A stretch of DNA of 64,000 nt from a virus. The notes beneath the pieces were generated by a model that saw only the letters and a program-made list of their open reading frames with translations, did not search any database and had not been told where the DNA came from. Below, piece by piece: positions 1 to 64,000 of this stretch (position 1 is the first letter of the stretch; each line of letters begins with the position of its first letter). A program made the position numbers and the translations under genes. Where the stretch lies: the IMG/VR virus record IMGVR_UViG_3300036792_000267, positions 87,378-151,377 of that record; one strand, 5' to 3'.

Positions 1-129
1 GACCCGCGGTTCGGCAAGGTGGCCGCCGACCCCGACGCCGGCGTGGAGGCCGCGAATGCGAGCGGTTCGTATGAGGCTTTCATGGCCATGATGGGCGGAC
101 CGCCGCCTATGCCGGGCCGCGGGGGGTGA
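1..129 (+). CDS. C-terminal end of a gene upstream of the tape measure (partial)
   Basis: The frame is open from the window edge to a TGA and gives 42 residues ending in a Gly/Pro-rich tail (MMGGPPPMPGRGG). The start lies outside the window. A gene just before the tape measure is usually a tail assembly chaperone in siphoviruses, so that role is likely from position alone. Too little of the protein is visible to confirm it or to look for the usual frameshift. Confidence 0.6.
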   Translation, partial: DPRFGKVAADPDAGVEAANASGSYEAFMAMMGGPPPMPGRGG

Positions 130-133
130 GGGC

Positions 134-853
134 GTGGGCGTAGTAGTCAGCATGGTACGTAATTCATCAATGCTGTCCGACGAGTCTTGGCTGCGCGAGC
201 GCTACCTCGTTGACGAACTGTCCACCACCGCCATTGCGGCGCTGGCCAACTGCTCTCAGGCCACGGTGTGCAACCGGCTGGCCGGGTACGGAATCCCGCG
301 GCGTCCCCGAGGTCGCTTTACGCAGAGCCGGATCGACGCTGACGGCCGAGAGTGCACGGCTTGCGGTGACTACAAAGCGTGGAACGAGTACTCGCCTAGC
401 AAGCCGACGCAGCCAGGCGGCCGGTACTCCGTCTGCAAGGTCTGCTGGAACGGCACGCGCGGTGGCGGCCCCGGTAACCGGAATGGCGAGTACCGTGCGT
501 GGGCACTCAAGCGCATGGGCATCACGCAAGCCGAGTACGACTGGCTGCTAGCCCTGCAGAAGGGCGTGTGCGCTCTCCATGGTGGCCCGGAGACTAGGAA
601 GGGTGCGCTGTACCTTTCCGTCGACCACGACCACAACTGCTGTCCGCCGGTAAAGGTCGGGCAGACCCGGTGCTGCAAGAAGTGCATCCGCGGCCTGCTC
701 TGCCACGACTGCAACCACATGGTCGGCCTAGCTGAGAAGCTAGGTCAGGCGTGGCGGTTCCCTGATTACCTGGGCTCGCGCCCCTTCATGGGGAAGGGGG
801 TGGTGCTCATGACGCCTTATTCTGAGCCTCTGAGCCACAGTTGTGGCTTATGA
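134..853 (+). CDS. Endonuclease VII-like HNH (homing) endonuclease
   Basis: The C-terminal half has the recombination endonuclease VII signature: SVDHDH, then CIRGLLCHDCN, with paired cysteines (CTAC...CKVC) earlier that would bind zinc. The N-terminus (about residues 15-55) looks like a helix-turn-helix (TTAIAALANCSQATVCNRL), a common DNA-recognition add-on of mobile nucleases. It lies between two tail genes and is less GC-rich than they are, as expected for a selfish insertion. The GTG at 134 has a good ribosome site (GGGGGGTGAGGG); the ATG at 152 has none. The first codons may therefore be the 5' end of the interrupted tape-measure gene, with the nuclease read in frame from it. Confidence 0.85.
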   Translation: MGVVVSMVRNSSMLSDESWLRERYLVDELSTTAIAALANCSQATVCNRLAGYGIPRRPRGRFTQSRIDADGRECTACGDYKAWNEYSPSKPTQPGGRYSVCKVCWNGTRGGGPGNRNGEYRAWALKRMGITQAEYDWLLALQKGVCALHGGPETRKGALYLSVDHDHNCCPPVKVGQTRCCKKCIRGLLCHDCNHMVGLAEKLGQAWRFPDYLGSRPFMGKGVVLMTPYSEPLSHSCGL

Positions 854-919
854 GGGACCAGAATACTGGTTAGATCGCTTTGGTATGTAATTTACAAGGC
901 GATCGGTTTAACATTCAGG
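154..919 (+). other. Putative group I-like intron carrying the HNH gene
   Basis: This is inference. The tape-measure frame stays open upstream of its first ATG back to a TAA at 909. Joining the 5' reading (MGVVVS then AT) to TGACTTCGGCG gives a continuous N-terminus, MGVVVSI-DFGDLMRD. The proposed 5' exon ends in T and the intron ends in G, as in group I introns. The part after the nuclease is packed with hairpins: AGCCACA/TGTGGCT (833-848), ACCAG/CTGGT (857-870) and a 10-bp stem GATCGCTTTG/CAAGGCGATC (873-904). A group I core (P3-P7) was not modelled. Confidence 0.35.
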
Positions 920-935
920 TGACTTCGGCGACCTG

Positions 936-3900
936 ATGCGGGACGCGGCGCAGGCTAAGGCCGCGCTGCAGGGGATGGGCGATGCGGCCAAGGCGGAGAC
1001 CGCGGCCGAGGTGGCGGGCGCGACCCAGGCCGCCGCCGCGCGCGGCAAGGGCATCACGTCCATCCAGCAGGAGACGCAGGCCCTTAACCAGCTCGCCAAC
1101 GCCGCCAAGCAGACCAACGTCCAGCTGCTCTACGGCGGCCGGAATGACATGACCCAGCACCTGAGCGACCTGGCTCAGGAGCTGAACTACACCACCTTGC
1201 TCAACCGGCAGAAGTGGCTCGGCTTCTCCTCCGTCCAGCAGGCCATGTCGTACCGCCAGCAGATGTATAACCTGGCGCTGCTGGAGAACAAAGCGCACTT
1301 CGCCGGCTACCTGACCGCGGACCAGTACCTGGGCTTCCTGCAGCGCGAGACCGCCCAGACCGCGGCGCTGTCGGCCGCCATCCGCGACCGCAGCGCGGCC
1401 ATCGGCGCCGAGACCCAGATGCTGCTCGCGCACGCCAACGCGCTGCAGGGCACCCACGCGACGGCAGGCAGCCTGGGCGAGGGCCTGAGCACGGTCAACG
1501 CCTACAACGTGGCGCTGGTCGGGCTGCCGGACACGGTGGTCACCAAGGCCGTCCTTGATGACAGCCAGGCGATGTCGCAGCTGGCTGCCTACCGCGCGGC
1601 GCTGACCTCGCTTCCCAACGCGGAGACCACCGACATCACCTCGGTTGCCACCCGGCTGGGCGGCGTCCCGCTGACGGGCGCGCGCCAGGCGGTGCCGGTC
1701 AGCGTCCGCCCCGAGATCGACTACGCCGCGATCAACAAGATGCTGTCCCAGGCGGTCGCCGGGGCGCACCCGGAGGCGCTGCGCGCGCCGCTGGCCATCA
1801 CCGGGTCGGGAGCGGCGGATTCCGCGCTGTCGGCCACGGCGGATTCCGCGCTGTCGGCCACGGCGGACGACGCCGGCGCGCTGTCGGCGTCCATGTCCGA
1901 GCTGAGCGACAAGGCGGCCATTTCCGCCGAGGCAATCAGCAAGTTCCAGGACTCCCTCGCGCTGGCCGCGGTCGACGCCCGCGCGCTGGAGCAGGGACTC
2001 GGGCGCCTGTCGGCCGCCGAGCAGCTGCTGTCTGAGGTTAACGCCCAGTTCGTGCCGCAGAAAGGCCGCAAGAAGGCGGCGGCTGCCGACCCGGCGCAGA
2101 ACCTCGCTGACCTGTACGGGCTGCAGGACGTCGCCGGCGCGCTGCGCGAGGGCGCGATCTCCGACGCGCCGCGCGGCTACCCGCTGTCCGCCCCGGGCAT
2201 GAAGATCATCCCGCCGACGCAGGCGGGAGAAGAAGACCTGTGGTCGGGGCTGTCCAAGTACATGCAGGGCGGCAAGGCCGCGGGGACTGCCACCGAGAAG
2301 GTTGCCGTCGAGGGCGGCCAGGAGGCCGAGGCGACCCTCGACAAGATCGCCGTCCAGATGGAGTGGCTGGACCATGAGGATGCCAAGCCGAAGCTAGAGC
2401 TGGAAGGCGGCCAGGAGGCGCTAGACGACGCCTACCACCTGGACGGCGTACTCGTCGGCCTGACTTACGAGCGCGCGGAGCCGGAAGTCGCCCTGCAAGG
2501 CGGAGCCGAGGCGCTGGGAGAAGTCACCGCCCTGGACGAGGGGCTGCACGAGATCCCGCACGAGACTGACACCGTCCTGGTGGTCGAGTCCTCCGGGGCC
2601 TCCAGCGAGGTCCGCGATTACAGCCGCGACATTGAGGACATCGAGCGTGAGGTGGGCACTCGCGCCGACTTCGAGGACACCGAGGCGGAGAGCGGGCTGT
2701 CGCGCTGGCTGACCGCCCTGGCTGCGGCGGTCCAGCACAAGTACGACTTCTACGCCAGCTTCAACGACGACGCGGCCAAGGCCGAGCTGGCCGGGTGGAT
2801 CAGCGAGCTTGAGGCGGCACGCGCCGAGGAGAACCGCATCACCGCCGGCATGGGCGGTGCCTCCGGTGGCGGTGGCGGCGGAGGGCCGCCTGTTCCCCCT
2901 GCTGCCGCCGGCGACGCGCCCAACCCGGATGACCGGGCGATGTGGGAGGCCGTCGCCGCCGAGATGGCCAAGGTAGACGCCCTCTTCAAGAACACCGGCC
3001 GTGACGCCGCTGCCGCCGGGGCCGCCGCGTCCAAGGCCGGCCGGGACGGCGCGCAGGCGGTCACCTCGATGGTGCTGCCGCTGACCAACGGCGCGCGCGG
3101 CTGGTTCGGCCTGCTCACCCAGGTCAACCTGTTCGGCGGCCTGCTGCCCGGCATCCTGGGCCACACCACGGCCCTGCACTTCGTCCTTGACGCGATCATC
3201 GAGACGATCGCCATCCTGCTGCCGGCCATCGTCACCATGGCAGCCGGGCTGACCGCGTTCGGCATCGCTGGCTACGACGCCGGCAAGGCGGTCTACGAGC
3301 GCCTGACGGCGATTCACACCGCGGCCGACGCCACCGGCCAGTCCATCCCGCCGCTGACCGGGAACCTGGAGAAGCTGCACGACACGGTGCGCCCGCAGGT
3401 CTGGCAGTTGTATGGCGACGCCATCACCGTCGCGGGGGCGAAGTCCGGGCTCTTCAACCAGCTGGCCATCCAGACCGGGAACGTGGTCGACCGGCTGGCC
3501 GCGCGGCTGACGGTGGACCTGGTGCAGGGTGGCCAGGGGCTGAAGACGTTCCTGTCGGTCGGCGCGGAGAACCTGGCCAAGCTCGGCACCATCTTCGACA
3601 ACCTCGGCAAGGCCCTGATGGCGTTCATCAAGGTCACCGAGGACACCCACATTGACCAGATTTTCCTGGCCATCTTCGTGGCGCTGTCCCAGTTCCTGGT
3701 GCTCATCACCAAGCTGCCCACCCCGTTGCTCGCCGCCGTGGTCGCGCTGCACGCGTTCTGGCTGTGGGGCGGCCTGCTGGCCACCGTGGTCCTGCAGATG
3801 CTCAACCCGCTGCGCTCGCTGGCACTGGCGCTGGGCGCGGTCGACGCCGCCTCAGTGAACGGCGGCCTGGCCAGCCTGACCAAGGACGCGTCGGCCTGGC

Positions 3901-6900
3901 AGCGGCTGAAGGCCGGCCTGACCGACATCGCAGCCGGGTTCGGCGCACTGCCGGCCCGGTTCAGCCTGAGCAGCAAGGCGGCCGGCGAAGCTGAAGTCGC
4001 CTTCGATGACATGGGCAACGCGCTGGTGGCTACTGACGCGGAGATGGCGGCCGGCGCCACGTCCGGCGGCGGCCTGCTCTCGGTGCTCGGGCGGCTCGTC
4101 CCGGCCGGCGGCGCTGCCGCCGGGGCTGCCGCGCTGCTGGGCAGCGCGCTGGCCGCCGCCTACGTCTACCTGGCGCTGCTGCCCGACGCGACCCAGAAGT
4201 GGATCAACTCCCTCAACCAGACGCTGGCTAAGACCACCGCGTTCACTGTGGTCTCCGCGACGGTCGGTGACCTGGCGGCGGTCACCCAGCAACTGGCAAA
4301 GGCCCAGGCCGACGGGACAGGCAACGCCTCTGAGCTGGCCGGGGCGCAGCGCGGCCTGTCCAGTGACCTGTCCAACGAGCTGGGGCACGTCGGGGCGGTG
4401 TCCAAGGCTTACGGCACCGACTTCCTGGGCGCGCTGGAGCTGCTGAACGCGGCCGGGGTGAAGACCTCCGACATCTTCTCCGCCCAGGGCAAGGCCTGGG
4501 AGGCGGACCTGCAGCAGGTCCAGGGCCTGGTGCAGGGCTACAAGGCGATGGGCCAGGGGCTGTCCGCGCTGCAGCAGGACGTCTCGGTCCAGCTGGTGAC
4601 CACCAGCGACCAGGTAACCGCCATGGGCAACCTGAACAAGGCCTGGGACGCCTGGACCAAGACCGTCGGCGGGGCCCCCAGCACGTTCATCGCCCTGGCC
4701 CAGGGCTTCGCCACGTTCAACACGGATGCCGCGGCGGCCGGGGCCGCTATGACCGGGCTGAACGCGCCCAGCCTCACCCTGCAGAGCGACTTCCAGTCCA
4801 ACTACAACAACGTCCAGGCGTTTTTCGACGCGTTCCGCAACGACCAGGCGCTCACCGGGGCGGGCGACTTCACCAAGTTCGTCAAGGACGCGGTAGCCAG
4901 CCTCATCCCGATGGCGGGTGGCTCCAAGGAGGCCGCCGCCCAGATCTCCGCCCTCGCCCAGGAGGCCGGCGGGCCGGCCACGACCAACATCAAGACGCTG
5001 CAGCAGTGGGTCGGCAACATCAAGGACCCGCTGCTGCAGATGTATAAGGCCAGCAATGACGCAGCGATCGGGGCCTCAAGCCTGAGCCAGGACGCGGCCC
5101 GGCTGACCTCCACCCTGCAGCAGCAGCTCAACCCGGCCATGGCATCGGCCATCTTCAACGCCCACGGCGGCCAGGCCGTCTTCAACGCGTTCGCCGACGC
5201 CCTGGCCAAGGGCGGGCCGAGCAGCGGCGCGACCATCACCGCGGCGCACAACGTGGCCCGCGAGCTGCTGGCGGTGTCCGGCTCCAGCGCTAACGCCAAG
5301 GCGAACTTCGTCGGGTTCACCGAGGCGATGGGGCTGAGCGCCAAGCAGGCTAACGCCCTGTGGGCCCAGGTCACCAAGATCCCGGCCAACGCCAGGACCA
5401 CCTACACCCTGGACGCGGAGCAGGCGCTGCAGAAGGCGGAAAAGCTCTCCGCGGAGCTGCCGCACCTGACCGGCCAGAAGAAGCTCCAGGTTGAGGCAGA
5501 GGTCAAGGACCTGCAGTTGCAGGCCATGAACGACAAGCTCAAGGCCGCCAAGGGGGACGTCAGCGACCTCAACAACGCGAGCCTGAGCAAGCTGCGCGGC
5601 CAGCTCGCGTCCACCGCCGGCTCTGCGGCCGACCTCGTCAAGCCCGGCGAAGTCGACACCATCCTCAAGTCGTTCAAGGACGGCACGTTCTACGAGGTCA
5701 CGTTCCTGGCGTGGATTCCGCAGGTCCAGCGCGCCCTGAACGTGGTGAACCACGATGTCGGGCAGTTTTTCGCTCATGACATCCCGGTGGCGTTCGGCGT
5801 CACCAGCCACGCCTTCGAGGCGGCGTGGGACGGGATGGTCAACTGGTTCACCCAGTCGGTGCCGCACGGGCTGGAGACGGCCTGGGGCACCGTGTCGTCG
5901 TTCTTCGACAAGGCGTTCACCCACGACATCCCCGCGGCGTGGGACTCCGCCTGGGGCACCCTGGTCTCCCCGGTCACTCACGCGTTCGATGACGTGAAAA
6001 CCTGGGTCTCCTCCAATTTCGACACCTGGTGGAAGACCCATGGCCAGGGCGTCATGGCCATCTGGGACACCTTGTGGGGGGAGATCTCCGGGGCGGCCAT
6101 CAAGGCGTTCGACCTGGTAGAGACCGGGGCCACCGGCTTCCGGCACGTCCTCACCGCCATCTTCACCAGCGGCCCCGTCAAGCAGGTCTGGTCCGGGTTC
6201 TCCGGTGCAGCCGCCGACACCTGGCATTTCATCGAGTCCCTGGCCACTGCCGCCTGGCAGATGGCGGTCGCCGGCGCGCGGGCCACCTGGAACGAGGTCG
6301 CCGCGCTAGGCAAGGCGGCCTGGGACCTGGTGGTCGCGGCGGCCAGGGCTGCCTGGGACATCATCTGGGCCCTGATCGGCGCCGAGGTCAAGTCCGCGGC
6401 AGCCATCGCGACCGCGTCGTTCAAGGTGCTGTGGGACCAGGTGGTCGCGCTGGCCAAGGTCGGCTGGGACACCATCGTCCTGATCATCAACGAGGTCATT
6501 GACCTCTTCACCGGGCACTGGGCCACGGCGTGGAAGGACCTGCAGGCGTACGGCATCCAGGTGTGGAACGCCGTCAAGACAGCCGGCATCCAGACGTGGA
6601 ACGCGATCTCGACTGCGGCGACCCAGGTGTGGAACGCGATCTGGAACGCCGTCAAGACGGCTGCCACCCAGACCTGGAACGCGTTCAAGACCGGCGGCCA
6701 GCAGGCGTGGTCCGCGATCTGGCACTCGCTGCAGGCCACGTTCATCAACCCGCTGGCGGCTTTCTTCACCTCCACCGTGCCCAAGTGGTGGGACAGCTTC
6801 GCGAACTTCGCGTCCTCTACCTGGACCAAGGTGTGGTCCGGCTTCCAGAAGAACGTCCTGCAGCCGATCGAGGGCTTCTTCACCTCGACACTGCCCAACG

Positions 6901-9212
6901 CCATGTGGAACTCCCTCAAGGGCGGGATTGACCACGTAATCTCCGGGCTGAACACGGTCATCGGCTGGATCAACGCGGTGACTTCGGTCGTGGGCGTGCA
7001 CATCTCCCCGATCTCGATGCTCGCGGCCGGCGGCGTGGCCCCGCAGCGGATGGCGCACGGCAGCGTGCCGGGGACGGGCGACGAGGACGGCACGCACATC
7101 ATCGCGATGGGCGGGGAGTACATCCTGCGCAAGCCCGCCAGGATGGCCCTGCAGGCCGCCTACGGGCCCCAGTTCCTCGATGAGCTGAACCAGGCGGACT
7201 CCTGGCTGGGCTCGGGCTCGCGCGGCAGCACGGCCACCCAGCAGCGCCGTCCGGGCCGGTACGCGTCCGGTGGCATCCCGGTCATCTCCGACATCGGCAA
7301 CTGGCTGGGCGACGCGGGCAGCGCCGTCGCCGGGGCCGCCTCCTCCGTCTGGCACGGCGTCGCCGACGCGGCCGGCGAGGTCGCCAAGTTCGGGGAGAAG
7401 GCCGTCTTCGACGCCATGTGGTCGGTCTCCGGCGCCCCGGCGGAGAAGGCGATGGAGGCGCTGGGCACGCCCGGTGACATGGGCGCGGCGTGGCTGCAGA
7501 CCATCCACAACGGGGTGGAGAACTACGTCACCGCCCAGACCGCCAAGGCGCAGGCGTCCAGCAAGTCGACCGGCTCCATCACCGGCGCCGGGGTGTCCAA
7601 CTCCTCGGCCTACGCGGCCCTGCAGTCGGCGGCGGCCAAGAAGGGCTGGACCGGGGCCCAGTGGGCCGCGCTCAACGACGTGGAGATGGCCGAGGCAGGC
7701 TACAGCCTCACCGCCACCAACCCGAGCAGCGGCGCGTACGGCATGGCCCAGTTTATTAACGGACCGGGAGAGTACGCACAGTACGGCGGTAATTCGACAA
7801 CAGCAGCGGGACAAGCGGTAGCGATGGTAAATTACATCGCACAAAGATACGGAAATCCAGAGAGCGCATGGGCTCATGAGGTCGCGTACCACTGGTATGC
7901 CGCAGGCGGGCCGGTCATCGACGCCATCCGCGCCGTCACCGGCAACGTCAACGAGCAGGAGGCGATGGCCCTCGGCTCGTGGCTGCTGACCAGGATGAAC
8001 CCGGCGGGTACCGCGCCGCACTACAGCGAGTCCGGGGCCTGGCTGATTAACACCGCCAAGAACAAGGCCGTCACCCAGACGCAGGCGCTCAACGCCAACA
8101 ACGCTGCCCGGTACCTCGCGCCGTACTACGCCAAGGCCATCCTCGGGTCCACCCCGGCGTCGTGGAAGGCGACCCCGGCGACCGCCGCACTCAAGGCCGA
8201 CGCCGCCGTGGCCGCCGCTACCGGCACGCACTGGTCCACCCCGTCGGCCGCCACCCTCGCAGCCGGGTGGAACGCCGTGTCGACCGACCTGGGCCCGGCC
8301 GTCAAGCAGGTCACAGCGGCGGCCAGCACCAGTGACACCGCCGCCTACCAGGCTGCTGCCGCGCAGCTGTACCCCGACTGGGAGGGCGCGCTCAACCCCT
8401 GGAAGACGCTGAGCGCGCTCCACCAGCCCAAGGGCGTATCGGCCCCGGACTGGGCGTCGTGGCTGGCCCAGCGCGCCGTCATCGCCAACCGGGTGAGCGT
8501 GGCCGGCAGCTACGTCGCGCCGCTGTTCGATGACCTGAAAGTCAACCCGCAGGAGCTGACCGCGGCCATGTGGTCGCACACCGACTCCAGCGTGCGGCGC
8601 TGGCAGGCGGCGATGGACGTGGCCGGCTGGGCCAAGTCCAAGGAGCCGGCGCTCTACAGCCCGATCCAGTCCAACCTGGCCAAGCTGGAGCCCGAGATCG
8701 TCAAGGCGGGCAACGCGTGGATCAACGTCTGGGGCACCACCCATACCCCGCCGCCGGGCGGAGGAGGCGGGTCCTCCGGCGGCGGAGGCGGAGGCACGAT
8801 CGGCCCCGGCAGCGGCCCTGGTGGCAGCGCCGGGTCTACGGTCATCGACCTCGCCCCGCTCATCACTGGCGGCCCCAAGGTGGCCAACGCCGGGGATTAC
8901 GGCTTCAACATTGCCGCGGGCGGCGGTGTCCCCGGCAATGTCGCGGCGATGTTCTCCGGCGGCATGGCCATGGCGGCTGGCGGGGTGGTGCCCAACCTGT
9001 TCGTGCCGGGCCTGTCGGCCAACCTTTCGCGGCAGCTCACCGCCGCCACCTCCGGCCAGTTGCCGCGCACCCTGTCGGATGCGGCCGGCAACCGGGTGGG
9101 CCTGCAGGTCGAGAACCTGACGATTTCCAATCCTGTTGCCGAAAAGCCGTCTGACTCCATCACCAGAGCCAGCAACAGGCTGGCATTCCTTGGCGGGAGG
9201 GGGATGGTCTGA
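936..9212 (+). CDS. Tape measure protein with embedded lytic transglycosylase
   Basis: At 2758 residues this is the longest gene in the window, sitting where the tape measure belongs in a siphovirus tail module. It should set tail length and pass through the tail tube during DNA injection. It shows Ala-rich helical stretches, hydrophobic segments near residues 720-775, 925-955 and 1050-1085, and a long Trp-rich region (about 1630-1990) with repeated W-N-A units. Near residues 2232-2332 lies an SLT-type lysozyme domain: a glutamate pair (Glu2250/Glu2253), NPSSGAYGMAQF, then RYGNPESAWAHE and WYAAGG. This would cut peptidoglycan during entry. A Gly-rich linker (about 2605-2633) precedes the C-terminus. 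No good ribosome site precedes the ATG at 936, and the true N-terminus may be spliced from 134. The next gene overlaps by one base. Confidence 0.93.
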   Translation: MRDAAQAKAALQGMGDAAKAETAAEVAGATQAAAARGKGITSIQQETQALNQLANAAKQTNVQLLYGGRNDMTQHLSDLAQELNYTTLLNRQKWLGFSSVQQAMSYRQQMYNLALLENKAHFAGYLTADQYLGFLQRETAQTAALSAAIRDRSAAIGAETQMLLAHANALQGTHATAGSLGEGLSTVNAYNVALVGLPDTVVTKAVLDDSQAMSQLAAYRAALTSLPNAETTDITSVATRLGGVPLTGARQAVPVSVRPEIDYAAINKMLSQAVAGAHPEALRAPLAITGSGAADSALSATADSALSATADDAGALSASMSELSDKAAISAEAISKFQDSLALAAVDARALEQGLGRLSAAEQLLSEVNAQFVPQKGRKKAAAADPAQNLADLYGLQDVAGALREGAISDAPRGYPLSAPGMKIIPPTQAGEEDLWSGLSKYMQGGKAAGTATEKVAVEGGQEAEATLDKIAVQMEWLDHEDAKPKLELEGGQEALDDAYHLDGVLVGLTYERAEPEVALQGGAEALGEVTALDEGLHEIPHETDTVLVVESSGASSEVRDYSRDIEDIEREVGTRADFEDTEAESGLSRWLTALAAAVQHKYDFYASFNDDAAKAELAGWISELEAARAEENRITAGMGGASGGGGGGGPPVPPAAAGDAPNPDDRAMWEAVAAEMAKVDALFKNTGRDAAAAGAAASKAGRDGAQAVTSMVLPLTNGARGWFGLLTQVNLFGGLLPGILGHTTALHFVLDAIIETIAILLPAIVTMAAGLTAFGIAGYDAGKAVYERLTAIHTAADATGQSIPPLTGNLEKLHDTVRPQVWQLYGDAITVAGAKSGLFNQLAIQTGNVVDRLAARLTVDLVQGGQGLKTFLSVGAENLAKLGTIFDNLGKALMAFIKVTEDTHIDQIFLAIFVALSQFLVLITKLPTPLLAAVVALHAFWLWGGLLATVVLQMLNPLRSLALALGAVDAASVNGGLASLTKDASAWQRLKAGLTDIAAGFGALPARFSLSSKAAGEAEVAFDDMGNALVATDAEMAAGATSGGGLLSVLGRLVPAGGAAAGAAALLGSALAAAYVYLALLPDATQKWINSLNQTLAKTTAFTVVSATVGDLAAVTQQLAKAQADGTGNASELAGAQRGLSSDLSNELGHVGAVSKAYGTDFLGALELLNAAGVKTSDIFSAQGKAWEADLQQVQGLVQGYKAMGQGLSALQQDVSVQLVTTSDQVTAMGNLNKAWDAWTKTVGGAPSTFIALAQGFATFNTDAAAAGAAMTGLNAPSLTLQSDFQSNYNNVQAFFDAFRNDQALTGAGDFTKFVKDAVASLIPMAGGSKEAAAQISALAQEAGGPATTNIKTLQQWVGNIKDPLLQMYKASNDAAIGASSLSQDAARLTSTLQQQLNPAMASAIFNAHGGQAVFNAFADALAKGGPSSGATITAAHNVARELLAVSGSSANAKANFVGFTEAMGLSAKQANALWAQVTKIPANARTTYTLDAEQALQKAEKLSAELPHLTGQKKLQVEAEVKDLQLQAMNDKLKAAKGDVSDLNNASLSKLRGQLASTAGSAADLVKPGEVDTILKSFKDGTFYEVTFLAWIPQVQRALNVVNHDVGQFFAHDIPVAFGVTSHAFEAAWDGMVNWFTQSVPHGLETAWGTVSSFFDKAFTHDIPAAWDSAWGTLVSPVTHAFDDVKTWVSSNFDTWWKTHGQGVMAIWDTLWGEISGAAIKAFDLVETGATGFRHVLTAIFTSGPVKQVWSGFSGAAADTWHFIESLATAAWQMAVAGARATWNEVAALGKAAWDLVVAAARAAWDIIWALIGAEVKSAAAIATASFKVLWDQVVALAKVGWDTIVLIINEVIDLFTGHWATAWKDLQAYGIQVWNAVKTAGIQTWNAISTAATQVWNAIWNAVKTAATQTWNAFKTGGQQAWSAIWHSLQATFINPLAAFFTSTVPKWWDSFANFASSTWTKVWSGFQKNVLQPIEGFFTSTLPNAMWNSLKGGIDHVISGLNTVIGWINAVTSVVGVHISPISMLAAGGVAPQRMAHGSVPGTGDEDGTHIIAMGGEYILRKPARMALQAAYGPQFLDELNQADSWLGSGSRGSTATQQRRPGRYASGGIPVISDIGNWLGDAGSAVAGAASSVWHGVADAAGEVAKFGEKAVFDAMWSVSGAPAEKAMEALGTPGDMGAAWLQTIHNGVENYVTAQTAKAQASSKSTGSITGAGVSNSSAYAALQSAAAKKGWTGAQWAALNDVEMAEAGYSLTATNPSSGAYGMAQFINGPGEYAQYGGNSTTAAGQAVAMVNYIAQRYGNPESAWAHEVAYHWYAAGGPVIDAIRAVTGNVNEQEAMALGSWLLTRMNPAGTAPHYSESGAWLINTAKNKAVTQTQALNANNAARYLAPYYAKAILGSTPASWKATPATAALKADAAVAAATGTHWSTPSAATLAAGWNAVSTDLGPAVKQVTAAASTSDTAAYQAAAAQLYPDWEGALNPWKTLSALHQPKGVSAPDWASWLAQRAVIANRVSVAGSYVAPLFDDLKVNPQELTAAMWSHTDSSVRRWQAAMDVAGWAKSKEPALYSPIQSNLAKLEPEIVKAGNAWINVWGTTHTPPPGGGGGSSGGGGGGTIGPGSGPGGSAGSTVIDLAPLITGGPKVANAGDYGFNIAAGGGVPGNVAAMFSGGMAMAAGGVVPNLFVPGLSANLSRQLTAATSGQLPRTLSDAAGNRVGLQVENLTISNPVAEKPSDSITRASNRLAFLGGRGMV

Positions 9213-10075
9213 TGGTCGCTGCCCCAGTCGGCGCGTTCTTCCCCAACGAATTGTGGTACTGGAACGGAAACCCCCTCAATCAACCATATTGGAACATCGC
9301 CACGTTCGGGGGAAGCAGGTTCGGCCTGCCCACGCTGCGCGGCCAGGACTACGCAGTGCCTTACCGGGCCGGCCAGAGCTGGCGGGCCAAGTACCCCGAT
9401 GAGCGCACCATCACGCTCACCATGTGGACTGACAGCCAGATGTCGGCTAGCCAGTCTTACCCGGCAGGCGACCCGCGCCGGGCGTTCAACGACAACTGGC
9501 AGCAGTTGCGCGGGATGTTCTTCACCCGCGGTTCCCAGGGCAGCGTGCAAGGCCAGCTCACCCGCAACTGGTTCCTGACGGTCAGCGGCTCGCCGGTCAT
9601 GGTCCAGTCCACCGCCATGGCGGAGATCGCCGGCTCGATGGACCCGACGATGAACGGGCGGCTGAGTGCCGCGTTCTCCGTTGACCTGCTGCTGAACGAC
9701 CCGTACTTCTACGGCGGCGCACGGAACCAGGCCACCTCCGGCGGCGGGGCGACTATTAACGCGCTGGGCGAGGGCGTGGTGGGCGAGGGCTACGCCAGCG
9801 CGGTCAACGCCTTCACGGTGAAGATCACGACACCTTGCACCGTCACCAACTCCACCGCCGGGGTGAGCTTCACCCACACCGGGGCGGGCGTGGTGTCGTG
9901 GCCGGTCACGGTCGACGTGCTGCGCTACACCGCCACAGATAACGTCGGCAACAACGTGGTCGGCGGGCTGAGCCATGTCGGCAGCCGGATGTGGATGTGC
10001 CTGCTCACCGGCTCGAATACGATCTCGGTCAGCGCCGGCACGGCCACGTTCAACTGGCACGACTGCTACGTCTGA
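9212..10075 (+). CDS. Distal tail (Dit-like) minor tail protein
   Basis: This 287-residue protein directly follows the tape measure (ATGA overlap), where siphovirus distal tail proteins lie. The first 160 residues carry aromatic, beta-rich segments (LWYWNG, GLPTLRGQDY, LTMWTD) and a central FSVDLLLNDPYFYG segment, which resembles the N-terminal half of actinophage Dit proteins. It would form the ring joining the tail tube to the hub. The assignment rests on position and general sequence character. Confidence 0.7.
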   Translation: MVAAPVGAFFPNELWYWNGNPLNQPYWNIATFGGSRFGLPTLRGQDYAVPYRAGQSWRAKYPDERTITLTMWTDSQMSASQSYPAGDPRRAFNDNWQQLRGMFFTRGSQGSVQGQLTRNWFLTVSGSPVMVQSTAMAEIAGSMDPTMNGRLSAAFSVDLLLNDPYFYGGARNQATSGGGATINALGEGVVGEGYASAVNAFTVKITTPCTVTNSTAGVSFTHTGAGVVSWPVTVDVLRYTATDNVGNNVVGGLSHVGSRMWMCLLTGSNTISVSAGTATFNWHDCYV

Positions 10076-10137
10076 CCAGCGTCCGATTACACCGCCCGAG
10101 AGTCCCCGCGAGGGCCGAGGGAGGTGCAGCTGCGGTG

Positions 10138-11049
10138 GTGCAGTGGCGTTATTACTCGAACGTAGCCGTGCAGGACACCACCGCCGCGGCGCTGTCCACC
10201 TCGGCCACCTCGATTGTCACCGGCTCCGGTGCCCCGCAGGGCTACCCGACCAGCTTCCCGTTCACGCTGTCGCTTGAACCCGGGACCGCCAACTTCGAGC
10301 TTGTCAGTGTCACCGCCGGCGCGGGCACCAGCGCCACCCCGTGGACGGTGACGCGCGGCTATGACGGCACCCTGGGCCGGACGCACGCGGCGGGCGTTAA
10401 CCTGGTGCACAGCTGGAGCGCGGGTGACCTGACCGAGGCCGCCCAGCACTACGCGATGGGCTCGGGCAGCGGGGTGCACGGCCTGCCGGCGTCGGCGTGG
10501 GCGGGCAACGCGGCGGTCACCCTCAACGAGACCACGCTGGCCAACTCGACCACCAACGTCATCTCCTGGTCAGGCCTCCCGGCCACCTACCAGCACCTGC
10601 TCATCCTGGTGCAGGCCCGGCTGACCGAGACCACCGCGCTGACCGACGACATCTCGCTGACGTTCAACGGCGACACCGGCGCGCACTACAGCTCGCTCAC
10701 CATGTCGGCGACCAACACCTCCGGCTCGCTGGTGGGCCCGGCCGCGGCCACCGCGTTCGCCACGGCAAACATCCCCGCCTTCCGGGTGGCCGCCAGCCAG
10801 GGCGGGGCGCCGGCCAACGCCGGGTCGGGCTTCGCGTGGGTGCCCAACTACGCCAGCGCGGCCTTCAACAAGAACGTCCTCGCCTTCAGCGGGGCAGGCA
10901 ACGGCACCTCCGCCATGGTTGACGGGCGGCTGCGCTGGGGTTTCTGGAACCCGTCGGCGCAGGCTGCGGTCACCGCCGTGTCGCTCACCGCCCCGGCCGG
11001 GTCCAACTTCCTGACCGGCAGCACCTTCGCCATCTACGGAGTCGGCTGA
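10138..11049 (+). CDS. Minor tail protein
   Basis: The GTG start follows GGGAGGTG by a normal distance; an adjacent in-frame GTG at 10135 is also possible. The product has about 303 residues, is rich in Thr, Ser, Ala and Gly, and looks all-beta. It contains a segment typical of phage tail-tip proteins (TPWTVTRGYDGT then THAAG). The second half resembles a receptor-binding or fibre-like domain. It sits between the Dit-like protein and the hub, which supports a structural role. Confidence 0.65.
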   Translation: MQWRYYSNVAVQDTTAAALSTSATSIVTGSGAPQGYPTSFPFTLSLEPGTANFELVSVTAGAGTSATPWTVTRGYDGTLGRTHAAGVNLVHSWSAGDLTEAAQHYAMGSGSGVHGLPASAWAGNAAVTLNETTLANSTTNVISWSGLPATYQHLLILVQARLTETTALTDDISLTFNGDTGAHYSSLTMSATNTSGSLVGPAAATAFATANIPAFRVAASQGGAPANAGSGFAWVPNYASAAFNKNVLAFSGAGNGTSAMVDGRLRWGFWNPSAQAAVTAVSLTAPAGSNFLTGSTFAIYGVG

Positions 11050-11252
11050 TGGCGACGGAGCGGATTGTCGACCTGGAGCGCCAGCGGTACGCCGACCGCG
11101 AGTTCGAGGGCCCGCTGCCTGTGTCCGGGTCCCTGGAGGAGGCGCAACGGGCGAGCCGGCAGCGCCTTGCCCTGGCCAGGCTGCGTGCCAGCGCGGCTCA
11201 GCACCACGAGCTGGCCAGGGACATCCTCATCCTCCTGGGGCTGGACGAATGA
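11049..11252 (+). CDS. Small helical protein of the tail operon
   Basis: The start overlaps the previous stop (TGATG) and the stop overlaps the next start. The 67-residue product is charged and probably helical (RASRQRLALARLRASAAQHH) with a hydrophobic end (ILILLGLDE). No family is recognised. Translational coupling to tail genes suggests an assembly or structural role. Confidence 0.65.
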   Translation: MATERIVDLERQRYADREFEGPLPVSGSLEEAQRASRQRLALARLRASAAQHHELARDILILLGLDE

Positions 11253-11398
11253 GCGAGCCGGTGACCGTGACCGATTACGACGAGTGCCAGGTGACCGAGG
11301 GGCTTGAGCTGGGCCTGCAGGGCCGCGGCCTCGTTCCCTACCCGGCCGTTCCGGGGCCGCCCCCGCGCCCGGTGCCGAGCGAGGAGGAAGCGCAGTGA
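11249..11398 (+). CDS. Small proline-rich acidic protein
   Basis: The product has 49 residues, acidic at the N-terminus and with a Pro-rich tail (PYPAVPGPPPRPVP). ATGA overlaps join it to the genes on both sides, and the codon bias matches its neighbours, so it is probably real. No family is recognised. Confidence 0.6.
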   Translation: MSEPVTVTDYDECQVTEGLELGLQGRGLVPYPAVPGPPPRPVPSEEEAQ

Positions 11399-12030
11399 CG
11401 CACCGGGAGTTCGCGGCGGTACAGACGGGCCTGGTCATCCGCAAGTGGGACGCGAGCCAGACAGAGTGGGTTGTCCGCAGGGAGCGGGGGGACGCCGCCG
11501 TCGGCCTGATGCGTGCCGGCCGCAACGTCAGTGTCTCGCCGGAGACATTCGCGCGCTACAGCGTGGAGCCGTATGAGACCTGGCAGCAGGAGAACGTCAA
11601 CAACATCCTGCAGGCCGGGTGGGTGGCGCTGCTCGGCGGCATCGCCGGCACGTCCATCACCACCAAGTACTCCGCCTCAGTCGGCCGCATCGGGGTGGGG
11701 GACTCCACCACGGCGGTCGCCTACACGCAGACCGACCTGCAGGCGAGCACCAACAAGTACTACCAGCTGGTCTCCGGCGCTCCCGCCATCTCCACCGGCA
11801 GCTCCCCGCCCACCCTGGTCTTCGCCGCCACGTTCGGCACCGGCAACGGCAACTTCGCGTGGAACGAGTTCATCACCGACGAGGGCACGGCGAGCAACGC
11901 CGGCCCGGTGGTGGCGGTCTGCCTCAACCGGGGCCAGGTCGCCATGGGCACCAAGGCCAGCGGCCAGACGTGGACGGCGACCGAGACCATCAGCTTCGGC
12001 TACCCGAGTGCTTCCGGCGTGGTCGTCTAG
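11395..12030 (+). CDS. Structural or minor tail protein
   Basis: The GTG start overlaps the preceding TGA. The 211-residue product begins with a charged segment and continues as a Gly/Thr-rich beta-type protein (NFAWNEFITDEGTASNAGPVV), typical of actinophage tail-tip or decoration proteins. It is coupled to the genes before it and lies just before the hub gene. The exact role is unknown. Confidence 0.6.
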   Translation: MTHREFAAVQTGLVIRKWDASQTEWVVRRERGDAAVGLMRAGRNVSVSPETFARYSVEPYETWQQENVNNILQAGWVALLGGIAGTSITTKYSASVGRIGVGDSTTAVAYTQTDLQASTNKYYQLVSGAPAISTGSSPPTLVFAATFGTGNGNFAWNEFITDEGTASNAGPVVAVCLNRGQVAMGTKASGQTWTATETISFGYPSASGVVV

Positions 12031-12077
12031 CTCCCCCCGGGCTGCGCCTTACCGCGCCTGAAGGGAGGTAACCGCGG

Positions 12078-15000
12078 GTGGCTCCCTCAGTCGTTCAGGC
12101 GCTGGCCGTTTCCAACTCCCTGACGGGCACGCTCGGCACGCCGACCACGGCAGGTAACTGCCTGGTCTACGTCATAATTACCGAGACCGGCACTAACGTC
12201 ACCATGACGGTGACGGGTGCCACCCTCGGCGGGTCGGCAGGAAACTTCGCGCAGGCGATCTCCAAGCAGTCAGGGTTCGCCAGCAGCGCCACCCAGTTCG
12301 TAGCCATCTGGGTTGACCGGAACTGCGCGGGCGGGCAGACGGCGGTGGCCGTCGCCGGGACCAACCTGAACATCGGCGCTGGTACTGACAACGGCTACGT
12401 CGTCCTGGAGATCGCTGGCCTGGACACCAGCAGCCCGGTGGACACCACGGCCCAGGCCAGCAACGCCGCCACTACGGGCACCGCCCTGTCCACCGGCTCG
12501 ACCGGCACCACGGCGCAGGCGTCTGAGATCGCGGTCGGCGGCCTGTCCGGCTTCAACTCCCTGTCCTCCTACACCAGCGGCTACACGACCAGCGGCATCT
12601 CCGGTGGATTCAACACCGCCGGGTACAAGGTCTTGTCCGCCACGGGTACCCAGTCCTTCGGGTGCAACCAGTCGGCCACCGGCCCGTGGGCCGCCGCCGT
12701 CATCACGCTGAAAGCCGCGTCCGGAACGGTCCCGGTAGCGCAGGCTGACGTCGCGGGCGCTGCTGACGTCCTGGGTGCCAGTGCCGCCGCGCCCATTGCC
12801 GACGTCGCGGGCGCGGCGGAATCGATTGTCATCACCGTCCCGGCTGCGGATACTGCGGGAGCTGCTGACGTCCTGGCCGCTAACGCAGCCGCGCCGCAGG
12901 CCGACGCGGCGGGCGCCGCGGACTCGGTGGTCATCGGGGTTCCCCCTGCTGACGCTGCGGGCGCCACGGACTCGGTGGCCATCTCCATCCCCGCCCCGCA
13001 GGCCGACGCGGCGGGCGCGGCCGACTCGCTTTCCGTCGCCGTCATCGCGCCGATGACGGATGCCGGCGGCGCGAAAGACGCCGCCGCTAACATCACCCCC
13101 ACGCCAGCCGACGCCGGCGGGGCGAAAGACGCCCTGACGGCTAACGCTGCCGTCCCGGCGAGGGATGCCGGCGGCGCAGCCGACGCCCTCGGCTACCTGG
13201 TGGGCGTCGCGCCGGGGGACGCGGCCGGCGCGACGGAAGCGGTGTCCGTTGTCGTCGGCATCACCGTGCGCGACGAGGCTGGCGCAGTTGACGCTACCGG
13301 GGTGGTGGGGGCGGGCACCGGGCCGACTGGCTTCGGGTCCGCCTTGCCGGCGTCGGTTCTCAACGCCTACACCGGGCCGGGCTACCAGGGCGGCCCGTCT
13401 GGTGCGGGGTCGATCGCCCCGAGCGCGCTGGGCAACGGCTGGGAGATCAACGTCCGGTCGGCGGCCGACTACACCACGCTGCTCGCGGTCATCCCCGGCT
13501 CGATGCTTGTGAACTGGCAGTTCGCCCGGATGCTCAACGACATCGGCTCGGGCACGGCGGTGCTCAACCAGGACGACCCGTGGTGGGAGCAGGTGACGCT
13601 GCCGGGCGGGCTGGCAACGGAGACGCTGCTTGACGACGAGTGCCTGTGGCAAGTGTGGAAAGACGGGGTGTGCCGCTTCGAGTTCTTCGGGGAGACCATC
13701 ACCGAGCAGCTGGTTGACGGCTCCGAGCAGCGCCAGGTCACCGTCACCGGGCCAGGCACGCTCACCTCGCTGAAGTGGGCCATGGTCGCCCCGCAGGGCT
13801 TCCCCGACATCGTGCTCAAGCTGGACGGCCTGCTGGACGCCTTCGATGAGGTCGACAACGCCGGCAACCCGGTGCTGGACACCAACATCTGGACCACGGC
13901 CTCGCCCGCCAGCGATGTCTACATCACGCCGATCGCGGTCATCTACAACTACCCGACCGGGGCCGGCTACGCGCTGTCCACGCTGTACCCGTCGGGCTCG
14001 CTCACCCTGTCCGCCACGCCGGGGACCACTTACCTGGGGGCCAGCCCGTACGACGCCACGGACACCCTCATCAGCGTGGAGATCTCGCCTATCGGGGTGA
14101 GCGGCAGTTCCACCGACACCACCACCCCGACCACTTACGGCACCGGGCTCGACGGGTCCGAGCTGACCCAGTTCTATATCCAGTCCAACTTCAACAGCAG
14201 CAACTACGCGATGATCGGCCTGTCCGCGACCGCCTTCTACGCCCAGCTGGGGTCCGGCGGCCAGGTGCAGACCAAGATCCTGCCTGCTTACGACACCCAG
14301 AGTCACGGCAACTGGATGATTACCGAGCAGGCCGGCTCGGGCGGCGGCCCCGGGACCTTCTACTTCTGGACGTCGACTGACGGCCAGAACTGGGTCCTCC
14401 AGTGGCAGGTAGTGCACAGCTGGGACGCCACCAACGTGACGTTCTTCGTCACTGCCACCTACTCCACGGCAGGCAAGCAGACAGTTCAGATTTCCAACCT
14501 GAACTCTAACGTCACCACCCCGAGCTACCAGGGCTCGATCTACCTGGGCGAGCCCATGATGGGGGTCTGGCTCGACCAGTTCAGCCAGGCGCAGCGGCGC
14601 GGCACCATCCCGTTCGTCACCTCCACCGTCACCGCCGCCGCCGACAGCTTCGGCCGGGCGTGGAACGACACCGAGAACGTGCAGGCCACCAACGGCACTG
14701 ACCTGTACTCGTTCCTCCAGGGCGCGACCGCGGTAGTCGACGCGGACTTCGTGATGAACCCCGGCTTCCAGCTTGTTGTGGGGGTGCCTGCCGCCGGCGA
14801 GGTCGCCGTTGGCGTGGACCGCTCGGGCTACCTCATCTTCCGCGAGGGCTATGACATCCAGGCCAGGCAGCGCACCCGCGCGCGTGACCAGATCGCCACC
14901 CTCATCGGCGGGGAGAACAGCGACGGCCACGAGATCTCGGCTTACAGCCCGGCGTTCATCACCGAGTGGGGGCAGCGCGAGGCGTGGTTCCAGACCTCGG

Positions 15001-17504
15001 CCCAGGTCGACCCGGTCTCGATGGCCTACGCCACCGCCGCCAGCCTCGCGGAGAACGAGACCGAGGTGGTCAGCTGGACGTTCCAGTTGCTGCCCAACGT
15101 GCCGGGCAAGACGGTCTTCGACAACTTCGACGTCGGCGACTGGGTGGGGCTAGAGCGCCCCGATTTCTCTGCCGTCGACACGGTGCGCGTGGTCGGCATC
15201 GCGGTGCAGTGCGACAGCTCCGGCGCCGAGACGCACGAGCTGACCTTCCAGAGCTACATCCAGTGGCTCGCCGAGCAGCTCACCTACCTGGCCAACAAGC
15301 TGGGCGGCGCGTTCGTCAACACCCTGGGCACTACGCCGGTCGCCCCGTCCAAGTACGGCACTGGCCAGGTCCCCACCTACTTCACCCCGGCCGCCACGCT
15401 GTCCGGCCTCGCCGACGTGTCCTCCACGGCGGGCACCGCCCAGGGCACCGCGCCGCTGGTCTACAACCCGGCCACCGGCCAGTACCAGCACGCCGGCTCC
15501 ACCGACCCGGTGACCGGGCAGACGATCCCGGTCACGGTGGCCACCCCGTCAGGCTCGGCCACCCTGGGCGACACCTCCGTGGTGGTCAACACCGGCAACG
15601 GCTCGACCACGGTGGGCCTGCAGGGCGACGGCACGGTGGCCACCGTCGCCACCGGGGGGTCCGCGCCGAGTGTGCCTGACGTGCCGGCCGTGGCCGGCAT
15701 CGTGCAGGGCCTGGTGGTGAGCTGGGACGGCCTGCTGTCTGGCGCGCTGCCGCTGTCCAGCTTCTCCCACGTGGCTGTTTACGTCGGCACCACCAGCGGG
15801 TTCACCCCGTCCACATCCAACCAGGCTGGCTCGCTCAGCCAGGCGGGCGCGCTGAGCGTCGGGAACCTGACCGCCGGGTCCACCTACTACGTGAAGCTGG
15901 CCGCGCTCAGCAACTCGGGTGTCTCCTCGCCCCCCACCACCGGGATTACCGGCGTGCCCGGCACGGTGCCGACCTCGCTGCTCACCGGCCAGCTGCCGGC
16001 CAGCCTGCTGGGCAACAGCGCCGGCAACGCGCTCAACCCCAACCCGTACTTCAACGGCGGGGACCTGACCGGGTGGTTCGTCACCAACGGCACGGTGAGC
16101 GCCGCCGCGCCGCCGTCGGGAGCGCCGGGCGGCGCCCAGTTCGCAGCCCAGGTCTCCTCCACGTCCGCGAACTGCCTGCTGTCAGGTTCGCCTGACCCGT
16201 TCCCGGTCACGCCCGGCCAGCCGTACGTGATGACGGCCTGGGTCTACAACCCGGGCGGGACGTCGACCACGGTGGCCATCGGCTTCAACTGGGCGTCGGG
16301 CACCACCACGGTCAGCGTCGCGCCGGGCACGTGGGTGCCGCTCACCACCGTGCAGACCTGTCCGGGCGGGGTGACCAGCGCCTACCAGGTCATCGGCCCC
16401 ACGGTTTCCGGCAAGACCATCTGGATACTGGGAGCCGTTGCCGCGGGCCAGGTGCCCGGCCAGCTCATCGCGGCGAACTCGGTGGCCGCGCAGCAGATCG
16501 CGGCGAACACCATCACCGCCGCGCAGATCGCCGCCAACACCATCACCGCAGCGCAGATCGCGGCGAACACCATCACCGCCAGCCAGATCGCCGCATCGAC
16601 CATCACCGCAGCGCAGATCCTGGCATCGACCATCACCGCCAGCCAGATCGCGGCAGGCACCATCACCGCTGCCCAGATCGCAGCGAACACCATCACCGCC
16701 AGCCAGATCGCGGCGGGCACGGTCACCGCCACCCAGATTGCGGCGGGCATCGTGCTGGCCGGGGTGGTGAACGGCACCACCATCACGGGCTCCCAGTTTG
16801 TCGCCTTCGGGAGCACCGGCGAGATCCTCGTTTACGCAGGCACGCCGGCATCAGGCAACCTCATCATGAGCGTGTCCGCCAACGCCGGCTCGGATGGCTT
16901 CTCGAACCCGTATAGCGCCGGCGTCTACGTCTACAACTCCAGTGGCGGCGCGATCGGCCTCACGGCGGCGGCCAACACCGCGCTGCAGCTGACGCCCGGC
17001 GTCACCCCGGCGGCGGTGACGGGCACCGCGCAGCTGTTCGCTAACTCCGGCGGACACGCCGTCGTGCAGGACGGCGGGGACGCCCAGGCCTACCAGATTC
17101 AGCGTCGCTCGCTGGTCGCCGGCTCTAACTCGGGGGCGCTGACTACCCCGTCCACTGTCTTCTCCACCATCTTCGGGCCGGCGCAGTACCGGGTGCACGG
17201 CCAGTGGTACGTCAACGCGACGTCCGGCGCGGTGTTCATGTGCAAGGTGATCGGCTCGGGGACCCTCGCCGGCATCGTCGGCGTCACCATCGCGGAAGGC
17301 GGCTCGTTTTCAGCCTGCGTGACAGGCGGCCCCAACTCCAACATCGTCATTGCCGCCACGCTGGGCACGGCCACCTACCTGGTCACCCTGGACGGGGTGT
17401 TCGGCCAGACGGTCACCGGCCTGGTGGACTTCCAGGCCGGGTCTAACACCGGGACCAGCCTGGTGGTGGCCCAGTACTCATTCCTGGAAGTGATGCCTGT
17501 CTAG
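12078..17504 (+). CDS. Large minor tail protein (hub/fibre) with repeats
   Basis: This 1808-residue protein starts at GTG after GAAGGGAGGTAA. Residues about 221-405 are a run of degenerate units of the type DAAGAADSVVI. The middle (from about 420) resembles tail-hub proteins (GSMLVNWQFARML, EFFGETITEQ). Residues about 1198-1294 look like a fibronectin type III domain, and about 1318-1451 like a carbohydrate-binding module (NPYFNGGDLTGW). Residues about 1458-1558 are 10-residue repeats, ITAAQIAANT, probably a stalk. The C-terminus is a compact beta domain, likely the receptor-contacting tip. It would join the tail to the cell surface and bind host polymers. Confidence 0.82.
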   Translation: MAPSVVQALAVSNSLTGTLGTPTTAGNCLVYVIITETGTNVTMTVTGATLGGSAGNFAQAISKQSGFASSATQFVAIWVDRNCAGGQTAVAVAGTNLNIGAGTDNGYVVLEIAGLDTSSPVDTTAQASNAATTGTALSTGSTGTTAQASEIAVGGLSGFNSLSSYTSGYTTSGISGGFNTAGYKVLSATGTQSFGCNQSATGPWAAAVITLKAASGTVPVAQADVAGAADVLGASAAAPIADVAGAAESIVITVPAADTAGAADVLAANAAAPQADAAGAADSVVIGVPPADAAGATDSVAISIPAPQADAAGAADSLSVAVIAPMTDAGGAKDAAANITPTPADAGGAKDALTANAAVPARDAGGAADALGYLVGVAPGDAAGATEAVSVVVGITVRDEAGAVDATGVVGAGTGPTGFGSALPASVLNAYTGPGYQGGPSGAGSIAPSALGNGWEINVRSAADYTTLLAVIPGSMLVNWQFARMLNDIGSGTAVLNQDDPWWEQVTLPGGLATETLLDDECLWQVWKDGVCRFEFFGETITEQLVDGSEQRQVTVTGPGTLTSLKWAMVAPQGFPDIVLKLDGLLDAFDEVDNAGNPVLDTNIWTTASPASDVYITPIAVIYNYPTGAGYALSTLYPSGSLTLSATPGTTYLGASPYDATDTLISVEISPIGVSGSSTDTTTPTTYGTGLDGSELTQFYIQSNFNSSNYAMIGLSATAFYAQLGSGGQVQTKILPAYDTQSHGNWMITEQAGSGGGPGTFYFWTSTDGQNWVLQWQVVHSWDATNVTFFVTATYSTAGKQTVQISNLNSNVTTPSYQGSIYLGEPMMGVWLDQFSQAQRRGTIPFVTSTVTAAADSFGRAWNDTENVQATNGTDLYSFLQGATAVVDADFVMNPGFQLVVGVPAAGEVAVGVDRSGYLIFREGYDIQARQRTRARDQIATLIGGENSDGHEISAYSPAFITEWGQREAWFQTSAQVDPVSMAYATAASLAENETEVVSWTFQLLPNVPGKTVFDNFDVGDWVGLERPDFSAVDTVRVVGIAVQCDSSGAETHELTFQSYIQWLAEQLTYLANKLGGAFVNTLGTTPVAPSKYGTGQVPTYFTPAATLSGLADVSSTAGTAQGTAPLVYNPATGQYQHAGSTDPVTGQTIPVTVATPSGSATLGDTSVVVNTGNGSTTVGLQGDGTVATVATGGSAPSVPDVPAVAGIVQGLVVSWDGLLSGALPLSSFSHVAVYVGTTSGFTPSTSNQAGSLSQAGALSVGNLTAGSTYYVKLAALSNSGVSSPPTTGITGVPGTVPTSLLTGQLPASLLGNSAGNALNPNPYFNGGDLTGWFVTNGTVSAAAPPSGAPGGAQFAAQVSSTSANCLLSGSPDPFPVTPGQPYVMTAWVYNPGGTSTTVAIGFNWASGTTTVSVAPGTWVPLTTVQTCPGGVTSAYQVIGPTVSGKTIWILGAVAAGQVPGQLIAANSVAAQQIAANTITAAQIAANTITAAQIAANTITASQIAASTITAAQILASTITASQIAAGTITAAQIAANTITASQIAAGTVTATQIAAGIVLAGVVNGTTITGSQFVAFGSTGEILVYAGTPASGNLIMSVSANAGSDGFSNPYSAGVYVYNSSGGAIGLTAAANTALQLTPGVTPAAVTGTAQLFANSGGHAVVQDGGDAQAYQIQRRSLVAGSNSGALTTPSTVFSTIFGPAQYRVHGQWYVNATSGAVFMCKVIGSGTLAGIVGVTIAEGGSFSACVTGGPNSNIVIAATLGTATYLVTLDGVFGQTVTGLVDFQAGSNTGTSLVVAQYSFLEVMPV
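16464..16748 (+). repeat. 30-bp tandem repeat inside the hub/fibre gene
   Basis: About nine in-frame units of 30 bp, core CAGATCGCGGCGAACACCAT, encode a repeated 10-residue unit (Q-I-A-A-N-T-I-T-A-A). Copies differ mainly at third codon positions and at the A/S and N/S/G sites. Tandem repeats like this change length easily by recombination and would tune fibre length. Confidence 0.9.
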
Positions 17505-17528
17505 GGGCAGGCTGCCGATCACCCGGGC

Positions 17529-17822
17529 ATGACTGTCGGACGCCAGACCACCAGCAGCGAATACGACCAGCTCATTACCAGTGTCGCCGTGCAGGTGCGC
17601 AACGCCATGCGGGCCGCTGCCAACCTGTCTCAGCAGGTGAACGGCCAGGGAGCCGGGCTGGCAGCCCTGGAAGCCTCCGGGTACAACGCCGACGACGCGG
17701 CGACCGCGCTGTCCGCCATCGGCTACCTGAACACCCCGGCTCAGCTGTACTTCGGGGCAGCGACGCAGCCGTCTGCGTTTGACTTCGACCAGGAACTCAG
17801 CCAGTACTGGGGCGGGCAGTAG
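17529..17822 (+). CDS. Small conserved protein at the end of the tail operon
   Basis: This 97-residue protein starts at ATG 24 bases after the hub gene. It begins with a polar helix (SSEYDQLITSVAVQVRNAMR) and ends with LYFGAATQPSAFDFDQEL. No family is assigned; it is probably structural by position. Its 3' end overlaps the 3' end of the convergent DivIVA-like gene by 26 bp. Confidence 0.7.
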   Translation: MTVGRQTTSSEYDQLITSVAVQVRNAMRAAANLSQQVNGQGAGLAALEASGYNADDAATALSAIGYLNTPAQLYFGAATQPSAFDFDQELSQYWGGQ

Positions 17823-18438
17823 CCGGCTCGGCAGTCGCCCCGGAGTGGACCATCTGCTCCCACTCTGACAGGTTTTTCAGCAGCTCATCGACCTGGCCGC
17901 CGAGGCCGGCGCGCATGGTGCCCGCCAGCCCGGCGAGGAAGTCCGCCTGCTTGCGGGCCTCGGCGGTCGCCGAGTCGATGATGCGCGCCTTCTCGGCCGT
18001 GCCCTCCTCGGCAGCCTGGCGGAGGACGTCGGCGGCCTGCTGGCGGGCGTGCTCGGTCATCTGCCCGATGTCGCGGCGCGCGTCGGTGACGACGCGCCGG
18101 GCTTCCTCCTGCGCGTCGGCGACCAGCTGGTCGGCGTGCTGCTGGGCGACGGACAGGATGCTGATTGCCCGCTCGCCGTTCGCCGCGGCCGGGTGCGGCC
18201 CGGTGGTCCGGTTGCCGAGCAGCCCGGTCAGCCGCTTGATCTCGCGCAGGAACTCCTCGCGCTCGGTGTGCATGTCGTCCAGTGCCCGGTGCACCATCTC
18301 CAGCTCACTGCAGACTCGGGCGCGGAACGCCTCGACCTCGGCGGGCCGGTAACCGCCCAGTACCTGTGACGGGAAATGAGCCTGGCGCACCTCGTCGCCG
18401 GTAATCCTCGGGCCGCCGAGCAGGCTGGTCCCTCCCAT
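17797..18438 (-). CDS. DivIVA-domain coiled-coil protein
   Basis: The product has 213 residues. Residues about 11-50 match the DivIVA/Wag31 N-terminal membrane-curvature domain: ITGDEVRQAHFP, GGYRPAEVEAFRARV. A long coiled coil follows (about 55-200) with repeated AxQxxADQxxxDAxxEA spacing. DivIVA directs polar growth in Streptomyces and mycobacteria. A phage copy could redirect or block tip growth, anchor DNA or virions at poles, or mimic a host scaffold. The ATG follows GGGAGGGAC. Being on the minus strand, it has its own promoter region, shared with the divergent gene to the right. Confidence 0.8.
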   Translation of the reverse strand: MGGTSLLGGPRITGDEVRQAHFPSQVLGGYRPAEVEAFRARVCSELEMVHRALDDMHTEREEFLREIKRLTGLLGNRTTGPHPAAANGERAISILSVAQQHADQLVADAQEEARRVVTDARRDIGQMTEHARQQAADVLRQAAEEGTAEKARIIDSATAEARKQADFLAGLAGTMRAGLGGQVDELLKNLSEWEQMVHSGATAEPATARPSTG

Positions 18439-18460
18439 ATGTACGTCCCTCCCCTGCCTG

Positions 18461-18541
18461 CTGCAATTGCAGGCACAAGTCGGGAGGCTACACCTGTCAG
18501 ACGGTCCAGGTAGTTACTTGCCCTAATGCAAGTACATGTAC
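18461..18541. promoter_or_regulatory. Divergent regulatory region with three palindromes
   Basis: Between the DivIVA-like gene and the rightward gene lie CTGCAATTGCAG (18461-18472, perfect 12 bp), ACTTGC-N6-GCAAGT (18516-18533) and GTACATGTAC (18532-18541, perfect). They are operator-like and do not match the CTTGACT element used elsewhere. Confidence 0.45.
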
Positions 18542-19227
18542 CTAAGCCGGTGACAGGCGACGATTGCCCGGCCATGACCTCCATCTCCGGCAGCGACGGC
18601 ATCCGCTGGCACCCTGTGTGCACGATCGAGAAGTACTCTGCTGACCAGGTGCGCTACGCCCGGGAGCGTGGCGAGCTGCCGTGGCTGAAGCAGTTCACCC
18701 TGCCCCCGCGGGCGGCGCTGTCCGGCGACCTGATGCGCATGCTGTTCCGCGAGCCCGAGGGCGGCACCGTCCGCGACGAGGGCAACGGCACGACGGTGAA
18801 TGGCACCGCCAACCTGGCGCTGCTGCTCACCGGTGCCGGCGGGCACCCGCTGGCACCGGGCCGGGCGGTGTTCGGGGTGGGCGGGGAGGACACCGAGTTC
18901 AGCCGCGAGCACGTGCACCTGAGCCCGGCCGGCGGCGAGGAGCCGGGCACCACCTGGTACCGGCCGATGGACCCCGGCTACCCGCTGGTTGTCCGGCCGG
19001 GGATCGTGGAGGGCCAGGCCACGTTCCTTGAGCACGAGGCCTGCTTCGAATGGCACGAGTGGTGCTGGGGGACCGGGCCGGGCAGGCCGGCGGCGCACCA
19101 CTCGCTGCGCGGTTGCTACGGCGGCGAGCAGCCGGTCATGATGAACCGCAAGGCTCACCCGGCCGGCTACGGGATGAAGGACCCGGGGGTGGCCTGGTGC
19201 TTCCGGACTGAAATTCACCTAAAGTGA
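18526..19227 (+). CDS. Unknown protein, 233 residues
   Basis: No family is recognised. The protein is rich in Trp, His and Gly, with segments such as GTTWYRPMDPGYP and FEWHEWCWG that suggest a compact globular domain. The start is uncertain: the ATG at 18526 lies inside palindromes and lacks a ribosome site, and in-frame alternatives exist at 18550 (GTG) and 18574 (ATG). It is divergent from the DivIVA-like gene. A virion-associated role is possible but unproven. Confidence 0.7.
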   Translation: MQVHVPKPVTGDDCPAMTSISGSDGIRWHPVCTIEKYSADQVRYARERGELPWLKQFTLPPRAALSGDLMRMLFREPEGGTVRDEGNGTTVNGTANLALLLTGAGGHPLAPGRAVFGVGGEDTEFSREHVHLSPAGGEEPGTTWYRPMDPGYPLVVRPGIVEGQATFLEHEACFEWHEWCWGTGPGRPAAHHSLRGCYGGEQPVMMNRKAHPAGYGMKDPGVAWCFRTEIHLK

Positions 19228-19615
19228 CGTGGTACGAGGCGCAGTGATTGCTCTATCCTTGAGTGAAGGCCCCCGGGTCAGTCAGGCGACGTGTCCGTTC
19301 GAGCGAAGTTGGTACTGGTCTCACCCCGGGGGCCTTTGCTATGCTCCGGCACGAGACCAGTACAAAACTTCAGCTCGACATCGGCACTGTCGCCTTTTGC
19401 ATTTTGAACGGGCAGACCGCCTTCCTGTCGGCGCTTGTGCTGGTGGAGAAGCCCTGGGGCAGCTCTCCCCATGCGGACGGCGACAGACAGCCGGGGCACG
19501 GGCCGCCACCCTCGAACTTTTTTCGAGTTCTGGGGTAGGGGGCGAGCCATGCCCCGGCATGACAATAACGGCCCCTGTGTGCCCGGTGCGGTAACGTCAG
19601 TGTCCGGAGGTGAGC
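19228..19615. other. Gap with strong RNA/DNA structure and no confident gene
   Basis: It contains the pseudoknot-capable RNA at 19266-19363, a hairpin CTCGAA/TTCGAG (19511-19527) and an inverted repeat CATGCC/GGCATG near 19548-19561. A 65-codon frame at 19341-19538 is open but lacks a ribosome site and has poor codon bias. Confidence 0.5.
19266..19363 (+). ncRNA. Candidate pseudoknot RNA or complex terminator
   Basis: Stem 1 pairs AAGGCCCCCGGG (19266-19277) with its complement at 19325-19336. Stem 2 pairs GTACTGGTCTC (19312-19322) with GAGACCAGTAC (19353-19363). The strands alternate S1-S2-S1-S2, an H-type pseudoknot with perfect 12- and 11-bp stems only 2 nt apart. A TATCCT box at about 19254 could be a -10. 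The TTT after stem 1 also allows termination. Confidence 0.5.
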
Positions 19616-19936
19616 GTGCCAGTTGACCCTGACTTGTCGCTGCCAGGCCTGGCCGCGCGGGTGCGGCAGTTTCTCGGCCACATTGAGGACATGAGCGACG
19701 ATGAGCGGGTGTTCCTGCTCGGCGCGTTCGAGGGGGCGGTGGCCCGGCAGCAGCATGACCTGGACAGCGACGAGGCGCAGGCTGCGGTGGGCCGCTCGGT
19801 GGCGGCGCTGGAGGAGGACTGCTCGCAGGCCTGGCCCGGCTGCGTTCGCGGCGGCCTTGTCTGCGACTGCCGGCTGCGGGCGGTGCGCGCGGTCAACGCC
19901 CTGAAAATGCACCTGTCGCCCAGCGCGGGAAAATAA
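19616..19936 (+). CDS. Unknown small protein with Cys cluster
   Basis: The GTG start lies 6 nt after GGAGG; an upstream GTG at 19610 overlaps that site and is less likely. The 106-residue product has an acidic helical middle (SDDERVFLLGAFEGAVARQ) and a Cys-rich C-terminal third with CxC (GLVCDCRLRAVRAVNAL). No family is recognised. A bidirectional terminator directly follows. Confidence 0.7.
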   Translation: MPVDPDLSLPGLAARVRQFLGHIEDMSDDERVFLLGAFEGAVARQQHDLDSDEAQAAVGRSVAALEEDCSQAWPGCVRGGLVCDCRLRAVRAVNALKMHLSPSAGK

Positions 19937-19964
19937 AGAACTCCGGGCCGCGGCCCGGAGTTCT
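19937..19964. terminator. Bidirectional terminator
   Basis: A perfect 28-bp palindrome, AGAACTCCGGGCCG followed by its complement, gives a 14-bp stem between two convergent genes. Confidence 0.85.
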
Positions 19965-19987
19965 CGTGTCCGCACGACACGCACATG

Positions 19988-20728
19988 CTACGGCTCGATG
20001 TCGGCCTCCACCACCTGGCCGGGCGGCAGGATGAACTCGGTGTAGGCGAGCAGCTTCTCCCCGGCCCGCCAGCCGCTCACCCCGGCGAGCACGTAGGCAC
20101 CGGCCTCCAGCCCCAGTGCCGGCAGCTCCCGCCGGTCGTCTTTCGCCTGCCGGCACTCGAATGCGACGCCCCCGGTCAGGCTGTCCGGGTCGATGCCGGC
20201 CCGGACGGCGATGAGGTGAGCTGCCCCCTTCGGGTCGGGCAGCGGCGCCCGCTCGCCCAGCTCGGGCACCCTGATGAACCAGTACGGGGAAACCCAGGTG
20301 ACGCTCAGCATGTGCGGGCTGCCGTCGGCCAGGGCGGTGACCTCCTCGCGGCGGATGACGGTGGCCCCGCGCTCGGGCAGGTCCAGCATCGGCACGATGT
20401 AGTCCGGCGCGTCGACCAGGCCGGCCGCGGTGACGGTCACCACCTCGGAGGCCGGCGCGATGTCCAGCCGCATCCGCTGCTGCGGTGACAGCGCCGCCCG
20501 CGGCTTGTCCACGTAGGTGCCGGACGGGTCGGTGCGCACCAGCCGCTCGGCCAGGTGCAGGTGGGCAACCGCCTGCTGGGCCACGGTGGGCGCCACCACC
20601 CACTCGGCGGCAATCGCCCTCACCGACGGCAGCAGGTCACCCTCGCGCAGCGCCCCGCTCAGGATTTCTTCCTTGTAGTGCTCGGCGATCTGCTGCCAGA
20701 GCGGCTTGTTCCGCTGGGCTCGGGGCAC
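19988..20728 (-). CDS. GntR-family repressor (KorSA-like)
   Basis: This 246-residue protein has an N-terminal GntR winged helix (PLWQQIAEHYKEEILSG, LLPSVRAIAAEW, then SGTYV) and a C-terminal UTRA-like effector domain (VIRREEV...VSPYWFI...AYTEFILPPG). GntR proteins of this kind repress transfer genes in Streptomyces plasmids and integrative elements (KorSA type). Here it is divergent from a transfer-like operon. GTG start after AGGAGG. Its likely operators are the GTAC repeats in the divergent region, so it may repress both itself and the transfer genes. Confidence 0.85.
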   Translation of the reverse strand: MPRAQRNKPLWQQIAEHYKEEILSGALREGDLLPSVRAIAAEWVVAPTVAQQAVAHLHLAERLVRTDPSGTYVDKPRAALSPQQRMRLDIAPASEVVTVTAAGLVDAPDYIVPMLDLPERGATVIRREEVTALADGSPHMLSVTWVSPYWFIRVPELGERAPLPDPKGAAHLIAVRAGIDPDSLTGGVAFECRQAKDDRRELPALGLEAGAYVLAGVSGWRAGEKLLAYTEFILPPGQVVEADIEP

Positions 20729-20750
20729 GGTGGCCTCCTGTTATTCGGAC

Positions 20751-20833
20751 GGTACGGGTACGCCTCGAATTTTACGCGCCTGCCGTCCAGTTCAGCGGAA
20801 CATATTGCGTACCTGTACCGTTCACCGTACAGT
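20751..20833. promoter_or_regulatory. Divergent promoter and likely GntR operators
   Basis: GGTACGGGTACG (20751-20762) and CGTACCTGTACC (20808-20819) form a near-perfect inverted pair. The second lies between a -35 box TTGCGT (20805-20810) and a -10 box TACAGT (20828-20833), 17 bp apart, driving rightward transcription. Bound repressor would block RNA polymerase. Confidence 0.6.
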
Positions 20834-20882
20834 GAGGGAATCGCAGTGATTCCACTGGAGACCGGCGGAGGGTCGCAGGGAG

Positions 20883-21146
20883 ATGAGCAAGGGCACAGAG
20901 GCAGCAGGGGACCGGCTGGTCCGGTGGTCGGACGCTGCCCTTGAACTCGGCGTGTCCGTCGACACCCTGGAGGCATGGCTGGAGGACGGGATCGTGCCGT
21001 TGCGGCGTACCCCCGGGCTGCGGCTCACCTGGCGGTCGTGGGTGGACGCGGTGCTGGCCCCCAGCGAGCCGGGCACTGACGGCGACATCGCCAAGGTGAC
21101 CGCCGCCTGGTGGGCGGCCCGCCGCCCGCTGGGGGAGGTGGCATGA
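20883..21146 (+). CDS. Small helix-turn-helix protein (MerR/excisionase-like)
   Basis: The product has 87 residues. Residues about 12-45 look like a MerR or excisionase-type helix-turn-helix (VRWSDAALELGVSVDTLEAWLEDG). It opens the rightward operon and its stop overlaps the next start (ATGA). In integrative elements such small proteins often act as excisionase or transfer regulators. No integrase is visible nearby. Confidence 0.7.
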   Translation: MSKGTEAAGDRLVRWSDAALELGVSVDTLEAWLEDGIVPLRRTPGLRLTWRSWVDAVLAPSEPGTDGDIAKVTAAWWAARRPLGEVA

Positions 21147-22009
21147 TGCGCGAGTTTTCTGCTGCTGTGATTACGGCGGTCCGCGAGCGCGCCTCCGCGC
21201 TGGTCATCGGGCTGTCGCTGGCGACCGTGGCACTGACCACGGGCTTCATTTCCTACACCCACATCAGCGCGCTGACCATCCACGAGCACCAGAGCTGGAA
21301 GAGCGCGCACCTGTACCCGCTGACCGTGGACGGCCAGATCGCCATCGGCTCGGTCATCCTCATGGAGATGAAGGGCAAGCACCGCTGGTGGGGCCTGGTC
21401 GGCTTCCTGCCGGGCCTGGTCGAGTCCCTGGTGGCCAACTGGGCGAGCGGCTGGCAGGGCCACAACCTGGGCGCGGCCCTGTGGTCCACGGTCCCCGCGC
21501 AGGCGTTCGCCTGCTCCACGTTCCTGTTCGAGATGTGGCTGCGGTACCGCCGCCGGGCGCAGCCGTCCGCGGTCACGGAATCCGGTGACGCGGCGCCGCC
21601 CCGCACCGCTACGCTGCTCGCTGAGTCTTCCCCGCAGGCACCCGGGCCCGCCGCACCCGCGGCCCAGGAAGCCGCCCCGGTGGACGTGCACCTGCACGCC
21701 GCGCCGGCGGGAGCGCCGTGGGGCCTGGTGAGCCCCGCGGCTGCTCCCCTGCCTGTCCCGTCGTTCGCCGTCCCGGTGGCGGGGCCGTTCATGACGCTGG
21801 CCAGCCGGCCGAAGCCGGCCCGCCCGCGCCGCCCGCAGGCGGTGCCGGGCGAGAACGACGAGCGGCTGCCGCTGCCGCAGGACCCGGCGGAGCTGCGCGC
21901 GCTGGTCAACTCGATGAGCCGCAACGCCCTGTGGCAGGGCTACCGGGTCTCCAAGCACGGCGCGGACAAGCTCCGCGATGACTACCTGGACGAGAGGGAG
22001 GTGGCCTGA
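21143..22009 (+). CDS. DUF2637-like membrane protein (transfer/spread module)
   Basis: The start overlaps the preceding stop and follows GGGGGAGGTGG. The 288-residue product has four predicted membrane helices in the first 130 residues (VIGLSLATVALTTGFISY, QIAIGSVILMEM, LVGFLPGLVESLVANW, AQAFACSTFLFEMWL). A Pro/Ala-rich soluble tail of about 150 residues follows. DUF2637 proteins are common in Streptomyces conjugative plasmids and integrative elements beside TraB-type translocases, and may help spread DNA between hyphal compartments. Confidence 0.75.
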   Translation: MMREFSAAVITAVRERASALVIGLSLATVALTTGFISYTHISALTIHEHQSWKSAHLYPLTVDGQIAIGSVILMEMKGKHRWWGLVGFLPGLVESLVANWASGWQGHNLGAALWSTVPAQAFACSTFLFEMWLRYRRRAQPSAVTESGDAAPPRTATLLAESSPQAPGPAAPAAQEAAPVDVHLHAAPAGAPWGLVSPAAAPLPVPSFAVPVAGPFMTLASRPKPARPRRPQAVPGENDERLPLPQDPAELRALVNSMSRNALWQGYRVSKHGADKLRDDYLDEREVA

Positions 22010-22010
22010 C

Positions 22011-24062
22011 ATGCCGTCGACCGACACCACGCCGACCATTAAGCAGCAGGCCAGGCACGCCCGCAGCGAGACGCTGAGCGTGCTGGTCCGCATGGGCGTG
22101 CCGTGGGCCGTCTTCCTCGCGCTGACCGTCATGGGCAACGTGCTCTACATCGCGCTCGGCAAGTTCGTGGACCACGGGGAGTACATCGGGCTGACCGCCG
22201 CGCTGCTGCTGGCCTCCGGCATCGGCACGGCGGCGTTCGACATGCACCTGCGCCGCCACCGGATGTCGGCGGTCGGCCGCCTCATCGGCCCGGTCACCAT
22301 CGGCGCTGGCGCCGCGATGGGCGGCGCGTTCCTGCTGGCCGGGTACTGGGTGCCGCTGGTGCTGGCGTGGGCGTTCGGCGGCATCTCCGGCTCGATCGGC
22401 TGGGACGCCTGGCTGCACCACGCCGCCCACCATGACCTGTCCGTCGGGTTCGGCGCGGCGACGGAGAAGGCGGGCCTGGGCACCGCGCGGGTGCTGCCCG
22501 CGACGGCCTCTGCCCGCAAGCCGGGTGACGCCCCGGCCAGGCCAGGGCGCAAGAGGGGCACGCCCGCCCGCCGCGTCCTGTCGGGCACGGTGGCGCTGGA
22601 GGGCGGCGAGGTCACCCCGGCCGACGCCGCCGAGCGCGCCGCCAACCTGGAGGGCGCGCTCGGCTTCCCGCCGGGCGCGCTGGGCCTCACCCAGAACTTC
22701 CGGCAGGCCGGCTTCGCCGACTACACCGTCTCCGACCCGGCGGTGCTCGCCGAGCCGTGGGCCTGGCCGGGCCCGAGCGCGCCCGGGGCGGGCATGGACA
22801 CCTCGTTCCGGCTGGCGGTGCGCCAGGACGGCGAGCCGTGGCTGGTGAACTTCGTGCCGGTCTTCCACACCCGGGGGACCGGGATGACCGGCACCGGCAA
22901 GACGATGAGCTGGCTGTGGAACCGGCTGGCGGAGGGGGTGACCCGCGAGGGCTACGCCGCGGTCGCGGTGGACGTGACGAAGATGTGGCAGTTCCTCGGT
23001 CCCGTCCGGGCCGGCCTGCACGCCGCCGCGGTCGACCCGCCCTCCGCGCTGAAGCTGTTCGCGGCGCTGGAGCGGGTGCGGGTGGCCCGCCTGGACTACC
23101 TGGCGAAAAACCACATGACCGAGTGGACGATGGGCTGCGGCCTGTCTTACCTGGACATCGCGCTGGAGGAGCTGGGCGAGATCCTGAAGGCACTCGCCGA
23201 GGCGTCCAAGGCGAGTGCCCGCGCGCCGTTCGGCGGCCAGGACCGCGGTCGGGCGACGGCGTTCGACATGGACACCTGGTTCACCAACGTCCGCTCCGGC
23301 CGCTCCACCGGGATGAGCTGGAACACCTCCAACCAGACCGGCAAGCACTCCAGCTTCCCGACCGACGTGCGCGGCAACTTCCACTCGCTCACCTTCGGGC
23401 TGGACGACGCCAACGACGTGAAGATGGCACTGTCCGACCGGCAGATGCGGGCCGGGGTCCGCCCCACCCTGTGGGGCAGCAGCCAGCCGGGCACGGCGGT
23501 GGCCGACTTCGAGGGGATGACCGAGCACGAGGCAGCCATGCCGGTGCGGTTCTTCGACTGGGGCAAGTCCCCGGCGGCCGGCCACGCCATCGCCGCCTAC
23601 ATGGAAGGCTGGGAGGCGGCCGGCCGGCCGTGGGACGACGTGACCGGCGAGGCGTTCGAGGCTGAGCCGGCCGACCCGGCCAGCTACGGGCTGCCCGGCC
23701 CCGGCGGCACGCTGCCCGGCCCCGGCCGGCCGCGCAAGGACTCGACGGTGGTGGCCGGGCCGTGGAAGGGGGCCGCCCCCGGCCCGGCCGTCCACCCGCA
23801 GGACGAGGAGGCCATCAGGGCCGAGCGGGCGCTGTGGCAGCTGCTGCTGAAGATGTACGCCGAGGGAACCGACGTGACGGGGGCGCACGAGATCATGACC
23901 CGCAAGGAGTTCGCGGCCACGGTGAACCGCTCGCGCGGGTGGATCTACACCGCGATGAAGGGCTTCGCCAACACCGGTCAGGCGCAGGCGCTGACCGGCG
24001 GGACCCGCCAGCAGTGGCGGATCGTCCCGCAGGCGCAAGTGCAGGCCGAGGGCGAGGACTGA
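22011..24062 (+). CDS. TraB/FtsK-like DNA translocase
   Basis: ATG 22011 follows GGGAGGTGG and lies just after the previous stop. The 683-residue product has four membrane helices in residues 25-130. A P-loop ATPase follows with Walker A GMTGTGKT (about 291-298), VAVDVTK (about 320) corresponding to the FtsK IDPK region, LEELGEIL (a Walker B-like acidic segment), and a conserved late motif (TSNQTGKHSSFPTDVRGNF). The C-terminal 70 residues look like a winged helix (TRKEFAATVNRSRGWIYTAM), the part that in TraB reads DNA transfer repeats. TraB moves double-stranded plasmid DNA between mycelia. A capsid-packaging role is unlikely because packaging ATPases differ. Confidence 0.85.
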   Translation: MPSTDTTPTIKQQARHARSETLSVLVRMGVPWAVFLALTVMGNVLYIALGKFVDHGEYIGLTAALLLASGIGTAAFDMHLRRHRMSAVGRLIGPVTIGAGAAMGGAFLLAGYWVPLVLAWAFGGISGSIGWDAWLHHAAHHDLSVGFGAATEKAGLGTARVLPATASARKPGDAPARPGRKRGTPARRVLSGTVALEGGEVTPADAAERAANLEGALGFPPGALGLTQNFRQAGFADYTVSDPAVLAEPWAWPGPSAPGAGMDTSFRLAVRQDGEPWLVNFVPVFHTRGTGMTGTGKTMSWLWNRLAEGVTREGYAAVAVDVTKMWQFLGPVRAGLHAAAVDPPSALKLFAALERVRVARLDYLAKNHMTEWTMGCGLSYLDIALEELGEILKALAEASKASARAPFGGQDRGRATAFDMDTWFTNVRSGRSTGMSWNTSNQTGKHSSFPTDVRGNFHSLTFGLDDANDVKMALSDRQMRAGVRPTLWGSSQPGTAVADFEGMTEHEAAMPVRFFDWGKSPAAGHAIAAYMEGWEAAGRPWDDVTGEAFEAEPADPASYGLPGPGGTLPGPGRPRKDSTVVAGPWKGAAPGPAVHPQDEEAIRAERALWQLLLKMYAEGTDVTGAHEIMTRKEFAATVNRSRGWIYTAMKGFANTGQAQALTGGTRQQWRIVPQAQVQAEGED

Positions 24063-24118
24063 CAGCGGTGCCCGCCGCGCGTAACAGGTGCATGAGCAAG
24101 ACCGCGCAGGAGGAAGCA

Positions 24119-24310
24119 ATGACCCCCCAGTACCAGACGCTGGCTGAGCTGAAGCAGGCCGTGGACGCCGGCGAGGTCGCCGGCACGATGACCCTGGACA
24201 ACGACGAGGCGTTCTTCTACGCCGACGGGGTGTGCGTGTTCCGCGTTCACCCGTATGACCTGCTGCGCCAGTCCCTGGACCTGCTCGCCGTCCCGCACCA
24301 GGAGGCGTGA
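24119..24310 (+). CDS. Unknown small acidic protein
   Basis: The 63-residue product starts at ATG after AGGAGGAAGCA. It has an acidic N-terminal helix and FFYADGVCVFRVHPYDLLRQ. Its stop overlaps the next start. No family is recognised. Confidence 0.7.
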   Translation: MTPQYQTLAELKQAVDAGEVAGTMTLDNDEAFFYADGVCVFRVHPYDLLRQSLDLLAVPHQEA

Positions 24311-24630
24311 TGCGAGTGACCCGGATCAGGCGCACCCGCTACCTGGCGCTGGCAATGCCGGGTGACCTGCGCGCTGGGCACCGCGTGAGGATAACCGCCG
24401 CCCACGGGGACCGGCTGGTGCACGCGGAGAACTCGGCCCGTGTCTCCCCCGGCCTGGTAAGGCTCACGGTGACGGAGATGAGCTTCCGGGGCTTCTCCGA
24501 CGTGGCCGTTCCCGGGGGACGCCGCCAGTCGTGCGGGAAATGCGGGGTGACCTGGCTGGGTAACCCGGGCAGCCCGTGCTGGTCCTGCGGCTCGTTCCTT
24601 GCCGGGCACCGCAGTGCGGGGGAAGCGTGA
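24310..24630 (+). CDS. Zinc-ribbon protein
   Basis: The 106-residue product is basic at the N-terminus. It ends with a zinc ribbon of two CxxC pairs (CGKCGVTWLG...CWSCGSF). The start overlaps the stop before it. The fold would suit nucleic-acid binding; the role is unknown. Confidence 0.7.
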   Translation: MRVTRIRRTRYLALAMPGDLRAGHRVRITAAHGDRLVHAENSARVSPGLVRLTVTEMSFRGFSDVAVPGGRRQSCGKCGVTWLGNPGSPCWSCGSFLAGHRSAGEA

Positions 24631-24854
24631 GCGGGACCCCCGGCCGCAGGATGCAGGCGGCCCTCGCCTACGTGGCGGCCCACCCGGGCTGCTCCAAGTC
24701 CGACGCGGTGCGCGACCTGGGCGGCATCCCGCTGCGCCTGACCCCGGTGGACCGCTTGATTCGCCTGGGCTGGGTGCGGGCAGAGGCAGTTGCCCCCGGC
24801 AAGGGCTACCAGTTGTACGTGACCGAGCAGGGACGGGAGGCGGGAGCGCGGTGA
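24627..24854 (+). CDS. Winged helix-turn-helix protein
   Basis: The 75-residue product contains a single winged helix (AHPGCSKSDAVRDLGG, then RLIRLGWVRAE, KGYQLYVTEQG). This pattern is seen in small MarR- or ArsR-type regulators. GTG start overlapping the previous stop. It may regulate neighbouring accessory genes. Confidence 0.65.
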   Translation: MSGTPGRRMQAALAYVAAHPGCSKSDAVRDLGGIPLRLTPVDRLIRLGWVRAEAVAPGKGYQLYVTEQGREAGAR

Positions 24855-25360
24855 GGTGCGCGCGCTGCGGTAAGCCCCTGTACCAGGACGCGGACGGCTG
24901 GTACAGCCAGGTCACCGTGACTGACGACGAGGTGCCGGGCCTCGCATTCGCGGACCGCGTGCACGAGTGCGACGGGAAGCCTCATGACGTGGTGAGTGAG
25001 TCGCTGGACGTGAACCCCCGGCCGATGGAGGTCGCCGCCGCGTGGCTGCCCGCCGGGTGCCGGGTCAGCCTGCGAGGCAGGGACATCCCCAACCCGGACC
25101 TGGAGAACCCCCGGTACGTGGTGGCCGGCTGGCACGAGGTGTCCGGCGGCGCGCTCATCTGCGTGTACGGGGGCTGGCAGGGCATCCGTAACGGGCAGCG
25201 CAAGGATTCTCGCCCGGTGTGGGACGAGGCCGCGACGTTCCTGCGGCAGGCTGCCCGGCAGGACAAGGGCCCGGTCGCCGTCTACGTGGCGATCGAGTCG
25301 CGGGAGAAGTACGGGCGGGCGTACCTGGTCGCGGTGCGGGTCCGGAGCGCAGCCCGGTGA
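24851..25360 (+). CDS. Unknown protein with N-terminal Cys motif
   Basis: The 169-residue product starts with MRCARCGKPLY, half of a zinc ribbon, followed by an acidic region. The C-terminal 60 residues (AATFLRQAARQDKGPVAVYV) suggest an alpha/beta domain. It is coupled to the gene before it by a GTGA overlap. No family is recognised. Confidence 0.65.
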   Translation: MRCARCGKPLYQDADGWYSQVTVTDDEVPGLAFADRVHECDGKPHDVVSESLDVNPRPMEVAAAWLPAGCRVSLRGRDIPNPDLENPRYVVAGWHEVSGGALICVYGGWQGIRNGQRKDSRPVWDEAATFLRQAARQDKGPVAVYVAIESREKYGRAYLVAVRVRSAAR

Positions 25361-25720
25361 GCCCGTCAGCGGGGGCCCGTCAGGGGAAACTGCGTACCGG
25401 ATGTGAACCGTGTACGGGCTACACGCGGTGTACGAGGTACGCAAAGCCGAAGGCCAAACCACAAAGTGACCGGATGACACTGACAGTAACCGCCCCGGAG
25501 GGCCCCCCGGCTCCCCGCACCCTCGGGAGCAGCCCCAGGAGGGCCGCAGCGGCCCCGGGAGGGCACGGGGAGGCCCGCGTGCGCGCGAGGGGCGCGCTGT
25601 GGCCGCAGGGCGGCTCTGCGCGCCGTACATCGTGCGCTGAGGGGGGTCATGAACCGCAGGATATCCTGAGCCTGAGCGCCCGTCTCCCGGGCGTACTGCG
25701 GCCAGGAGGTCAACCGGGCT
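25361..25720. other. Intergenic region with palindromes, no confident gene
   Basis: It holds direct GTGTACG repeats (about 25409-25436) and a perfect 12-bp palindrome CAGGATATCCTG (25657-25668) shortly before the next gene. Long frames through it have poor codon bias. Confidence 0.4.
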
Positions 25721-25897
25721 ATGACGACGCGTACCGCGCGGCTGTGGGCCGTCCTGGCGGGCCTGGCAGCGATCGTAGTGAGCACCCTGGCAGGCACCGT
25801 GCTCTCCGAGGTGCTGGCGGGGATTGCCTGCATCCTCCTTGCGGCCTTCCTGGTGGCCCTCGACGGCCTGCGGAAACGCGGCCACACCCGCCGCTAG
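25721..25897 (+). CDS. Small membrane protein
   Basis: The 58-residue product starts at ATG after CAGGAGGTC. It has two hydrophobic stretches (WAVLAGLAAIVVSTLAG and EVLAGIACILLAAFLVAL) and a basic tail (RKRGHTRR), so two membrane helices are likely. Function unknown. Confidence 0.65.
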   Translation: MTTRTARLWAVLAGLAAIVVSTLAGTVLSEVLAGIACILLAAFLVALDGLRKRGHTRR

Positions 25898-26190
25898 CCG
25901 CAGGATGCGCGAAAAATACCCTGCCGTGCCGAATTTATTCTTCAGTCCTCACGGCCCCGAGCCGAAGATTCTTCGGCTGGGTACCCCGTCAGCCCGCGCC
26001 GGGTGCGTGTCAGGGTGATTGTGGTTGCCGCGCTGACCGGCTGACAGTGATTGCGCAGGTCAGCGGGCTGTGCTGTCGCGCGCTAAACGGAGGTTCAGCG
26101 CTGGCCGGGCCCCGTCTTCCTGGTTGCCGGCCCGTGAGCCCGGTTAACTTCTCGCAGGTCACTGAGTTGTACCTGAAACGGAGGGTCCCC
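25898..26190. other. Intergenic region with hairpins
   Basis: It holds the hairpin AGCCGAAG/CTTCGGCT (25960-25978) and the inverted repeat CGCTGACC/GGTCAGCG (26031-26065), and is less GC-rich at its left end. No T-run follows the first hairpin, so termination is unsure. Confidence 0.4.
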
Positions 26191-26664
26191 GTGCCCAACT
26201 GGTTCCGCCGTGCCCGCGAGGCGCAGCGTGAGGTTACCCCGCTGGCCATGTACCGCGCCGGGCTGGTCGACTGGCCGGGGCCGGAGGTCACCCCGCTGGA
26301 GATGTACGGCGCGAAGCGCTCGCCTGACTTCTCCGGCTGGTGGGTGTACGCGCTCGCCGACAAGGAGGGGCGCGTGTGGCGTGCCGGGCAGTCGTCCCGC
26401 CTGTGGTCCCGCTGGCGCGACTACTTCTACACCTACGGCGAGCGGTTCACCGCGTCGGACAAGTGGCTCATCCCGGTGGCGAACGAGGCCGAGGCCGACC
26501 TCATCGAGCTGGTGCTGATCCACTTCTACGATCCTGAGTGCAACACCAAGGGGCGGCGCGCTGACCTGGAGGCCAAGGTCAGGGCGTGGGGGCGCGGCAC
26601 CCAGCAGTACAAGCGCGGCGAAGGGTGGCCTGATCGTCTTGACCAGAAGCAAGTAACCCCCTAG
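26191..26664 (+). CDS. GIY-YIG-like nuclease domain protein
   Basis: GTG start after ACGGAGGGT. The 157-residue product has the layout of a GIY-YIG domain at residues about 50-120: WVYALADKEGRVWRAGQSS in place of GIY...YIG, then LWSRWRDYF, EADLIELVLIHFYDPECN with a conserved glutamate and asparagine. These nucleases cut DNA once per strand and are found in homing enzymes and repair proteins. The core tripeptides are degenerate, so activity is uncertain. The first promoter of the repeated family overlaps its 3' end. Confidence 0.6.
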   Translation: MPNWFRRAREAQREVTPLAMYRAGLVDWPGPEVTPLEMYGAKRSPDFSGWWVYALADKEGRVWRAGQSSRLWSRWRDYFYTYGERFTASDKWLIPVANEAEADLIELVLIHFYDPECNTKGRRADLEAKVRAWGRGTQQYKRGEGWPDRLDQKQVTP

Positions 26665-26667
26665 ACT
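26639..26667 (+). promoter_or_regulatory. Promoter P1
   Basis: TTGACC-N17-TAGACT inside the end of the GIY-YIG-like gene. The -35 palindrome is degenerate, but a second CTTGAGTCAAG overlaps the -10. It drives the gene at 26703. Confidence 0.7.
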
Positions 26668-26702
26668 TGAGTCAAGCAACCGAGATTCGGGGAGGCACTT
26701 AC

Positions 26703-26912
26703 ATGGCAGACCAGCCCAGGCAGGGCGCCGCGCGGCTGACCCCTGCTGACCTGACCCTGCTGAGCAGGCAGAACGCGTCTTACGCCCGGACCGCCCGCGC
26801 AGCTGGCTGCCCGCGGATCGCTGCGCGGGCTGCTAAGGCCGCGGTCTACTACCGGGACCGGAGGGCAGCCCCCTCCCGGGACGCCCGCGCGATGAGGGGG
26901 CGAGCGGCGTGA
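26703..26912 (+). CDS. Small basic protein
   Basis: The 69-residue product is Ala/Arg-rich (NASYARTARAAGCPRIAARAAKAAVYYRDRR), with the character of a DNA- or RNA-binding helix. It starts after GGGGAGGCAC and is first in the unit of promoter P1. No family is recognised. Confidence 0.65.
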   Translation: MADQPRQGAARLTPADLTLLSRQNASYARTARAAGCPRIAARAAKAAVYYRDRRAAPSRDARAMRGRAA

Positions 26913-27382
26913 GGCGCAAGCTCGCCGTCGTCTTCGCCGCGGTCGTCCTGCTGGTCCTCTACCTGCACCGCTCCGTCGTCCACCAGGTCTGCGTGGACAC
27001 GGCCCTCGGGCTGGCCTGCCTGGCCGGCCTCTGCCTGGCCGTGGCCGTCACGGTGCGCGCAGCCGGCCGCAAGCCGGTCCAGCCGGCCAGGAAGCGGGCA
27101 GTCGTCCAGCCGGCCGCGGTTGAGCGGCCGAGGGCCAGCCGGCCAGGCGACCCGTGCGCCGAGGCGTGCGGCCGGCCGGCCACCCGGATGTTCGAGCGGT
27201 GGCCGGTCTGCGAGAACTGCGGCGGCCGGCTGGACGCGGCAGCCGCGTGCGCGGCCGGCCGCAGGCTCGCCCCCGAGCCGGCCGAAGACGACATCCCGCA
27301 CCTGACCCAGCCGCCGGTCATCCCCGCCGGGGAGACCATCGGCACCATCGACATGAGCGACTTCGAGAAGAGGGCATCGTGA
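26909..27382 (+). CDS. Membrane protein with cytosolic zinc motif
   Basis: The 157-residue product has two N-terminal membrane helices (VVFAAVVLLVLYLH and LGLACLAGLCLAVAVTV) and a linker. A Cys-rich part follows (CAEACGR...CENCGG) that may bind zinc, then an acidic tail. The start overlaps the stop before it. Function unknown. Confidence 0.65.
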   Translation: MRRKLAVVFAAVVLLVLYLHRSVVHQVCVDTALGLACLAGLCLAVAVTVRAAGRKPVQPARKRAVVQPAAVERPRASRPGDPCAEACGRPATRMFERWPVCENCGGRLDAAAACAAGRRLAPEPAEDDIPHLTQPPVIPAGETIGTIDMSDFEKRAS

Positions 27383-27663
27383 CTGACTTCTCCGCACTGG
27401 ACCGCGCCGACGACTTCGTGTATGCGGTGGGCCGTTGGATCGGCAACCGCGCCGCTGCCGTCGGCCTGGGTGCGTGGAACACCGCGCCCGAGCACGCGCC
27501 GCAGCGTGCCCGGGCTGCGCGCCTGATGGACCGCGCCGCCCTTCGCGTCGGCGCCGAGGTGCGCCGCCTGGAGGAGCGCGGCGGCACTGACCACCGTGAC
27601 TCCATCGCCCACCTGCACAAGCGCAACCAGGCGCGGGACCTGGCGTCCCGCGCCGCCCGTTAG
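27379..27663 (+). CDS. Unknown helical protein
   Basis: The 94-residue product is Arg/Ala-rich and helical, with GRWIGNRAAAVGLGAWN and HRDSIAHLHKRNQARDL. The GTG start overlaps the preceding stop. No family is recognised. Confidence 0.6.
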   Translation: MTDFSALDRADDFVYAVGRWIGNRAAAVGLGAWNTAPEHAPQRARAARLMDRAALRVGAEVRRLEERGGTDHRDSIAHLHKRNQARDLASRAAR

Positions 27664-27671
27664 GAGAAACC

Positions 27672-27851
27672 GTGACCGGACTCATTGTCGCCATTATCGT
27701 CATCGCCCTGGTCGTCCACCTGACTGGCGGGCTGTTCCACCATGCCCGCTACCGCCGCGGCGGGCACCGCCTCAACATCGGCTGGTCGCTGCGGCGCGGG
27801 TGGTGGGCGGACACCCGCATCTTCGGCGGCAGCTACTACCACCGCCTGTAG
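27672..27851 (+). CDS. Small single-span membrane protein
   Basis: The 59-residue product has one N-terminal membrane helix (LIVAIIVIALVVHLTGGLF) and a basic, aromatic cytosolic part (RRGWWADTRIFGGSYYHRL). GTG start after AGGAG. Function unknown. Confidence 0.65.
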   Translation: MTGLIVAIIVIALVVHLTGGLFHHARYRRGGHRLNIGWSLRRGWWADTRIFGGSYYHRL

Positions 27852-27863
27852 GAGGCACGGGCC

Positions 27864-28031
27864 ATGCCAGTCACTGACGAGGACATCGCCTCGCTGCTTT
27901 GCGACGCGGTCGCCATCATCGACAACGTGCTGCCTGTTACCGGCAGCCCCGAACTCACCATTGAGGACACCCTGAACATGCGCGCTGCCGCCCTTCCCGT
28001 GGTACTGACCACGCTGCTGGGCCGGCAGTAG
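27864..28031 (+). CDS. Unknown small protein
   Basis: The 55-residue product is acidic and mixed hydrophobic (ASLLCDAVAIIDNVL). ATG after TAGGAGGCAC. No family is recognised. Confidence 0.6.
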   Translation: MPVTDEDIASLLCDAVAIIDNVLPVTGSPELTIEDTLNMRAAALPVVLTTLLGRQ

Positions 28032-28033
28032 CC

Positions 28034-28240
28034 ATGCAGGCCCTGCGAGCCGTAGCCGTCACCCTGCTGTCGATGCTGGCAGCGGCGCTGGCGGCTACAG
28101 CCGTCTTCGCGGTCGCTGACCGCTCCTGGTACGCGGCGGTGGCTTACGGGATCGACGCTCTTGCCGCCGCCCTGGCGGTGGCGCTGCTGTTCCGTGCCTA
28201 CGTGCGGCACTCACCACGACACAAGGGAAGGCACGAATGA
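28034..28240 (+). CDS. Small membrane protein, two helices
   Basis: The 68-residue product has two hydrophobic segments (VTLLSMLAAALAATAVFAV and AVAYGIDALAAALAVALLF) and a basic His/Arg tail. It begins right after the previous stop and overlaps the next start. Confidence 0.65.
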   Translation: MQALRAVAVTLLSMLAAALAATAVFAVADRSWYAAVAYGIDALAAALAVALLFRAYVRHSPRHKGRHE

Positions 28241-28623
28241 GCATCATCGGTTACGTCCGCTGGCGGCGGAGTCCGGCGGGGCGCGAGGCCTACCGCGCCT
28301 ACGCGCAGGGCCGCAAGGCTGTCGACCAGGCGGCCAGGACCGCGGGGTTCTGGGCCCGGAAGCGCGAGGCGCGCGCGTACCGTCGCGAGCACCCGCCTTA
28401 CAACTCCCGCAGGGCCCGCCAGGCGCGGGCTGACGCGGCGCTCCGCCGGGCGCGCGAGGCCCCGCTCATGGTGCCGTCGCAGGTCACCGACCAGTGGTCC
28501 GACGGGCGCCAGCGGGTGACCGACTACGACACCCGCACCGGGCGCAAGATCCGCGTGCACACGACCCGCAGCCGCGCCAGGGACGCTGACGGCATGCGGC
28601 CGAGGCAGCACCGCACCCGCTAG
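28237..28623 (+). CDS. Highly basic protein
   Basis: The 128-residue product has many Arg and Lys throughout (YNSRRARQARADAALRRARE), suggesting nucleic-acid binding. It lies at the end of the run of small membrane-protein genes and just before promoter P2. No family is recognised. Confidence 0.65.
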   Translation: MSIIGYVRWRRSPAGREAYRAYAQGRKAVDQAARTAGFWARKREARAYRREHPPYNSRRARQARADAALRRAREAPLMVPSQVTDQWSDGRQRVTDYDTRTGRKIRVHTTRSRARDADGMRPRQHRTR

Positions 28624-28640
28624 GGATAGACTTTCATTAC

Positions 28641-28669
28641 TTTACTCAAGACAAGCCAACGGGTAGAGT
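28641..28669 (+). promoter_or_regulatory. Promoter P2 (leaderless)
   Basis: TTTACT-N17-TAGAGT with a degenerate palindrome (TTACTCAAGACAAG). The HNH start codon is only 8 nt after the -10 and has no ribosome site, so the transcript should be leaderless. Confidence 0.65.
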
Positions 28670-28676
28670 GAGAGCT

Positions 28677-29294
28677 ATGGCAACCGCGACCGCACCGGGC
28701 TACCGGACCAGCTACACCGTCAAGGCGCGCTCGCGTGCCGGAGAGCACGAGTTTCTTTCGTGCTCCCTTGTGGCATCTCGTGTCCTGGCTGTGGCTATTC
28801 CGCTGACGCAAGGCAAGACAGCGTTCATCGACCCTGAAGATGCCGCCCTGGTAGGTGTGTATGGCTGGGCTGCTCAGCGTCGTGAGAACAACCTCTGGTA
28901 CGCCATCGCTTACGTCCGGGGAAGTGCCGCGAACGGCGGGACCGCGCGCTACGTCTACATGCACGCGCTGGTCAGCGGTGCGAGCCGGCCGGATCACATT
29001 GACCGTAACGGCTTGAACAACACCAAGATCAATTTGCGTGTCGCCAACGGCGCGCAGAACAACGCCAACCAGGGCAAGCGGCAGGGCTGCTCCTCCCGGT
29101 TCAAGGGCGTGACCTACGTCGCGCGGACCGGCAAGTGGGCAGCCCAGCTGCACAGCGGCGGGCGCAAGCACCATCTCGGTTACTTCACTGAGGAAGAGGA
29201 GGCTGCTCGTGTCTACGATGACGCTGCCGTCCAGAAGTTCGGTGAGTTCGCGGCAACAAACGCCATGCTTGGCCTGCTCCCCGAGGAAGGCTGA
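28677..29294 (+). CDS. HNH-AP2 homing endonuclease
   Basis: The 205-residue product has an HNH core at about residues 95-130 (YMHALVSGA, DHIDRNGLNNTKINLRV, QNNANQG). An AP2-type DNA-binding domain follows (about 140-195: SRFKGVTYVARTGKWAAQL, HHLGYFTEEEEAARVYDDAA). This pairing is typical of free-standing phage homing nucleases. Codon use is visibly less GC-biased than its neighbours, a sign of separate origin. An upstream in-frame GTG at 28668 lies within the promoter and is less likely. Confidence 0.9.
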   Translation: MATATAPGYRTSYTVKARSRAGEHEFLSCSLVASRVLAVAIPLTQGKTAFIDPEDAALVGVYGWAAQRRENNLWYAIAYVRGSAANGGTARYVYMHALVSGASRPDHIDRNGLNNTKINLRVANGAQNNANQGKRQGCSSRFKGVTYVARTGKWAAQLHSGGRKHHLGYFTEEEEAARVYDDAAVQKFGEFAATNAMLGLLPEEG

Positions 29295-29298
29295 GCCT

Positions 29299-30231
29299 GT
29301 GGAGGGAACGACCCACGCGGCCACCGGGCTGCTGCTGGGGGCGGGCATCGGCCTGCTGACCACCGGCCCCCTGCGCGGCACCGGCACGGTCCACGACCTG
29401 GCCATAGCGCACGCTGTCGGCCGTGACCTGCTGTTCGGCGCGGTGACCGCGGGCATGGCCCTGCTGCCCGACGCCGACCACCCGGACGCCACGTTTGCCT
29501 ACTCGGCTGGCGCGGTGAGCCACGGCATCAGCCACCTGGTGGCAGTCGCCTTCGGCGGGCACCGGCAGGGCATGCACTCGCTGGTCGGCATCGCGTTCTG
29601 GTCGGCCGCCGCCGAGGCGTGCGCCGTGTGGTGGCCCAACCGCTGGGCGCTCGGCTTCCTGGCCGCGTTCATCGCCATCTGCGTGGTCGCCGGCCTGAAG
29701 GCAACCGGGTTCATGCGCCACGGCGGGCGCGGCCACAGGTCGCGCGGCGGCGGGCTGCGCCGCGCGCTCGCCGGGTGCGGCATCGCCGCCCTGGCGGTCA
29801 CCTACGCCCGCGCTGACCTGTGGTGGCTGGTGGCGCTGGGCATGGCGCTGCATATCCTCGAAGACGAGTTCACCGGCCACGGCTGCGCGCTGCTGTGGCC
29901 CATCTCGCGTAAGCGGTTCGGCGGTGACGGCAGGCAGCCGGCGGGCAGCCGCCGCGCTCTCGCCCGCAAGCCCCGGTCCGGTTACAGCGAGGCCCGTGAC
30001 CGCGCGCTCCGCCCGGTTGCCGCGTCCCCTGCCCGTAAGCCCCGGCTGGCTGCGGTCAAGCCGACGTGCCCCGCGTGCTGGATGGGCGAGTGCAGCGAGT
30101 GCAAGGACCGCGGGTGCGGCTGCCCTGAGCAGGGACCGGACGTGCACCAGCTGCGGCCGAAGCGCCGTGCGGCAGTGCCCGCGACGGCTGAGCCGCTACC
30201 GCCGCCGGAGGAAGATATTCCCCCCTATTAG
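29299..30231 (+). CDS. YdjM/DUF457-like membrane metal-dependent hydrolase
   Basis: The 310-residue product shows the family motifs: THAATGLLLGAGIG at the N-terminus, LLPDADHPD, GHRQGMHSLVG and ILEDEFTGHGC, plus several membrane helices in residues 1-185. The polar tail has a Cys-rich stretch (CPACWMGECSECKDRGCGCP) not typical of the family. YdjM-like proteins are membrane proteins of uncertain activity; one is induced by DNA damage in E. coli. The GTG start lies just after the HNH gene. Confidence 0.75.
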   Translation: MEGTTHAATGLLLGAGIGLLTTGPLRGTGTVHDLAIAHAVGRDLLFGAVTAGMALLPDADHPDATFAYSAGAVSHGISHLVAVAFGGHRQGMHSLVGIAFWSAAAEACAVWWPNRWALGFLAAFIAICVVAGLKATGFMRHGGRGHRSRGGGLRRALAGCGIAALAVTYARADLWWLVALGMALHILEDEFTGHGCALLWPISRKRFGGDGRQPAGSRRALARKPRSGYSEARDRALRPVAASPARKPRLAAVKPTCPACWMGECSECKDRGCGCPEQGPDVHQLRPKRRAAVPATAEPLPPPEEDIPPY

Positions 30232-30232
30232 C

Positions 30233-30261
30233 TTGACTGGAGTCAAGCGCTCACGTATGCT
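30233..30261 (+). promoter_or_regulatory. Promoter P3
   Basis: TTGACT-N17-TATGCT; perfect palindrome GCTTGACTGGAGTCAAGC. Starts at the stop of the YdjM-like gene and drives the gene at 30296. Confidence 0.85.
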
Positions 30262-30295
30262 GGCAAGCACAGGCAACCGAGTGAAGGGCAGGCAC

Positions 30296-30520
30296 GTGAA
30301 GATCTTCCACCTGGAGCGCGAGGGTGTGCACTACGACGAGGCTGTGGGGTTCGTGGTCATTGCCCGTGACCTGGACCAGGCACGCGAGTACGCGTGCGGT
30401 CAGGCGGGCGACGAGGGCGCGAACGCCTGGTACCGGCCGGACGTCAAAGTCGCGGTCATCGGCCGGTCCGCAGCCGGCGAGCAGGCCCGGGTTGTCTTGC
30501 GGGACTTCCACGCGGGCTAA
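30296..30520 (+). CDS. Unknown small protein
   Basis: The 74-residue product starts at GTG directly after GAAGGGCAGGCAC. Mixed alpha/beta character (VVIARDLDQAREYACGQAGD). It is a single-gene unit bounded by P3 and a strong terminator. Confidence 0.75.
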   Translation: MKIFHLEREGVHYDEAVGFVVIARDLDQAREYACGQAGDEGANAWYRPDVKVAVIGRSAAGEQARVVLRDFHAG

Positions 30521-30530
30521 CCCCTGAGCG

Positions 30531-30576
30531 AGCGGGCGCCTGCCTTCCACCCCGAGGACAGGCGCCCGCTCTTTTG
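30531..30576 (+). terminator. Rho-independent terminator
   Basis: 12-bp stem AGCGGGCGCCTG with its complement at 30559-30570, followed by CTTTT. Promoter P4 begins two bases later. Confidence 0.9.
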
Positions 30577-30577
30577 C

Positions 30578-30606
30578 TTGACCAGAGTCAAGCTGTAGCC
30601 TACGAT
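30578..30606 (+). promoter_or_regulatory. Promoter P4
   Basis: TTGACC-N17-TACGAT; palindrome CTTGACCAGAGTCAAG (one mismatch). Drives the gene at 30637. Confidence 0.85.
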
Positions 30607-30636
30607 GTAGCCAGAAGCCAACTGGAGGGCAGGCAC

Positions 30637-31416
30637 ATGGCAATGACACCAGAGCAGATGCAGCGCCTTGAGCGGGACGCCTCGCTCATGGCGGTCGCGC
30701 ACTCGCTGACCGCGGCCGAGCGGGTGCTGTTCCTCGGCAAGGTCGCGCGCCGGTACCCGCGCCTCCTGGGTGCGGACGTGGCCGACGTGCTCGATTTCAC
30801 CAACGACTACGACGAGTTCCTTGACCAGACCGAGCCGTTTTTCGAGCGGTTCGACGCGCAGATGCCGGACGTGCCGGGTGTCATCTTCGCGGCGCACGTC
30901 ATCATCGTGATGGGCTGGAAGCTGACCCCCGGCCGGGTGTGGTCCCTCCTGCAGCGCGCCGGCGCGGTCGACGCGCCGCGTTACCCCGAGGTCGAGGTGG
31001 GCCTGTGGGTGCACGAGCACGATCTTGGGGGAGGGCCGTGCACCGCCGACGCGAATGAAGCGCTGCTCAGGGCCCGCGCTGAGCAGGGCCTGCGCGCAGC
31101 AGGAATTTCCGAGAGTGAGATAACGGAGTTCCGTGAGTCGGTGCGCCTGCGGCCGGGCAGCCTGACCCTGCAGCTGGGACTGCAGTGGAACGTGGCCGAC
31201 ATCGCGAAGTGGGTGACCTTGGTGGACCGCTTCACCGAGATGCCGCGCAAGGTCTACGACCCTATCCATGACCTGGCGGTGGTGCTGCACTGGGCGTCCG
31301 CTGAGCCGGGTGACCCGGATGACCAGGCGCTGGCCAACCTCCGCTCGCACCTGGACATGCGCGCGCCCGAGACGATCGAGGCCAGCCTTAACTCGTTCTT
31401 CGGCAAGGAGGCCTGA
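30637..31416 (+). CDS. Unknown protein, 259 residues
   Basis: ATG after GAGGGCAGGCAC. The first 90 residues look helical (AERVLFLGKVARRYPRLL, VADVLDFTNDYDEFLDQ), and the C-terminal half is also helical. No catalytic motif or family is recognised. It heads the unit running to 32093. Confidence 0.7.
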   Translation: MAMTPEQMQRLERDASLMAVAHSLTAAERVLFLGKVARRYPRLLGADVADVLDFTNDYDEFLDQTEPFFERFDAQMPDVPGVIFAAHVIIVMGWKLTPGRVWSLLQRAGAVDAPRYPEVEVGLWVHEHDLGGGPCTADANEALLRARAEQGLRAAGISESEITEFRESVRLRPGSLTLQLGLQWNVADIAKWVTLVDRFTEMPRKVYDPIHDLAVVLHWASAEPGDPDDQALANLRSHLDMRAPETIEASLNSFFGKEA

Positions 31417-31417
31417 C

Positions 31418-31672
31418 ATGGAAGACAAGCAGCACAAGGGCCCGGGTCACGGCGACGTGGACCTCAGCCTGGCCGCCGTCACCCCGGACGGCGACCAGTA
31501 CTACCGCTCGTGGACGATTTGCGAGTGCTCGGGGCTGTACCAGCGCCTGGATACCATCCTGGGCCCGCCGCAGCAGGAGAGCGTGGTGCCCGCGGAGGTG
31601 GTGCGCGCTACCGCCGCGGCGGTGCTGGCCGTGCCGGGGGCTGTGCGTTTTCTCGGTACGGAGGGCAACTGA
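31418..31672 (+). CDS. Unknown small protein
   Basis: The 84-residue product contains the segment YYRSWTICECSGLYQRLD. It begins directly after the previous stop, second gene of the P4 unit. No family is recognised. Confidence 0.6.
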   Translation: MEDKQHKGPGHGDVDLSLAAVTPDGDQYYRSWTICECSGLYQRLDTILGPPQQESVVPAEVVRATAAAVLAVPGAVRFLGTEGN

Positions 31673-31673
31673 C

Positions 31674-32093
31674 GTGCACTGGATCAAGTTCACTACCTGC
31701 GAGATGGCCTACGGGCGCGACCACGGCTACCTGGTCATCCGCGAGGAGTCGGGGGTGCGGCTCGGCCGCTTCTCCATCGACGCCGGCGCCCGTAACCTGC
31801 ACGCCGTGGTCGCGCGGGAGGTGCTGGCGAGCGCCCTTGTCTTCCCGCTGGGCCGCGGGCCCGGCCGCCCTGGCGGTGACCCGGAGCTTGACGCCCTGGT
31901 GGCGTCGGCCAAGGTGTACGCCGAGCGGTTCGAGGCGGGGGAGAGCATGGTGGGCCCCGACTGGCGCGGCCGGGCCTGGCAGCATGATGACCAGGCAAAG
32001 CCGGACCCTAATGCCGGCCGCTGCCCTGGCCCCGGCGGGTGCCTCCCCGACGAGCCCTGCATCTACCGTGGCGACGACTGCGCGCCTCGCTGA
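31674..32093 (+). CDS. Unknown protein with Cys-rich tail
   Basis: The 139-residue product ends in a Cys/Pro-rich segment (GRCPGPGGCLPDEPCIY...DDC) that could bind metal. GTG start right after the previous stop. Last gene of the P4 unit. No family is recognised. Confidence 0.65.
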   Translation: MHWIKFTTCEMAYGRDHGYLVIREESGVRLGRFSIDAGARNLHAVVAREVLASALVFPLGRGPGRPGGDPELDALVASAKVYAERFEAGESMVGPDWRGRAWQHDDQAKPDPNAGRCPGPGGCLPDEPCIYRGDDCAPR

Positions 32094-32111
32094 GCGGAAT
32101 AGTTCTTCTGC

Positions 32112-32140
32112 TTGACTCCAGTCAAGACAATGGGTAACCT
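32112..32140 (+). promoter_or_regulatory. Promoter P5
   Basis: TTGACT-N17-TAACCT; perfect palindrome CTTGACTCCAGTCAAG. Drives the gene at 32176. Confidence 0.85.
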
Positions 32141-32175
32141 GGTGCCGTAAGCACTACTGAAGGGCAGGCACCCCG

Positions 32176-32679
32176 ATGACTGAGATCGAGACGCTTTCCG
32201 AGGACGCCATCGTCGTCCTGGCCGCGCTGCGCGACGCGTCCACCATCCGCCGCGAGCCGACCGCCGCGCACCCGAGCGGCTACCAGCGCTTTTTCACCGT
32301 CACCAACCTGGTGTCCGACGGGCTGCTATTCGGCGGGGACCTGCGCAACATGCGCGGCATCGCCGCCCTGGACAAGACCGCGCGCGGTCTCTACAAGAAG
32401 GGCCTGGTGCACGCGCAGACCTTGCACACGCGCCGCTACTACGCGCTGACCGACGCCGGGGAGGCGCTGCTGGCCAGGATCGAGAAGGAGGCCGGCGTTG
32501 ACGGCCTGGTGGCCGCGGAGATCGAGCACCGCAAGGCCCGTGCCGAGGCCGAGGCCGCGCAGGCCCGTGCCCGCGACGCCATGGAGGCGCTGAGGCTGGC
32601 CCGCAAGGCGGCCGGAGCGCGCTATTCGCTGGAGTCGCTGTTGGACGCGCGCCGCGAGCACCCGCTGAGCAGGAGGTAA
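32176..32679 (+). CDS. Winged-helix regulator with coiled-coil tail
   Basis: The 167-residue product has, at residues about 5-100, a winged helix (AIVVLAALRDAS, LDKTARGLYKKGLVHAQ, RRYYALTDAGEALL), followed by an Ala/Arg/Glu coiled coil. This matches PadR- or MarR-type DNA-binding proteins. It starts after GAAGGGCAGGCACCCCG. It could be a candidate regulator of the promoter family, but nothing links it directly. Confidence 0.7.
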   Translation: MTEIETLSEDAIVVLAALRDASTIRREPTAAHPSGYQRFFTVTNLVSDGLLFGGDLRNMRGIAALDKTARGLYKKGLVHAQTLHTRRYYALTDAGEALLARIEKEAGVDGLVAAEIEHRKARAEAEAAQARARDAMEALRLARKAAGARYSLESLLDARREHPLSRR

Positions 32680-32683
32680 GACG

Positions 32684-33361
32684 ATGCCTAAGCAGTACGA
32701 GGACTACACCACCGGCCCGGACGGCGACGAGCACCACCCGGCTTTCGGCCTGGTCGCCCTTCACCGGATCAGCGCCAGCCCTGGCGCGGACCTGTTCCAG
32801 TCGGACGTCCGGCACCCGGAGTACATGCGGGTCACGGTTCACGAGGCCACTCGCAAGCGCGACGGGTACCGCGACTGGGTGCACCCGGAGCGGGTGGTCT
32901 GCGAGATCAGCCTTTCGATGGCGCAGTTCGCATCGTTCGTGGCCAGCACCGGCCAGGGCAGCGGGGTCCCGTGCACGATCGAGTGGACCACCGCCGGCAC
33001 GCACGAGCCGGGAGACCGGCCGGGGCTTCTGCCGGCACCGCGGCTCTCGCTCACCCATGACGAGGTGCGGGCGGCGGCGCACGAGGCGTTCAGGGGCATC
33101 AAGGCGGCCGAGTCGGCGTACTGGAACGCGGTGGACAACAAGGCACCGGCTGCGGAGCGCAAGCAGCTCCGGGCGAAGCTGAGTGCCGCGATCCGCAACG
33201 CCGAGCCGAACGTGGAGTACGCGGCCAAGACGCTGGACGAGCACGCCGGGGCCGTGGTGGAGCAGTCCCGCACCGACGTTGAGACCATGGTCTTTGAGGC
33301 GGCTAAGCGGGCTGGCATCGAGCCGGAGGCGATCGTCCGCGCCATCACCGATGGGTCGTGA
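32684..33361 (+). CDS. Unknown protein, 225 residues
   Basis: The N-terminal half is beta-rich (RVTVHEATRKRDGYRDWVHP) and the C-terminal half helical (DEVRAAAHEAFRGIKAAESAYW). The start lies just after AGGAGG. The layout resembles actinophage proteins of unknown function. No catalytic motif is visible. Confidence 0.65.
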   Translation: MPKQYEDYTTGPDGDEHHPAFGLVALHRISASPGADLFQSDVRHPEYMRVTVHEATRKRDGYRDWVHPERVVCEISLSMAQFASFVASTGQGSGVPCTIEWTTAGTHEPGDRPGLLPAPRLSLTHDEVRAAAHEAFRGIKAAESAYWNAVDNKAPAAERKQLRAKLSAAIRNAEPNVEYAAKTLDEHAGAVVEQSRTDVETMVFEAAKRAGIEPEAIVRAITDGS

Positions 33362-33665
33362 CACCGTGAAGTGGCCCTGGCGTAAGCTCGCACCCCGGCT
33401 GCCTGCCCGGAGGTGGTTCGCGGACGATGACGGCACCTTCTACCGCAACTGCCCGCTCATCGACGCTGAGCGGGACGAGGTGATGGCGTGGCCGCTGCTC
33501 ACGCCGGGCAAGTTCGGGGCCTTGGAGGCCGAGTGGCGCGAGACGTTCAAGGCTGGCGTGCAGCGTAAGGCTGCGCTTGACCCTGGTGACGTGGTGGTCA
33601 CCCCCGCGCCGTTCCGCGAGGCGTATCCGCATCACCCGGGCTTGTGGGTGCTTGACGATGACTGA
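33351..33665 (+). CDS. Unknown protein
   Basis: About 104 residues, containing RWFADDDGTFYRNCPLIDAERDEV. The start is uncertain: ATG 33351 or GTG 33366, neither with a clear ribosome site. It overlaps the next gene (ATGACTGA). Confidence 0.55.
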   Translation: MGRDTVKWPWRKLAPRLPARRWFADDDGTFYRNCPLIDAERDEVMAWPLLTPGKFGALEAEWRETFKAGVQRKAALDPGDVVVTPAPFREAYPHHPGLWVLDDD

Positions 33666-34119
33666 CCGGGTTACGCGGGTGTACCGCCTGGACATTCAAT
33701 ATCCCGAGGGGAGCGACGCCCCCGGGTGGGTGCCCGCGTGCTGGCCTGAGTTCCTGGCGAACATCAAGGACAAGGCGCAGCGCCGTGCGTTGCGCCGCCG
33801 CGGGTTCCGCTGGCCGCGCGAGCACCTGTACCTGTCGGCGTCGGGCGCGTGGTCGCGTGCCTGGCTGCTCATGTCGTTCGGCGCGGAGGTCTACGTGGAG
33901 GCGTCCGACCCGGTGACCTGGCCCGAGTGGCAGGACTCCAGCGCCAACGGGCGCGGCTGGGAGAGCGGCAGCACGGCGGCGCGCTGGGCGCCTCCGGAGC
34001 CGGAGGTAAGCGCAGCGGATGTCTTCCGCGAGCAGGCCGCCGGCTTCTGGGCTGCTTACTTCGAGGGCAAGGGGCCACCAGCCGACCGGGGGGCACTACA
34101 AGCTGAGGGAGAATCCTGA
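33658..34119 (+). CDS. Unknown protein, 153 residues
   Basis: Starts inside the end of the previous gene and ends in a TGATG overlap with the next. It is Trp-rich (GWVPACWPEFLANIKDK, SGAWSRAWLLMSFG). No family is recognised; the tight packing supports co-translation. Confidence 0.6.
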   Translation: MTDRVTRVYRLDIQYPEGSDAPGWVPACWPEFLANIKDKAQRRALRRRGFRWPREHLYLSASGAWSRAWLLMSFGAEVYVEASDPVTWPEWQDSSANGRGWESGSTAARWAPPEPEVSAADVFREQAAGFWAAYFEGKGPPADRGALQAEGES

Positions 34120-34454
34120 TGTTCCGGAGGAAGACGGCACCTGAGCCGGAGCGCAGCCCGCACCCGGACCCGCGTGTTGAGGCGCAGCTGCAGCACGTCC
34201 TGGCCTTGTACGCCTCAGCTCACCGGACTGAGGAACGCCTGGCGGACATCGCGGCGGAGCAGAAACTGCTTGACCAGAAAGCCCGTGCCTATGCCGACGA
34301 GCCTGGCACGTCGAAGCGACTGGCGGAGCAGTCAGGCCGGCTGCGTGCCGAGCGCGCGGAGCTGGAGGCGTTCATCGGCCAGGTGCACGAGGACATTACT
34401 TCCCGGCTGGTGAGCCTGGGGAACGACGCCCTGTACCTGCACGCGGCATCGTGA
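34119..34454 (+). CDS. Coiled-coil protein
   Basis: The 111-residue product is mostly coiled coil (EERLADIAAEQKLLDQKARAY, SGRLRAERAELEAFIGQ). Last gene of the P5 unit. Likely an oligomer; function unknown. Confidence 0.65.
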   Translation: MFRRKTAPEPERSPHPDPRVEAQLQHVLALYASAHRTEERLADIAAEQKLLDQKARAYADEPGTSKRLAEQSGRLRAERAELEAFIGQVHEDITSRLVSLGNDALYLHAAS

Positions 34455-34467
34455 GTTAGTTATTTGC

Positions 34468-34496
34468 TTGACTGTAGTCAAGACACCCCGTAGACT
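34468..34496 (+). promoter_or_regulatory. Promoter P6
   Basis: TTGACT-N17-TAGACT; palindrome CTTGACTGTAGTCAAG. Drives the gene at 34530. Confidence 0.85.
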
Positions 34497-34529
34497 GGTG
34501 CTGTAACCAACCGAAGGGCAGGCACCCCG

Positions 34530-34832
34530 ATGACCGAGAACACCGCCGCTGACATGGCGCAGCTCCGCGAGCACGTGATTGAGGCCCGCGAGTCCGCGCA
34601 GTTCCTGGCGGTCGCGTACGGCGACAGCGGGAGCGAAACGGGCGCGGCGAACGTCGAGGGCCAGGTGAAGGCCTATAACGACGTGCTGCGCATGATCGAC
34701 CGTTACGTGCTGCAGCCGGGCGAGCGCCGCGCGGCCAACGGCGTCGTCATCGGCTCGGGCGCGCGCCCGGACATCCCGCGCTTCGGCGCCGACGAGACCG
34801 ACAACGACTACCCGCCAGAGGCTCCGGAATGA
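34530..34832 (+). CDS. Unknown small protein
   Basis: The 100-residue product has a helical N-terminus (MAQLREHVIEARESAQFLAV) and an acidic C-terminus. It starts after GAAGGGCAGGCACCCCG. Overlaps the next start. No family is recognised. Confidence 0.7.
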   Translation: MTENTAADMAQLREHVIEARESAQFLAVAYGDSGSETGAANVEGQVKAYNDVLRMIDRYVLQPGERRAANGVVIGSGARPDIPRFGADETDNDYPPEAPE

Positions 34833-35104
34833 GCGGCGTCTCGGTTCAGGTGGGCCCGCGGTCGGTCGGCGAGCGCTGTGCGGCCTGGGGACTGGCAATC
34901 GCGCGGGACAGGTTCATGACCGTCCTGGTGGTTGCCGCTGTCGTGTTCGAGGCTGTTCTGGTCACGGTCATCATGCTGGCCAATGCTGCGGCGCGCGACT
35001 CCGGGCCCGCGGTCTTCACCCCGCCGACGGCGTTCTGCCCGGCAGGCCAGTACGTAACAAGTATCAGCGCGTCCGGGTGGCCGGTCTGCGTTCCCGGCCA
35101 CTAG
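34829..35104 (+). CDS. Single-span membrane protein
   Basis: The 91-residue product has one long membrane helix (MTVLVVAAVVFEAVLVTVIM). Its outer domain has two cysteines (FCPAGQYVTSISASGWPVCV) that may form a disulfide. Second gene of the P6 unit. Confidence 0.65.
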   Translation: MSGVSVQVGPRSVGERCAAWGLAIARDRFMTVLVVAAVVFEAVLVTVIMLANAAARDSGPAVFTPPTAFCPAGQYVTSISASGWPVCVPGH

Positions 35105-35116
35105 AAGGGCAGGCGC

Positions 35117-35335
35117 ATGGCACTGAACGACGAGGATCTGCTGAAGCTCGTGAGTGAGCTGAACAGCGACTACAACGAGGACGTCGGCGAGTTCGGCGGT
35201 TACGTGACGTACAGCATCGACGCCGGCGTGCTCACGGTGAAGGCCCAGATGGCCACCGACGCGGACGGCCAGCAGCCCCTGGAGGCTACGGAGCGGTCCT
35301 GGCGGCTGGTTCCCGTACGTCCGGGTGGCGAGTGA
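35117..35335 (+). CDS. Unknown acidic protein
   Basis: The 72-residue product starts after GAAGGGCAGGCGC without a nearby promoter, so the conserved block is used within operons too. Acidic alpha/beta character. No family is recognised. Confidence 0.65.
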   Translation: MALNDEDLLKLVSELNSDYNEDVGEFGGYVTYSIDAGVLTVKAQMATDADGQQPLEATERSWRLVPVRPGGE

Positions 35336-35336
35336 A

Positions 35337-35750
35337 ATGCTGAAGATCACCTTCGCCCTTGACCAGGAGAATGACGGCATTGAGATCAGGCACGACGGCA
35401 GGCAGGTCTTCTGGGACAACGCGCCGGACGGCTGGACCTCGTACTTCCAGGTCATGCCGTGCGGCGTGCCCGTGCTGCTGGACTACGACAACGGCGACCC
35501 CCGCGAGCCGGACGACCGCGACTACCCGCAAGGCGAGGGCACTGACTCGCGCCTCAAGCGCTGGCTGGTCGACAACGGCACCGACCCGCGTATCCGCGAG
35601 ATCGAGTACGACGAGGACGACCAGCCGCTCACCGCGGCTGAGGACGTCACCATGTCTGGCGCGGACCTGCATTCCCTGCTGCTTCAGGTGGCCGAGCGGA
35701 TGTACTGGTACGGCGCGGATGACGTCGTTGAGCGGCACGGCATCCGGTGA
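35337..35750 (+). CDS. Unknown acidic protein
   Basis: The 137-residue product is strongly acidic in the middle (DYDNGDPREPDDRDYPQGEG) with a helical C-terminus (LHSLLLQVAERMYWYGADDV). Overlaps the next gene by GTGA. No family is recognised. Strong acidity can indicate DNA mimicry, but that is speculation. Confidence 0.65.
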   Translation: MLKITFALDQENDGIEIRHDGRQVFWDNAPDGWTSYFQVMPCGVPVLLDYDNGDPREPDDRDYPQGEGTDSRLKRWLVDNGTDPRIREIEYDEDDQPLTAAEDVTMSGADLHSLLLQVAERMYWYGADDVVERHGIR

Positions 35751-35881
35751 TCCTCACCTTGTTCGAGGCTGCGCTGTCGGCCTGCGTGGCCGCGTGGCTC
35801 AAGATCTGCGAGAGCCTGCCTGACCTGCTTGCGGTCATCTTCCTCGCCCGCGTGGGCCTGACCCTGGCGCGTGTCCGGTGA
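35747..35881 (+). CDS. Small hydrophobic peptide
   Basis: The 44-residue product has two short hydrophobic stretches (LTLFEAALSACVAAWL, LLAVIFLARVGLTL). Overlapping start and stop with both neighbours support it as a real gene. Probably membrane-associated. Confidence 0.55.
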   Translation: MILTLFEAALSACVAAWLKICESLPDLLAVIFLARVGLTLARVR

Positions 35882-36117
35882 GCGGCGGCCTGACCCCGGG
35901 CGAGAGGGTGGCGGCCGGGCGCGCGTTCGCTGACGTGCACGACTGGGCGGGCAGCGCCTGGCGCAGCCTTGAGTCAGTGGTGGTGCCGCCGACCCGCGCG
36001 AGCGTGCTGGCGAGCGTCGATGAGCTGGCGAAGCGCCTGGAGGAGATTCGGCTGCAGCTGGACATGCCCGAACTTCCTTCGGCTAACTGGCAGTCTGCCG
36101 GAACCGGGTGGGTGTAG
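35878..36117 (+). CDS. Unknown small protein
   Basis: The 79-residue product has a helical second half (ASVDELAKRLEEIRLQLDMP). GTG start overlapping the preceding stop. No family is recognised. Confidence 0.6.
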   Translation: MSGGLTPGERVAAGRAFADVHDWAGSAWRSLESVVVPPTRASVLASVDELAKRLEEIRLQLDMPELPSANWQSAGTGWV

Positions 36118-36119
36118 TC

Positions 36120-36347
36120 GTGGCCACCGACACCGGCAGCTACCTGCGCAAGCTCAAACAGCGCGGCTACACGGTGCCCGAGCGCAGGGACGGCCAGGGA
36201 CACCGGCAGGTCTGGCACGGTAACACGCTGGTGGCCACCATCTCGGTCTCCAATCCGGGCGGCCGGGGGTTCGCCAACCTGAAGGCTGAAATCCGCCGGT
36301 ACGAGCAAAACAAGCCGACCAGGAAGACACGACAGAGGAGAACCTGA
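36120..36347 (+). CDS. HicA-like RNA-binding protein
   Basis: The 75-residue product matches the outline of HicA-type small proteins: a first helix (YLRKLKQRGYTVPE), the catalytic-type histidine in GQGHRQVWHGN, a strand VATISVS and a last helix NLKAEIRRYE. HicA proteins are mRNA interferases paired with HicB antitoxins; no HicB gene is visible here. Solitary phage copies may act as RNA-binding regulators. GTG 36108 in frame is an alternative start. Confidence 0.55.
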   Translation: MATDTGSYLRKLKQRGYTVPERRDGQGHRQVWHGNTLVATISVSNPGGRGFANLKAEIRRYEQNKPTRKTRQRRT

Positions 36348-36652
36348 TGGAAGAGCCGAAGCCAGAGGACTACCTGTTCCTGCCCGTCGACCAGGTGGCC
36401 GCGCCCGTCAAGGGCGTTTACTTCCAGCGCTATGCCGACGCTTGGTGGGCCGTTCACCCGGACAAGGGCCTGGTCTTCTACAACCCGCGACGCGGTGACG
36501 GCCGGCGCAGGCACAGCTACTGGGGTGCCCCGCAGTGCAATACCGATGAGCGCATTGCCCGCGGGGTCTCGCGCGACCACCTCCCGTTCCCCGTGGAGGT
36601 CCGCAAGTTTCCGGTGGTCTTTGTCCAGGTCAACATCAGCGACTACGCTTAA
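36347..36652 (+). CDS. Unknown protein
   Basis: The 101-residue product is aromatic-rich (YFQRYADAWWAVHP, RRRHSYWGAP). TGATG overlap with the HicA-like gene before it, so an antitoxin partner role is conceivable, though it does not resemble HicB. Last gene of the P6 unit. Confidence 0.6.
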   Translation: MEEPKPEDYLFLPVDQVAAPVKGVYFQRYADAWWAVHPDKGLVFYNPRRGDGRRRHSYWGAPQCNTDERIARGVSRDHLPFPVEVRKFPVVFVQVNISDYA

Positions 36653-36656
36653 TAGC

Positions 36657-36685
36657 TTGACCCGAGTCAAGCCACAGCCTAGACT
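36657..36685 (+). promoter_or_regulatory. Promoter P7
   Basis: TTGACC-N17-TAGACT; palindrome CTTGACCCGAGTCAAG (one mismatch). Drives the gene at 36717. Confidence 0.85.
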
Positions 36686-36716
36686 GCCCGTAGGCAACCG
36701 AGCGAAGGGCGGGCAT

Positions 36717-37136
36717 ATGAGCGGTACCAGGGAAGTGTGTGCGAGGAACTGCGGCAGTCGCAGCGCCATGTGGTTCTACCACGGCGAGTGGGTCTGTGAC
36801 CGCTGCTACAAGGCCGAGGAGTTCAGGCCGGGTCACTGGAACACCGGCGACCAGATGCATTTTCTCGGGCTGTGCAACGACTGCGACGCGCGCTACGCGG
36901 CGGCCATGTCACTGGAGAAGGCCGAGCAGTGGTACCGCTCCGGCCACTTCAGCCAGGACGTCTACGAGGCCTACACCCACGTGTGGGCGACGTCGGCGTA
37001 CCACTACAGCTCGCTAGGTGACAACTCGCGGCGCTCGCCGGTTATCCCCGAGGTCGTGCGCCTGGTCGCCATCATGCGCGGCGAGCTGGCCTTGCGGGTG
37101 ACCGTGAAGCGGAAGGGGACGCATGCTCACCACTGA
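36717..37136 (+). CDS. Zinc-finger-like protein
   Basis: The 139-residue product has several Cys pairs (CARNCG, CDRCYK, CNDCDARY) spread over the first 60 residues, consistent with two zinc sites. The C-terminus is basic and ends in HAHH. Starts after GAAGGGCGGGCAT. It overlaps the next gene by 14 nt. Confidence 0.7.
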   Translation: MSGTREVCARNCGSRSAMWFYHGEWVCDRCYKAEEFRPGHWNTGDQMHFLGLCNDCDARYAAAMSLEKAEQWYRSGHFSQDVYEAYTHVWATSAYHYSSLGDNSRRSPVIPEVVRLVAIMRGELALRVTVKRKGTHAHH

Positions 37137-37461
37137 GCAGCTAGACGAGACCGAACGGCGGTACCTGCCTGCCGACCAGCAGAAGTGCCGGGTCTGCGGC
37201 GCTTCCCTGGTGTTTTCTTCTAGCGGGGACCGCTTCGGGGGCGGCTCGCGCTACAACTGCTCCAGCGACGACGCGAGCCCGCTGCGCAGTACGCTGCCGT
37301 TGCGTGAGCGCCTGGAGCACTGGGACCGGAGCACCTGGTATGACCGCGGGGACGTGAACATGCTCGTTGTCGAGCTGGTGCGGGCGTACCGCGAGCTGGA
37401 GCCGCGGGCGGCCTGCCCGTGCTTCGACGCGGCCATGGAGGAGCGCTTGAGGAATGACTGA
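37123..37461 (+). CDS. Unknown protein with Cys motifs
   Basis: The 112-residue product has CRVCG near residue 22, a lone Cys at about 46 and CPCF near residue 99, suggesting a zinc site. Helical middle (MLVVELVRAYRELEP). Overlaps both neighbours. Confidence 0.65.
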   Translation: MLTTEQLDETERRYLPADQQKCRVCGASLVFSSSGDRFGGGSRYNCSSDDASPLRSTLPLRERLEHWDRSTWYDRGDVNMLVVELVRAYRELEPRAACPCFDAAMEERLRND

Positions 37462-37744
37462 GCCGAAGGAAGTTAGCCGCCTGGCCGAATCCCTGCGCGT
37501 GCTGGGATTCGGCCCGTTCGTGTTCGTGAGTGGCACGCCCGGCGGCGCGTGGGAGGTGGGCGTCGAGGGCGGTCACGTTCGTGCGGCGGCGGGCTTCGAG
37601 TTCCGCAACGGCCGGACCAGGCGCACTGACGGGACCATGGTCATCGACGGGAAGCCCGCGCCCCTGGCTGAGGACCTGGACGACCTGCGGCGCATTTGGG
37701 ATGAGCACGAGGGGGGCGTGGCTGCCCCGCCGACCCCCCTGTAG
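37454..37744 (+). CDS. Unknown small protein
   Basis: The 96-residue product has beta-rich N-terminal segments (FVFVSGTPGGAWEVGVEGG) and an acidic helix near its end. It overlaps the preceding gene. It may be distantly related to the next gene, which has a similar layout. Confidence 0.6.
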   Translation: MTEPKEVSRLAESLRVLGFGPFVFVSGTPGGAWEVGVEGGHVRAAAGFEFRNGRTRRTDGTMVIDGKPAPLAEDLDDLRRIWDEHEGGVAAPPTPL

Positions 37745-37749
37745 CCCTG

Positions 37750-38166
37750 GTGGAGATTTCCGACCCCGGCAGTCAGCCGGTGCCGCACATGGTCAGCTTC
37801 ACCGCGGACAACATGAGGCGCGCAGCTGAGGCCGGGGCCGGGTTCGAGGTCCGCGTAGGCACTTCGGGCGCGCACTGGGTCCTTGGCATCGACCTGCCGG
37901 GCGGCGACGGCCTGCGGATCGTGTTTACCCGCTACCGGCGGGTGTGGGACCTGGACAGGGGCCAGTCCGTACAGGTCATTGTCGGCGGCGAGGACAGGTC
38001 AGCGCAGGCAGGCGGCGACGTCGAGGCGGCGATGGCCCTGCTGGCGGGCGGTTCTGCCTCCCCTCCGGCCGATTCGCCTCCTGGCAGGTCGGCAGTCGGC
38101 CGGCGCGAGTCCTCGCGGCCCACTACCGGGGTAGCCACGCGGCGGATGGTGGTAATCCGCGAATGA
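37750..38166 (+). CDS. Unknown protein
   Basis: The 138-residue product contains GAHWVLGIDLPGGDGLRIVF followed by a Ser/Pro/Arg-rich tail of low complexity. GTG start. The first part resembles the layout of the gene before it. No family is recognised. Confidence 0.55.
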   Translation: MEISDPGSQPVPHMVSFTADNMRRAAEAGAGFEVRVGTSGAHWVLGIDLPGGDGLRIVFTRYRRVWDLDRGQSVQVIVGGEDRSAQAGGDVEAAMALLAGGSASPPADSPPGRSAVGRRESSRPTTGVATRRMVVIRE

Positions 38167-38202
38167 CATCTAGACGGACAGTAGCCGGTCAGTTACTCTC
38201 AG

Positions 38203-38835
38203 GTGGTGGACGAATCGGTCGCATCCCTGGCAGACCCCTCCCTCCGGGGGTTTATCCGCGAGATCCGGCGTATTCTCGTCCATCCTGACCTGGGCCTGGA
38301 CCAGAAGCTCATCGCCGTGGCGGGCGCGGCGGACGAGCTGGCCCCTCCCCCGGGTCCCTCCCCGGCAACCCGGCTGGCCCTGATGCTGCGGCGCGGCGGT
38401 AAGCCGTTCACGCTGCTGGCCGCCGGGGTCGCCGGGGAGGAAGTCCGCGTGAAGCTTGACCGCCAGGAGACCCGGCCGCCGAACGACCGGGAGTGGCGGC
38501 TGCTGTCGCGACCCGGGCAGGTGCAGAGCCGGGCTGGCTCCCTGTACCTGCCCGGGTCCGGCCTGGTGGTGGCGGAGGTGACTTCCGTGGTGGTGCCGTT
38601 CCGCCTGGACGCCTACGCGCGCGCCGAGCTGAAGGCGGGGAAGGTGCCGCTGGGCGCGGTGCTCGCGGCCCTGCCGGGGGCACGCCGGGAGCCGCTGGAA
38701 GTCCGCGAGACCTGCGCCGGCCGGGTGCTGTCGGCAGCGCGGATGCACGCGGGCGGCTGGCCGGTGGCGCTGGCTACGGAGTCCGTCACGCCCGAGTTCA
38801 TCGCCCTACTTGACTCAAGTCAAGCCATCGCCTAA
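38203..38835 (+). CDS. Chorismate lyase/UTRA-fold-like protein
   Basis: The 210-residue product, in residues about 80-190, resembles the chorismate pyruvate-lyase fold shared with UTRA domains: a beta strand rich in hydrophobics (LVVAEVTSVVVPFRLDA), then LKAGKVPLGAVLAAL and LSAARMHAGGWPVALATES. Chorismate lyases make 4-hydroxybenzoate; UTRA domains are sensors. Without the catalytic residues verified, a ligand-binding role is equally possible. Its last codons (LDSSQAIA) are the promoter P8 palindrome, and its stop lies in the P8 -10 box. Confidence 0.45.
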   Translation: MVDESVASLADPSLRGFIREIRRILVHPDLGLDQKLIAVAGAADELAPPPGPSPATRLALMLRRGGKPFTLLAAGVAGEEVRVKLDRQETRPPNDREWRLLSRPGQVQSRAGSLYLPGSGLVVAEVTSVVVPFRLDAYARAELKAGKVPLGAVLAALPGARREPLEVRETCAGRVLSAARMHAGGWPVALATESVTPEFIALLDSSQAIA

Positions 38836-38838
38836 GCT
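38810..38838 (+). promoter_or_regulatory. Promoter P8
   Basis: TTGACT-N17-TAAGCT inside the end of the preceding gene; perfect palindrome CTTGACTCAAGTCAAG. Drives the gene at 38874. Confidence 0.85.
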
Positions 38839-38873
38839 TGGCCGTACAGGCAGCCAAGCGAAGGGCAGGCACG

Positions 38874-39272
38874 ATGGCAGACATCAAGCGGATCAACACG
38901 AGGGCGCAGCTACAGGAGCTGGCCAGTGAGCTGGGCGTGCTCCCCGACTGGCACGAGCCGAACCAGAGCGGCGTTGACGCCCTGGTGAGCGGCCACATGC
39001 TCGACAACGCGGGCTTCTGGGGCGTGGGCGGGACGGGCACCCTTCCGTCGGCCTACCAGGAGCTGTGGGTCACCATCACGCAGAAGAGCGACTACGACGG
39101 CAACGCCATCGCGGTGGCCGAGGTCAACCTCGCGATGCTGCTGGCCTGGTCGTGCGGCTACGAGGAAGAGCCGCGTCGGGCCACCGGGGGGACCACGACG
39201 GCACGACCCGGCAGCCAGGAGGCTTCCGACGTCTACCGCAGTCACCGTAACCGCCTGCGCGGCGGTAAGTAG
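38874..39272 (+). CDS. Unknown protein
   Basis: The 132-residue product starts after GAAGGGCAGGCACG. N-terminal helix (RAQLQELASELGVLPDW), aromatic middle, polar tail. No family is recognised. Single-gene unit. Confidence 0.7.
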   Translation: MADIKRINTRAQLQELASELGVLPDWHEPNQSGVDALVSGHMLDNAGFWGVGGTGTLPSAYQELWVTITQKSDYDGNAIAVAEVNLAMLLAWSCGYEEEPRRATGGTTTARPGSQEASDVYRSHRNRLRGGK

Positions 39273-39276
39273 CCGC

Positions 39277-39305
39277 TTGACCGCAGTCGAGTCGGCGCGC
39301 ACACT
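39277..39305 (+). promoter_or_regulatory. Promoter P9 (weak, no clear gene)
   Basis: TTGACC-N17-CACACT with a decayed palindrome (CTTGACCGCAGTCGAG). No good start codon and no conserved block follow before the terminator at 39395. Confidence 0.55.
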
Positions 39306-39436
39306 GGCGGTGATAAGCCCGCTTCACGCAATTCCCCGAGGAGGCCGCGCACACGCCAGGCACAACTGAATCCCTAAGACACGAAACATCCCCGGTAACA
39401 GCCCCGTGGCCTTCTGCCCGCGGGGCTGTTACTTTG
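39306..39436 (+). ncRNA. Candidate small RNA of about 125 nt
   Basis: It lies between promoter P9 and a strong terminator. The only frame is a 19-codon one from GTG 39310 without a ribosome site. It may be a short regulatory RNA or a decayed transcription unit. Confidence 0.35.
39395..39436 (+). terminator. Rho-independent terminator
   Basis: 12-bp perfect stem GTAACAGCCCCG with its complement at 39421-39432, then TTTG. Confidence 0.9.
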
Positions 39437-39473
39437 CCGTGCGGCGGCCACCGCGCGCCGCTACGATGCGGCC

Positions 39474-40247
39474 ATGCCTGATGACCCGTTCGCCGCGCTG
39501 TACGCCGAGCACCTGCCGGCCGCGCGGCGCCTGGCCCTGGCCCTGGTGCCCGCCGACGCGGCCGAGGACATCGTGGCGGAGGCGTTCACGCGGGTGCTGG
39601 CGCGGCAGCTGGCGGGCGGCGGGCCTGACGGCGCGTTCCGCCCCTACCTGCTGGCTGCGGTGCGCAACCTGGCGCGAGACTGGCTGGCCGAGCGGCGCCG
39701 CGTCGCCCCCTCGCCGATCGACCCTCGCGCGCACCGGGTGCCAGGCGCCGGCGAGCTGGTGACCGCGGCCGAGGAGGCGGCGATGACCCGCCGGGCGTTC
39801 GAGTCCCTGCCCGGCCGCTGGCGCGCGGTGCTGTGGCAGACCGAGGTGGAGGGGCGCACGCCGGGCGAGCTGGCGCAGGTCTCCGGCATGACCCCCAACG
39901 CCGTGGCGCAGCTGGCGGCGCGGGCGCGCATCGGCCTGGCGCTGGCGTGGCACCGCGAGCGGGGCACGCAGGAGCGCATCACCGGGCCGGCCCCTGCGCT
40001 GGTTCGGCTGGCGGAGCGGAAATACCGGAAGACGCTTGACACGAGTCAAGCCGATAGCTTAGACTGTGACTACAGCAAGCGGAACGGACCAGAGGGCAGG
40101 CACCCGATGTACGCAGGCGAGTACTACGCAGACGGCGACAACTACTACCCCGGCTCCGATGACGACGAGCTGAGCCCGTTCGACCAGGCGATGAGCCAGC
40201 TGGCCGTGCAGGCCGCGCGCATCGCGCAGTTCGAGCAGGGCAACTAG
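39474..40247 (+). CDS. ECF-type sigma factor, reading on into the next gene
   Basis: Residues about 5-75 match sigma region 2 (FAALYAEHLPAARRLAL, AEDIVAEAFTRVL, YLLAAVRNLARDWLAERRR). Residues about 100-160 match region 4 (SLPGRWRAVLWQTEVEG, LAQVSGMTPNAVAQLAARAR). It would direct RNA polymerase to a subset of promoters. The sigma part should end near residue 185, but no stop is present: the frame runs through promoter P10, the conserved block and the whole next gene, giving 257 residues. Whether the long form is made or a stop has been lost is unknown. Confidence 0.8.
   Translation: MPDDPFAALYAEHLPAARRLALALVPADAAEDIVAEAFTRVLARQLAGGGPDGAFRPYLLAAVRNLARDWLAERRRVAPSPIDPRAHRVPGAGELVTAAEEAAMTRRAFESLPGRWRAVLWQTEVEGRTPGELAQVSGMTPNAVAQLAARARIGLALAWHRERGTQERITGPAPALVRLAERKYRKTLDTSQADSLDCDYSKRNGPEGRHPMYAGEYYADGDNYYPGSDDDELSPFDQAMSQLAVQAARIAQFEQGN
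40036..40065 (+). promoter_or_regulatory. Promoter P10 (inside the sigma frame)
   Basis: TTGACA-N18-TAGACT; palindrome CTTGACACGAGTCAAG (one mismatch). Drives the gene at 40108 while also being translated as DTSQ in the sigma frame. Confidence 0.8.
40108..40247 (+). CDS. Small acidic protein nested in the sigma frame
   Basis: The 46-residue product starts at ATG after GAGGGCAGGCACCCG and is in the same frame as the upstream sigma factor. Acidic, Tyr-rich first half (MYAGEYYADGDNYYPGSDDD) and a helix at the end (QAMSQLAVQAARIAQFEQG). The conserved promoter and start block argue it is made on its own. It might bind or modulate the sigma factor; that is inference. Confidence 0.65.
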
Positions 40248-40995
40248 GCCCCGGCGGGCCGCCGACAACCTAAGCCCAAGCCAGTACCTGCCTGCGGGCG
40301 GGGTGCGGACATTGGCGGTGAGGCGGCCCGGCGGACAACTCCACAGAGACTTGGGGGCAACGGGACCCTGCAAGGCCAACGCCCTGCGTTGTGTCAAGAT
40401 CGCAACTTGGCGTCCTCGCGGGCTGGGGTCGGAAACCGATGGCCGTTGTCCCCTAAAACTCCCCGGGCTGTTGTATCGAGTACCTGGCGAACGCGTGAGC
40501 GACACAGGCAGGATTAAGTTCCAGCCTTTGGCAACACCGCTACGGACCAGCGAAACACGCGGCAGCCCGGGGGTTAGGCGGAGGGTAACCCCTGGCGGTT
40601 CTGGGTTACCTGAGTGCACCCTCCGATGAACCGAAGTGGGGCCGGGAGGCTCCAGTCGGCAGGCTGTCCTCCCGGCGCCCGCGCTAAAACTCCATAGACG
40701 AGGGGTCTCGTTCGAGGCGAGGCGGTACCCAGTCCGCCTTTACCTGCACTGGACGGCTTTCCGGCTCCGGCTGGCGGCAACCTGGCGGCCCTGATGCGCT
40801 TACAGCCTGTGCCCGTGGTCATTCCGCGGTCGCGGTACTGCGGCGCGGAAAGCTGCCAGCTCAATCCATCGTGGCTGACACGTAACGCAGGGCTTGGGGT
40901 TTGTGACCCGACAGTGAGCACTGCTCCCCCTCGCGAACGCCCTAGCGGATGTCTCGGTTGCCTGCCCTGCCCCGCTAGGGCGTTCGCATTTTTAT
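40248..40995 (+). ncRNA. Candidate large structured non-coding RNA, about 740 nt
   Basis: No frame here has plausible codon bias or a start site. Stems include CGGGCCGCC/GGCGGCCCG (40255-40263 with 40322-40330), GCCGGGAGG/CCTCCCGGC (40641-40649 with 40668-40676), a tRNA T-arm-like hairpin CTCG-TTCGAGG-CGAG (about 40707-40721) and TTCCGCG/CGCGGAA (40822-40850). Two hairpins exclude each other: GGGGTTA/TAACCCC (40570-40592) versus GGTAACCC/GGGTTACC (40584-40610). The motif TAAAACTCC occurs twice. It ends in a 16-bp terminator. Size, phage setting and structure resemble the large ornate RNA classes (GOLLD, ROOL), but no class can be assigned by eye. Confidence 0.55.
40933..40993 (+). terminator. 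Strong terminator of the large RNA region
   Basis: Perfect 16-bp stem GCGAACGCCCTAGCGG with its complement at 40972-40987, a 23-nt loop, then ATTTTT. Promoter P11 follows at once. Confidence 0.92.
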
Positions 40996-40996
40996 C

Positions 40997-41025
40997 TTGA
41001 CTTGAGTAAAGCACATGAGTACGCT
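40997..41025 (+). promoter_or_regulatory. Promoter P11
   Basis: TTGACT-N17-TACGCT; palindrome CTTGACTTGAGTAAAG (one mismatch). Drives the gene at 41057. Confidence 0.85.
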
Positions 41026-41056
41026 GTAGCCAGGAAACCCACCGAAGGGCAGGCAC

Positions 41057-41470
41057 ATGGAAATTGACATCACCGCGCTGCTGGCGGTCTCCGACGACGA
41101 GAGCCCGGACCTGACCGGGCTGCTGGAGGCCGTCGAGGCCGCGAGCAGCCAGGACCAGACTGCGTGGCTGACAGACAAGGGGCAGCGCATCGCGGCCATC
41201 GTGCCGGTCGACGTCGCCGAGTACCACGATGAGATGACTCGCCGCGTGCTGACCACGCCGGCCGGTCCCCGGGTGAAGTTCCCTGAGGTCACGGTGCAGC
41301 TGAGCGGAGGGGACGGCAGTACGGGCGTCATCATGGCCAAGGTTGCCGACGCGATGGGCGCCGCCGGCGTCGACAGGCGGGACATCCGCAGCTTCCGCGA
41401 GGGCATCCTCGCCTGCGAGAGCTACGAGGCCGTTCTCGCGCTGGCTCAGCGCACGGTCAACGTCGAGTAG
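41057..41470 (+). CDS. Phd/YefM-like protein
   Basis: The 137-residue product starts after GAAGGGCAGGCAC. Residues about 28-60 resemble the antitoxin core of Phd/YefM (AWLTDKGQRIAAIVPVDVAE). The second half (VIMAKVADAMGAAGVDRRDI) has no clear relative, and no adjacent toxin is evident. It may be a DNA-binding regulator rather than an antitoxin. Confidence 0.5.
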   Translation: MEIDITALLAVSDDESPDLTGLLEAVEAASSQDQTAWLTDKGQRIAAIVPVDVAEYHDEMTRRVLTTPAGPRVKFPEVTVQLSGGDGSTGVIMAKVADAMGAAGVDRRDIRSFREGILACESYEAVLALAQRTVNVE

Positions 41471-41482
41471 AGGGGCAGGCAC

Positions 41483-41710
41483 ATGGATCAGAAGACCAGT
41501 CCAGAAGAGGCCGCGTCGGCCCTGGATGAGATCCGCGACCAGGCCCGCCGTTACCTGGAGGCCCGGTACGGCAAGGACGTCTGGTTCCGGGCGCCGGAGA
41601 CGTTCGACAACGCGGTCGAGCGGTGGGTCTGGGCGGTTGCCTCCGGGGCCGAGGCAGTTACCGGCGAAGAGGCCATGACGGCCATCGAGCAGCATTTCCG
41701 GTCTAGGTGA
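41483..41710 (+). CDS. Unknown small helical protein
   Basis: The 75-residue product starts after GAGGGGCAGGCAC, the conserved block used inside an operon. Helical (SALDEIRDQARRYLEARYG, NAVERWVWAVASGAEAV). No family is recognised. Confidence 0.65.
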   Translation: MDQKTSPEEAASALDEIRDQARRYLEARYGKDVWFRAPETFDNAVERWVWAVASGAEAVTGEEAMTAIEQHFRSR

Positions 41711-41721
41711 GGGGCAGGCAC

Positions 41722-42159
41722 ATGGCACGGCTACCGAGTGAGAAGTACCTTATCCAGCAGGTCGGCGGCGTGGTGATCCTCTTCGAGGATTTCACCGAGC
41801 GCGAGATCGCCAGGTTCGACTCCGGCAACCAGGACGCGACCGCTAAGGCACAGCAGGTCATCAGCGGCAGTGAGCTGGGTGAAGAGGACAGGTGCTTCGC
41901 GCACTTCTGGTCTGGCTACTTCAGCTCGTACAACGGGCATCCTGCTCCGGCGGGCGGCCCGGTCACTTACGACAAGCCGAGCGACCTGGTGGGCGTGTTC
42001 GGTGAGGATAACCACCGGGCGGTGGTCACGTTCGACCCGCGGGACCAGAACGCCGCGGCTAAGGCGCAGGCCGCTATTCACTTCAGCGACGCTCTCAGCG
42101 AGGACGCCAAGCGCGCCGCCCACTTCTGGTCGGGCTACTTCTACGGCCTCGCGTCATGA
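41722..42159 (+). CDS. Protein with two copies of one domain
   Basis: The 145-residue product starts after GAGGGGCAGGCAC. It has an internal duplication: residues about 15-66 and 88-142 share the pattern (strand, F-D-x-x-x-Q-x-A-x-A-K-A-Q-x-x-I, then AHFWSGYF). The two copies would form a pseudo-symmetric pair. Function unknown. Confidence 0.7.
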   Translation: MARLPSEKYLIQQVGGVVILFEDFTEREIARFDSGNQDATAKAQQVISGSELGEEDRCFAHFWSGYFSSYNGHPAPAGGPVTYDKPSDLVGVFGEDNHRAVVTFDPRDQNAAAKAQAAIHFSDALSEDAKRAAHFWSGYFYGLAS

Positions 42160-42347
42160 GCAAGAAGGGCACCAGGCGCCGCCAGCGGCTGTGCGCGCCG
42201 GATAACCACGTCCCCGCAGACCGCCAGGGTTTCGTCACCGACGTTCGCGTCCGCCAGGTGGCGGAGTCCGGCTTTCCGCGCGTCTCCTACGAGAGCGTCT
42301 GCGCGCTGCTGGGCAAGGTCCCTACCGGGAACGGGGGCACACGATGA
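42156..42347 (+). CDS. Small basic protein
   Basis: The 63-residue product has a basic N-terminus (MSKKGTRRRQRLC). ATGA overlap with the previous gene and overlap with the next. No family is recognised. Confidence 0.6.
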   Translation: MSKKGTRRRQRLCAPDNHVPADRQGFVTDVRVRQVAESGFPRVSYESVCALLGKVPTGNGGTR

Positions 42348-42763
42348 CCACGATCTACGTCAAGGGCCAGGACGTCCGGGTGGGCGATGACCTGTGGTCC
42401 ATGGGTGCGCCGTGCCGCGTCATCGGGATCAGGCCGTACGTGCACCCGGTGGTCACCCGCAACGAGGAATGGCGGGTGGCTGAGTTCGCCGTTGGCGGCC
42501 GGACCCTTGCTTACGAGCACGGCTACGCGGCCGGTTACGAAATTACCCTGGTGCCCGGAGACGACCGTACGGCCGGCGGTAGCCGCGTCGACCCTGACGA
42601 CTACCTGGACCCGTACCTGTCTGCCGCTGCGGTGCTGTGGGCGCGGTACGAGGCTGAGGGTAAGCCGGGCTTGTGGCGCGCGTGGGTGGAAGCGCTCCCG
42701 CCGGAAGACCTGCCAGGGCCGCACTCGTCGGGCCTCACCTGCTTCACCGGCGTGAAGGCGTGA
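42344..42763 (+). CDS. Unknown beta-rich protein
   Basis: The 139-residue product begins with a beta domain (VKGQDVRVGDDLWSMGAPC, RVIGIRPYV, AEFAVGGRTLAYE). The helical C-terminus includes ALPPEDLPGPHSSG. Overlaps the next start. No family is recognised. Confidence 0.65.
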   Translation: MTTIYVKGQDVRVGDDLWSMGAPCRVIGIRPYVHPVVTRNEEWRVAEFAVGGRTLAYEHGYAAGYEITLVPGDDRTAGGSRVDPDDYLDPYLSAAAVLWARYEAEGKPGLWRAWVEALPPEDLPGPHSSGLTCFTGVKA

Positions 42764-43137
42764 GCGGGACGTACGCCGTGGTCACCCTGAACGGGGACCG
42801 CGAGCACGCCGACGCCGGGTACAGCAAGGCCGACGCCGAGAGCTGGACTGACGTCCTGCGCGATGAACTGGGGATCACCGGCGCCGAGGTCCGCGACTTG
42901 CTGCCCGGCCTGCAGGCCCGGTTCCCGGTCGGCGGCAAGGTGTGGCTCAGCCAGCGGGTGCACTGGAGGCCTGGCCAGGCGGGCACGGTGACCGAGGGCG
43001 AGCCGGAGAGCTACGCCCGCTGGCCGGAGCGCGGTCCCTCGCCCTGGTTCCTCAGTGGCGACGGGGCGTCGGTGCACGTGCTCCTTGACGACGGCTACGA
43101 GAGCTGGTGGCCAGCCCGCTGGCTGGAGACCCGGTGA
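42760..43137 (+). CDS. Unknown protein
   Basis: The 125-residue product has AESWTDVLRDELGITGAEV (helix) and a beta-rich end (ASVHVLLDDGYESWWPARW). GTG start overlapping the previous stop. No family is recognised. Confidence 0.65.
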   Translation: MSGTYAVVTLNGDREHADAGYSKADAESWTDVLRDELGITGAEVRDLLPGLQARFPVGGKVWLSQRVHWRPGQAGTVTEGEPESYARWPERGPSPWFLSGDGASVHVLLDDGYESWWPARWLETR

Positions 43138-43622
43138 AATTCTCAGACATCGACGCGCGGGTCAGCCAGGCAGAGGCCGTGACCGAGGGGTGCCCGAAGT
43201 GCGGGGCAGCGCGAGGCGCGTGGTGTACCTACGTCACCGACATACCCGCGACCTCGCGCATCCGGTGGCGGAACCCGGGTAACGCCGAAACTGAGTGGCT
43301 GCACCGCAAGGGCGACCTCCTGGAGAGCGGCCGGGCGCACTCGGAGCGCATCGCGCTTATCCGCGCGAAGCGGCTGCGCGAGTGGCGGTCATGGTCGCGC
43401 CGCGGCCGGCAGGCTGTGGCGGCAATGCCGGATGACCTGCGCGCGGCAGCAGCGGCAATGCGCGCGTGGGACGTGGCCGAGTACAACGCGCTGCGGGACT
43501 GGCTGGCTGAGCACGGGCACCTCCTGGTGAACGCTAACCGGATGCGGCCGGATGGCACGGCCCGCGGTGAGAGCTACGCCCGCATTCAGGCTGAGCGGGA
43601 AATTGACCAGGCGTTCGAATGA
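43134..43622 (+). CDS. Zinc-knuckle protein
   Basis: The 162-residue product has CPKCGAARGAWC at residues about 20-31, followed by a conserved HRKGDLLESGRAHSERI, a pattern common in actinophage zinc proteins. The gene at 47015 has a similar N-terminal zinc motif followed by HRRGELLGGG. The C-terminus is helical and basic. Likely nucleic-acid binding. Confidence 0.65.
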   Translation: MKFSDIDARVSQAEAVTEGCPKCGAARGAWCTYVTDIPATSRIRWRNPGNAETEWLHRKGDLLESGRAHSERIALIRAKRLREWRSWSRRGRQAVAAMPDDLRAAAAAMRAWDVAEYNALRDWLAEHGHLLVNANRMRPDGTARGESYARIQAEREIDQAFE

Positions 43623-44029
43623 CTGAGTACGACCGGGTGAGCCAGGCGGAGATGCTGGAGACGTACGTGCCCGAGCGCTGGGCGGGAACCCTCGCCTGCT
43701 GCCTGGCTCATCGCCGGCGGATGTTCTGGATGTCCTGGTGGGGGTGCTGGGTGCACGCCGGCGGCATGAAGCCGTGCGAGGCGATGGAGGGCGAGCCTGA
43801 CCCGGAGGAGCTGCACTGCCGTTACTGCGGCACGCGGGTCATCCCCGGCGGCGGAGACGCGCTGTGGGAGCACGTGCCAGACGGCCAAGGGTGGTGGGAG
43901 CACCGCGGGGGCGCTCCCAGCGCCGACTACTGGCATGACGGCAAGTGGACCGACAAGTGCGCAATCTCGCCCACGTTTCACCATGAGGTAACGCGCTTGC
44001 GCTTCACAGAAGTCAAGCAGGCCGGCTAG
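43619..44029 (+). CDS. Cys/Trp-rich protein
   Basis: The 136-residue product has HCRYCGTRV and further Cys/His, plus Trp-rich stretches (RMFWMSWWGCWVH). Likely zinc-binding; function unknown. Its end overlaps promoter P12. Confidence 0.65.
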   Translation: MTEYDRVSQAEMLETYVPERWAGTLACCLAHRRRMFWMSWWGCWVHAGGMKPCEAMEGEPDPEELHCRYCGTRVIPGGGDALWEHVPDGQGWWEHRGGAPSADYWHDGKWTDKCAISPTFHHEVTRLRFTEVKQAG

Positions 44030-44032
44030 GCT
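44003..44032 (+). promoter_or_regulatory. Promoter P12 (degenerate)
   Basis: TTCACA-N18-TAGGCT with only the right half of the palindrome (AAGTCAAGC). Drives the gene at 44068, whose ribosome site is GAGGGGAGAG rather than the conserved block. Confidence 0.55.
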
Positions 44033-44067
44033 AACCCGCCAGTAACCCCGCTGAGGGGAGAGCGTCC

Positions 44068-44334
44068 GTGAACGCCGCTACCGAGTCAGCCGAGTCCGCG
44101 CAGGCTGTCGGCGAAGCCGCCGATGCGAGCCCCTGCCTGGAAATCGGGGAGTCCAAGGTCTACGCCGGGCTGAGCCCTGACGGCGTGCTCGTGATTCGCG
44201 CCTACCCGGCTGGTGACACGCTGGTCGCGGTGCTGGTTGACGAGACGCTCGTGGCTGGCAGCGAGGTGGACTGGAAGCCGCGCGGCAGGCACCGTAGACA
44301 ACTTGACTCCAGTCAAGACAACGGAGAGGGTTAA
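44068..44334 (+). CDS. Unknown small acidic protein
   Basis: The 88-residue product is Ala/Glu-rich at the N-terminus and then beta-rich (VYAGLSPDGVLVIRAYPAG). Its last 13 residues (RRQLDSSQDNGEG) are encoded by the P13 palindrome, so the operator is part of the coding sequence. Confidence 0.6.
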   Translation: MNAATESAESAQAVGEAADASPCLEIGESKVYAGLSPDGVLVIRAYPAGDTLVAVLVDETLVAGSEVDWKPRGRHRRQLDSSQDNGEG

Positions 44335-44460
44335 TCCTCTCTCGCCCGGGGTTGCCGTATGCGATACTGGGGGCGACCGGGCACAGCGTTATCCCCCAGT
44401 AGCGCGCCCTGGTTCCTCCTGCAGCCTCGCGGCTCCCCCGTCCGCGGGGCTGCAGTCTTT
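44303..44460 (+). promoter_or_regulatory. P13 operator with RNA-like structure, no gene
   Basis: TTGACT with a perfect palindrome CTTGACTCCAGTCAAG but no -10 at 17-18 bp; a hairpin GAGAGG/CCTCTC (44324-44341) occupies that position. It is followed by TACTGGGGG/CCCCCAGTA (44365-44401) and a terminator-like hairpin CTGCAGCC/GGCTGCAG (44419-44455) with TCTTT. Confidence 0.5.
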
Positions 44461-44463
44461 GTC

Positions 44464-44493
44464 TTGACATGAGTCAAGAGCCTGCCTTAGCCT
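44464..44493 (+). promoter_or_regulatory. Promoter P14
   Basis: TTGACA-N18-TAGCCT; palindrome CTTGACATGAGTCAAG (one mismatch), with a further AGTCAAGC half-site just downstream. Drives the gene at 44528. Confidence 0.8.
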
Positions 44494-44527
44494 GGTGCTT
44501 AACAGCAGTCAAGCAAAGGTCAGGCAC

Positions 44528-44758
44528 ATGACGAGCGAAGAGGTGGCGGCAATCCTCGGTGTGGGGCGTGGCCCGGCTATCGGCCACCTGTCGCGGCTAC
44601 GTCGCAGCGACCTGGAGGGCATTGCCCGCTCCCGCGGGGTCAGCCTTACCGCCGGCGAGGCACAGCGGCACCTGGCCGCCCGGGTTGTCGACCAGGTGTA
44701 CGGGCAGGCTAAGCGAGACTCCCAGCCGCGGAAGAGGGCTAGCCGTTCCCGCCGGTAG
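44528..44758 (+). CDS. Small basic protein
   Basis: The 76-residue product has a helix-turn-helix-like start (SEEVAAILGVGRGPAIGHL) and a basic tail (KRASRSRR). Conserved block is AAAGGTCAGGCAC. A small DNA-binding protein is possible. Confidence 0.6.
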   Translation: MTSEEVAAILGVGRGPAIGHLSRLRRSDLEGIARSRGVSLTAGEAQRHLAARVVDQVYGQAKRDSQPRKRASRSRR

Positions 44759-44759
44759 C

Positions 44760-44788
44760 TTGACTTGAGTTAAGACATGCCTTATACT
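44760..44788 (+). promoter_or_regulatory. Promoter P15 (best -10)
   Basis: TTGACT-N17-TATACT, closest to consensus of the whole set; palindrome CTTGACTTGAGTTAAG (one mismatch). Drives the SWIM gene at 44823. Confidence 0.88.
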
Positions 44789-44822
44789 TGAGGTACGAGC
44801 TTCCGAGCGAAGGGCAGGCACA

Positions 44823-45317
44823 ATGCCAGCAGAAGCCAAGTACGACATGACCGTTTACCCGACCGCGGGCCTGGTGCGCAGCGCCAGCGACGGCGCGCGG
44901 ACCCACCAGGTGACCCTGGGGTCCTGCGACTGCGCGGACTTCATCAACCGCAAGGGGAAGCTGATCGAGGTCGGCGACGTCATGGCGGTGACCGTGTGCA
45001 AGCACATCGCCGAGTTCATCGAGCGCGCCGGCGGCTGGCACCGCCCGCCCGAGCCGGGCCCGGTTATCTACCAGGACCTCACGCGGGCGCAGGCAGGGAC
45101 CCTTCTCACCTCCCACCACATCGCCGCGGACCTGGCGGACCGGCTGCTGCGCGCGGCGATCGGCTCTAGCCCGGTAGCGGCGCTGGTCACCATCGCCAAC
45201 GGCGACATGTGGGCGAAGTACAACGCTGCCACCCGGCGCTACACCGTGGCCATCCCGGCGGGCTGGCCCGCCGACCTTCCCGAAGGCTTCCCCACCGTTT
45301 CTAGGGCGGTGCTCTGA
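44823..45317 (+). CDS. SWIM-type zinc-finger protein
   Basis: The 164-residue product has the SWIM motif at residues about 38-65: SCDCADF (CxC), a spacer, then VCKHIAEF (CxH). SWIM domains bind DNA or proteins. The rest has no recognised fold. Starts after GAAGGGCAGGCACA. It has the strongest promoter in the family by sequence, so it may be highly made. Confidence 0.75.
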   Translation: MPAEAKYDMTVYPTAGLVRSASDGARTHQVTLGSCDCADFINRKGKLIEVGDVMAVTVCKHIAEFIERAGGWHRPPEPGPVIYQDLTRAQAGTLLTSHHIAADLADRLLRAAIGSSPVAALVTIANGDMWAKYNAATRRYTVAIPAGWPADLPEGFPTVSRAVL

Positions 45318-45362
45318 CCCTGCCAGGAGTCGGCTCTCCGGAGCCGGGGAAAGGGGCAGGCC

Positions 45363-45397
45363 AGGACCCCCGGGCGAGTGACGCGCCCGGGGGTCCT
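45363..45397 (+). terminator. Rho-independent terminator
   Basis: 13-bp stem AGGACCCCCGGGC with its complement at 45385-45397. No U-run follows. Promoter P16 lies just downstream. Confidence 0.8.
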
Positions 45398-45406
45398 GCT
45401 ATGTGC

Positions 45407-45435
45407 TTGACTCAAGTCAAGCCATGCACTAAGCT
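45407..45435 (+). promoter_or_regulatory. Promoter P16
   Basis: TTGACT-N17-TAAGCT; perfect palindrome CTTGACTCAAGTCAAG. Drives the gene at 45472. Confidence 0.88.
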
Positions 45436-45471
45436 GGCAGTACCAGCAACCGAGCGAAGGGCAGGCACCCG

Positions 45472-45714
45472 ATGCTAGTAGAACCCGGACAGCGCGACGA
45501 GTACGGCGGAGACCTCTCCAAGGTGGCGGACCTCCTGGGCGAGGACGAGGTGGGGGTGAAGGTCGACCTCGCCGAGATCGGCGACCTGGTGAAGCTCACG
45601 GTCGACTCGACCACCGTGACCGGCAGCAAGCACGTTTACCTGGACCCGATCTCCGCCGACGAGCTGGCCGACCTGCTGAAGATGCGGGCGCGGGAAGCGC
45701 GGGGTGTCCAGTGA
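45472..45714 (+). CDS. Unknown small acidic protein
   Basis: The 80-residue product starts after GAAGGGCAGGCACCCG. Acidic, alpha/beta (SKVADLLGEDEVGVKVDLAE). Overlaps the next start by GTGA. No family is recognised. Confidence 0.7.
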   Translation: MLVEPGQRDEYGGDLSKVADLLGEDEVGVKVDLAEIGDLVKLTVDSTTVTGSKHVYLDPISADELADLLKMRAREARGVQ

Positions 45715-46400
45715 ACACCGCGGACATCATTACGTCCGGGGCCTACGTGCCCCGGACGGGGGATGGGGTTGTGGTTCGCCGCTACATTCGCGACGGCAAC
45801 ACGGGGGAGCGCACGCCGGAGGCTGAGCACGTTGGCGTCATCACCGAGGCTGAGCCGCACGCTGACGGCTGGTTCCTGTGGCTGGACAGCTACGAGCACC
45901 GGATTTTCACCGGCTACCAGTTCCTGGGGGCAGGCAAGGACGGGCACAGCCCGGCCAGCCTGGTGACCGAGGTCATCCCCGTGCAGTCGGCCAGGCCGTT
46001 CCGGGTGCAGCTGACCCCGGACCTGGCCCTGGTGGTCGACAGCTCCCAGTGCATCGTCCTGGTGGTCACCGACGGGGCGGCGGGCAACGTGCTGCGCCGC
46101 ATCACCGTGACCGACGTGGGCGAGTTCAAGGACACGCTAGACGCCGCGCGCGCCGCGCAGCATGAGGAGTTGGCGGAGGCCAGCCTGCGCAGCCTGGCGG
46201 GCATCACCGAGAAGCGCCGCGCCGAGGGCAAGCTGGGCAGGTCCGGGGCTGTGGAGTGGCTTATCGACAAGGGTCAGTCGCGCGGTGCGGCGGTCAGTAT
46301 CGTGGAGCGGCTGTGCCGTGGTGGCAAGCCGGTGCTCGGCATGAAGTATGAGGGAGGGTACTGGACAGTTCCGGTCACGAGCGAACAAACCGCACGGTGA
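45711..46400 (+). CDS. Unknown protein, 229 residues
   Basis: Beta-rich N-terminal 100 residues with EHRIFTGYQFLG. The C-terminal region is helical (ASLRSLAGITEKRRAEGKL, AAVSIVERLCRGGKPV) and may be a helix-turn-helix. No family is recognised. Confidence 0.65.
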   Translation: MNTADIITSGAYVPRTGDGVVVRRYIRDGNTGERTPEAEHVGVITEAEPHADGWFLWLDSYEHRIFTGYQFLGAGKDGHSPASLVTEVIPVQSARPFRVQLTPDLALVVDSSQCIVLVVTDGAAGNVLRRITVTDVGEFKDTLDAARAAQHEELAEASLRSLAGITEKRRAEGKLGRSGAVEWLIDKGQSRGAAVSIVERLCRGGKPVLGMKYEGGYWTVPVTSEQTAR

Positions 46401-46423
46401 CAGCCGTACGGGCGTAGTACAGG

Positions 46424-46448
46424 GAAGCGGGGCATACCGCCCCGCTTC
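46424..46448 (+). terminator. Rho-independent terminator
   Basis: 10-bp stem GAAGCGGGGC with its complement at 46439-46448 and a 5-nt loop. Confidence 0.8.
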
Positions 46449-46470
46449 TCGCCTGTGGGGGGCATGAGCA

Positions 46471-46773
46471 ATGACGGAAGACGAGGCTGACCTGTTGCGC
46501 GAGCTGAGATGCGGGCCTGCTGACGACCGGGTCGCCATGGCCCGGCTGCTGCGCGAGGCGTCCGGCACGTCGGTGGCCGACTGGGTGATGTCCGAGATCG
46601 GCGAGCGCACCGCGGCCTGGCTGGGCGGCCTTTTCCGCCTGGTGCGCGCGGCGGGGGCAAGCCTGTTCGCGTACTTCGACGCCGCGCCGTGGAGCCGGGC
46701 GCGCTCAGACGTGCTGCTGGCGGGCGCGGAGGCACTCGGCATCGCCACCGACTGGGTAGGGTGGCCGGCGTGA
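46471..46773 (+). CDS. Unknown helical protein
   Basis: The 100-residue product has a hydrophobic middle (AAWLGGLFRLVRAAGASLFAY) that may touch the membrane. Ribosome site GGGGGGCATGAGCA is unusual. Follows a terminator without a family promoter, so read-through or an unseen promoter is needed. Overlaps the next gene. Confidence 0.55.
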   Translation: MTEDEADLLRELRCGPADDRVAMARLLREASGTSVADWVMSEIGERTAAWLGGLFRLVRAAGASLFAYFDAAPWSRARSDVLLAGAEALGIATDWVGWPA

Positions 46774-47018
46774 CCGACCGCCAGACGCAGGTAATGATGG
46801 TCCCCGGGCTGGTGTGCGCGCTGTGCGGCGACGAGGGCTCCCCTGGCCTGCACGTGCCGGTGATGACCCCGGACGGCCAGGCGCGGATGCCGCGCATCTG
46901 CCAGCCGTGCCTGTCGGTCATCTCGGGCGTGCTGCTGCAACTGCTCGGGCACGCTGGCGGCCAGGTGGCCGCGGTCGCGGTAGGCGTGCACAGCACGGGG
47001 TACGCTCACCCGTCATGA
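46770..47018 (+). CDS. Zinc-binding small protein
   Basis: The 82-residue product has CALCG and CQPC about 35 residues apart, a likely zinc site, and a hydrophobic stretch (LSVISGVLLQLLGHAGG). GTG start overlapping the previous gene. Confidence 0.6.
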   Translation: MTDRQTQVMMVPGLVCALCGDEGSPGLHVPVMTPDGQARMPRICQPCLSVISGVLLQLLGHAGGQVAAVAVGVHSTGYAHPS

Positions 47019-47326
47019 CGGCGGCCGGAGACGAGCTGTGCCCTGTCTGCCAGGCGAAGCCGGGCGACCCCTGTACTTACGAGCATGACCTGTTCACCTA
47101 CTCGCGCGGGCCCGCCGGGCGCGTTAAGCGCCTGGCTCACCGGCGGGGCGAACTGCTGGGCGGCGGCTCGGTGCACAAGGCGCGGCGGGACCCGGAACAG
47201 GACAAGCGCATTCTCGCCTCCTGGCGGTCACCCATGCTGGTGACTGAGATCGCCGCCGCGGAGGGCCTGGACAAGTCGACGGTCTACCGGGTGCTGCACC
47301 GCCACGGGGTCGTGTTCGACTGGTGA
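47015..47326 (+). CDS. Zinc knuckle plus helix-turn-helix protein
   Basis: The 103-residue product begins with CPVCQAKPGDPC, then RLAHRRGELLGGG as in the gene at 43134. It ends in a helix-turn-helix (MLVTEIAAAEGLDKSTVYRV). Probably DNA-binding. Overlaps the preceding gene. Confidence 0.7.
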   Translation: MTAAGDELCPVCQAKPGDPCTYEHDLFTYSRGPAGRVKRLAHRRGELLGGGSVHKARRDPEQDKRILASWRSPMLVTEIAAAEGLDKSTVYRVLHRHGVVFDW

Positions 47327-47338
47327 GCCGCGTATCTC

Positions 47339-47367
47339 TTGACTCAAGTCAAGACATGCCCTAAGCT
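47339..47367 (+). promoter_or_regulatory. Promoter P17
   Basis: TTGACT-N17-TAAGCT; perfect palindrome CTTGACTCAAGTCAAG. Drives the gene at 47404. Confidence 0.88.
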
Positions 47368-47403
47368 GTGCCTGTAGGCAGGCAACCGAAGGGCAGGCAC
47401 ATC

Positions 47404-47652
47404 ATGATCCACATGCGCGTGGTAAGCGGAAGCGAGACGGTCGTGGACCTCCCTGAGTGGGACGGCCCTGTGCCCCGCACGGGTGACTACCTGTTTCACC
47501 CGGGGCCAGAGGGCACGCATCCGCAGGACGACAGTTGGGGTGCGGATAACGTCGCTGGCTGCGTGTCTACGGTCACCTGGCACCTGCACCAGCGCACGGG
47601 TGACGGCCGGTTCATCATGACCACCGAACCGTACGTCGAGATCACGATCTGA
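47404..47652 (+). CDS. Unknown small protein
   Basis: The 82-residue product starts after GAAGGGCAGGCACATC. Beta-rich with TWHLHQRTGDGRFIM. No family is recognised. Confidence 0.7.
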   Translation: MIHMRVVSGSETVVDLPEWDGPVPRTGDYLFHPGPEGTHPQDDSWGADNVAGCVSTVTWHLHQRTGDGRFIMTTEPYVEITI

Positions 47653-47671
47653 CCGGGAGGGCAGGTACGTC

Positions 47672-47986
47672 ATGGCAACCTGGTTCGAGATCACTTTCAC
47701 GGGTGACCCCACCGACGCCGACCGCGAGCGCGCGGGCGTGATGGTCAGGGAGGGCTGCACGAGCGGCCAGCTGTTCAACGAGCCGGACGAGGGCGACGAG
47801 ATGGAGCCGGTGGACGACGCCGGGCTGCGCGAGCACCTGGCCGCGGAGCACCCGGGCATCAGGCAGGCCAACGCGATGTACCCCGAGGGACGGCCGGCTC
47901 ACGACCTGGCGTGGGCGCACAGCGCGAAGCACGAGCGCTTCCCCGGCTCCCAGACGCACGTGCACAAGCAGGCGGAGACCTCATGA
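47672..47986 (+). CDS. Unknown small protein
   Basis: The 104-residue product starts after GAGGGCAGGTACGTC, a variant of the conserved block. It is acidic (NEPDEGDEMEPVDDAGLREH) with a His-rich end. Overlaps the next start. Confidence 0.65.
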   Translation: MATWFEITFTGDPTDADRERAGVMVREGCTSGQLFNEPDEGDEMEPVDDAGLREHLAAEHPGIRQANAMYPEGRPAHDLAWAHSAKHERFPGSQTHVHKQAETS

Positions 47987-48390
47987 GCGACATCGGGAGC
48001 GAGCTTTACGGCGGCGCCGACAACATGGCCCGCGTCCTGTACGGCCAGGACGCGCGGCACGTGCCCGCCTGGCTCTACGTGCAGGACGGGGGGCCGGAAG
48101 TGGTGAGTTTCGTTGGTTCGAGCATGACCCGCGGGCAGGACAACCCACTGGCCTATGGCAGCGGCCACTACGAGCGCGGCGTGCGCGTGCCCACCTGGAC
48201 CCATCATTTCATCGTGGGCGAGATCATCGTTCGGCCGCACCTGGTCATCGGCACCAACACGCTGCGCGGTAACGGCCTGGGCAGCCTGGTCATGAGTGAC
48301 CACGACATCGAGGCGATGCTCGCTGACGGTGCCCACGTGGCCGGGTCGGTGGACATGCTGGCGAGGTACGCCAGGAAGGCGGGCAGGTAA
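47983..48390 (+). CDS. Unknown protein
   Basis: The 135-residue product is beta-rich (TWTHHFIVGEIIVRPHLVIG) with a helical tail (DIEAMLADGAHVAGSVDMLA). No family is recognised. Confidence 0.65.
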   Translation: MSDIGSELYGGADNMARVLYGQDARHVPAWLYVQDGGPEVVSFVGSSMTRGQDNPLAYGSGHYERGVRVPTWTHHFIVGEIIVRPHLVIGTNTLRGNGLGSLVMSDHDIEAMLADGAHVAGSVDMLARYARKAGR

Positions 48391-48392
48391 CC

Positions 48393-48596
48393 ATGAGGCG
48401 CGAAGACTACGACTGGGACGACGAGGAGGAGTGGGAGTACGGCGAGTACGAGCCGCCGCCTCCGCGTAGCGACCTGCCGCAGTGGCGGGCCATCGAGCTG
48501 GGCTACTGGGTGGCCATCGCGGTGTTCTTCCTCTGGCTGCTGTCGGAGGCCGCGCATCACCCGGCGCTGGCGCACCTCCTGACCACGTGGCCGTAG
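48393..48596 (+). CDS. Small membrane protein with acidic head
   Basis: The 67-residue product has a very acidic first 20 residues (YDWDDEEEWEYGEYEPP), then one membrane helix (LGYWVAIAVFFLWLLSEAA). Function unknown. Confidence 0.65.
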   Translation: MRREDYDWDDEEEWEYGEYEPPPPRSDLPQWRAIELGYWVAIAVFFLWLLSEAAHHPALAHLLTTWP

Positions 48597-48614
48597 GAGG
48601 GCAGGCGAAAGGCG

Positions 48615-48842
48615 ATGACTGACGACGAGGTGACCGCGATCTTTCCGCTGCCCGGCGGCCTGGTGAAATGCGGCCTGCGCGCGGACCTGCCGAAGAAACA
48701 GCGCGTGCACGTGTGGGTGAGCCTGGGCGCCGACACCCGTAACAGGGGTTCGCACGGGTTTGCTGACGTCGAAGTGCGGGCGTGCCTGCGCTGCGGAACC
48801 GACAAGGCGCTACCGCTTGACTCAAGTCAAGCTAACGGGTAG
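48615..48842 (+). CDS. Unknown small protein
   Basis: The 75-residue product has one Cys pair (CLRCG). Its last residues (PLDSSQANG) are encoded by the P18 palindrome. Variant block GAGGGCAGGCGAAAGGCG precedes the ATG. Confidence 0.6.
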   Translation: MTDDEVTAIFPLPGGLVKCGLRADLPKKQRVHVWVSLGADTRNRGSHGFADVEVRACLRCGTDKALPLDSSQANG

Positions 48843-48845
48843 CCT
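48817..48845 (+). promoter_or_regulatory. Promoter P18
   Basis: TTGACT-N17-TAGCCT; perfect palindrome CTTGACTCAAGTCAAG, inside the previous gene's end. Drives the gene at 48883. Confidence 0.88.
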
Positions 48846-48882
48846 GTACCTGTAAGCACCCGAGCGAAGGGCAGGCACCCTG

Positions 48883-49539
48883 ATGAACCCGAATTCTTTC
48901 ACCGAAATCAAGAAGCACGTGGGCGGCACCGCGCAGTATCCCGCGAAGCTGTTCCTGAACGAGCACGAGGGCGTCATGTGGGCGTCTAACGGCTACTGGT
49001 TCACCCCCGCCTCGCGCGTGGCCCCGCTGCTGGAGCGGTTTAACCTGGACCCGGGAGCCGAGGGCGCGTTCGCGGTAAACGGCACCGTGCGCCGCGCTGA
49101 CGAGAGCCCGTGGCCCGCGGTCATCGGCAAGTACCTGGACCCGGCGGACTACCCGGTGGCCCTGTGCCCTGTCCTGGTGGCCGGCCAGCAGGCGCACGTG
49201 CTCGCAGCCGACGCCAGGGGCGTCTACCTCGCCGCCTACCAGGCGGTAGACAACGGTGCGTACCTGGGGCTGAACGCTGAGCGGCTGGACTGGCTGGGCA
49301 GCATCTGGAGCCTGCCGACGGAGGAAGACCACTACTACGGCGAGGTGCGCTACATGACTAGCGCTCCCGAGGGCAGCAAGAACCGCGCGGTGGCCCTGGT
49401 GGCCGACCTTATCCGCCGTGTTACCCCGGTTACTTTCGGCACCGGCCCTGACGGCAGGCAGACCAGGAGCGGTGGCGAGACTGAGAACCTGGGTCCGCGC
49501 GTGGTCGGCGTCATCGCGTCGGCGAAGATCGGCTCATGA
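48883..49539 (+). CDS. Unknown protein, 218 residues
   Basis: Starts after GAAGGGCAGGCACCCTG. Repeated beta-type segments (SNGYWFTPASRVAPLLERF, QQAHVLAADARGVYLAAY) suggest a two-domain alpha/beta protein. A DNA-clamp-like fold came to mind but no motif supports it. Overlaps the next gene. Confidence 0.7.
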   Translation: MNPNSFTEIKKHVGGTAQYPAKLFLNEHEGVMWASNGYWFTPASRVAPLLERFNLDPGAEGAFAVNGTVRRADESPWPAVIGKYLDPADYPVALCPVLVAGQQAHVLAADARGVYLAAYQAVDNGAYLGLNAERLDWLGSIWSLPTEEDHYYGEVRYMTSAPEGSKNRAVALVADLIRRVTPVTFGTGPDGRQTRSGGETENLGPRVVGVIASAKIGS

Positions 49540-49823
49540 TGTGGACGCGTGACGAGGCGGCAGACCGGCGTATCCGCCGGATGCTTAACAGTTACGCGCG
49601 GGCTCAGTACCGCGGGGCTTACGACCGGCCGTTGCTTGAATTCACCGGCATGCTGGCTGAGGAGTTCGAGATGTGGACGACTCGTGGCCTGGTATCCGAC
49701 CGTAACCTGAGGTGCTTGTGCATCCGCGGGTCGGGTCACAAGTGGCTGACCGCCGAGCAGGCCAAGGCTGAGCCGTCACTGGCGTTTGACGGCATTGCTG
49801 CTGAGCAGGCCAGGTCCTCATGA
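49536..49823 (+). CDS. Unknown small protein
   Basis: The 95-residue product is basic and helical at the start (TRDEAADRRIRRMLNSYARAQ), with a CLC pair in the middle. Overlaps both neighbours. No family is recognised. Confidence 0.6.
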   Translation: MMWTRDEAADRRIRRMLNSYARAQYRGAYDRPLLEFTGMLAEEFEMWTTRGLVSDRNLRCLCIRGSGHKWLTAEQAKAEPSLAFDGIAAEQARSS

Positions 49824-50152
49824 GCCGCGACGTCTACCCGAAGTACTCGCTTCCGTCGGGCGGCTGGACAACGGACCCGGAGCGCGCGAACCGGCTCTGG
49901 GCCAGGCACAACGGCGGCCGGCCGGGGCCAGGGTGCCAGGTAGAGGGTTTCTGCCCGCAGCACCCGCAGGCGCTTGCGCGGACGCGGGACATGGCCGCGA
50001 GCATCGGTGATCCGCAGGAGCGCGCTATGGTCACGCAGGTCATCGACACGGTGACCGAGGGCAGGAAGCTGCCGTCCTGGCGGGTAATGACCCCGCTCAT
50101 GCGCGCGGCGGCGCTGGCCCTGCAGGGCAAGACCCGGCCGTGGGAGGATTGA
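49820..50152 (+). CDS. Unknown protein
   Basis: The 110-residue product has a helical second half (RAMVTQVIDTVTEGRKLPSW). Two cysteines near residue 42 (CQVEGFC). No family is recognised. Confidence 0.6.
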   Translation: MSRDVYPKYSLPSGGWTTDPERANRLWARHNGGRPGPGCQVEGFCPQHPQALARTRDMAASIGDPQERAMVTQVIDTVTEGRKLPSWRVMTPLMRAAALALQGKTRPWED

Positions 50153-50153
50153 C

Positions 50154-50258
50154 ATGACGACTGCTGAGCGGCACTGGACAGAGCAGACCGGCCGCGAGGC
50201 GGCTGAGCTGTTCAAGACGCTGAGCACCCCCGCAGAGCTGCGGACGGGTCGCTACTGA
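50154..50258 (+). CDS. Very small protein, 34 residues
   Basis: Starts at ATG two bases after the previous stop; GGGAGG lies 10 nt upstream. Contains EQTGREAAELFKTLSTPAEL. Codon bias fits, and it sits before a terminator. Confidence 0.5.
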   Translation: MTTAERHWTEQTGREAAELFKTLSTPAELRTGRY

Positions 50259-50265
50259 CAAGCCG

Positions 50266-50307
50266 GAGGCGGCCAGGCTAGGACAGCTGGCCGCCTCGCC
50301 CTTTCAT
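50266..50307 (+). terminator. Rho-independent terminator
   Basis: 11-bp stem GAGGCGGCCAG with its complement at 50287-50297, followed by GCCCTTTC. Confidence 0.85.
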
Positions 50308-50336
50308 TCACCACCATCAAGCAAAGGTAGGCACGC

Positions 50337-50459
50337 ATGCTCAAGAGGTTTATTCGCCGTGTCCGCACGGAAATCCGTAACACGCGCGAGGGGGCGCCGT
50401 TCGCGCTGGGAGCTATCTTCCTGGCTATCGACGGCATCCGCGAGATGCGCGAGAGCTGA
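50337..50459 (+). CDS. Very small basic protein, 40 residues
   Basis: Starts after AAAGGTAGGCACGC, a variant of the conserved block. Basic N-terminus (MLKRFIRRVRTEIRNTREG) and a hydrophobic second half. No family promoter is seen between the terminator and this gene. Confidence 0.55.
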   Translation: MLKRFIRRVRTEIRNTREGAPFALGAIFLAIDGIREMRES

Positions 50460-50472
50460 GAGGCAGACGCAC

Positions 50473-50883
50473 ATGACAGCAGAACTGAGTGCGAGGCGCA
50501 AGGCTGACCGCCAGGTCATGGCCGCCCGGGTGGCCGGCCTGGCGAGTGAGTACAAGTTCTCAGCTCAGGCGCACACCGGCATCTACGGGCCGCAGCACCT
50601 GGCCGTTGACATCGAGTTCCCGCGCGGGCTGAAGCTGACCGTGGACTTTGACGGCGGTAACTGCGGGCCTGGTGCGGACGTCTACGTGCTGAACTGGCAC
50701 GGGGTGGAGGACGGCACGCGCCTGCACCCTGGCATGTTCGGCCACGTCAACCCCTACCACGGGCACAAGGCGACCGACGTGGCCCACGGGTTCGCGCAGC
50801 TGGTGCGGATACTGCGGGAGCGGTTCACGGTCATCCGCGATGACTCGGCGTTCATCAGCAGGCCCGGCCAGCCCCGTTTCTAG
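50473..50883 (+). CDS. Unknown protein
   Basis: The 136-residue product has a helical start (ARRKADRQVMAARVAGLASE). A beta-rich middle (LAVDIEFPRGLKLTVDFDGG) and His-rich segment (GHVNPYHGHKATDVAHG) follow. No family is recognised. Confidence 0.65.
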   Translation: MTAELSARRKADRQVMAARVAGLASEYKFSAQAHTGIYGPQHLAVDIEFPRGLKLTVDFDGGNCGPGADVYVLNWHGVEDGTRLHPGMFGHVNPYHGHKATDVAHGFAQLVRILRERFTVIRDDSAFISRPGQPRF

Positions 50884-50884
50884 C

Positions 50885-50914
50885 TTGACTGGAGTCAAGC
50901 ACGTCAGGTAAGCT
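50885..50914 (+). promoter_or_regulatory. Promoter P19
   Basis: TTGACT-N18-TAAGCT; perfect palindrome CTTGACTGGAGTCAAG. Drives the gene at 50944. Confidence 0.85.
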
Positions 50915-50943
50915 CGCAGGTAACCGAGAAGGGCAGGCGCATC

Positions 50944-51267
50944 ATGGGCATTTCGCACGAGCACACCTATCTAGGCCAGAAACTACGGCACAGCCACCCG
51001 GGCGGGAACGTGCAGCACGGCTACTACGAGCACCCGGAAGACGGCTTCCCGTACCCGGCTGAGCTGGTGACGGAGCCGAGCGGTACTCCGCTCGCTGACG
51101 CCCTGGCGCTGGTCGACCGCATGCAGGCAGCTGGCGGGGAAGACTTGGCCGCGCTGCGTGAGGACTGGCTAGCCAGCGGGGAGCCCGTTGACAGCGAGCT
51201 AGCCGCGCTGCGCGAGCTGGCCGAGGCGGTTCGCGCCCACGGGCTGAACGGGATGCCGGCGTCATGA
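50944..51267 (+). CDS. His-rich protein
   Basis: The 107-residue product begins with HEHTYLGQKLRHSHPGG, a possible metal site, and ends in an acidic helix (ELAALRELAEAVRAHG). Starts after GAAGGGCAGGCGCATC. Confidence 0.65.
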   Translation: MGISHEHTYLGQKLRHSHPGGNVQHGYYEHPEDGFPYPAELVTEPSGTPLADALALVDRMQAAGGEDLAALREDWLASGEPVDSELAALRELAEAVRAHGLNGMPAS

Positions 51268-51353
51268 CCAGCGCGCGGTAACCGCGGCCACCCCAAAGAC
51301 GGGCGCTGCACCTAGCGCTCACCCGCACGACTCAGCAGAGGGGAGGTAAGAGC

Positions 51354-51452
51354 ATGCGCGGAGACCACGGGAAGCCGGGGGCCCCTGACCAGAAGCCGAG
51401 CACGGGCGGAGGCGCGCACGAGCGTCCGGGGACCGGAGGCCGCGGCAACTAA
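51354..51452 (+). CDS. Tiny Gly/Pro-rich protein, 32 residues
   Basis: Starts at ATG after GGGGAGGTAAGAGC, a good ribosome site. Low-complexity product (MRGDHGKPGAPDQKPSTGGG). It may be real or a chance frame. Confidence 0.4.
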   Translation: MRGDHGKPGAPDQKPSTGGGAHERPGTGGRGN

Positions 51453-51513
51453 GGGCAGGCACCACCGAACAGAGCATGAGCTAGCCAGGCAGTCTACGAA
51501 GGGACAGGCACCA

Positions 51514-51852
51514 ATGACTGACCGAATCCCTGAGTTCGTTCTCACGGTCACCGTGGCGGACGCTCAGCAGTCACTGACTGGCGTTCAGCTGGCCGCCGAA
51601 TTGCGGCGCGTTGCTGACCTGCTGGAGAGCGAGACTGAGGACTACGCGCCGGACTTCTCCGGTGAATGGCACGACACGCACCCGTCGGGCGCGGTCACCT
51701 CGCATGCGTTCTGGCAGGGCGGGCCGATGAACGACAGTGCCCCGGGTACCGGCTGCACTCCGCCGGCGGGGGCGTGGGAACGCCTGGGGCACGAGCACTA
51801 CTCAGTCCAGCGCAAGGACGCCACCCGTGAGTGCTTGACTCAAGTCAAGTAG
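51514..51852 (+). CDS. Unknown protein
   Basis: The 112-residue product starts after GAAGGGACAGGCACCA, the block with one inserted base. It begins with a beta-helix-like pattern (EFVLTVTVADAQQSLTGVQL). Its end (CLTQVK) is encoded by the P20 palindrome. Confidence 0.6.
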   Translation: MTDRIPEFVLTVTVADAQQSLTGVQLAAELRRVADLLESETEDYAPDFSGEWHDTHPSGAVTSHAFWQGGPMNDSAPGTGCTPPAGAWERLGHEHYSVQRKDATRECLTQVK

Positions 51853-51863
51853 TCATGTACTGT
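51835..51863 (+). promoter_or_regulatory. Promoter P20
   Basis: TTGACT-N17-TACTGT; perfect palindrome CTTGACTCAAGTCAAG inside the previous gene's end. Drives the gene at 51939 with a longer leader (about 70 nt). Confidence 0.8.
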
Positions 51864-51938
51864 CGGAACTACCGGCGGGGGCGGGCGCAAGCCGATCCGC
51901 TCCCGCTGAGCCAACTTTCGAGCGAAGGGCAGGCACCC

Positions 51939-52193
51939 GTGAGCATTTCAGAGCTGGCCGCGCAGGTGGCCGACTGGGAGACGGACGGCGGGGCTCCGGG
52001 CAGGCACCCCGAGGTCGCTAAGACGATGGACCGGAAAATCCACATGAGCGAGCTTCAGGCAATCTGGGCTGAGTGCAAGGTGCGTCACGAGCTGTGGAAC
52101 GGGATGACTGGCCACTACCTGCGCGAGCGGTACGGGGACCGGCTCTACCACGTGTTCGGTGAAGGCTGGTACGTGCGCGCGGTGACATCGTGA
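51939..52193 (+). CDS. Unknown protein, paralogue of the gene at 53070
   Basis: The 84-residue product starts at GTG after GAAGGGCAGGCACCC. It shares with 53070 the C-terminal pattern M-x-EL-x-x-IW...NG-x-TG-x-x-LRERYGDRLYHV-x-G-x-GW. This is a likely local duplication. Overlaps the next gene. Confidence 0.7.
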   Translation: MSISELAAQVADWETDGGAPGRHPEVAKTMDRKIHMSELQAIWAECKVRHELWNGMTGHYLRERYGDRLYHVFGEGWYVRAVTS

Positions 52194-52567
52194 AGGCGCC
52201 GGATGCTGAGGGCGGGCTGCAGGTAGTCAGTCTTCACGGCAAGGGCGCCGCGTGGTACGTCGAGCACGCGCCGAGCGGCAAGCCGGCTACGCGCGGCTAC
52301 CTGCGGCAGAAGCGCTTCGCCGTGGAGGCGCGCACGGCGCTGCTAGCGACCGGCGTTGACTTCACGGCTGACCCTGCCGCCATCGTCATCGAGCGGGACC
52401 GCTGGAAGCGCGTAGCGGGGCTGTGGGCGATGCGCGCGAGCCAAGACGAGATCGACCTGGTGACCGGCGAGCACTACTCCTGGTCGACCCACTACGGCCA
52501 GGTCATACCGAGTGCCGAGCACGCTAAGCGCCTCGCCGAGGCGTTCGCGTCCTACCTGTGGAGCTGA
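52190..52567 (+). CDS. Unknown protein
   Basis: The 125-residue product has a beta-rich first third (GLQVVSLHGKGAAWYVEHAP) and a helical end (AEHAKRLAEAFASYLW). GTG start overlapping the preceding stop. No family is recognised. Confidence 0.65.
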   Translation: MKAPDAEGGLQVVSLHGKGAAWYVEHAPSGKPATRGYLRQKRFAVEARTALLATGVDFTADPAAIVIERDRWKRVAGLWAMRASQDEIDLVTGEHYSWSTHYGQVIPSAEHAKRLAEAFASYLWS

Positions 52568-52569
52568 GC

Positions 52570-53004
52570 ATGAGTAGCCCGAAAGACGACTACGTGCCCC
52601 TGTCTAACCTGCCCGCGCTGCTGGTGCACAGCTGTGACGGGTGCGGGGGCACGCTGCTGCTTGACCCGGCGAACGGGTGGACGTCTGACCGCCTGAACTA
52701 CTCCAACAACACGTTCGGCGTCTACATCTACTGCAAGGCGTGCCAGGACAAGGACGACAAGCGAGAGGCTGCGGTAGTCGTTCAGAAAAACACCAGGTGC
52801 GTGCACAAGCTCTACCCGGGGGGCCCGTTCAGTGACCTGGTAGTGACCGCGGTCGAGGGTGAGCGCATCACGGTTGTCGTGCTCGGGCTGGGCGGTACCA
52901 GCGAGGAGCGTAAGCGCGAGATCCTTGGGCGCTGCTGGCCCGGGTTCCTGCTCTCAAGCAATTTCGTGTTCCCGCGCTCCGACCTGCGGATGCTCGGGCT
53001 GTGA
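52570..53004 (+). CDS. Zinc-motif protein
   Basis: The 144-residue product has CDGCGG near residue 22 and CKAC near residue 55, a likely zinc site. It ends in an arginine-rich helical region (TSEERKREILGRCW). No family is recognised. Confidence 0.65.
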   Translation: MSSPKDDYVPLSNLPALLVHSCDGCGGTLLLDPANGWTSDRLNYSNNTFGVYIYCKACQDKDDKREAAVVVQKNTRCVHKLYPGGPFSDLVVTAVEGERITVVVLGLGGTSEERKREILGRCWPGFLLSSNFVFPRSDLRMLGL

Positions 53005-53008
53005 GCGC

Positions 53009-53037
53009 TTGACTTGAGTCAAGCCATGTCTTACGCT
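53009..53037 (+). promoter_or_regulatory. Promoter P21
   Basis: TTGACT-N17-TACGCT; palindrome CTTGACTTGAGTCAAG. Drives the gene at 53070. Confidence 0.87.
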
Positions 53038-53069
53038 TCAGGGAGTCAACCGAAGGGCAGGCACCGAAA

Positions 53070-53321
53070 ATGAGCGGCGAATGCTGTGCTAGCTGTGACG
53101 CGCGCGAGGCAGAAGCGCGCGAGGCCGGGCGCATCGCGCCTGACGATGTTCCCGTGACCATGACCGAGCTGCGCGAGATCTGGGAGACAGCAGAAGCGGA
53201 CGGCCGGATCTGCAACGGCATTACCGGCGCGGTGCTGCGGGAGCGCTACGGGGACCGGCTCTACCACGTAATCGGTGTCGGGTGGTTCATCCGGCGCCCG
53301 GAGCTACAGGGGGCATCATGA
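53070..53321 (+). CDS. Unknown protein, paralogue of the gene at 51939
   Basis: The 83-residue product has an N-terminal CCASC motif absent from its paralogue, then the shared TELREIWETAEADGRICNG and RERYGDRLYHVIGVGW. Starts after GAAGGGCAGGCACCGAAA. Overlaps the next gene. Confidence 0.7.
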   Translation: MSGECCASCDAREAEAREAGRIAPDDVPVTMTELREIWETAEADGRICNGITGAVLRERYGDRLYHVIGVGWFIRRPELQGAS

Positions 53322-53626
53322 GCGGCAGGCCGTGGCCCAACAGGCAATGTTGCCGACGCCACCACGAGCAGGACACCGGCAAGCCGGCGCTCCGGCAGGC
53401 CAGGCGCGCAGAGCGTCCGGAATTCAGGGAGCCGGGGCGGGCGCTGGCCCGTTTCACCGAGTCGCACCTGCTGCCCGGTTACGGGCAGGCGCACGCCCTG
53501 CGCTGCTGGCTGTTCCCCCTCGCGGCGGTCTACGCGGTCGACCGCGAGGCAGCCGACGCGTTCGCCGACGCTCACGACCTGCGCGGGCCCCTCGCGCACC
53601 AGCACCATGCGGAGATGTCTTCATGA
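53318..53626 (+). CDS. Unknown protein
   Basis: The 102-residue product has a Cys/His-rich start (NRQCCRRHHEQD) and an aromatic, hydrophobic middle (CWLFPLAAVYAVDREAADAF). ATGA-type overlap with both neighbours. No family is recognised. Confidence 0.6.
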   Translation: MSGRPWPNRQCCRRHHEQDTGKPALRQARRAERPEFREPGRALARFTESHLLPGYGQAHALRCWLFPLAAVYAVDREAADAFADAHDLRGPLAHQHHAEMSS

Positions 53627-54183
53627 CCACGGCAACGCTGACCATCAGTGAGCTGCACGCGCAGGAGGTTGCAGAGCTGCGCGCCTTGCCTGTCCGCCCG
53701 TGCGAGGCGTGCGGTACCGCCATGGTCCGGGGCGAGGGCACCGAGGGCGGTATCAACGGGCCAAAGGATGTTTTTACCGAGGTAGCAGCCGACGGCACCG
53801 CCTACGGGCCTGCGCCTGACCTGGTGCACCTGTTTGACCCGTCGGCGAACTGGCTGGGCCTGGATAACCCGTATGCCTACCTGGCGAGGCTGGGCGAGCT
53901 GTGCGACGGGGCTACGTCGGCTAAGCGCGCGGAAACCACCTGGCTGTATGAGCGCACTATCCGTGAGTACGTAGCGCTGAAAGTACGCCTGGACACGGGC
54001 AGCATCTACCACAGCCACAGGGCAGCGCGCGAGCCGTGGGTGCACGACCCTGACCGCGGACCGCTCGGTAAGGTGCTCCCCTACCATTGCAGCGCGCCCG
54101 CCTGGCTGCGCCCGTCGGGCTGGTACTGCCGCGAGTGCTGCGCGCTGCTGACCGACGAGAGCGCCGAGCTGCGCAACGTCTGA
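53623..54183 (+). CDS. Unknown zinc-binding protein
   Basis: The 186-residue product has CEACGTAM near residue 27 and a C-terminal cluster (YHCSAPAWLRPSGWYCRECC). The middle is helical (AKRAETTWLYERTIREYVAL). Likely two zinc sites. Function unknown. Confidence 0.65.
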   Translation: MTTATLTISELHAQEVAELRALPVRPCEACGTAMVRGEGTEGGINGPKDVFTEVAADGTAYGPAPDLVHLFDPSANWLGLDNPYAYLARLGELCDGATSAKRAETTWLYERTIREYVALKVRLDTGSIYHSHRAAREPWVHDPDRGPLGKVLPYHCSAPAWLRPSGWYCRECCALLTDESAELRNV

Positions 54184-54208
54184 GCAGTACGCGCGAGGCT
54201 GCACCCGC

Positions 54209-54238
54209 TTGACTCAAGTCAAGTCATGGGTGTAGCCT
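54209..54238 (+). promoter_or_regulatory. Promoter P22
   Basis: TTGACT-N18-TAGCCT; perfect palindrome CTTGACTCAAGTCAAG. Drives the gene at 54278. Confidence 0.85.
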
Positions 54239-54277
54239 CGCTCTTGTAGGCAGGCAACCGAGCAAGGGCAGGCACTC

Positions 54278-54550
54278 ATGGAAATCAGGACATTCGCATG
54301 GACGGCTGAGACGCCTAACGACGTCGAGGACGCGACGTTCATCAAGCCAGACGGCGAGGTGCGCGCCTACGTGGCCGTGCTGGAAACCGCGGCGCGCGAG
54401 CAGGGTTTCTCGTTCGCGGTTTACGACGTTGGCGTAGTGCCGTGGGCCGTGCTGTGGTGCTATGACGCGGTTACCGGCCGCGCCGCGGTGCACTGCGGGC
54501 TCCCTGAGTGCATCACCCCCATTGGCGTGATGCCGGCGGCCACGTCATGA
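54278..54550 (+). CDS. Unknown small protein
   Basis: The 90-residue product starts after CAAGGGCAGGCACTC. Alpha/beta character (VRAYVAVLETAAREQGFSFA). Overlaps the next start. No family is recognised. Confidence 0.65.
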   Translation: MEIRTFAWTAETPNDVEDATFIKPDGEVRAYVAVLETAAREQGFSFAVYDVGVVPWAVLWCYDAVTGRAAVHCGLPECITPIGVMPAATS

Positions 54551-54687
54551 GCGCCGCGGAGCGTGAGCACGAGGTGCACCCGGCCGAAGGTGACCTCCTG
54601 GCTCTGGAAACCACCTGCCAGGCGTGCGGGGTCCGTGCGCTGTGGCGTCTCGGTACCGGCAAGTGGGAGCATGCTCCCCGGCATTAG
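54547..54687 (+). CDS. Tiny zinc-motif protein, 46 residues
   Basis: Starts in an ATGA overlap with the previous stop. Contains CQACGVRALWR and a His near its end. Codon bias fits a real gene. Confidence 0.55.
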   Translation: MSAAEREHEVHPAEGDLLALETTCQACGVRALWRLGTGKWEHAPRH

Positions 54688-54691
54688 CTAC

Positions 54692-54721
54692 TTGACTCAA
54701 GTCAAGTCATATGGGTAAGCT
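54692..54721 (+). promoter_or_regulatory. Promoter P23
   Basis: TTGACT-N18-TAAGCT; perfect palindrome CTTGACTCAAGTCAAG. Drives the gene at 54756. Confidence 0.85.
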
Positions 54722-54755
54722 TTGTCTCAGGCAACCGAGCGAAGGGCAGGCACTC

Positions 54756-55214
54756 ATGACTACCACCACGTACACGCCGATGACCGCCGAAGAGCTGGCG
54801 GGGCACAAGGCCGGCGAGCACGGGCGCGACTACTCGCGCAGCGATGACGGTTACGACGACATGGCGCTGGCCGAGAGCGCCGGCTGGCACGTCCTGAGTT
54901 CGTGGGGGCGCGACGGCTGGGACCTGGGCGACTGGCCGTATGTGGTCGTCAGCGTCCGCACGGTTAACCCCGGCACCGCGGACAGTGACGGCAAGCTGAC
55001 CCGTGTCTACCAGCTGCAGCAGGTGTGCGAGGGCGACCACACCGTCTACGCGTTCGACAGCGACGAGGACCGCACGCGCGCCATTGACTACCTGTTTCTC
55101 TGGTACGCGGCAGACCGGCGCTGGGCTCCGCTGAAGTGGGAGGACCGGGAGCGGCTGGACAGGGGAGAGCTGGCCGTAGACGACAAGTGGCGAGGCCGGC
55201 CTCGCGGATTCTAG
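54756..55214 (+). CDS. Unknown acidic protein
   Basis: The 152-residue product starts after GAAGGGCAGGCACTC. Acidic and aromatic (DGYDDMALAESAGWHVLSSW, AIDYLFLWYAADRRWAPL). No family is recognised. Single-gene unit. Confidence 0.7.
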   Translation: MTTTTYTPMTAEELAGHKAGEHGRDYSRSDDGYDDMALAESAGWHVLSSWGRDGWDLGDWPYVVVSVRTVNPGTADSDGKLTRVYQLQQVCEGDHTVYAFDSDEDRTRAIDYLFLWYAADRRWAPLKWEDRERLDRGELAVDDKWRGRPRGF

Positions 55215-55215
55215 C

Positions 55216-55245
55216 TTGACTCAAGTCAAGCCAACCAAGTACAAT
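55216..55245 (+). promoter_or_regulatory. Promoter P24
   Basis: TTGACT-N18-TACAAT, a near-consensus -10; perfect palindrome. Drives the ATPase gene at 55308 through a hairpin leader. Confidence 0.87.
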
Positions 55246-55252
55246 CAAAGGC

Positions 55253-55284
55253 AAGCGGGCTGGTCAGCAGGCCGGCCCGCTTTT
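55253..55284 (+). promoter_or_regulatory. Leader hairpin (attenuator or 5' stabiliser)
   Basis: 11-bp stem AAGCGGGCTGG with CCGGCCCGCTT (55272-55282, one G-T pair) and TT, beginning at the expected transcription start of P24. It may terminate early transcripts or protect the mRNA. Confidence 0.5.
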
Positions 55285-55307
55285 CCTATGCGAAGGGCAG
55301 GCACACG

Positions 55308-56552
55308 ATGTCGCTTACTGACGCGCTGGCTACTGAGCAGCCGGCAGGCGTCATAGCCAGGCGCACGCGCGTCGCGCCTGGCTACGGCAGTTACCCGGTC
55401 ATCGAGCGCCGCTGGTACTGGCGGGGATACGTCCCGGTCGGCTCGCCGGTGGTCATCGCCGCGAAAGGCGGGACAGGTAAAGGCTTCCTGCTGGCGCTCA
55501 TTGTCGCTTACCTGGTGCTCGGGCTCCCGTTCCCGGGTGACGACCAGGAGGCGCGGCGCGACCCGGTACGCGTCATCTGGATAACCGGGCCCGGCGAAGA
55601 TGACCCGTACGAAGACCTCGCGCCGCGCCTGCGCGCGGCCATCGCCTACGCGGTCCGTGCGTTCGGGCTAGACCCTGAGCTGGCAGGCGAGGGACCGCGC
55701 GGCGCTATCCACCTGGTGCACAACCTTTCGCGCTGGCTTGATGGCGGGCTGGTCACCATTCCTGCCGACTGCAAGCGGCTAACGCAGGTCGTTAACATGC
55801 TGAACCGCGAGGCGGAAGAGCAGGGCACGCCGCGCGTGGGCATGGTGGTTGCTGACTCGTTGTCAGCGTTGCTGAGCGACGGCTACTCGATCGACTACCG
55901 CCAGCGCGCGCGGCGCGTCATGGTGGAACTGTCAGAGTTTGCGCGCGCCGCGGATATCGCGCTCGCCATCCTGCATCACTTCACCAAGGACGGTAAGGTC
56001 GCCGGCTCGCCTGCGGTGCTTGACGCGCTGCGCGTGGTGCTGCGCATCGACCGGAGCGCGGAAGACGAGAGCGTTCGCGTCATTATGCAGGAGAAGAAAA
56101 ACGGCGCGGACGAAGACCCGCAACGGTACGTCATCACGGGTACCGGCCTGGCCGCGCATGCGGAGTTTGTCGCCGCAGCAGACGCGCGCGCGGAGCGTGT
56201 TGTCTCTGCGGAGCGTGCCGGCGTTACCAGCCTGGCACGCCCGCGCATGATGCCGGCGCTGCCCGCGGGGGAGGTTCCCGCGCTCGTGCCGGCCGACCCT
56301 GGCCCGTTCATAGTGCTGCGCGTGGTGCGCCGTGACCGCGAGACGGACCAGCAGTCACGGCTAGCGGGGGAGTTCGCCTCGCGCGAGGCTGCGCGCGCCG
56401 CGGTTACCGCGGACGCCGGCGCCGTGCTCACGTGGAAGCCTGCCCCCGGGCCTGGCTCGATGCACGTGGCCGCGTACGGGCACCCGGACGGGTCGCGGCG
56501 CGTGTACGCCATCCGCCAGGCGAGCGCGGGCGTGCCTTTCATCCCCAGTTAG
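55308..56552 (+). CDS. RepA/RecA-like ATPase (AAA_25 type)
   Basis: The 414-residue product starts after GAAGGGCAGGCACACG. A P-loop GGTGKG lies near residue 60 (VVIAAKGGTGKGFLLALIV). VIWITGPGEDDPYEDL and VVADSLSALLSDGYS carry the Walker B-type region, and ILHHFTKDGKVAGS is typical of the RepA-like hexameric helicase family. These proteins unwind or remodel DNA at origins. The C-terminal 100 residues are Ala/Arg-rich and variable. A DNA replication or recombination role is likely; the exact partner is unknown. Confidence 0.8.
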   Translation: MSLTDALATEQPAGVIARRTRVAPGYGSYPVIERRWYWRGYVPVGSPVVIAAKGGTGKGFLLALIVAYLVLGLPFPGDDQEARRDPVRVIWITGPGEDDPYEDLAPRLRAAIAYAVRAFGLDPELAGEGPRGAIHLVHNLSRWLDGGLVTIPADCKRLTQVVNMLNREAEEQGTPRVGMVVADSLSALLSDGYSIDYRQRARRVMVELSEFARAADIALAILHHFTKDGKVAGSPAVLDALRVVLRIDRSAEDESVRVIMQEKKNGADEDPQRYVITGTGLAAHAEFVAAADARAERVVSAERAGVTSLARPRMMPALPAGEVPALVPADPGPFIVLRVVRRDRETDQQSRLAGEFASREAARAAVTADAGAVLTWKPAPGPGSMHVAAYGHPDGSRRVYAIRQASAGVPFIPS

Positions 56553-56555
56553 AAA

Positions 56556-56610
56556 GTCACCCGTACGCGTGAGAATGCTCTTGACACGTACGGGTGACGT
56601 CTGGTTAACT
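56556..56610 (+). promoter_or_regulatory. P25: promoter with a different operator
   Basis: TTGACA (56581-56586)-N18-TTAACT (56605-56610), flanked by a perfect 12-bp inverted repeat, GTCACCCGTACG (56556-56567) and CGTACGGGTGAC (56587-56598). The usual CTTGACT palindrome is absent; only an AAGTCAAGC half-site follows the -10. Drives the DUF932 gene. Confidence 0.75.
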
Positions 56611-56657
56611 GAAGTCAAGCAAGGGGACAGACCCCGGGCAGTCGAGAGGGCAGGCAC

Positions 56658-57788
56658 ATGAGCAAGGAATCGATGGAATGGCTCCGCTCCAACATCCGCG
56701 TAGGTTTCACGGGGTCGGACGGGCCGGCGTGGTGGGCGGCATCGGGCGAGTACATGACGGACGGCTCCCACTTTGACGGGCCCGTCCCGACGAAAGAGGT
56801 CGAGCGGCTGTTGTCGGTCGAGTTCGCGGAGGGAACCGTATTCAGCACGTACACCGTGGTCGACCACACTGAGGAGTGCAAGGCGGCCGACTGGGACCCC
56901 GCGGACGGCGACCCCTTCGAGTGCCCGTCGCACCGCGAGTCAACGCAGGACAAGACCCGCAAGACCATCATCACCCCGGACAACGGGGACATTCTCGGAA
57001 TCTTCAAGCTCGGTTACCAGGTGCACGACTACAAGAGGTGGACCGCAGACCAGATCGCGGCCATTCTCGACACCTCGCGCGGCGAGCTTGGCACCAAGTC
57101 AGTCGGACTGCTGAAGAACCGCGGTGTCGCGTTCATGCAAGCGCAGCTGACCGGCTCCGGCCTTGAGGTGGGCGGGTTCGAGTTCACCCCCTACATTCTC
57201 GCCGCGACCAGCGTTGACGGTTCGCTGTCGAGCACGTACGCAACCGGCGTGACCGCGGCGGTATGCGATAACACGCTCGCTGACGCGCTGCTCAACGCGG
57301 TTACCAGGCTCAAGGTGAAGCACTCGCGCAACAGCGCCGGCAAGCTCGCGGACGTCCGCGACAAGCTAGGGCTTGTCTACCAGGCCGGCGACAACTTCGC
57401 GCAGGCTGCGGCCGACCTGCAAAAGGTCGACGTGACGCCGGCTGACTTCCGCGCGCTGCTCGATGAAGTGGCCGCCGTTCCCGCTCCTGACCCCAAGTCG
57501 AGCACGGGCGGGGCCAAGTATACCAACGCGGTTAAGCTGCGCGAGACTTACGAAGCCATGTGGAACCATGACGCCAAGGTCAAGCCGTGGGCAGGCACCG
57601 CGTTCGGGTGGGTCCAGCTGTGCAACACCTACAACACGTGGAAGCGCAACGTGTCCGGCGCCGACGGCGGCCGGATGGAGCGCACCTACCTCAACATGGT
57701 GACCGGCGTCACTGCCAAGGAGGACGCGAACGCGCTTGACACCCTGGCCAAGGTGATGGGCGAGAGGCTTACCGCAGCACTCGCCTAG
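56658..57788 (+). CDS. DUF932 (phage/plasmid-like) protein
   Basis: The 376-residue product matches the DUF932 layout: a first region with VEFAEGTVFSTYTVVD, then GDILGIFKLGYQVHDYKRW, VGGFEFTPYILAATSVDGSL, AVCDNTLADALL and a C-terminal FGWVQLCNTYNTWKRN. DUF932 proteins occur widely in phages and plasmids, often beside recombination or replication genes. Here it follows the RepA-like ATPase and has its own, differently controlled promoter. Confidence 0.8.
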   Translation: MSKESMEWLRSNIRVGFTGSDGPAWWAASGEYMTDGSHFDGPVPTKEVERLLSVEFAEGTVFSTYTVVDHTEECKAADWDPADGDPFECPSHRESTQDKTRKTIITPDNGDILGIFKLGYQVHDYKRWTADQIAAILDTSRGELGTKSVGLLKNRGVAFMQAQLTGSGLEVGGFEFTPYILAATSVDGSLSSTYATGVTAAVCDNTLADALLNAVTRLKVKHSRNSAGKLADVRDKLGLVYQAGDNFAQAAADLQKVDVTPADFRALLDEVAAVPAPDPKSSTGGAKYTNAVKLRETYEAMWNHDAKVKPWAGTAFGWVQLCNTYNTWKRNVSGADGGRMERTYLNMVTGVTAKEDANALDTLAKVMGERLTAALA

Positions 57789-57808
57789 CCGCCTCGCACA
57801 GGCACCGC

Positions 57809-57847
57809 AGCGCCCCCCGGATACCCTCCCGGGGGGCGCTTCGCTTT
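57809..57847 (+). terminator. Rho-independent terminator
   Basis: 12-bp stem AGCGCCCCCCGG with its complement at 57829-57840, then TCGCTTT. Confidence 0.9.
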
Positions 57848-57857
57848 GCCAACTGTC

Positions 57858-57886
57858 TTGACTCCAGTTAAGCGCTCACCTATCGT
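57858..57886 (+). promoter_or_regulatory. Promoter P26 (double palindrome)
   Basis: TTGACT-N17-TATCGT. A second perfect palindrome, CGCTCACC-TATCGT-GGTGAGCG (57873-57894), is centred on the -10. Drives the gene at 57926. Confidence 0.85.
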
Positions 57887-57925
57887 GGTGAGCGTAAGCG
57901 CCAATCGAGCTAGGGCAGGCACACC

Positions 57926-58147
57926 ATGCAAGACATCGACGCAATAGCAACGCTCGCCAGTCTCCGCTACTCGCCGGACACGGCGCGGTCTATCCTGCGC
58001 GACGCGCAGCGCGCCGGCGCGGTAGTGCGGATGGGCATACGGGTCACCTACAGCGAGCGGGCAGGCTTCAAGGTGACGCGCGCCACGCGCGAGGCCAGCG
58101 CCGACCGCACGCGCCGCGGTGCGGCACGCTCGCGGGCGAGGCGGTAA
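57926..58147 (+). CDS. Small basic protein
   Basis: The 73-residue product starts after TAGGGCAGGCACACC. Helical (IATLASLRYSPDTARSILRD) with a basic tail (RRGAARSRARR). A small DNA-binding protein is possible. Confidence 0.65.
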   Translation: MQDIDAIATLASLRYSPDTARSILRDAQRAGAVVRMGIRVTYSERAGFKVTRATREASADRTRRGAARSRARR

Positions 58148-58153
58148 ACGGCC

Positions 58154-58369
58154 ATGACCTACCTTAACGGCGACGTGTACGCCGGCCCTACTGCCAGCGC
58201 GCCTCTCGACAAGTACGCCCATGATGACTGCCTGCCAGCTGACCAGCTTGAAACGGTCACGATGGGCAATGGCGACTCTCACGTGGCGCAGCGCTGGCCG
58301 TGGCACTGGCACCCATCGCCTACCGGCTTCACAAACCCGTGTTACGTGTGCGGGAAGCCTGTTACCTAG
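58154..58369 (+). CDS. Unknown small protein
   Basis: The 71-residue product ends in CYVCGKPVT, a single zinc-type pair, and has a Trp/His stretch (QRWPWHWHPSP). Follows the previous gene by 6 nt with poor ribosome site. Confidence 0.6.
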   Translation: MTYLNGDVYAGPTASAPLDKYAHDDCLPADQLETVTMGNGDSHVAQRWPWHWHPSPTGFTNPCYVCGKPVT

Positions 58370-58381
58370 CCTCACCTGTCC

Positions 58382-58416
58382 AGCTAACCCGGTAGCCTCG
58401 CGCTACCGGGTTAGCT
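58382..58416 (+). terminator. Rho-independent terminator
   Basis: Perfect 15-bp stem AGCTAACCCGGTAGC with its complement at 58402-58416. Promoter P27 follows 5 nt later. Confidence 0.9.
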
Positions 58417-58421
58417 GTGTC

Positions 58422-58450
58422 TTGACTCAAGTCAAACCCTCACCTATGGT
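58422..58450 (+). promoter_or_regulatory. Promoter P27 (double palindrome)
   Basis: TTGACT-N17-TATGGT with CTCACC/GGTGAG flanking the -10. -35 palindrome CTTGACTCAAGTCAAA (one mismatch). Drives the gene at 58490. Confidence 0.85.
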
Positions 58451-58489
58451 GGTGAGCGTAGCAACCCAACGATCTAGGGCAGGCACCCA

Positions 58490-58795
58490 ATGAGCTACGG
58501 CAGGAACTACCGCAAGCCGACCCAAGCCGCGCGCACCACTACCGGGCGAACCGCGCTGGTCACGCCGCGGCAGATGTCCGCACTCGGCAAGATGGCAGCT
58601 GAGCACGGGTTCACCAGCGGTTCGGCGCTACTGTGCGACGTCGCGTCATGTGACGTTGCCGAGCTTGGCCGCAAGAGCCGGCCGGTAGTGCAAATGTTCG
58701 TTGACCAGGCATTCGAGCGCTACGGTCGCAACGCGCAGCCTCGCGCTTCCCGCGGCCGGTGTGAAGATGCCCCGTGCTGCGGATGCTGTGAGTAG
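58490..58795 (+). CDS. Unknown protein with Cys-rich end
   Basis: The 101-residue product starts after TAGGGCAGGCACCCA. Helical middle (TPRQMSALGKMAAEHGF) and a Cys-rich tail (CEDAPCCGCCE) that may bind metal. No family is recognised. Confidence 0.65.
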   Translation: MSYGRNYRKPTQAARTTTGRTALVTPRQMSALGKMAAEHGFTSGSALLCDVASCDVAELGRKSRPVVQMFVDQAFERYGRNAQPRASRGRCEDAPCCGCCE

Positions 58796-58804
58796 GGGAA
58801 CGTC

Positions 58805-59137
58805 ATGAGCTACACAGACCGGGCAGGCATCGACTCCCGCGCAAACAGCGCGCTGTGCCGTATCGAGCTAATCCTTGCTGACCGCGCCACGGCGCCGGCA
58901 GTACGCCTCGCGCTCATTGCGGAGGTCATGGCGGGTGAGCCTATCCTCACTGACACAGGCTCACCCGCGGCGTTCACGGTCCGCGCAGAGCTTGCGCGCC
59001 ACCACCGTAACCGGGAATACGCTGACCAGCGTGCGCATGACGTCGCGTGGATGACTGCAGCGGAGCGCGCCGAGCATGACAGCGCCGGCGCCACCCTGCT
59101 GCGCGAGCTGCGCAACGCGCGCGGGATCGACGCGTGA
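58805..59137 (+). CDS. Unknown helical protein
   Basis: The 110-residue product is largely helical (SALCRIELILADRATAPAV, ELARHHRNREYADQRAHDV). ATG has weak ribosome site TAGGGGAACGTC. No family is recognised. Confidence 0.6.
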   Translation: MSYTDRAGIDSRANSALCRIELILADRATAPAVRLALIAEVMAGEPILTDTGSPAAFTVRAELARHHRNREYADQRAHDVAWMTAAERAEHDSAGATLLRELRNARGIDA

Positions 59138-59141
59138 CGTC

Positions 59142-59357
59142 ATGAGCGGCTACACAGACGTTAAGGGCACTGTTCACCTGGTGAGCGTCGACCGCGCGCA
59201 CCATGACTACTGGACCGCGGCCGGCGAGCTAAAAGCCGCGTGCTCGTGCGGGTGGTGGGATCATCACTCTTACAGTGCCGGCGGAGAAGAGTTCGCGCGG
59301 ATGAAACTCCAGTTCCGCGCGACTGACCACGTTCCTGAGCTAGCCGCGCGAGCTTGA
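59142..59357 (+). CDS. Unknown small protein with Cys pair
   Basis: The 71-residue product contains ELKAACSCGWWDHHSY, a Cys/His cluster that may bind zinc. Its end overlaps promoter P28. Starts 5 nt after the preceding stop. Confidence 0.6.
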   Translation: MSGYTDVKGTVHLVSVDRAHHDYWTAAGELKAACSCGWWDHHSYSAGGEEFARMKLQFRATDHVPELAARA

Positions 59358-59381
59358 CTCAAGTCAAACCCTCACCTATGG
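59353..59381 (+). promoter_or_regulatory. Promoter P28 (double palindrome)
   Basis: TTGACT-N17-TATGGT with CTCACC/GGCGAG (one mismatch) around the -10; -35 palindrome as in P27. Drives the broken gene at 59420. Confidence 0.83.
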
Positions 59382-59419
59382 TGGCGAGCAAGGCAACCGA
59401 CTAGCGAGGCAGGCACCCA

Positions 59420-59751
59420 ATGAGCGACGCTTACTATCCCGCGGACGACATAGGCATGATGGCAGCAGGCCAGGCTGCGCTAGACCGCGAGCGCGCGAGC
59501 AAGCCGGCCGGCCCGTTCCCTGAGCGCGTGCTGACCGCGACGCGTGCGCGGCGAACGGGATCAAGTTCACGGAGCACGACGGGACCGCGCGCACGATGGC
59601 GGCCACGCGCGCCAACCACTGCGCGCAAGCGCGAGCCGGCTACTTCTACTGCGCGAGCACGCGCAACGACCCGTGCGGGACCATACCAGGCCAGCCGCAC
59701 GCTCACGTTTACTGCACTGCTGAGCAGTGCCTGGCGCCGCGCGAGGCGTAA
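59420..59751 (+). pseudogene. Frameshifted zinc-motif gene
   Basis: The first about 42 codons (MSDAYYPADDIGMMAAGQAA... up to RVLTAT) read well, after GCGAGGCAGGCACCCA. From about 59525-59550 the good reading moves to the -1 frame: ACAANGIKFTEHDGTARTMA... NHCAQARAGYFYC... CTAEQCLAPREA, ending at a TAA. The original frame becomes Arg/Thr-rich nonsense. The product would have about 111 residues with four or more Cys. A single-base indel, a sequencing error or a -1 frameshift could explain it; no classic slippery heptamer is seen. Confidence 0.6.
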
Positions 59752-59775
59752 GCTGGCTCAATCGTGTGAAAACAG

Positions 59776-59818
59776 GTCCCAGGCCTTCATTGGTGAAAGA
59801 TGGATGCCTGGGACTTTT
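59776..59818 (+). terminator. Rho-independent terminator
   Basis: 9-bp stem GTCCCAGGC with its complement at 59806-59814, followed by TTTT. Confidence 0.88.
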
Positions 59819-59841
59819 CACGTTCCCCTCGCCTGTACGCC

Positions 59842-59870
59842 TTGACTCCAGTCAAGCGACCGCCTATCGT
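59842..59870 (+). promoter_or_regulatory. Promoter P29
   Basis: TTGACT-N17-TATCGT; perfect palindrome CTTGACTCCAGTCAAG. Drives the gene at 59924. Confidence 0.87.
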
Positions 59871-59923
59871 GGCCACTGTGAGCGCGCACGGTGCGCGCCA
59901 CGTGTGACAACAGGGCAGGCACC

Positions 59924-60199
59924 ATGCAACCCCAGTTCCAGTCGCCAGACCATGAGCGTTCTTACCGGCTCGCTTGCAAGGCCGTTGCCTACGCGAGGCG
60001 CGAGACGTACCGCACCGTTGCCGCAGCGACCACGGCGGAACTGCGCGAGTGGGAGCGCGTCTACCGCGCGGAGGTACCCGGACCCGTTACCGGCGAGGCG
60101 CTAACTCACCTGCGCATGATGCGGGCAGTCGTCGCGCACCGTGCGCGCTCGCGCGCAGCGCAGCAGTTCCGCGCAGCCAGAAGGGCATCAAGGTCATGA
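59924..60199 (+). CDS. Small basic helical protein
   Basis: The 91-residue product starts after CAGGGCAGGCACC. Arg-rich helices (AYARRETYRTVAAATTAELR, AHRARSRAAQQFRAARRAS). Overlaps the next start. No family is recognised. Confidence 0.65.
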   Translation: MQPQFQSPDHERSYRLACKAVAYARRETYRTVAAATTAELREWERVYRAEVPGPVTGEALTHLRMMRAVVAHRARSRAAQQFRAARRASRS

Positions 60200-60591
60200 G
60201 CGAGTCACAGCGTTACGCGAGAGTCCCCGCGGACATGACGCGCGCCGGGTGGTCCCGCACGTCTGAGCACGTGGCGACAGCGGGCAGCGTGCAAGGACGC
60301 GGCACGTCGCAAGCCGCAGCGCTGGCAGAGCTAGGCGAGGTGCTAACCGCCATGGCGACTCGCGCGCAGCAAGCGCCGGCGTTCTACTGGGACGCGGATA
60401 ACCAGGCCTTGCACGTGGCGGTACCGGACGCGGTCGCGGGTGACTACTCGGCTTACATCGTGGTCATCGCTGACGGCGAGGCGCGGTTGTCCACGTGCGT
60501 AACCGGAGGGAAGGGCGCCCCGGAGAACGCTTTCGAGCATGCGGTGGGCATGGAACGCGTGGTGACCGGCCGCCGTACGGGTAAGCCGTAG
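60196..60591 (+). CDS. Unknown protein
   Basis: The 131-residue product has a helical middle (TSQAAALAELGEVLTAMATR), then a beta region (YIVVIADGEARLSTCVTGG). No family is recognised. Confidence 0.65.
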   Translation: MSESQRYARVPADMTRAGWSRTSEHVATAGSVQGRGTSQAAALAELGEVLTAMATRAQQAPAFYWDADNQALHVAVPDAVAGDYSAYIVVIADGEARLSTCVTGGKGAPENAFEHAVGMERVVTGRRTGKP

Positions 60592-60604
60592 CGCCTCGCA
60601 AGGC

Positions 60605-60638
60605 AAGCGCCCCCGGGAGACGTCTCCCGGGGGCGCTT
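60605..60638 (+). terminator. Rho-independent terminator
   Basis: Perfect 34-bp palindrome, AAGCGCCCCCGGGAGAC followed by its complement, then T. Confidence 0.9.
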
Positions 60639-60829
60639 TCACGTCCGGCCTGGTGAGCGTGATGGGGTCCGGGGGTGATGGGCGTAACGCCACGTCTCGT
60701 ATCTGGAAGCGCCGGCGTAACCACGCGTGCAAGGCCTCAACGAGCCACGTACGAGCCCTAGCGCCCTTCCCCGCGTGCCAGCAGACGCCTAACTGCGCAG
60801 CGTGGCGCTCCGCCCCTTACGGGCACCAT

Positions 60830-60858
60830 TTGACTCAAGTCAAGCGCTGACCTATCGT
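60830..60858 (+). promoter_or_regulatory. Promoter P30
   Basis: TTGACT-N17-TATCGT; palindrome TTTGACTCAAGTCAAG (one mismatch). Drives the gene at 60897. Confidence 0.85.
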
Positions 60859-60896
60859 GGCCAGTAAGCAACCGACTAGTACAGGGCAGGCACGCA

Positions 60897-61082
60897 ATGG
60901 AGTTCCGAAACAGGGAGACAGCTGCAGTCGTTGACTGTGCGAGGCGCGCGACACAGCGCGCGCTTGACCTGCTAGCGCAGGCTGACGGACTGGAGGCGCA
61001 CGCGTTCGCTAGCGCCGGCTCGCCATCGCGCGCAGCCATTGCCGCAACCATCAAGCACGTGCGCGAGGTGAGCAGGTCATGA
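60897..61082 (+). CDS. Unknown small helical protein
   Basis: The 61-residue product starts after CAGGGCAGGCACGCA. One long helix (AATQRALDLLAQADGLE-like composition). Overlaps the next start. Confidence 0.65.
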   Translation: MEFRNRETAAVVDCARRATQRALDLLAQADGLEAHAFASAGSPSRAAIAATIKHVREVSRS

Positions 61083-61351
61083 CTGTTTACGCCATACATG
61101 CGCAGGTCATCACCCACGCCGGCAACTTCAGCGGTAGTCGCGGCGTGCCCACGTTCTACCTTGACTCGCGCGTACAGGGCATCATCTCCCGTGAGCACGC
61201 GGCCAGCATCGCGCGCGAGATTCTTAACCCGCTCGGCACCATTGACCCTGCTGACCTGCGCGTCAGTGCCGTACCTGTTGACCCTGCGCGCGAGAGCGCC
61301 GAGCTAGACGAGTTCGTTCGCGTGCGCCTCGCCGGCTTGACAGCCTGGTAG
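61079..61351 (+). CDS. Unknown small protein
   Basis: The 90-residue product has a beta-rich N-terminus (VYAIHAQVITHAGNFSG) and helix (EHAASIAREILNPL). Its stop codon lies in the hairpin at 61343-61364. Confidence 0.65.
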   Translation: MTVYAIHAQVITHAGNFSGSRGVPTFYLDSRVQGIISREHAASIAREILNPLGTIDPADLRVSAVPVDPARESAELDEFVRVRLAGLTAW

Positions 61352-61396
61352 GCGCCTACCAGGCAAGCACCCTAGCGGCTATGCGCTAGGGTGCTT
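61343..61396 (+). terminator. Double hairpin terminator
   Basis: A 22-bp perfect palindrome (GCCTGGTAGGC plus complement, 61343-61364) is followed at once by AAGCACCCTAGCG with its complement at 61384-61396. Confidence 0.88.
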
Positions 61397-61400
61397 CCAC

Positions 61401-61429
61401 TTGTCTTGAGTCAAGCCATGCCCTACACT
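61401..61429 (+). promoter_or_regulatory. Promoter P31 (leaderless)
   Basis: TTGTCT-N17-TACACT with the shorter palindrome CTTGAGTCAAG. The start codon follows 7 nt after the -10 and no conserved block is present. Drives the gene at 61436. Confidence 0.75.
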
Positions 61430-61435
61430 GAGGTC

Positions 61436-61822
61436 ATGATGAACGATGCGGTAGCCAAGGCAGTGAAAGCTTCTAACGCGGCGTGCGAGGCACAGCAGAC
61501 GCTAGGCGTACTCTCGCCGGAGGCCATGCGGCTAACCGGCCTCATAGCGCCGCTGGTGCGCGTGCTCGATGATGACGGGCACAAAGCCTATAACCGCGCC
61601 ATCCGCGCCTATGCCCGCAACCGCGCGGTTGCGGGCACCATTGAGGCGGTAGGCGGCCAGCCTGCGCAGTTCGGTTACGAGAGCGCGCTTGCCATGGCAG
61701 CGGACATGCGCAAGCGCTTCCCTGCCGTAGGCAAGGCTGCCAGGGTAGCCACGGGCACAACTACGAACTACCGCACGCCAGCGCTTGACGATGCGGTACT
61801 GGAGGCGCTGGCAGCGTTCTAG
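61436..61822 (+). CDS. Unknown helical protein
   Basis: The 128-residue product starts at ATG 61436 (or the adjacent 61439), right at the expected transcript start. Helical (AYNRAIRAYARNRAVAGTI, ALAMAADMRKRFPAVGKAA). No family is recognised. Confidence 0.65.
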   Translation: MMNDAVAKAVKASNAACEAQQTLGVLSPEAMRLTGLIAPLVRVLDDDGHKAYNRAIRAYARNRAVAGTIEAVGGQPAQFGYESALAMAADMRKRFPAVGKAARVATGTTTNYRTPALDDAVLEALAAF

Positions 61823-61836
61823 CCTCGCTGCCAGGC

Positions 61837-61868
61837 AAGCGCCCTAGCGCATAGCCGCTAGGGCGCTT
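61837..61868 (+). terminator. Terminator, duplicate of 61365-61396
   Basis: AAGCGCCCTAGCG with its complement at 61856-61868. Differs from the earlier copy by a compensated A-T to G-C pair and a changed loop. Confidence 0.88.
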
Positions 61869-61872
61869 CCAC

Positions 61873-61901
61873 TTGTCTTGAGTCAAGCCATGCCTTACAC
61901 T
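61873..61901 (+). promoter_or_regulatory. Promoter P32
   Basis: TTGTCT-N17-TACACT, nearly identical to P31 but followed by the conserved leader (CAACCGAACGAGAGGCAGGC). Drives the gene at 61933. Confidence 0.8.
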
Positions 61902-61932
61902 GGCCGTAGGCAACCGAACGAGAGGCAGGCCC

Positions 61933-62118
61933 ATGGCTGCGGAAGACACTTACATGACGCACATCGCCAACGCGCGCACCACCGATGACGCCATGCGCAT
62001 CATTGCGCAGGTCCCGCCTCGCGTGGTCAAGCTCATGTATGACCTGCAAGGATTCGACCCTGAGGGACACGGGCCGGCGTGGCTGCGGCGCGAGGTAGTG
62101 CGCGAGGCACGCTCATGA
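61933..62118 (+). CDS. Unknown small protein
   Basis: The 61-residue product contains TDDAMRIIAQVPPRVVKLMY. ATG after GAGAGGCAGGCCC. Overlaps the next start. Confidence 0.65.
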   Translation: MAAEDTYMTHIANARTTDDAMRIIAQVPPRVVKLMYDLQGFDPEGHGPAWLRREVVREARS

Positions 62119-62276
62119 CCAGCATCGAAGCACGTCAGCAGGCAATCCTGGCAGGGGAGGCAGTGCTAGCGCGTGCGCTGGCTGCAGAGCACGCGGACAT
62201 GTGCGCATGGGTGCCTGGCCACAGCGCGGCGTGCGCCCCCTGGTGGCGTTCACCAGGGGGCGCACTGCTGTCTTGA
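62115..62276 (+). CDS. Small protein whose end is a terminator
   Basis: The 53-residue product has a helical start (SIEARQQAILAGEAVLARAL). Its last 15 codons are encoded by a 15-bp terminator hairpin, and its stop is in the P33 -35 box. Overlaps the preceding gene. Confidence 0.6.
   Translation: MTSIEARQQAILAGEAVLARALAAEHADMCAWVPGHSAACAPWWRSPGGALLS
62231..62265 (+). terminator. Terminator hairpin inside a coding end
   Basis: Perfect 15-bp stem GTGCGCCCCCTGGTG with its complement at 62251-62265 and a 5-nt loop. Confidence 0.8.
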
Positions 62277-62301
62277 CTCCAGTCAAGCCCATGGCTAGGG
62301 T
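62273..62301 (+). promoter_or_regulatory. Promoter P33 (leaderless)
   Basis: TTGACT-N17-TAGGGT; perfect palindrome CTTGACTCCAGTCAAG. The GTG start is 7 nt after the -10. The last copy of the family in the window. Confidence 0.82.
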
Positions 62302-62307
62302 GAGGTC

Positions 62308-62484
62308 GTGAGCGACACCACGTACACACCAGAGCAGACGCGCGAGGCGCGCAGCTGGCTTGCTGACTGCGCATGGGCAGACGCCACGCCTGATGACATC
62401 ATGGCGATGCCTGAGAGCGTCATATGGCGCGCTGTGGCCAGGCACTGTGACGGGGGCGTGGCAGGGTTCCTCGCGCTCGGCTAG
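62308..62484 (+). CDS. Unknown small protein
   Basis: The 58-residue product starts at GTG near the expected transcript start (leaderless). Contains EQTREARSWLADCAWADATP and ESVIWRAVARHC. No family is recognised. Confidence 0.6.
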   Translation: MSDTTYTPEQTREARSWLADCAWADATPDDIMAMPESVIWRAVARHCDGGVAGFLALG

Positions 62485-62761
62485 CGTCGCTCTGCGCGCC
62501 GCCGCGGCCCCCCCGTTCGACATGCTGCCACCCCGCGCGCCGGCGGGGTCCCGTCGTCCGGGTCCCATCGGTGAAGGTTGGAGGCTCGCCTCCGCGCCGG
62601 CTAAGTGTGTGTCCGCCCCCGCGCCGGAGAAACAAATGCCCGCGGGTCCCATCCAGCCTGCAAAATATAACTCTCTGTATACCAAAGTCTCACTTCCCCA
62701 CCGGCGGGATAAAAGATTTCGTAACCGTCCGTGAAAAACCGCCGGTGCCGTAGTACCTGGC
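62485..62761. other. Intergenic region with an AT-rich patch
   Basis: A GC-rich left half precedes an unusually AT-rich stretch (62661-62735, with AAAATATAAC and GATAAAAGATTT) that could hold a promoter. It also carries the repeated element at 62691-62749. No gene is visible. Confidence 0.5.
62691..62749 (+). repeat. Repeated upstream element, copy 1
   Basis: It contains CACCGGCGG (62699-62707) and its complement CCGCCGGTG (62739-62747) around an AT-rich core ending TCCGTGAAAAA. It lies just before the methyltransferase gene. Copy 2 is at 63486-63546. Confidence 0.6.
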
Positions 62762-63463
62762 ATGGGAGAAGTAATCCGGTTGCTCGACCTGGGGTGCTCG
62801 GCCGGGGGCACGTCGATGGGCTACTGGCTCGCCGGGCAGGACTCGGCTGCTCGCGGGGGCCCGTCAGTCGAGGTGACCGGGGTGGACATCGCGCCGCAGC
62901 CCCGTTACCCGTACCCCTTCAAGTTCATCCAGGGCGACGCCACGACCGTTGAGCTGGACGGGTACGACGTCTACGCCTCCTCGATGCCGTGCCACGACCA
63001 CACGCCCCTGAAGTCGGTGGCCGGGCTGGACGGCACCGGCTGGCTGCTAGGGGCGGTTCGCGAGCGCCTGGCGGCCACCGGCAAGCCCTACGTCATCGAG
63101 AACGTGCCCGGTGCCCCCATGCTGCCCGACCTGCGGCTGTGCGGCTGCATGCAGGACCCGCCGCTGCGGACTTACCGGCTGCGCTGGTTCGAGTTCAGCC
63201 CTCACCTGACGGGTCGCGTCCCGGCGCTGCCGCACCGCGACCACAGCGCGAGGACGGCGACCTCCCGGCGCCGTGAGCGGTGGGAGCAGGGCTGGCACGT
63301 GTCCATCACCGGCGACGTGGGCACGTACCTCGGGCCGCAGGCGATGGGCATCGACTGGATGACCGGCAACGAGCTGAGCCTGGCCGTGCCGCCCGCCTAC
63401 ACCAGGTACGTCGGGCGGTACCTCATCGAAGCCTGCCAGCGCGTGAAATATGACGCTCTGTAG
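62762..63463 (+). CDS. C5-cytosine DNA methyltransferase-like protein
   Basis: The 233-residue product has motif I LDLGCSAGGTSMGY (SAM binding), VDIAPQPRYP, the catalytic-type PC in SSMPCHDHTP (motif IV) and YVIENVPGAP (motif VI, ENV). A C-terminal motif (TGNELSLAVPPAYTRYVGRY) resembles motifs IX-X. It would methylate cytosine at C5, perhaps to protect phage DNA from restriction. It is shorter than full-length enzymes, with a reduced target-recognition region. No matching restriction enzyme is seen. Confidence 0.8.
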   Translation: MGEVIRLLDLGCSAGGTSMGYWLAGQDSAARGGPSVEVTGVDIAPQPRYPYPFKFIQGDATTVELDGYDVYASSMPCHDHTPLKSVAGLDGTGWLLGAVRERLAATGKPYVIENVPGAPMLPDLRLCGCMQDPPLRTYRLRWFEFSPHLTGRVPALPHRDHSARTATSRRRERWEQGWHVSITGDVGTYLGPQAMGIDWMTGNELSLAVPPAYTRYVGRYLIEACQRVKYDAL

Positions 63464-63485
63464 AGCTTTCAAGATCATTCTTACC

Positions 63486-63546
63486 TTCGCCCACCGGCCG
63501 GAGACCAAGGTTCGCTACGCTCCGTGAAAAAAGCCGCCGGAGTCCC
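63486..63546 (+). repeat. Repeated upstream element, copy 2
   Basis: Similar to copy 1: CCCACCGGC, an AGGTTCG core, TCCGTGAAAAA, then CCGCCGG. The stem is less perfect than in copy 1. It lies before the gene at 63579. Confidence 0.55.
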
Positions 63547-63578
63547 GTTCCTCTTGACCCGTGGCAAGATATATATCC

Positions 63579-63965
63579 ATGTGCTGCAACACCCACGCTG
63601 ACCGCGACGCGCTCGACCGCGCGCACCAGGTCGACGTTGACGCGCTCCTGGCCCCGTCCGAGGCCTGGCGGTGCCGCTGCTCGCAGACCTCCGCCCGGTG
63701 CCAGCGGAAGGCGACCGGCGAGGACCTGCTGTGCGACTGGTGCCGGACGGTCGACCACATGGCGTTCTGCGCGTCCGTCGTGGAGCCGTACGAGGCTGCA
63801 GTTCGCCCCTACGGCTCCGGTACCGACTTCTATGCCGCCGGGCGCGTCGGCGCATTTGAGTTCAGCCTGCCCCTGCGCTACGAGCGCTCGCTCATCGGGG
63901 ACTACCGCCTCGGGCTGCACGTTGCGCAGCCGCCGTCGCTGGTCATCGTTACCGGGATCGGCTGA
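63579..63965 (+). CDS. Cys-rich protein
   Basis: The 128-residue product begins MCCNTHADRDAL and has CRCSQTSARCQRKATG then CDWCRTVDH, a likely zinc-binding region. The second half is beta-rich. GTG 63561 in frame is an alternative start. A TTGACC box at 63554 has no well-spaced -10. Confidence 0.65.
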   Translation: MCCNTHADRDALDRAHQVDVDALLAPSEAWRCRCSQTSARCQRKATGEDLLCDWCRTVDHMAFCASVVEPYEAAVRPYGSGTDFYAAGRVGAFEFSLPLRYERSLIGDYRLGLHVAQPPSLVIVTGIG

Positions 63966-64000
63966 GTTCCTGCGCGACCGCCGCCGGCTCCGCTAGCCTC

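Follow-up and report, generated by a model that had tools for sequence, protein, structure and literature searches.

The locus and its transcription unit

Between a sigma-factor gene and a gene at position 41057 in a 64,000-nucleotide stretch of viral DNA (hereafter the window; bases 87378–151377 of a 151,377-base virus record, GC 69%) lies a region, 40248–40995, whose codon-position GC of 0.67/0.66/0.63 gives no coding signal, as against 0.70/0.46/0.91 in the next gene. This flat profile bears out the first-pass annotation, which had seen no convincing gene here and had proposed a large, ornate noncoding RNA instead. In the following, G000 denotes the window's own phage and G001–G009 the related phage records.

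In its right half, the window carries an early region made up of short plus-strand genes, with a repeated promoter, CTTGACnnnAGTCAAG. Across this region (window positions 30232–62287), about 26 plus-strand promoters carry the palindrome over the −35 element and are accompanied by the leader (r)GGCAACCGAGcGAAGGGCAGGCACnnATG. The early leader common to these genes ends in GAAGGGCAGGCACnnATG, and the shared leader/ribosome-binding element, rGGCAACCGAGcGAAGGGCAGGCACnnATG, differs from a canonical Shine–Dalgarno sequence and recalls the idea of Start-Associated Sequences.

The sequence upstream of the RNA contains an early-type promoter on the plus strand (40036–40065), composed of TTGACA (40036–40041), the palindrome CTTGACACGAGTCAAG and the −10 hexamer TAGACT (40060–40065), and a promoter of this type is also found upstream of the RNA in G001, G002, G005, G007 and G009. 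The transcription setting as first described stands with regard to this promoter but not with regard to the start of the unit, which is predicted at ~40072, i.e. 5′ of 40248, and which in G000 has a short ORF of 46 amino acids (40107–40247, plus strand) ahead of the RNA. This ORF is preceded by the early RBS motif GGGCAGGCAC at 40094–40103 and has a strong codon bias (GC by codon position 0.66/0.36/0.94); at the equivalent place in the relatives, e.g. in G001, no such ORF is present. At its 3′ end, the RNA runs into an intrinsic terminator (~40933–40995, plus strand) with a stem of 15–16 bp (40934–40948 with 40972–40986) and a T-run at 40989–40993. Four different sequences of this stem occur among five phages, with pairing retained.

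A DUF2637 match among the window proteins (a family that we take to be actinobacterial), together with protein relatives in phages of Mycobacterium, Streptomyces and Microbacterium, suggests that the virus is actinophage-like. The nearest named terminase is that of Microbacterium phage Magritte (47% identity), and by such relationships the hosts of this high-GC phage clade are probably Actinobacteria. ARAGORN called 36 tRNA genes in the phage record (L008 16197–19857 and L009 316–2595) and no tmRNA in the scanned parts of it. Elsewhere in the window, an ORF at 134–853 matches Recombination endonuclease VII (Pfam PF02945) and lies directly 5′ of the long ORF 936–9212, which is probably the tape measure gene; the endonuclease ORF may belong to an intron or to another kind of insertion in this gene.

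Homologues and class membership

A first protein query (41057–41470) found no relatives, a protein query at 56658 yielded a single one, G001, and the terminase query yielded nine. Homologues of the RNA are present in five other members of the clade, all uncultivated phages (G001, G002, G005, G007 and G009; six with G000), always with the sigma-factor gene on one side and the next early gene on the other. Their approximate lengths range from 370 nt in G007 through 545 nt in G001, 565 nt in G002, 750 nt in G000 and 825 nt in G005 to 1370 nt in G009. The covariance model R1, representing the conserved core, matches 6 of the 10 clade records with E-values of 1e-14 to 1e-17; the RNA was not found in G003, G004 and G008, which are short fragments, nor in G006 (124 kb), which may end before the locus. 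The G009 homologue is the most diverged, spanning 1.4 kb (L064 105–1486) with no convincing gene and three copies of the linker motif described below.

Searches further afield were negative: blastn against phages and plasmids gave no match to the RNA and only two trivial partial matches to the G009 version, and the core pattern did not occur in bacterial genomes. Eleven extra loci with a relaxed half-core pattern in viral contigs were rejected as chance on the basis of model R1 and their context. R1 was also run on another 50 records related by their terminase and on three named phages, with two weak matches and no accepted homologue; the better of the two, in G012 (E 6.4e-5), is taken as chance because no early promoter lies nearby and the sequence is coding-like. 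Among the records searched, the RNA family is restricted to one clade of high-GC phages.

The first-pass annotation had suggested either a member of the GOLLD or ROOL RNAs or a new class, and had proposed covariance models for known large RNAs and alignment of relatives as checks. No Rfam family was found in the whole window at the gathering threshold, and in the window and four relatives nothing scored above threshold, whether gathering or relaxed. Neither the GOLLD nor the ROOL model matched the region at E ≤ 10; GOLLD (RF02032) had no match in seven related records at E ≤ 1, where the control genomes were also without GOLLD, and ROOL (RF03087) had none in six records at E ≤ 1, where no positive control was matched. 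With both models lacking a match, membership in either family is not supported. The tRNA island, at ~56–63 kb of the 151-kb record, is also distant from the RNA, which lies at 127.6 kb. It is the alternative of a new class that has gained ground, given a large, ornate and conserved phage RNA that no Rfam family matches, and we consider it almost certain that this is a real RNA whose family lies outside Rfam. Neither a group I intron nor RNase P had a model match, and both were dropped as candidates. The same applies to tmRNA, suggested by a T-arm-like loop: ARAGORN called none in the window or at the G001 locus, and there was no Rfam match.

A separate observation concerns the 5′ part of the G001 RNA (L011 2915–3000), for which the tRNA islands of G002 and G003 contain a tRNA-like counterpart with 85% identity. 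In G002, this stretch (L066 220–303, reversed) sits between two tRNA-Pro genes. Its T-arm comes before its D-arm, the order found in circularly permuted tRNAs, and it is not called by ARAGORN.

A modular and pseudoknotted fold

The folding energy of 40248–40995 is −378 kcal/mol, as against −340 ± 8 kcal/mol for 20 dinucleotide shuffles (z −4.6), and the G001 homologue reaches z −6.2 against its shuffles. Since a single MAFFT alignment of the whole RNAs misaligned their shuffled domains, the domains, all on the plus strand, were aligned separately.

Near the 5′ end lies a sub-domain, CCUAAGCCCAAGC...GUGCGGACAUUGGCGG (40268–40318), whose blastn homologue (81% identity; G002:88216–88268) is located inside the core hairpin of G002, indicating that sub-domains move within the RNA. 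Domain borders carry a linker motif, ACUSnAnAG or close to it, in one to three copies per homologue; the copies in G000 are AACUCCACAGAG (40337–40348) and AACUCCAUAG (40688–40697). Domain X (40353–40453), closed by pairing of 40353–40363 with 40443–40453, is homologous in G005, with 11/11 closing pairs in both phages and two compensatory pairs.

The core domain (40462–40571) is closed by CCCGGGCUG (40462–40470) and CAGCCCGGG (40563–40571). This stem reads CCCGGGCCAGG/CCUGGCCCGGG in G002 and G005, UCCCAGGCCGG/CCGGCCUGGGA in G007 and CCACCCGGCC/GGCCGGGUGG in G009, and is fully paired in G000 and these four relatives despite the changed sequence; in G001 it is interrupted. It encloses the conserved core captured by R1, CCUGGCGAACGCGUGAG...CAACACCGCUACGGACCAG (40483–40551), which is laid out as CCUGGCGAACGCnUGAG, a variable hairpin and CAACACnGCUnCGGACCAG. 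Here 72/72 cells are paired, one pair occurring as GC/AU/CG and another as CG/AU/GC/UA. The core string GGCGAACGCGUGAG...CAACAC (40483–40537) resembles GGCGAACGGGUGAGUAACAC, a conserved string of 16S rRNA; this resemblance was set aside as not significant, a rough estimate placing it within chance.

Domain Z (40572–40683) consists of a hairpin (40583–40591/40603–40611), an outer helix (40579–40582/40622–40625) and a long hairpin (40636–40682). Of its cells, 96.9% are paired, and 12 pairs are changed on both sides, compared with 4.4 in shuffles and 1–4 after sliding the partners; column shuffling of the domain gave z −5.9. The domain also contains a pseudoknot (40596–40633) of six pairs between 40596–40601 and 40628–40633, which reads CGGUUC/GAACCG in G000, CGACCC/GGGUCG in G005 and CGCUCC/GGAGCG in G002; in three of the pairs both partners have changed. 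The 3′ domain (40699–40933) is closed by CGAGGGG (40699–40705) and CCCCUCG (40927–40933), a stem found in G000, G001 and G007 and shifted in G005; its T-arm-like hairpin (40706–40722) is identical in G001 and so gives no covariation test. Column shuffling yielded z-scores of −3.0 for domain X, −2.6 for the 5′ domain of G002 and G005 and −4.5 for the 3′ domain, in each case from two sequences, so that covariation in these domains is individually weaker.

The terminator, T-arm-like hairpin and long-range pairs seen at first pass are all present, and its claim of a strongly structured RNA is borne out by compensatory changes beyond chance in the helices of the relatives, including the pseudoknot. 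What comparison of the homologues shows is a pseudoknotted fold of modular build with a conserved terminator loop, and on this comparative footing the predicted fold is well supported.

The terminator loop and the early leaders

The loop of the terminator, CUCGGUUGCCUGCCCU (40953–40968, plus strand), is antisense to the shared early leader/ribosome-binding element. It is conserved as CUCGGUUGCCUGCC in 5/5 homologues with a terminator while the stem sequence varies, reading (C)UCGGUUGCCUGCC across the five, with UUGGUUGCCUGCC in G005 and CUCGGUAUGCCUGCC in G007. The G005 loop differs (UUGGUUGCCUGCCUUUC), and the leaders CAGGCAACCAA and AGGCAGGCA occur in that phage. In G009, the anti-leader terminator loop is absent and the leaders agree less with one another.

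Every 20-nt segment of each RNA was scanned against the leaders of the same phage, a set picked by a regular expression demanding the RBS motif. In 5/5 RNAs with a terminator, the loop was the peak of leader complementarity, with mean exact matches of 10.6, 10.0, 10.3, 10.0 and 8.1 nt (z 3.5–6.3). The highest of these values belongs to G000 (21 leaders, z 6.3), where 21/21 leaders match the loop over at least 8 nt and 20/21 over at least 10 nt. Complementarity of this extent was equalled by at most 0.13% of random early-region segments, and shuffled-loop controls gave p ≤ 0.0005 in four phages and ≤ 0.0025 in G007. The sense strand of the loop matched the leaders over no more than 2.8–3.5 nt (3.4 nt in G000). 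By duplex energy, swapped loops bind equally well or better than a phage's own loop in several phages, which makes co-evolution of loop and leaders in trans suggestive only. The earlier reading of this DNA missed the complementarity of the terminator loop, which yields a concrete proposal for function.

A candidate regulator of early mRNAs

Because the loop mirrors the start sequence of most early genes, the RNA probably controls all of them at once. With RNAIII of Staphylococcus aureus, the antisense RNAs of P1, P7, N15 and P4 and the Start-Associated Sequences of cluster K as precedents, we propose pairing in trans with most early mRNAs, and lean, with modest confidence, towards a trans regulatory RNA that acts on early leaders through its terminator loop. 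Such an RNA would be made from its early-type promoter and end at its own terminator, and its loop would base-pair in trans with the leader/ribosome-binding element that the early mRNAs share. As the stable RNA accumulates, pairing would block 30S loading on most early mRNAs, or destabilise them, all together, resulting in negative feedback or an early-to-late switch. The large folded body would confer stability and present the loop, in a mode like that of RNAIII or the P1 and P4 antisense RNAs with phage-wide targets. A hairpin loop complementary to the RBS of several mRNAs, as in RNAIII-type regulators, is found here as judged by complementarity alone; the pairing is thus a prediction, repression and a role in timing would build on it, and its effect may be repression or activation. 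A further version, in which the RNA would serve as a trans translation factor for the early leader/RBS, directing or withholding host ribosomes phage-wide and perhaps presenting many loop copies as an ordered RNA oligomer, strikes us as improbable; the likeness of the core to the 16S rRNA string GGCGAACGGGUGAGUAACAC would fit such contact with the ribosome.

The family could instead be a new giant ornate RNA class like GOLLD and ROOL, mainly structural in its role (e.g. as a homo-oligomeric RNA cage, or in binding ribosomes or tRNAs) and with leader complementarity as a secondary matter. This we regard as possible, if rather unlikely. Lengths of 370–1370 nt, an elaborate pseudoknotted fold, variable modular parts and a recurring linker motif all suit it, as do the tRNA-like 5′ part of the G001 RNA and the tRNAs that the GOLLD linker sometimes holds (PMC12286853). 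However, no Rfam model matches, the tRNA island is distant, and a structural role leaves unexplained why the loop is the strongest antisense site.

Other explanations accept the loop as the functional site and assign it a different partner. It could act in cis, pairing with the RBS-like element in the RNA's own 5′ leader and so closing the molecule or regulating the short ORF of G000. Own-leader matches of 10 nt in G000, 8 nt in G002 and 10 nt in G005 make such a role possible but weaker: they drop to 5–6 nt in G007 and G001, they do not exceed the mean trans match in any phage and the short ORF is confined to G000, leaving cis pairing doubtful. The loop also contains a GGU/GCC mini-hairpin in 5/5 RNAs and is 48–60% unpaired. 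Since it can form this internal hairpin, it could be conserved as a site for protein binding, e.g. by an antiterminator or by some RNA-binding protein of the phage, to which the leaders would be related in sequence for the same or another reason. Yet the leaders carry the complement of the loop and not the same sequence, as the short sense-strand matches attest, so that there are simpler readings than a protein site common to both, and this one earns little credence from us.

To our knowledge, there is no agreement on what large ornate phage RNAs do; the present family offers a testable function, as the start region of most early genes is mirrored in its conserved loop. If true, the anti-leader mechanism would constitute a regulon-wide RNA switch in phages, and it hints that a phage RNA may be what reads the repeated start-associated elements of actinophages.

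Comparison with known systems

The antisense RNAs of P1, P7, N15 and the satellite P4 are small. They are complementary to gene leader sequences (PMC7567579); unlike them, the RNA described here has more than 20 target leaders, and it has no Rfam match. In S. aureus, RNAIII is a large structured regulator whose hairpin loops pair with the RBS of several mRNAs (PMC2837412), from which the present RNA differs in being a phage gene, again without an Rfam match, whose predicted targets are the phage's own early leaders. The Start-Associated Sequences of cluster K mycobacteriophages are a conserved asymmetric element just 5′ of the starts of non-structural genes, for which 16S pairing alone was judged an insufficient explanation and a partner, whether RNA or protein, was left open (PMC3203893). 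They read GGGATAGGAGCCC, as against GAAGGGCAGGCAC here, and no partner RNA was named for the cluster K element. The terminator hairpin is weakly similar to ctRNA_pGA1 (RF00236), at 25.5 bits compared with a gathering score of 45, and unlike that RNA has no plasmid replication context.

ROOL is phage-borne, large and pseudoknotted (PMC12286853), as is this RNA, but its model has no match here. GOLLD is likewise phage-borne and large, with an ornate fold and a variable 5′ part; it forms a closed multimeric nanocage and often, though not in every case, lies close to a tRNA island. In contrast to GOLLD, the present RNA lacks a model match, lies far from the tRNA island and carries an anti-leader terminator loop. 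Neither GOLLD nor ROOL by the tests made, the RNA falls between two known kinds, the large ornate RNAs of phages and regulatory RNAs of the anti-RBS type.
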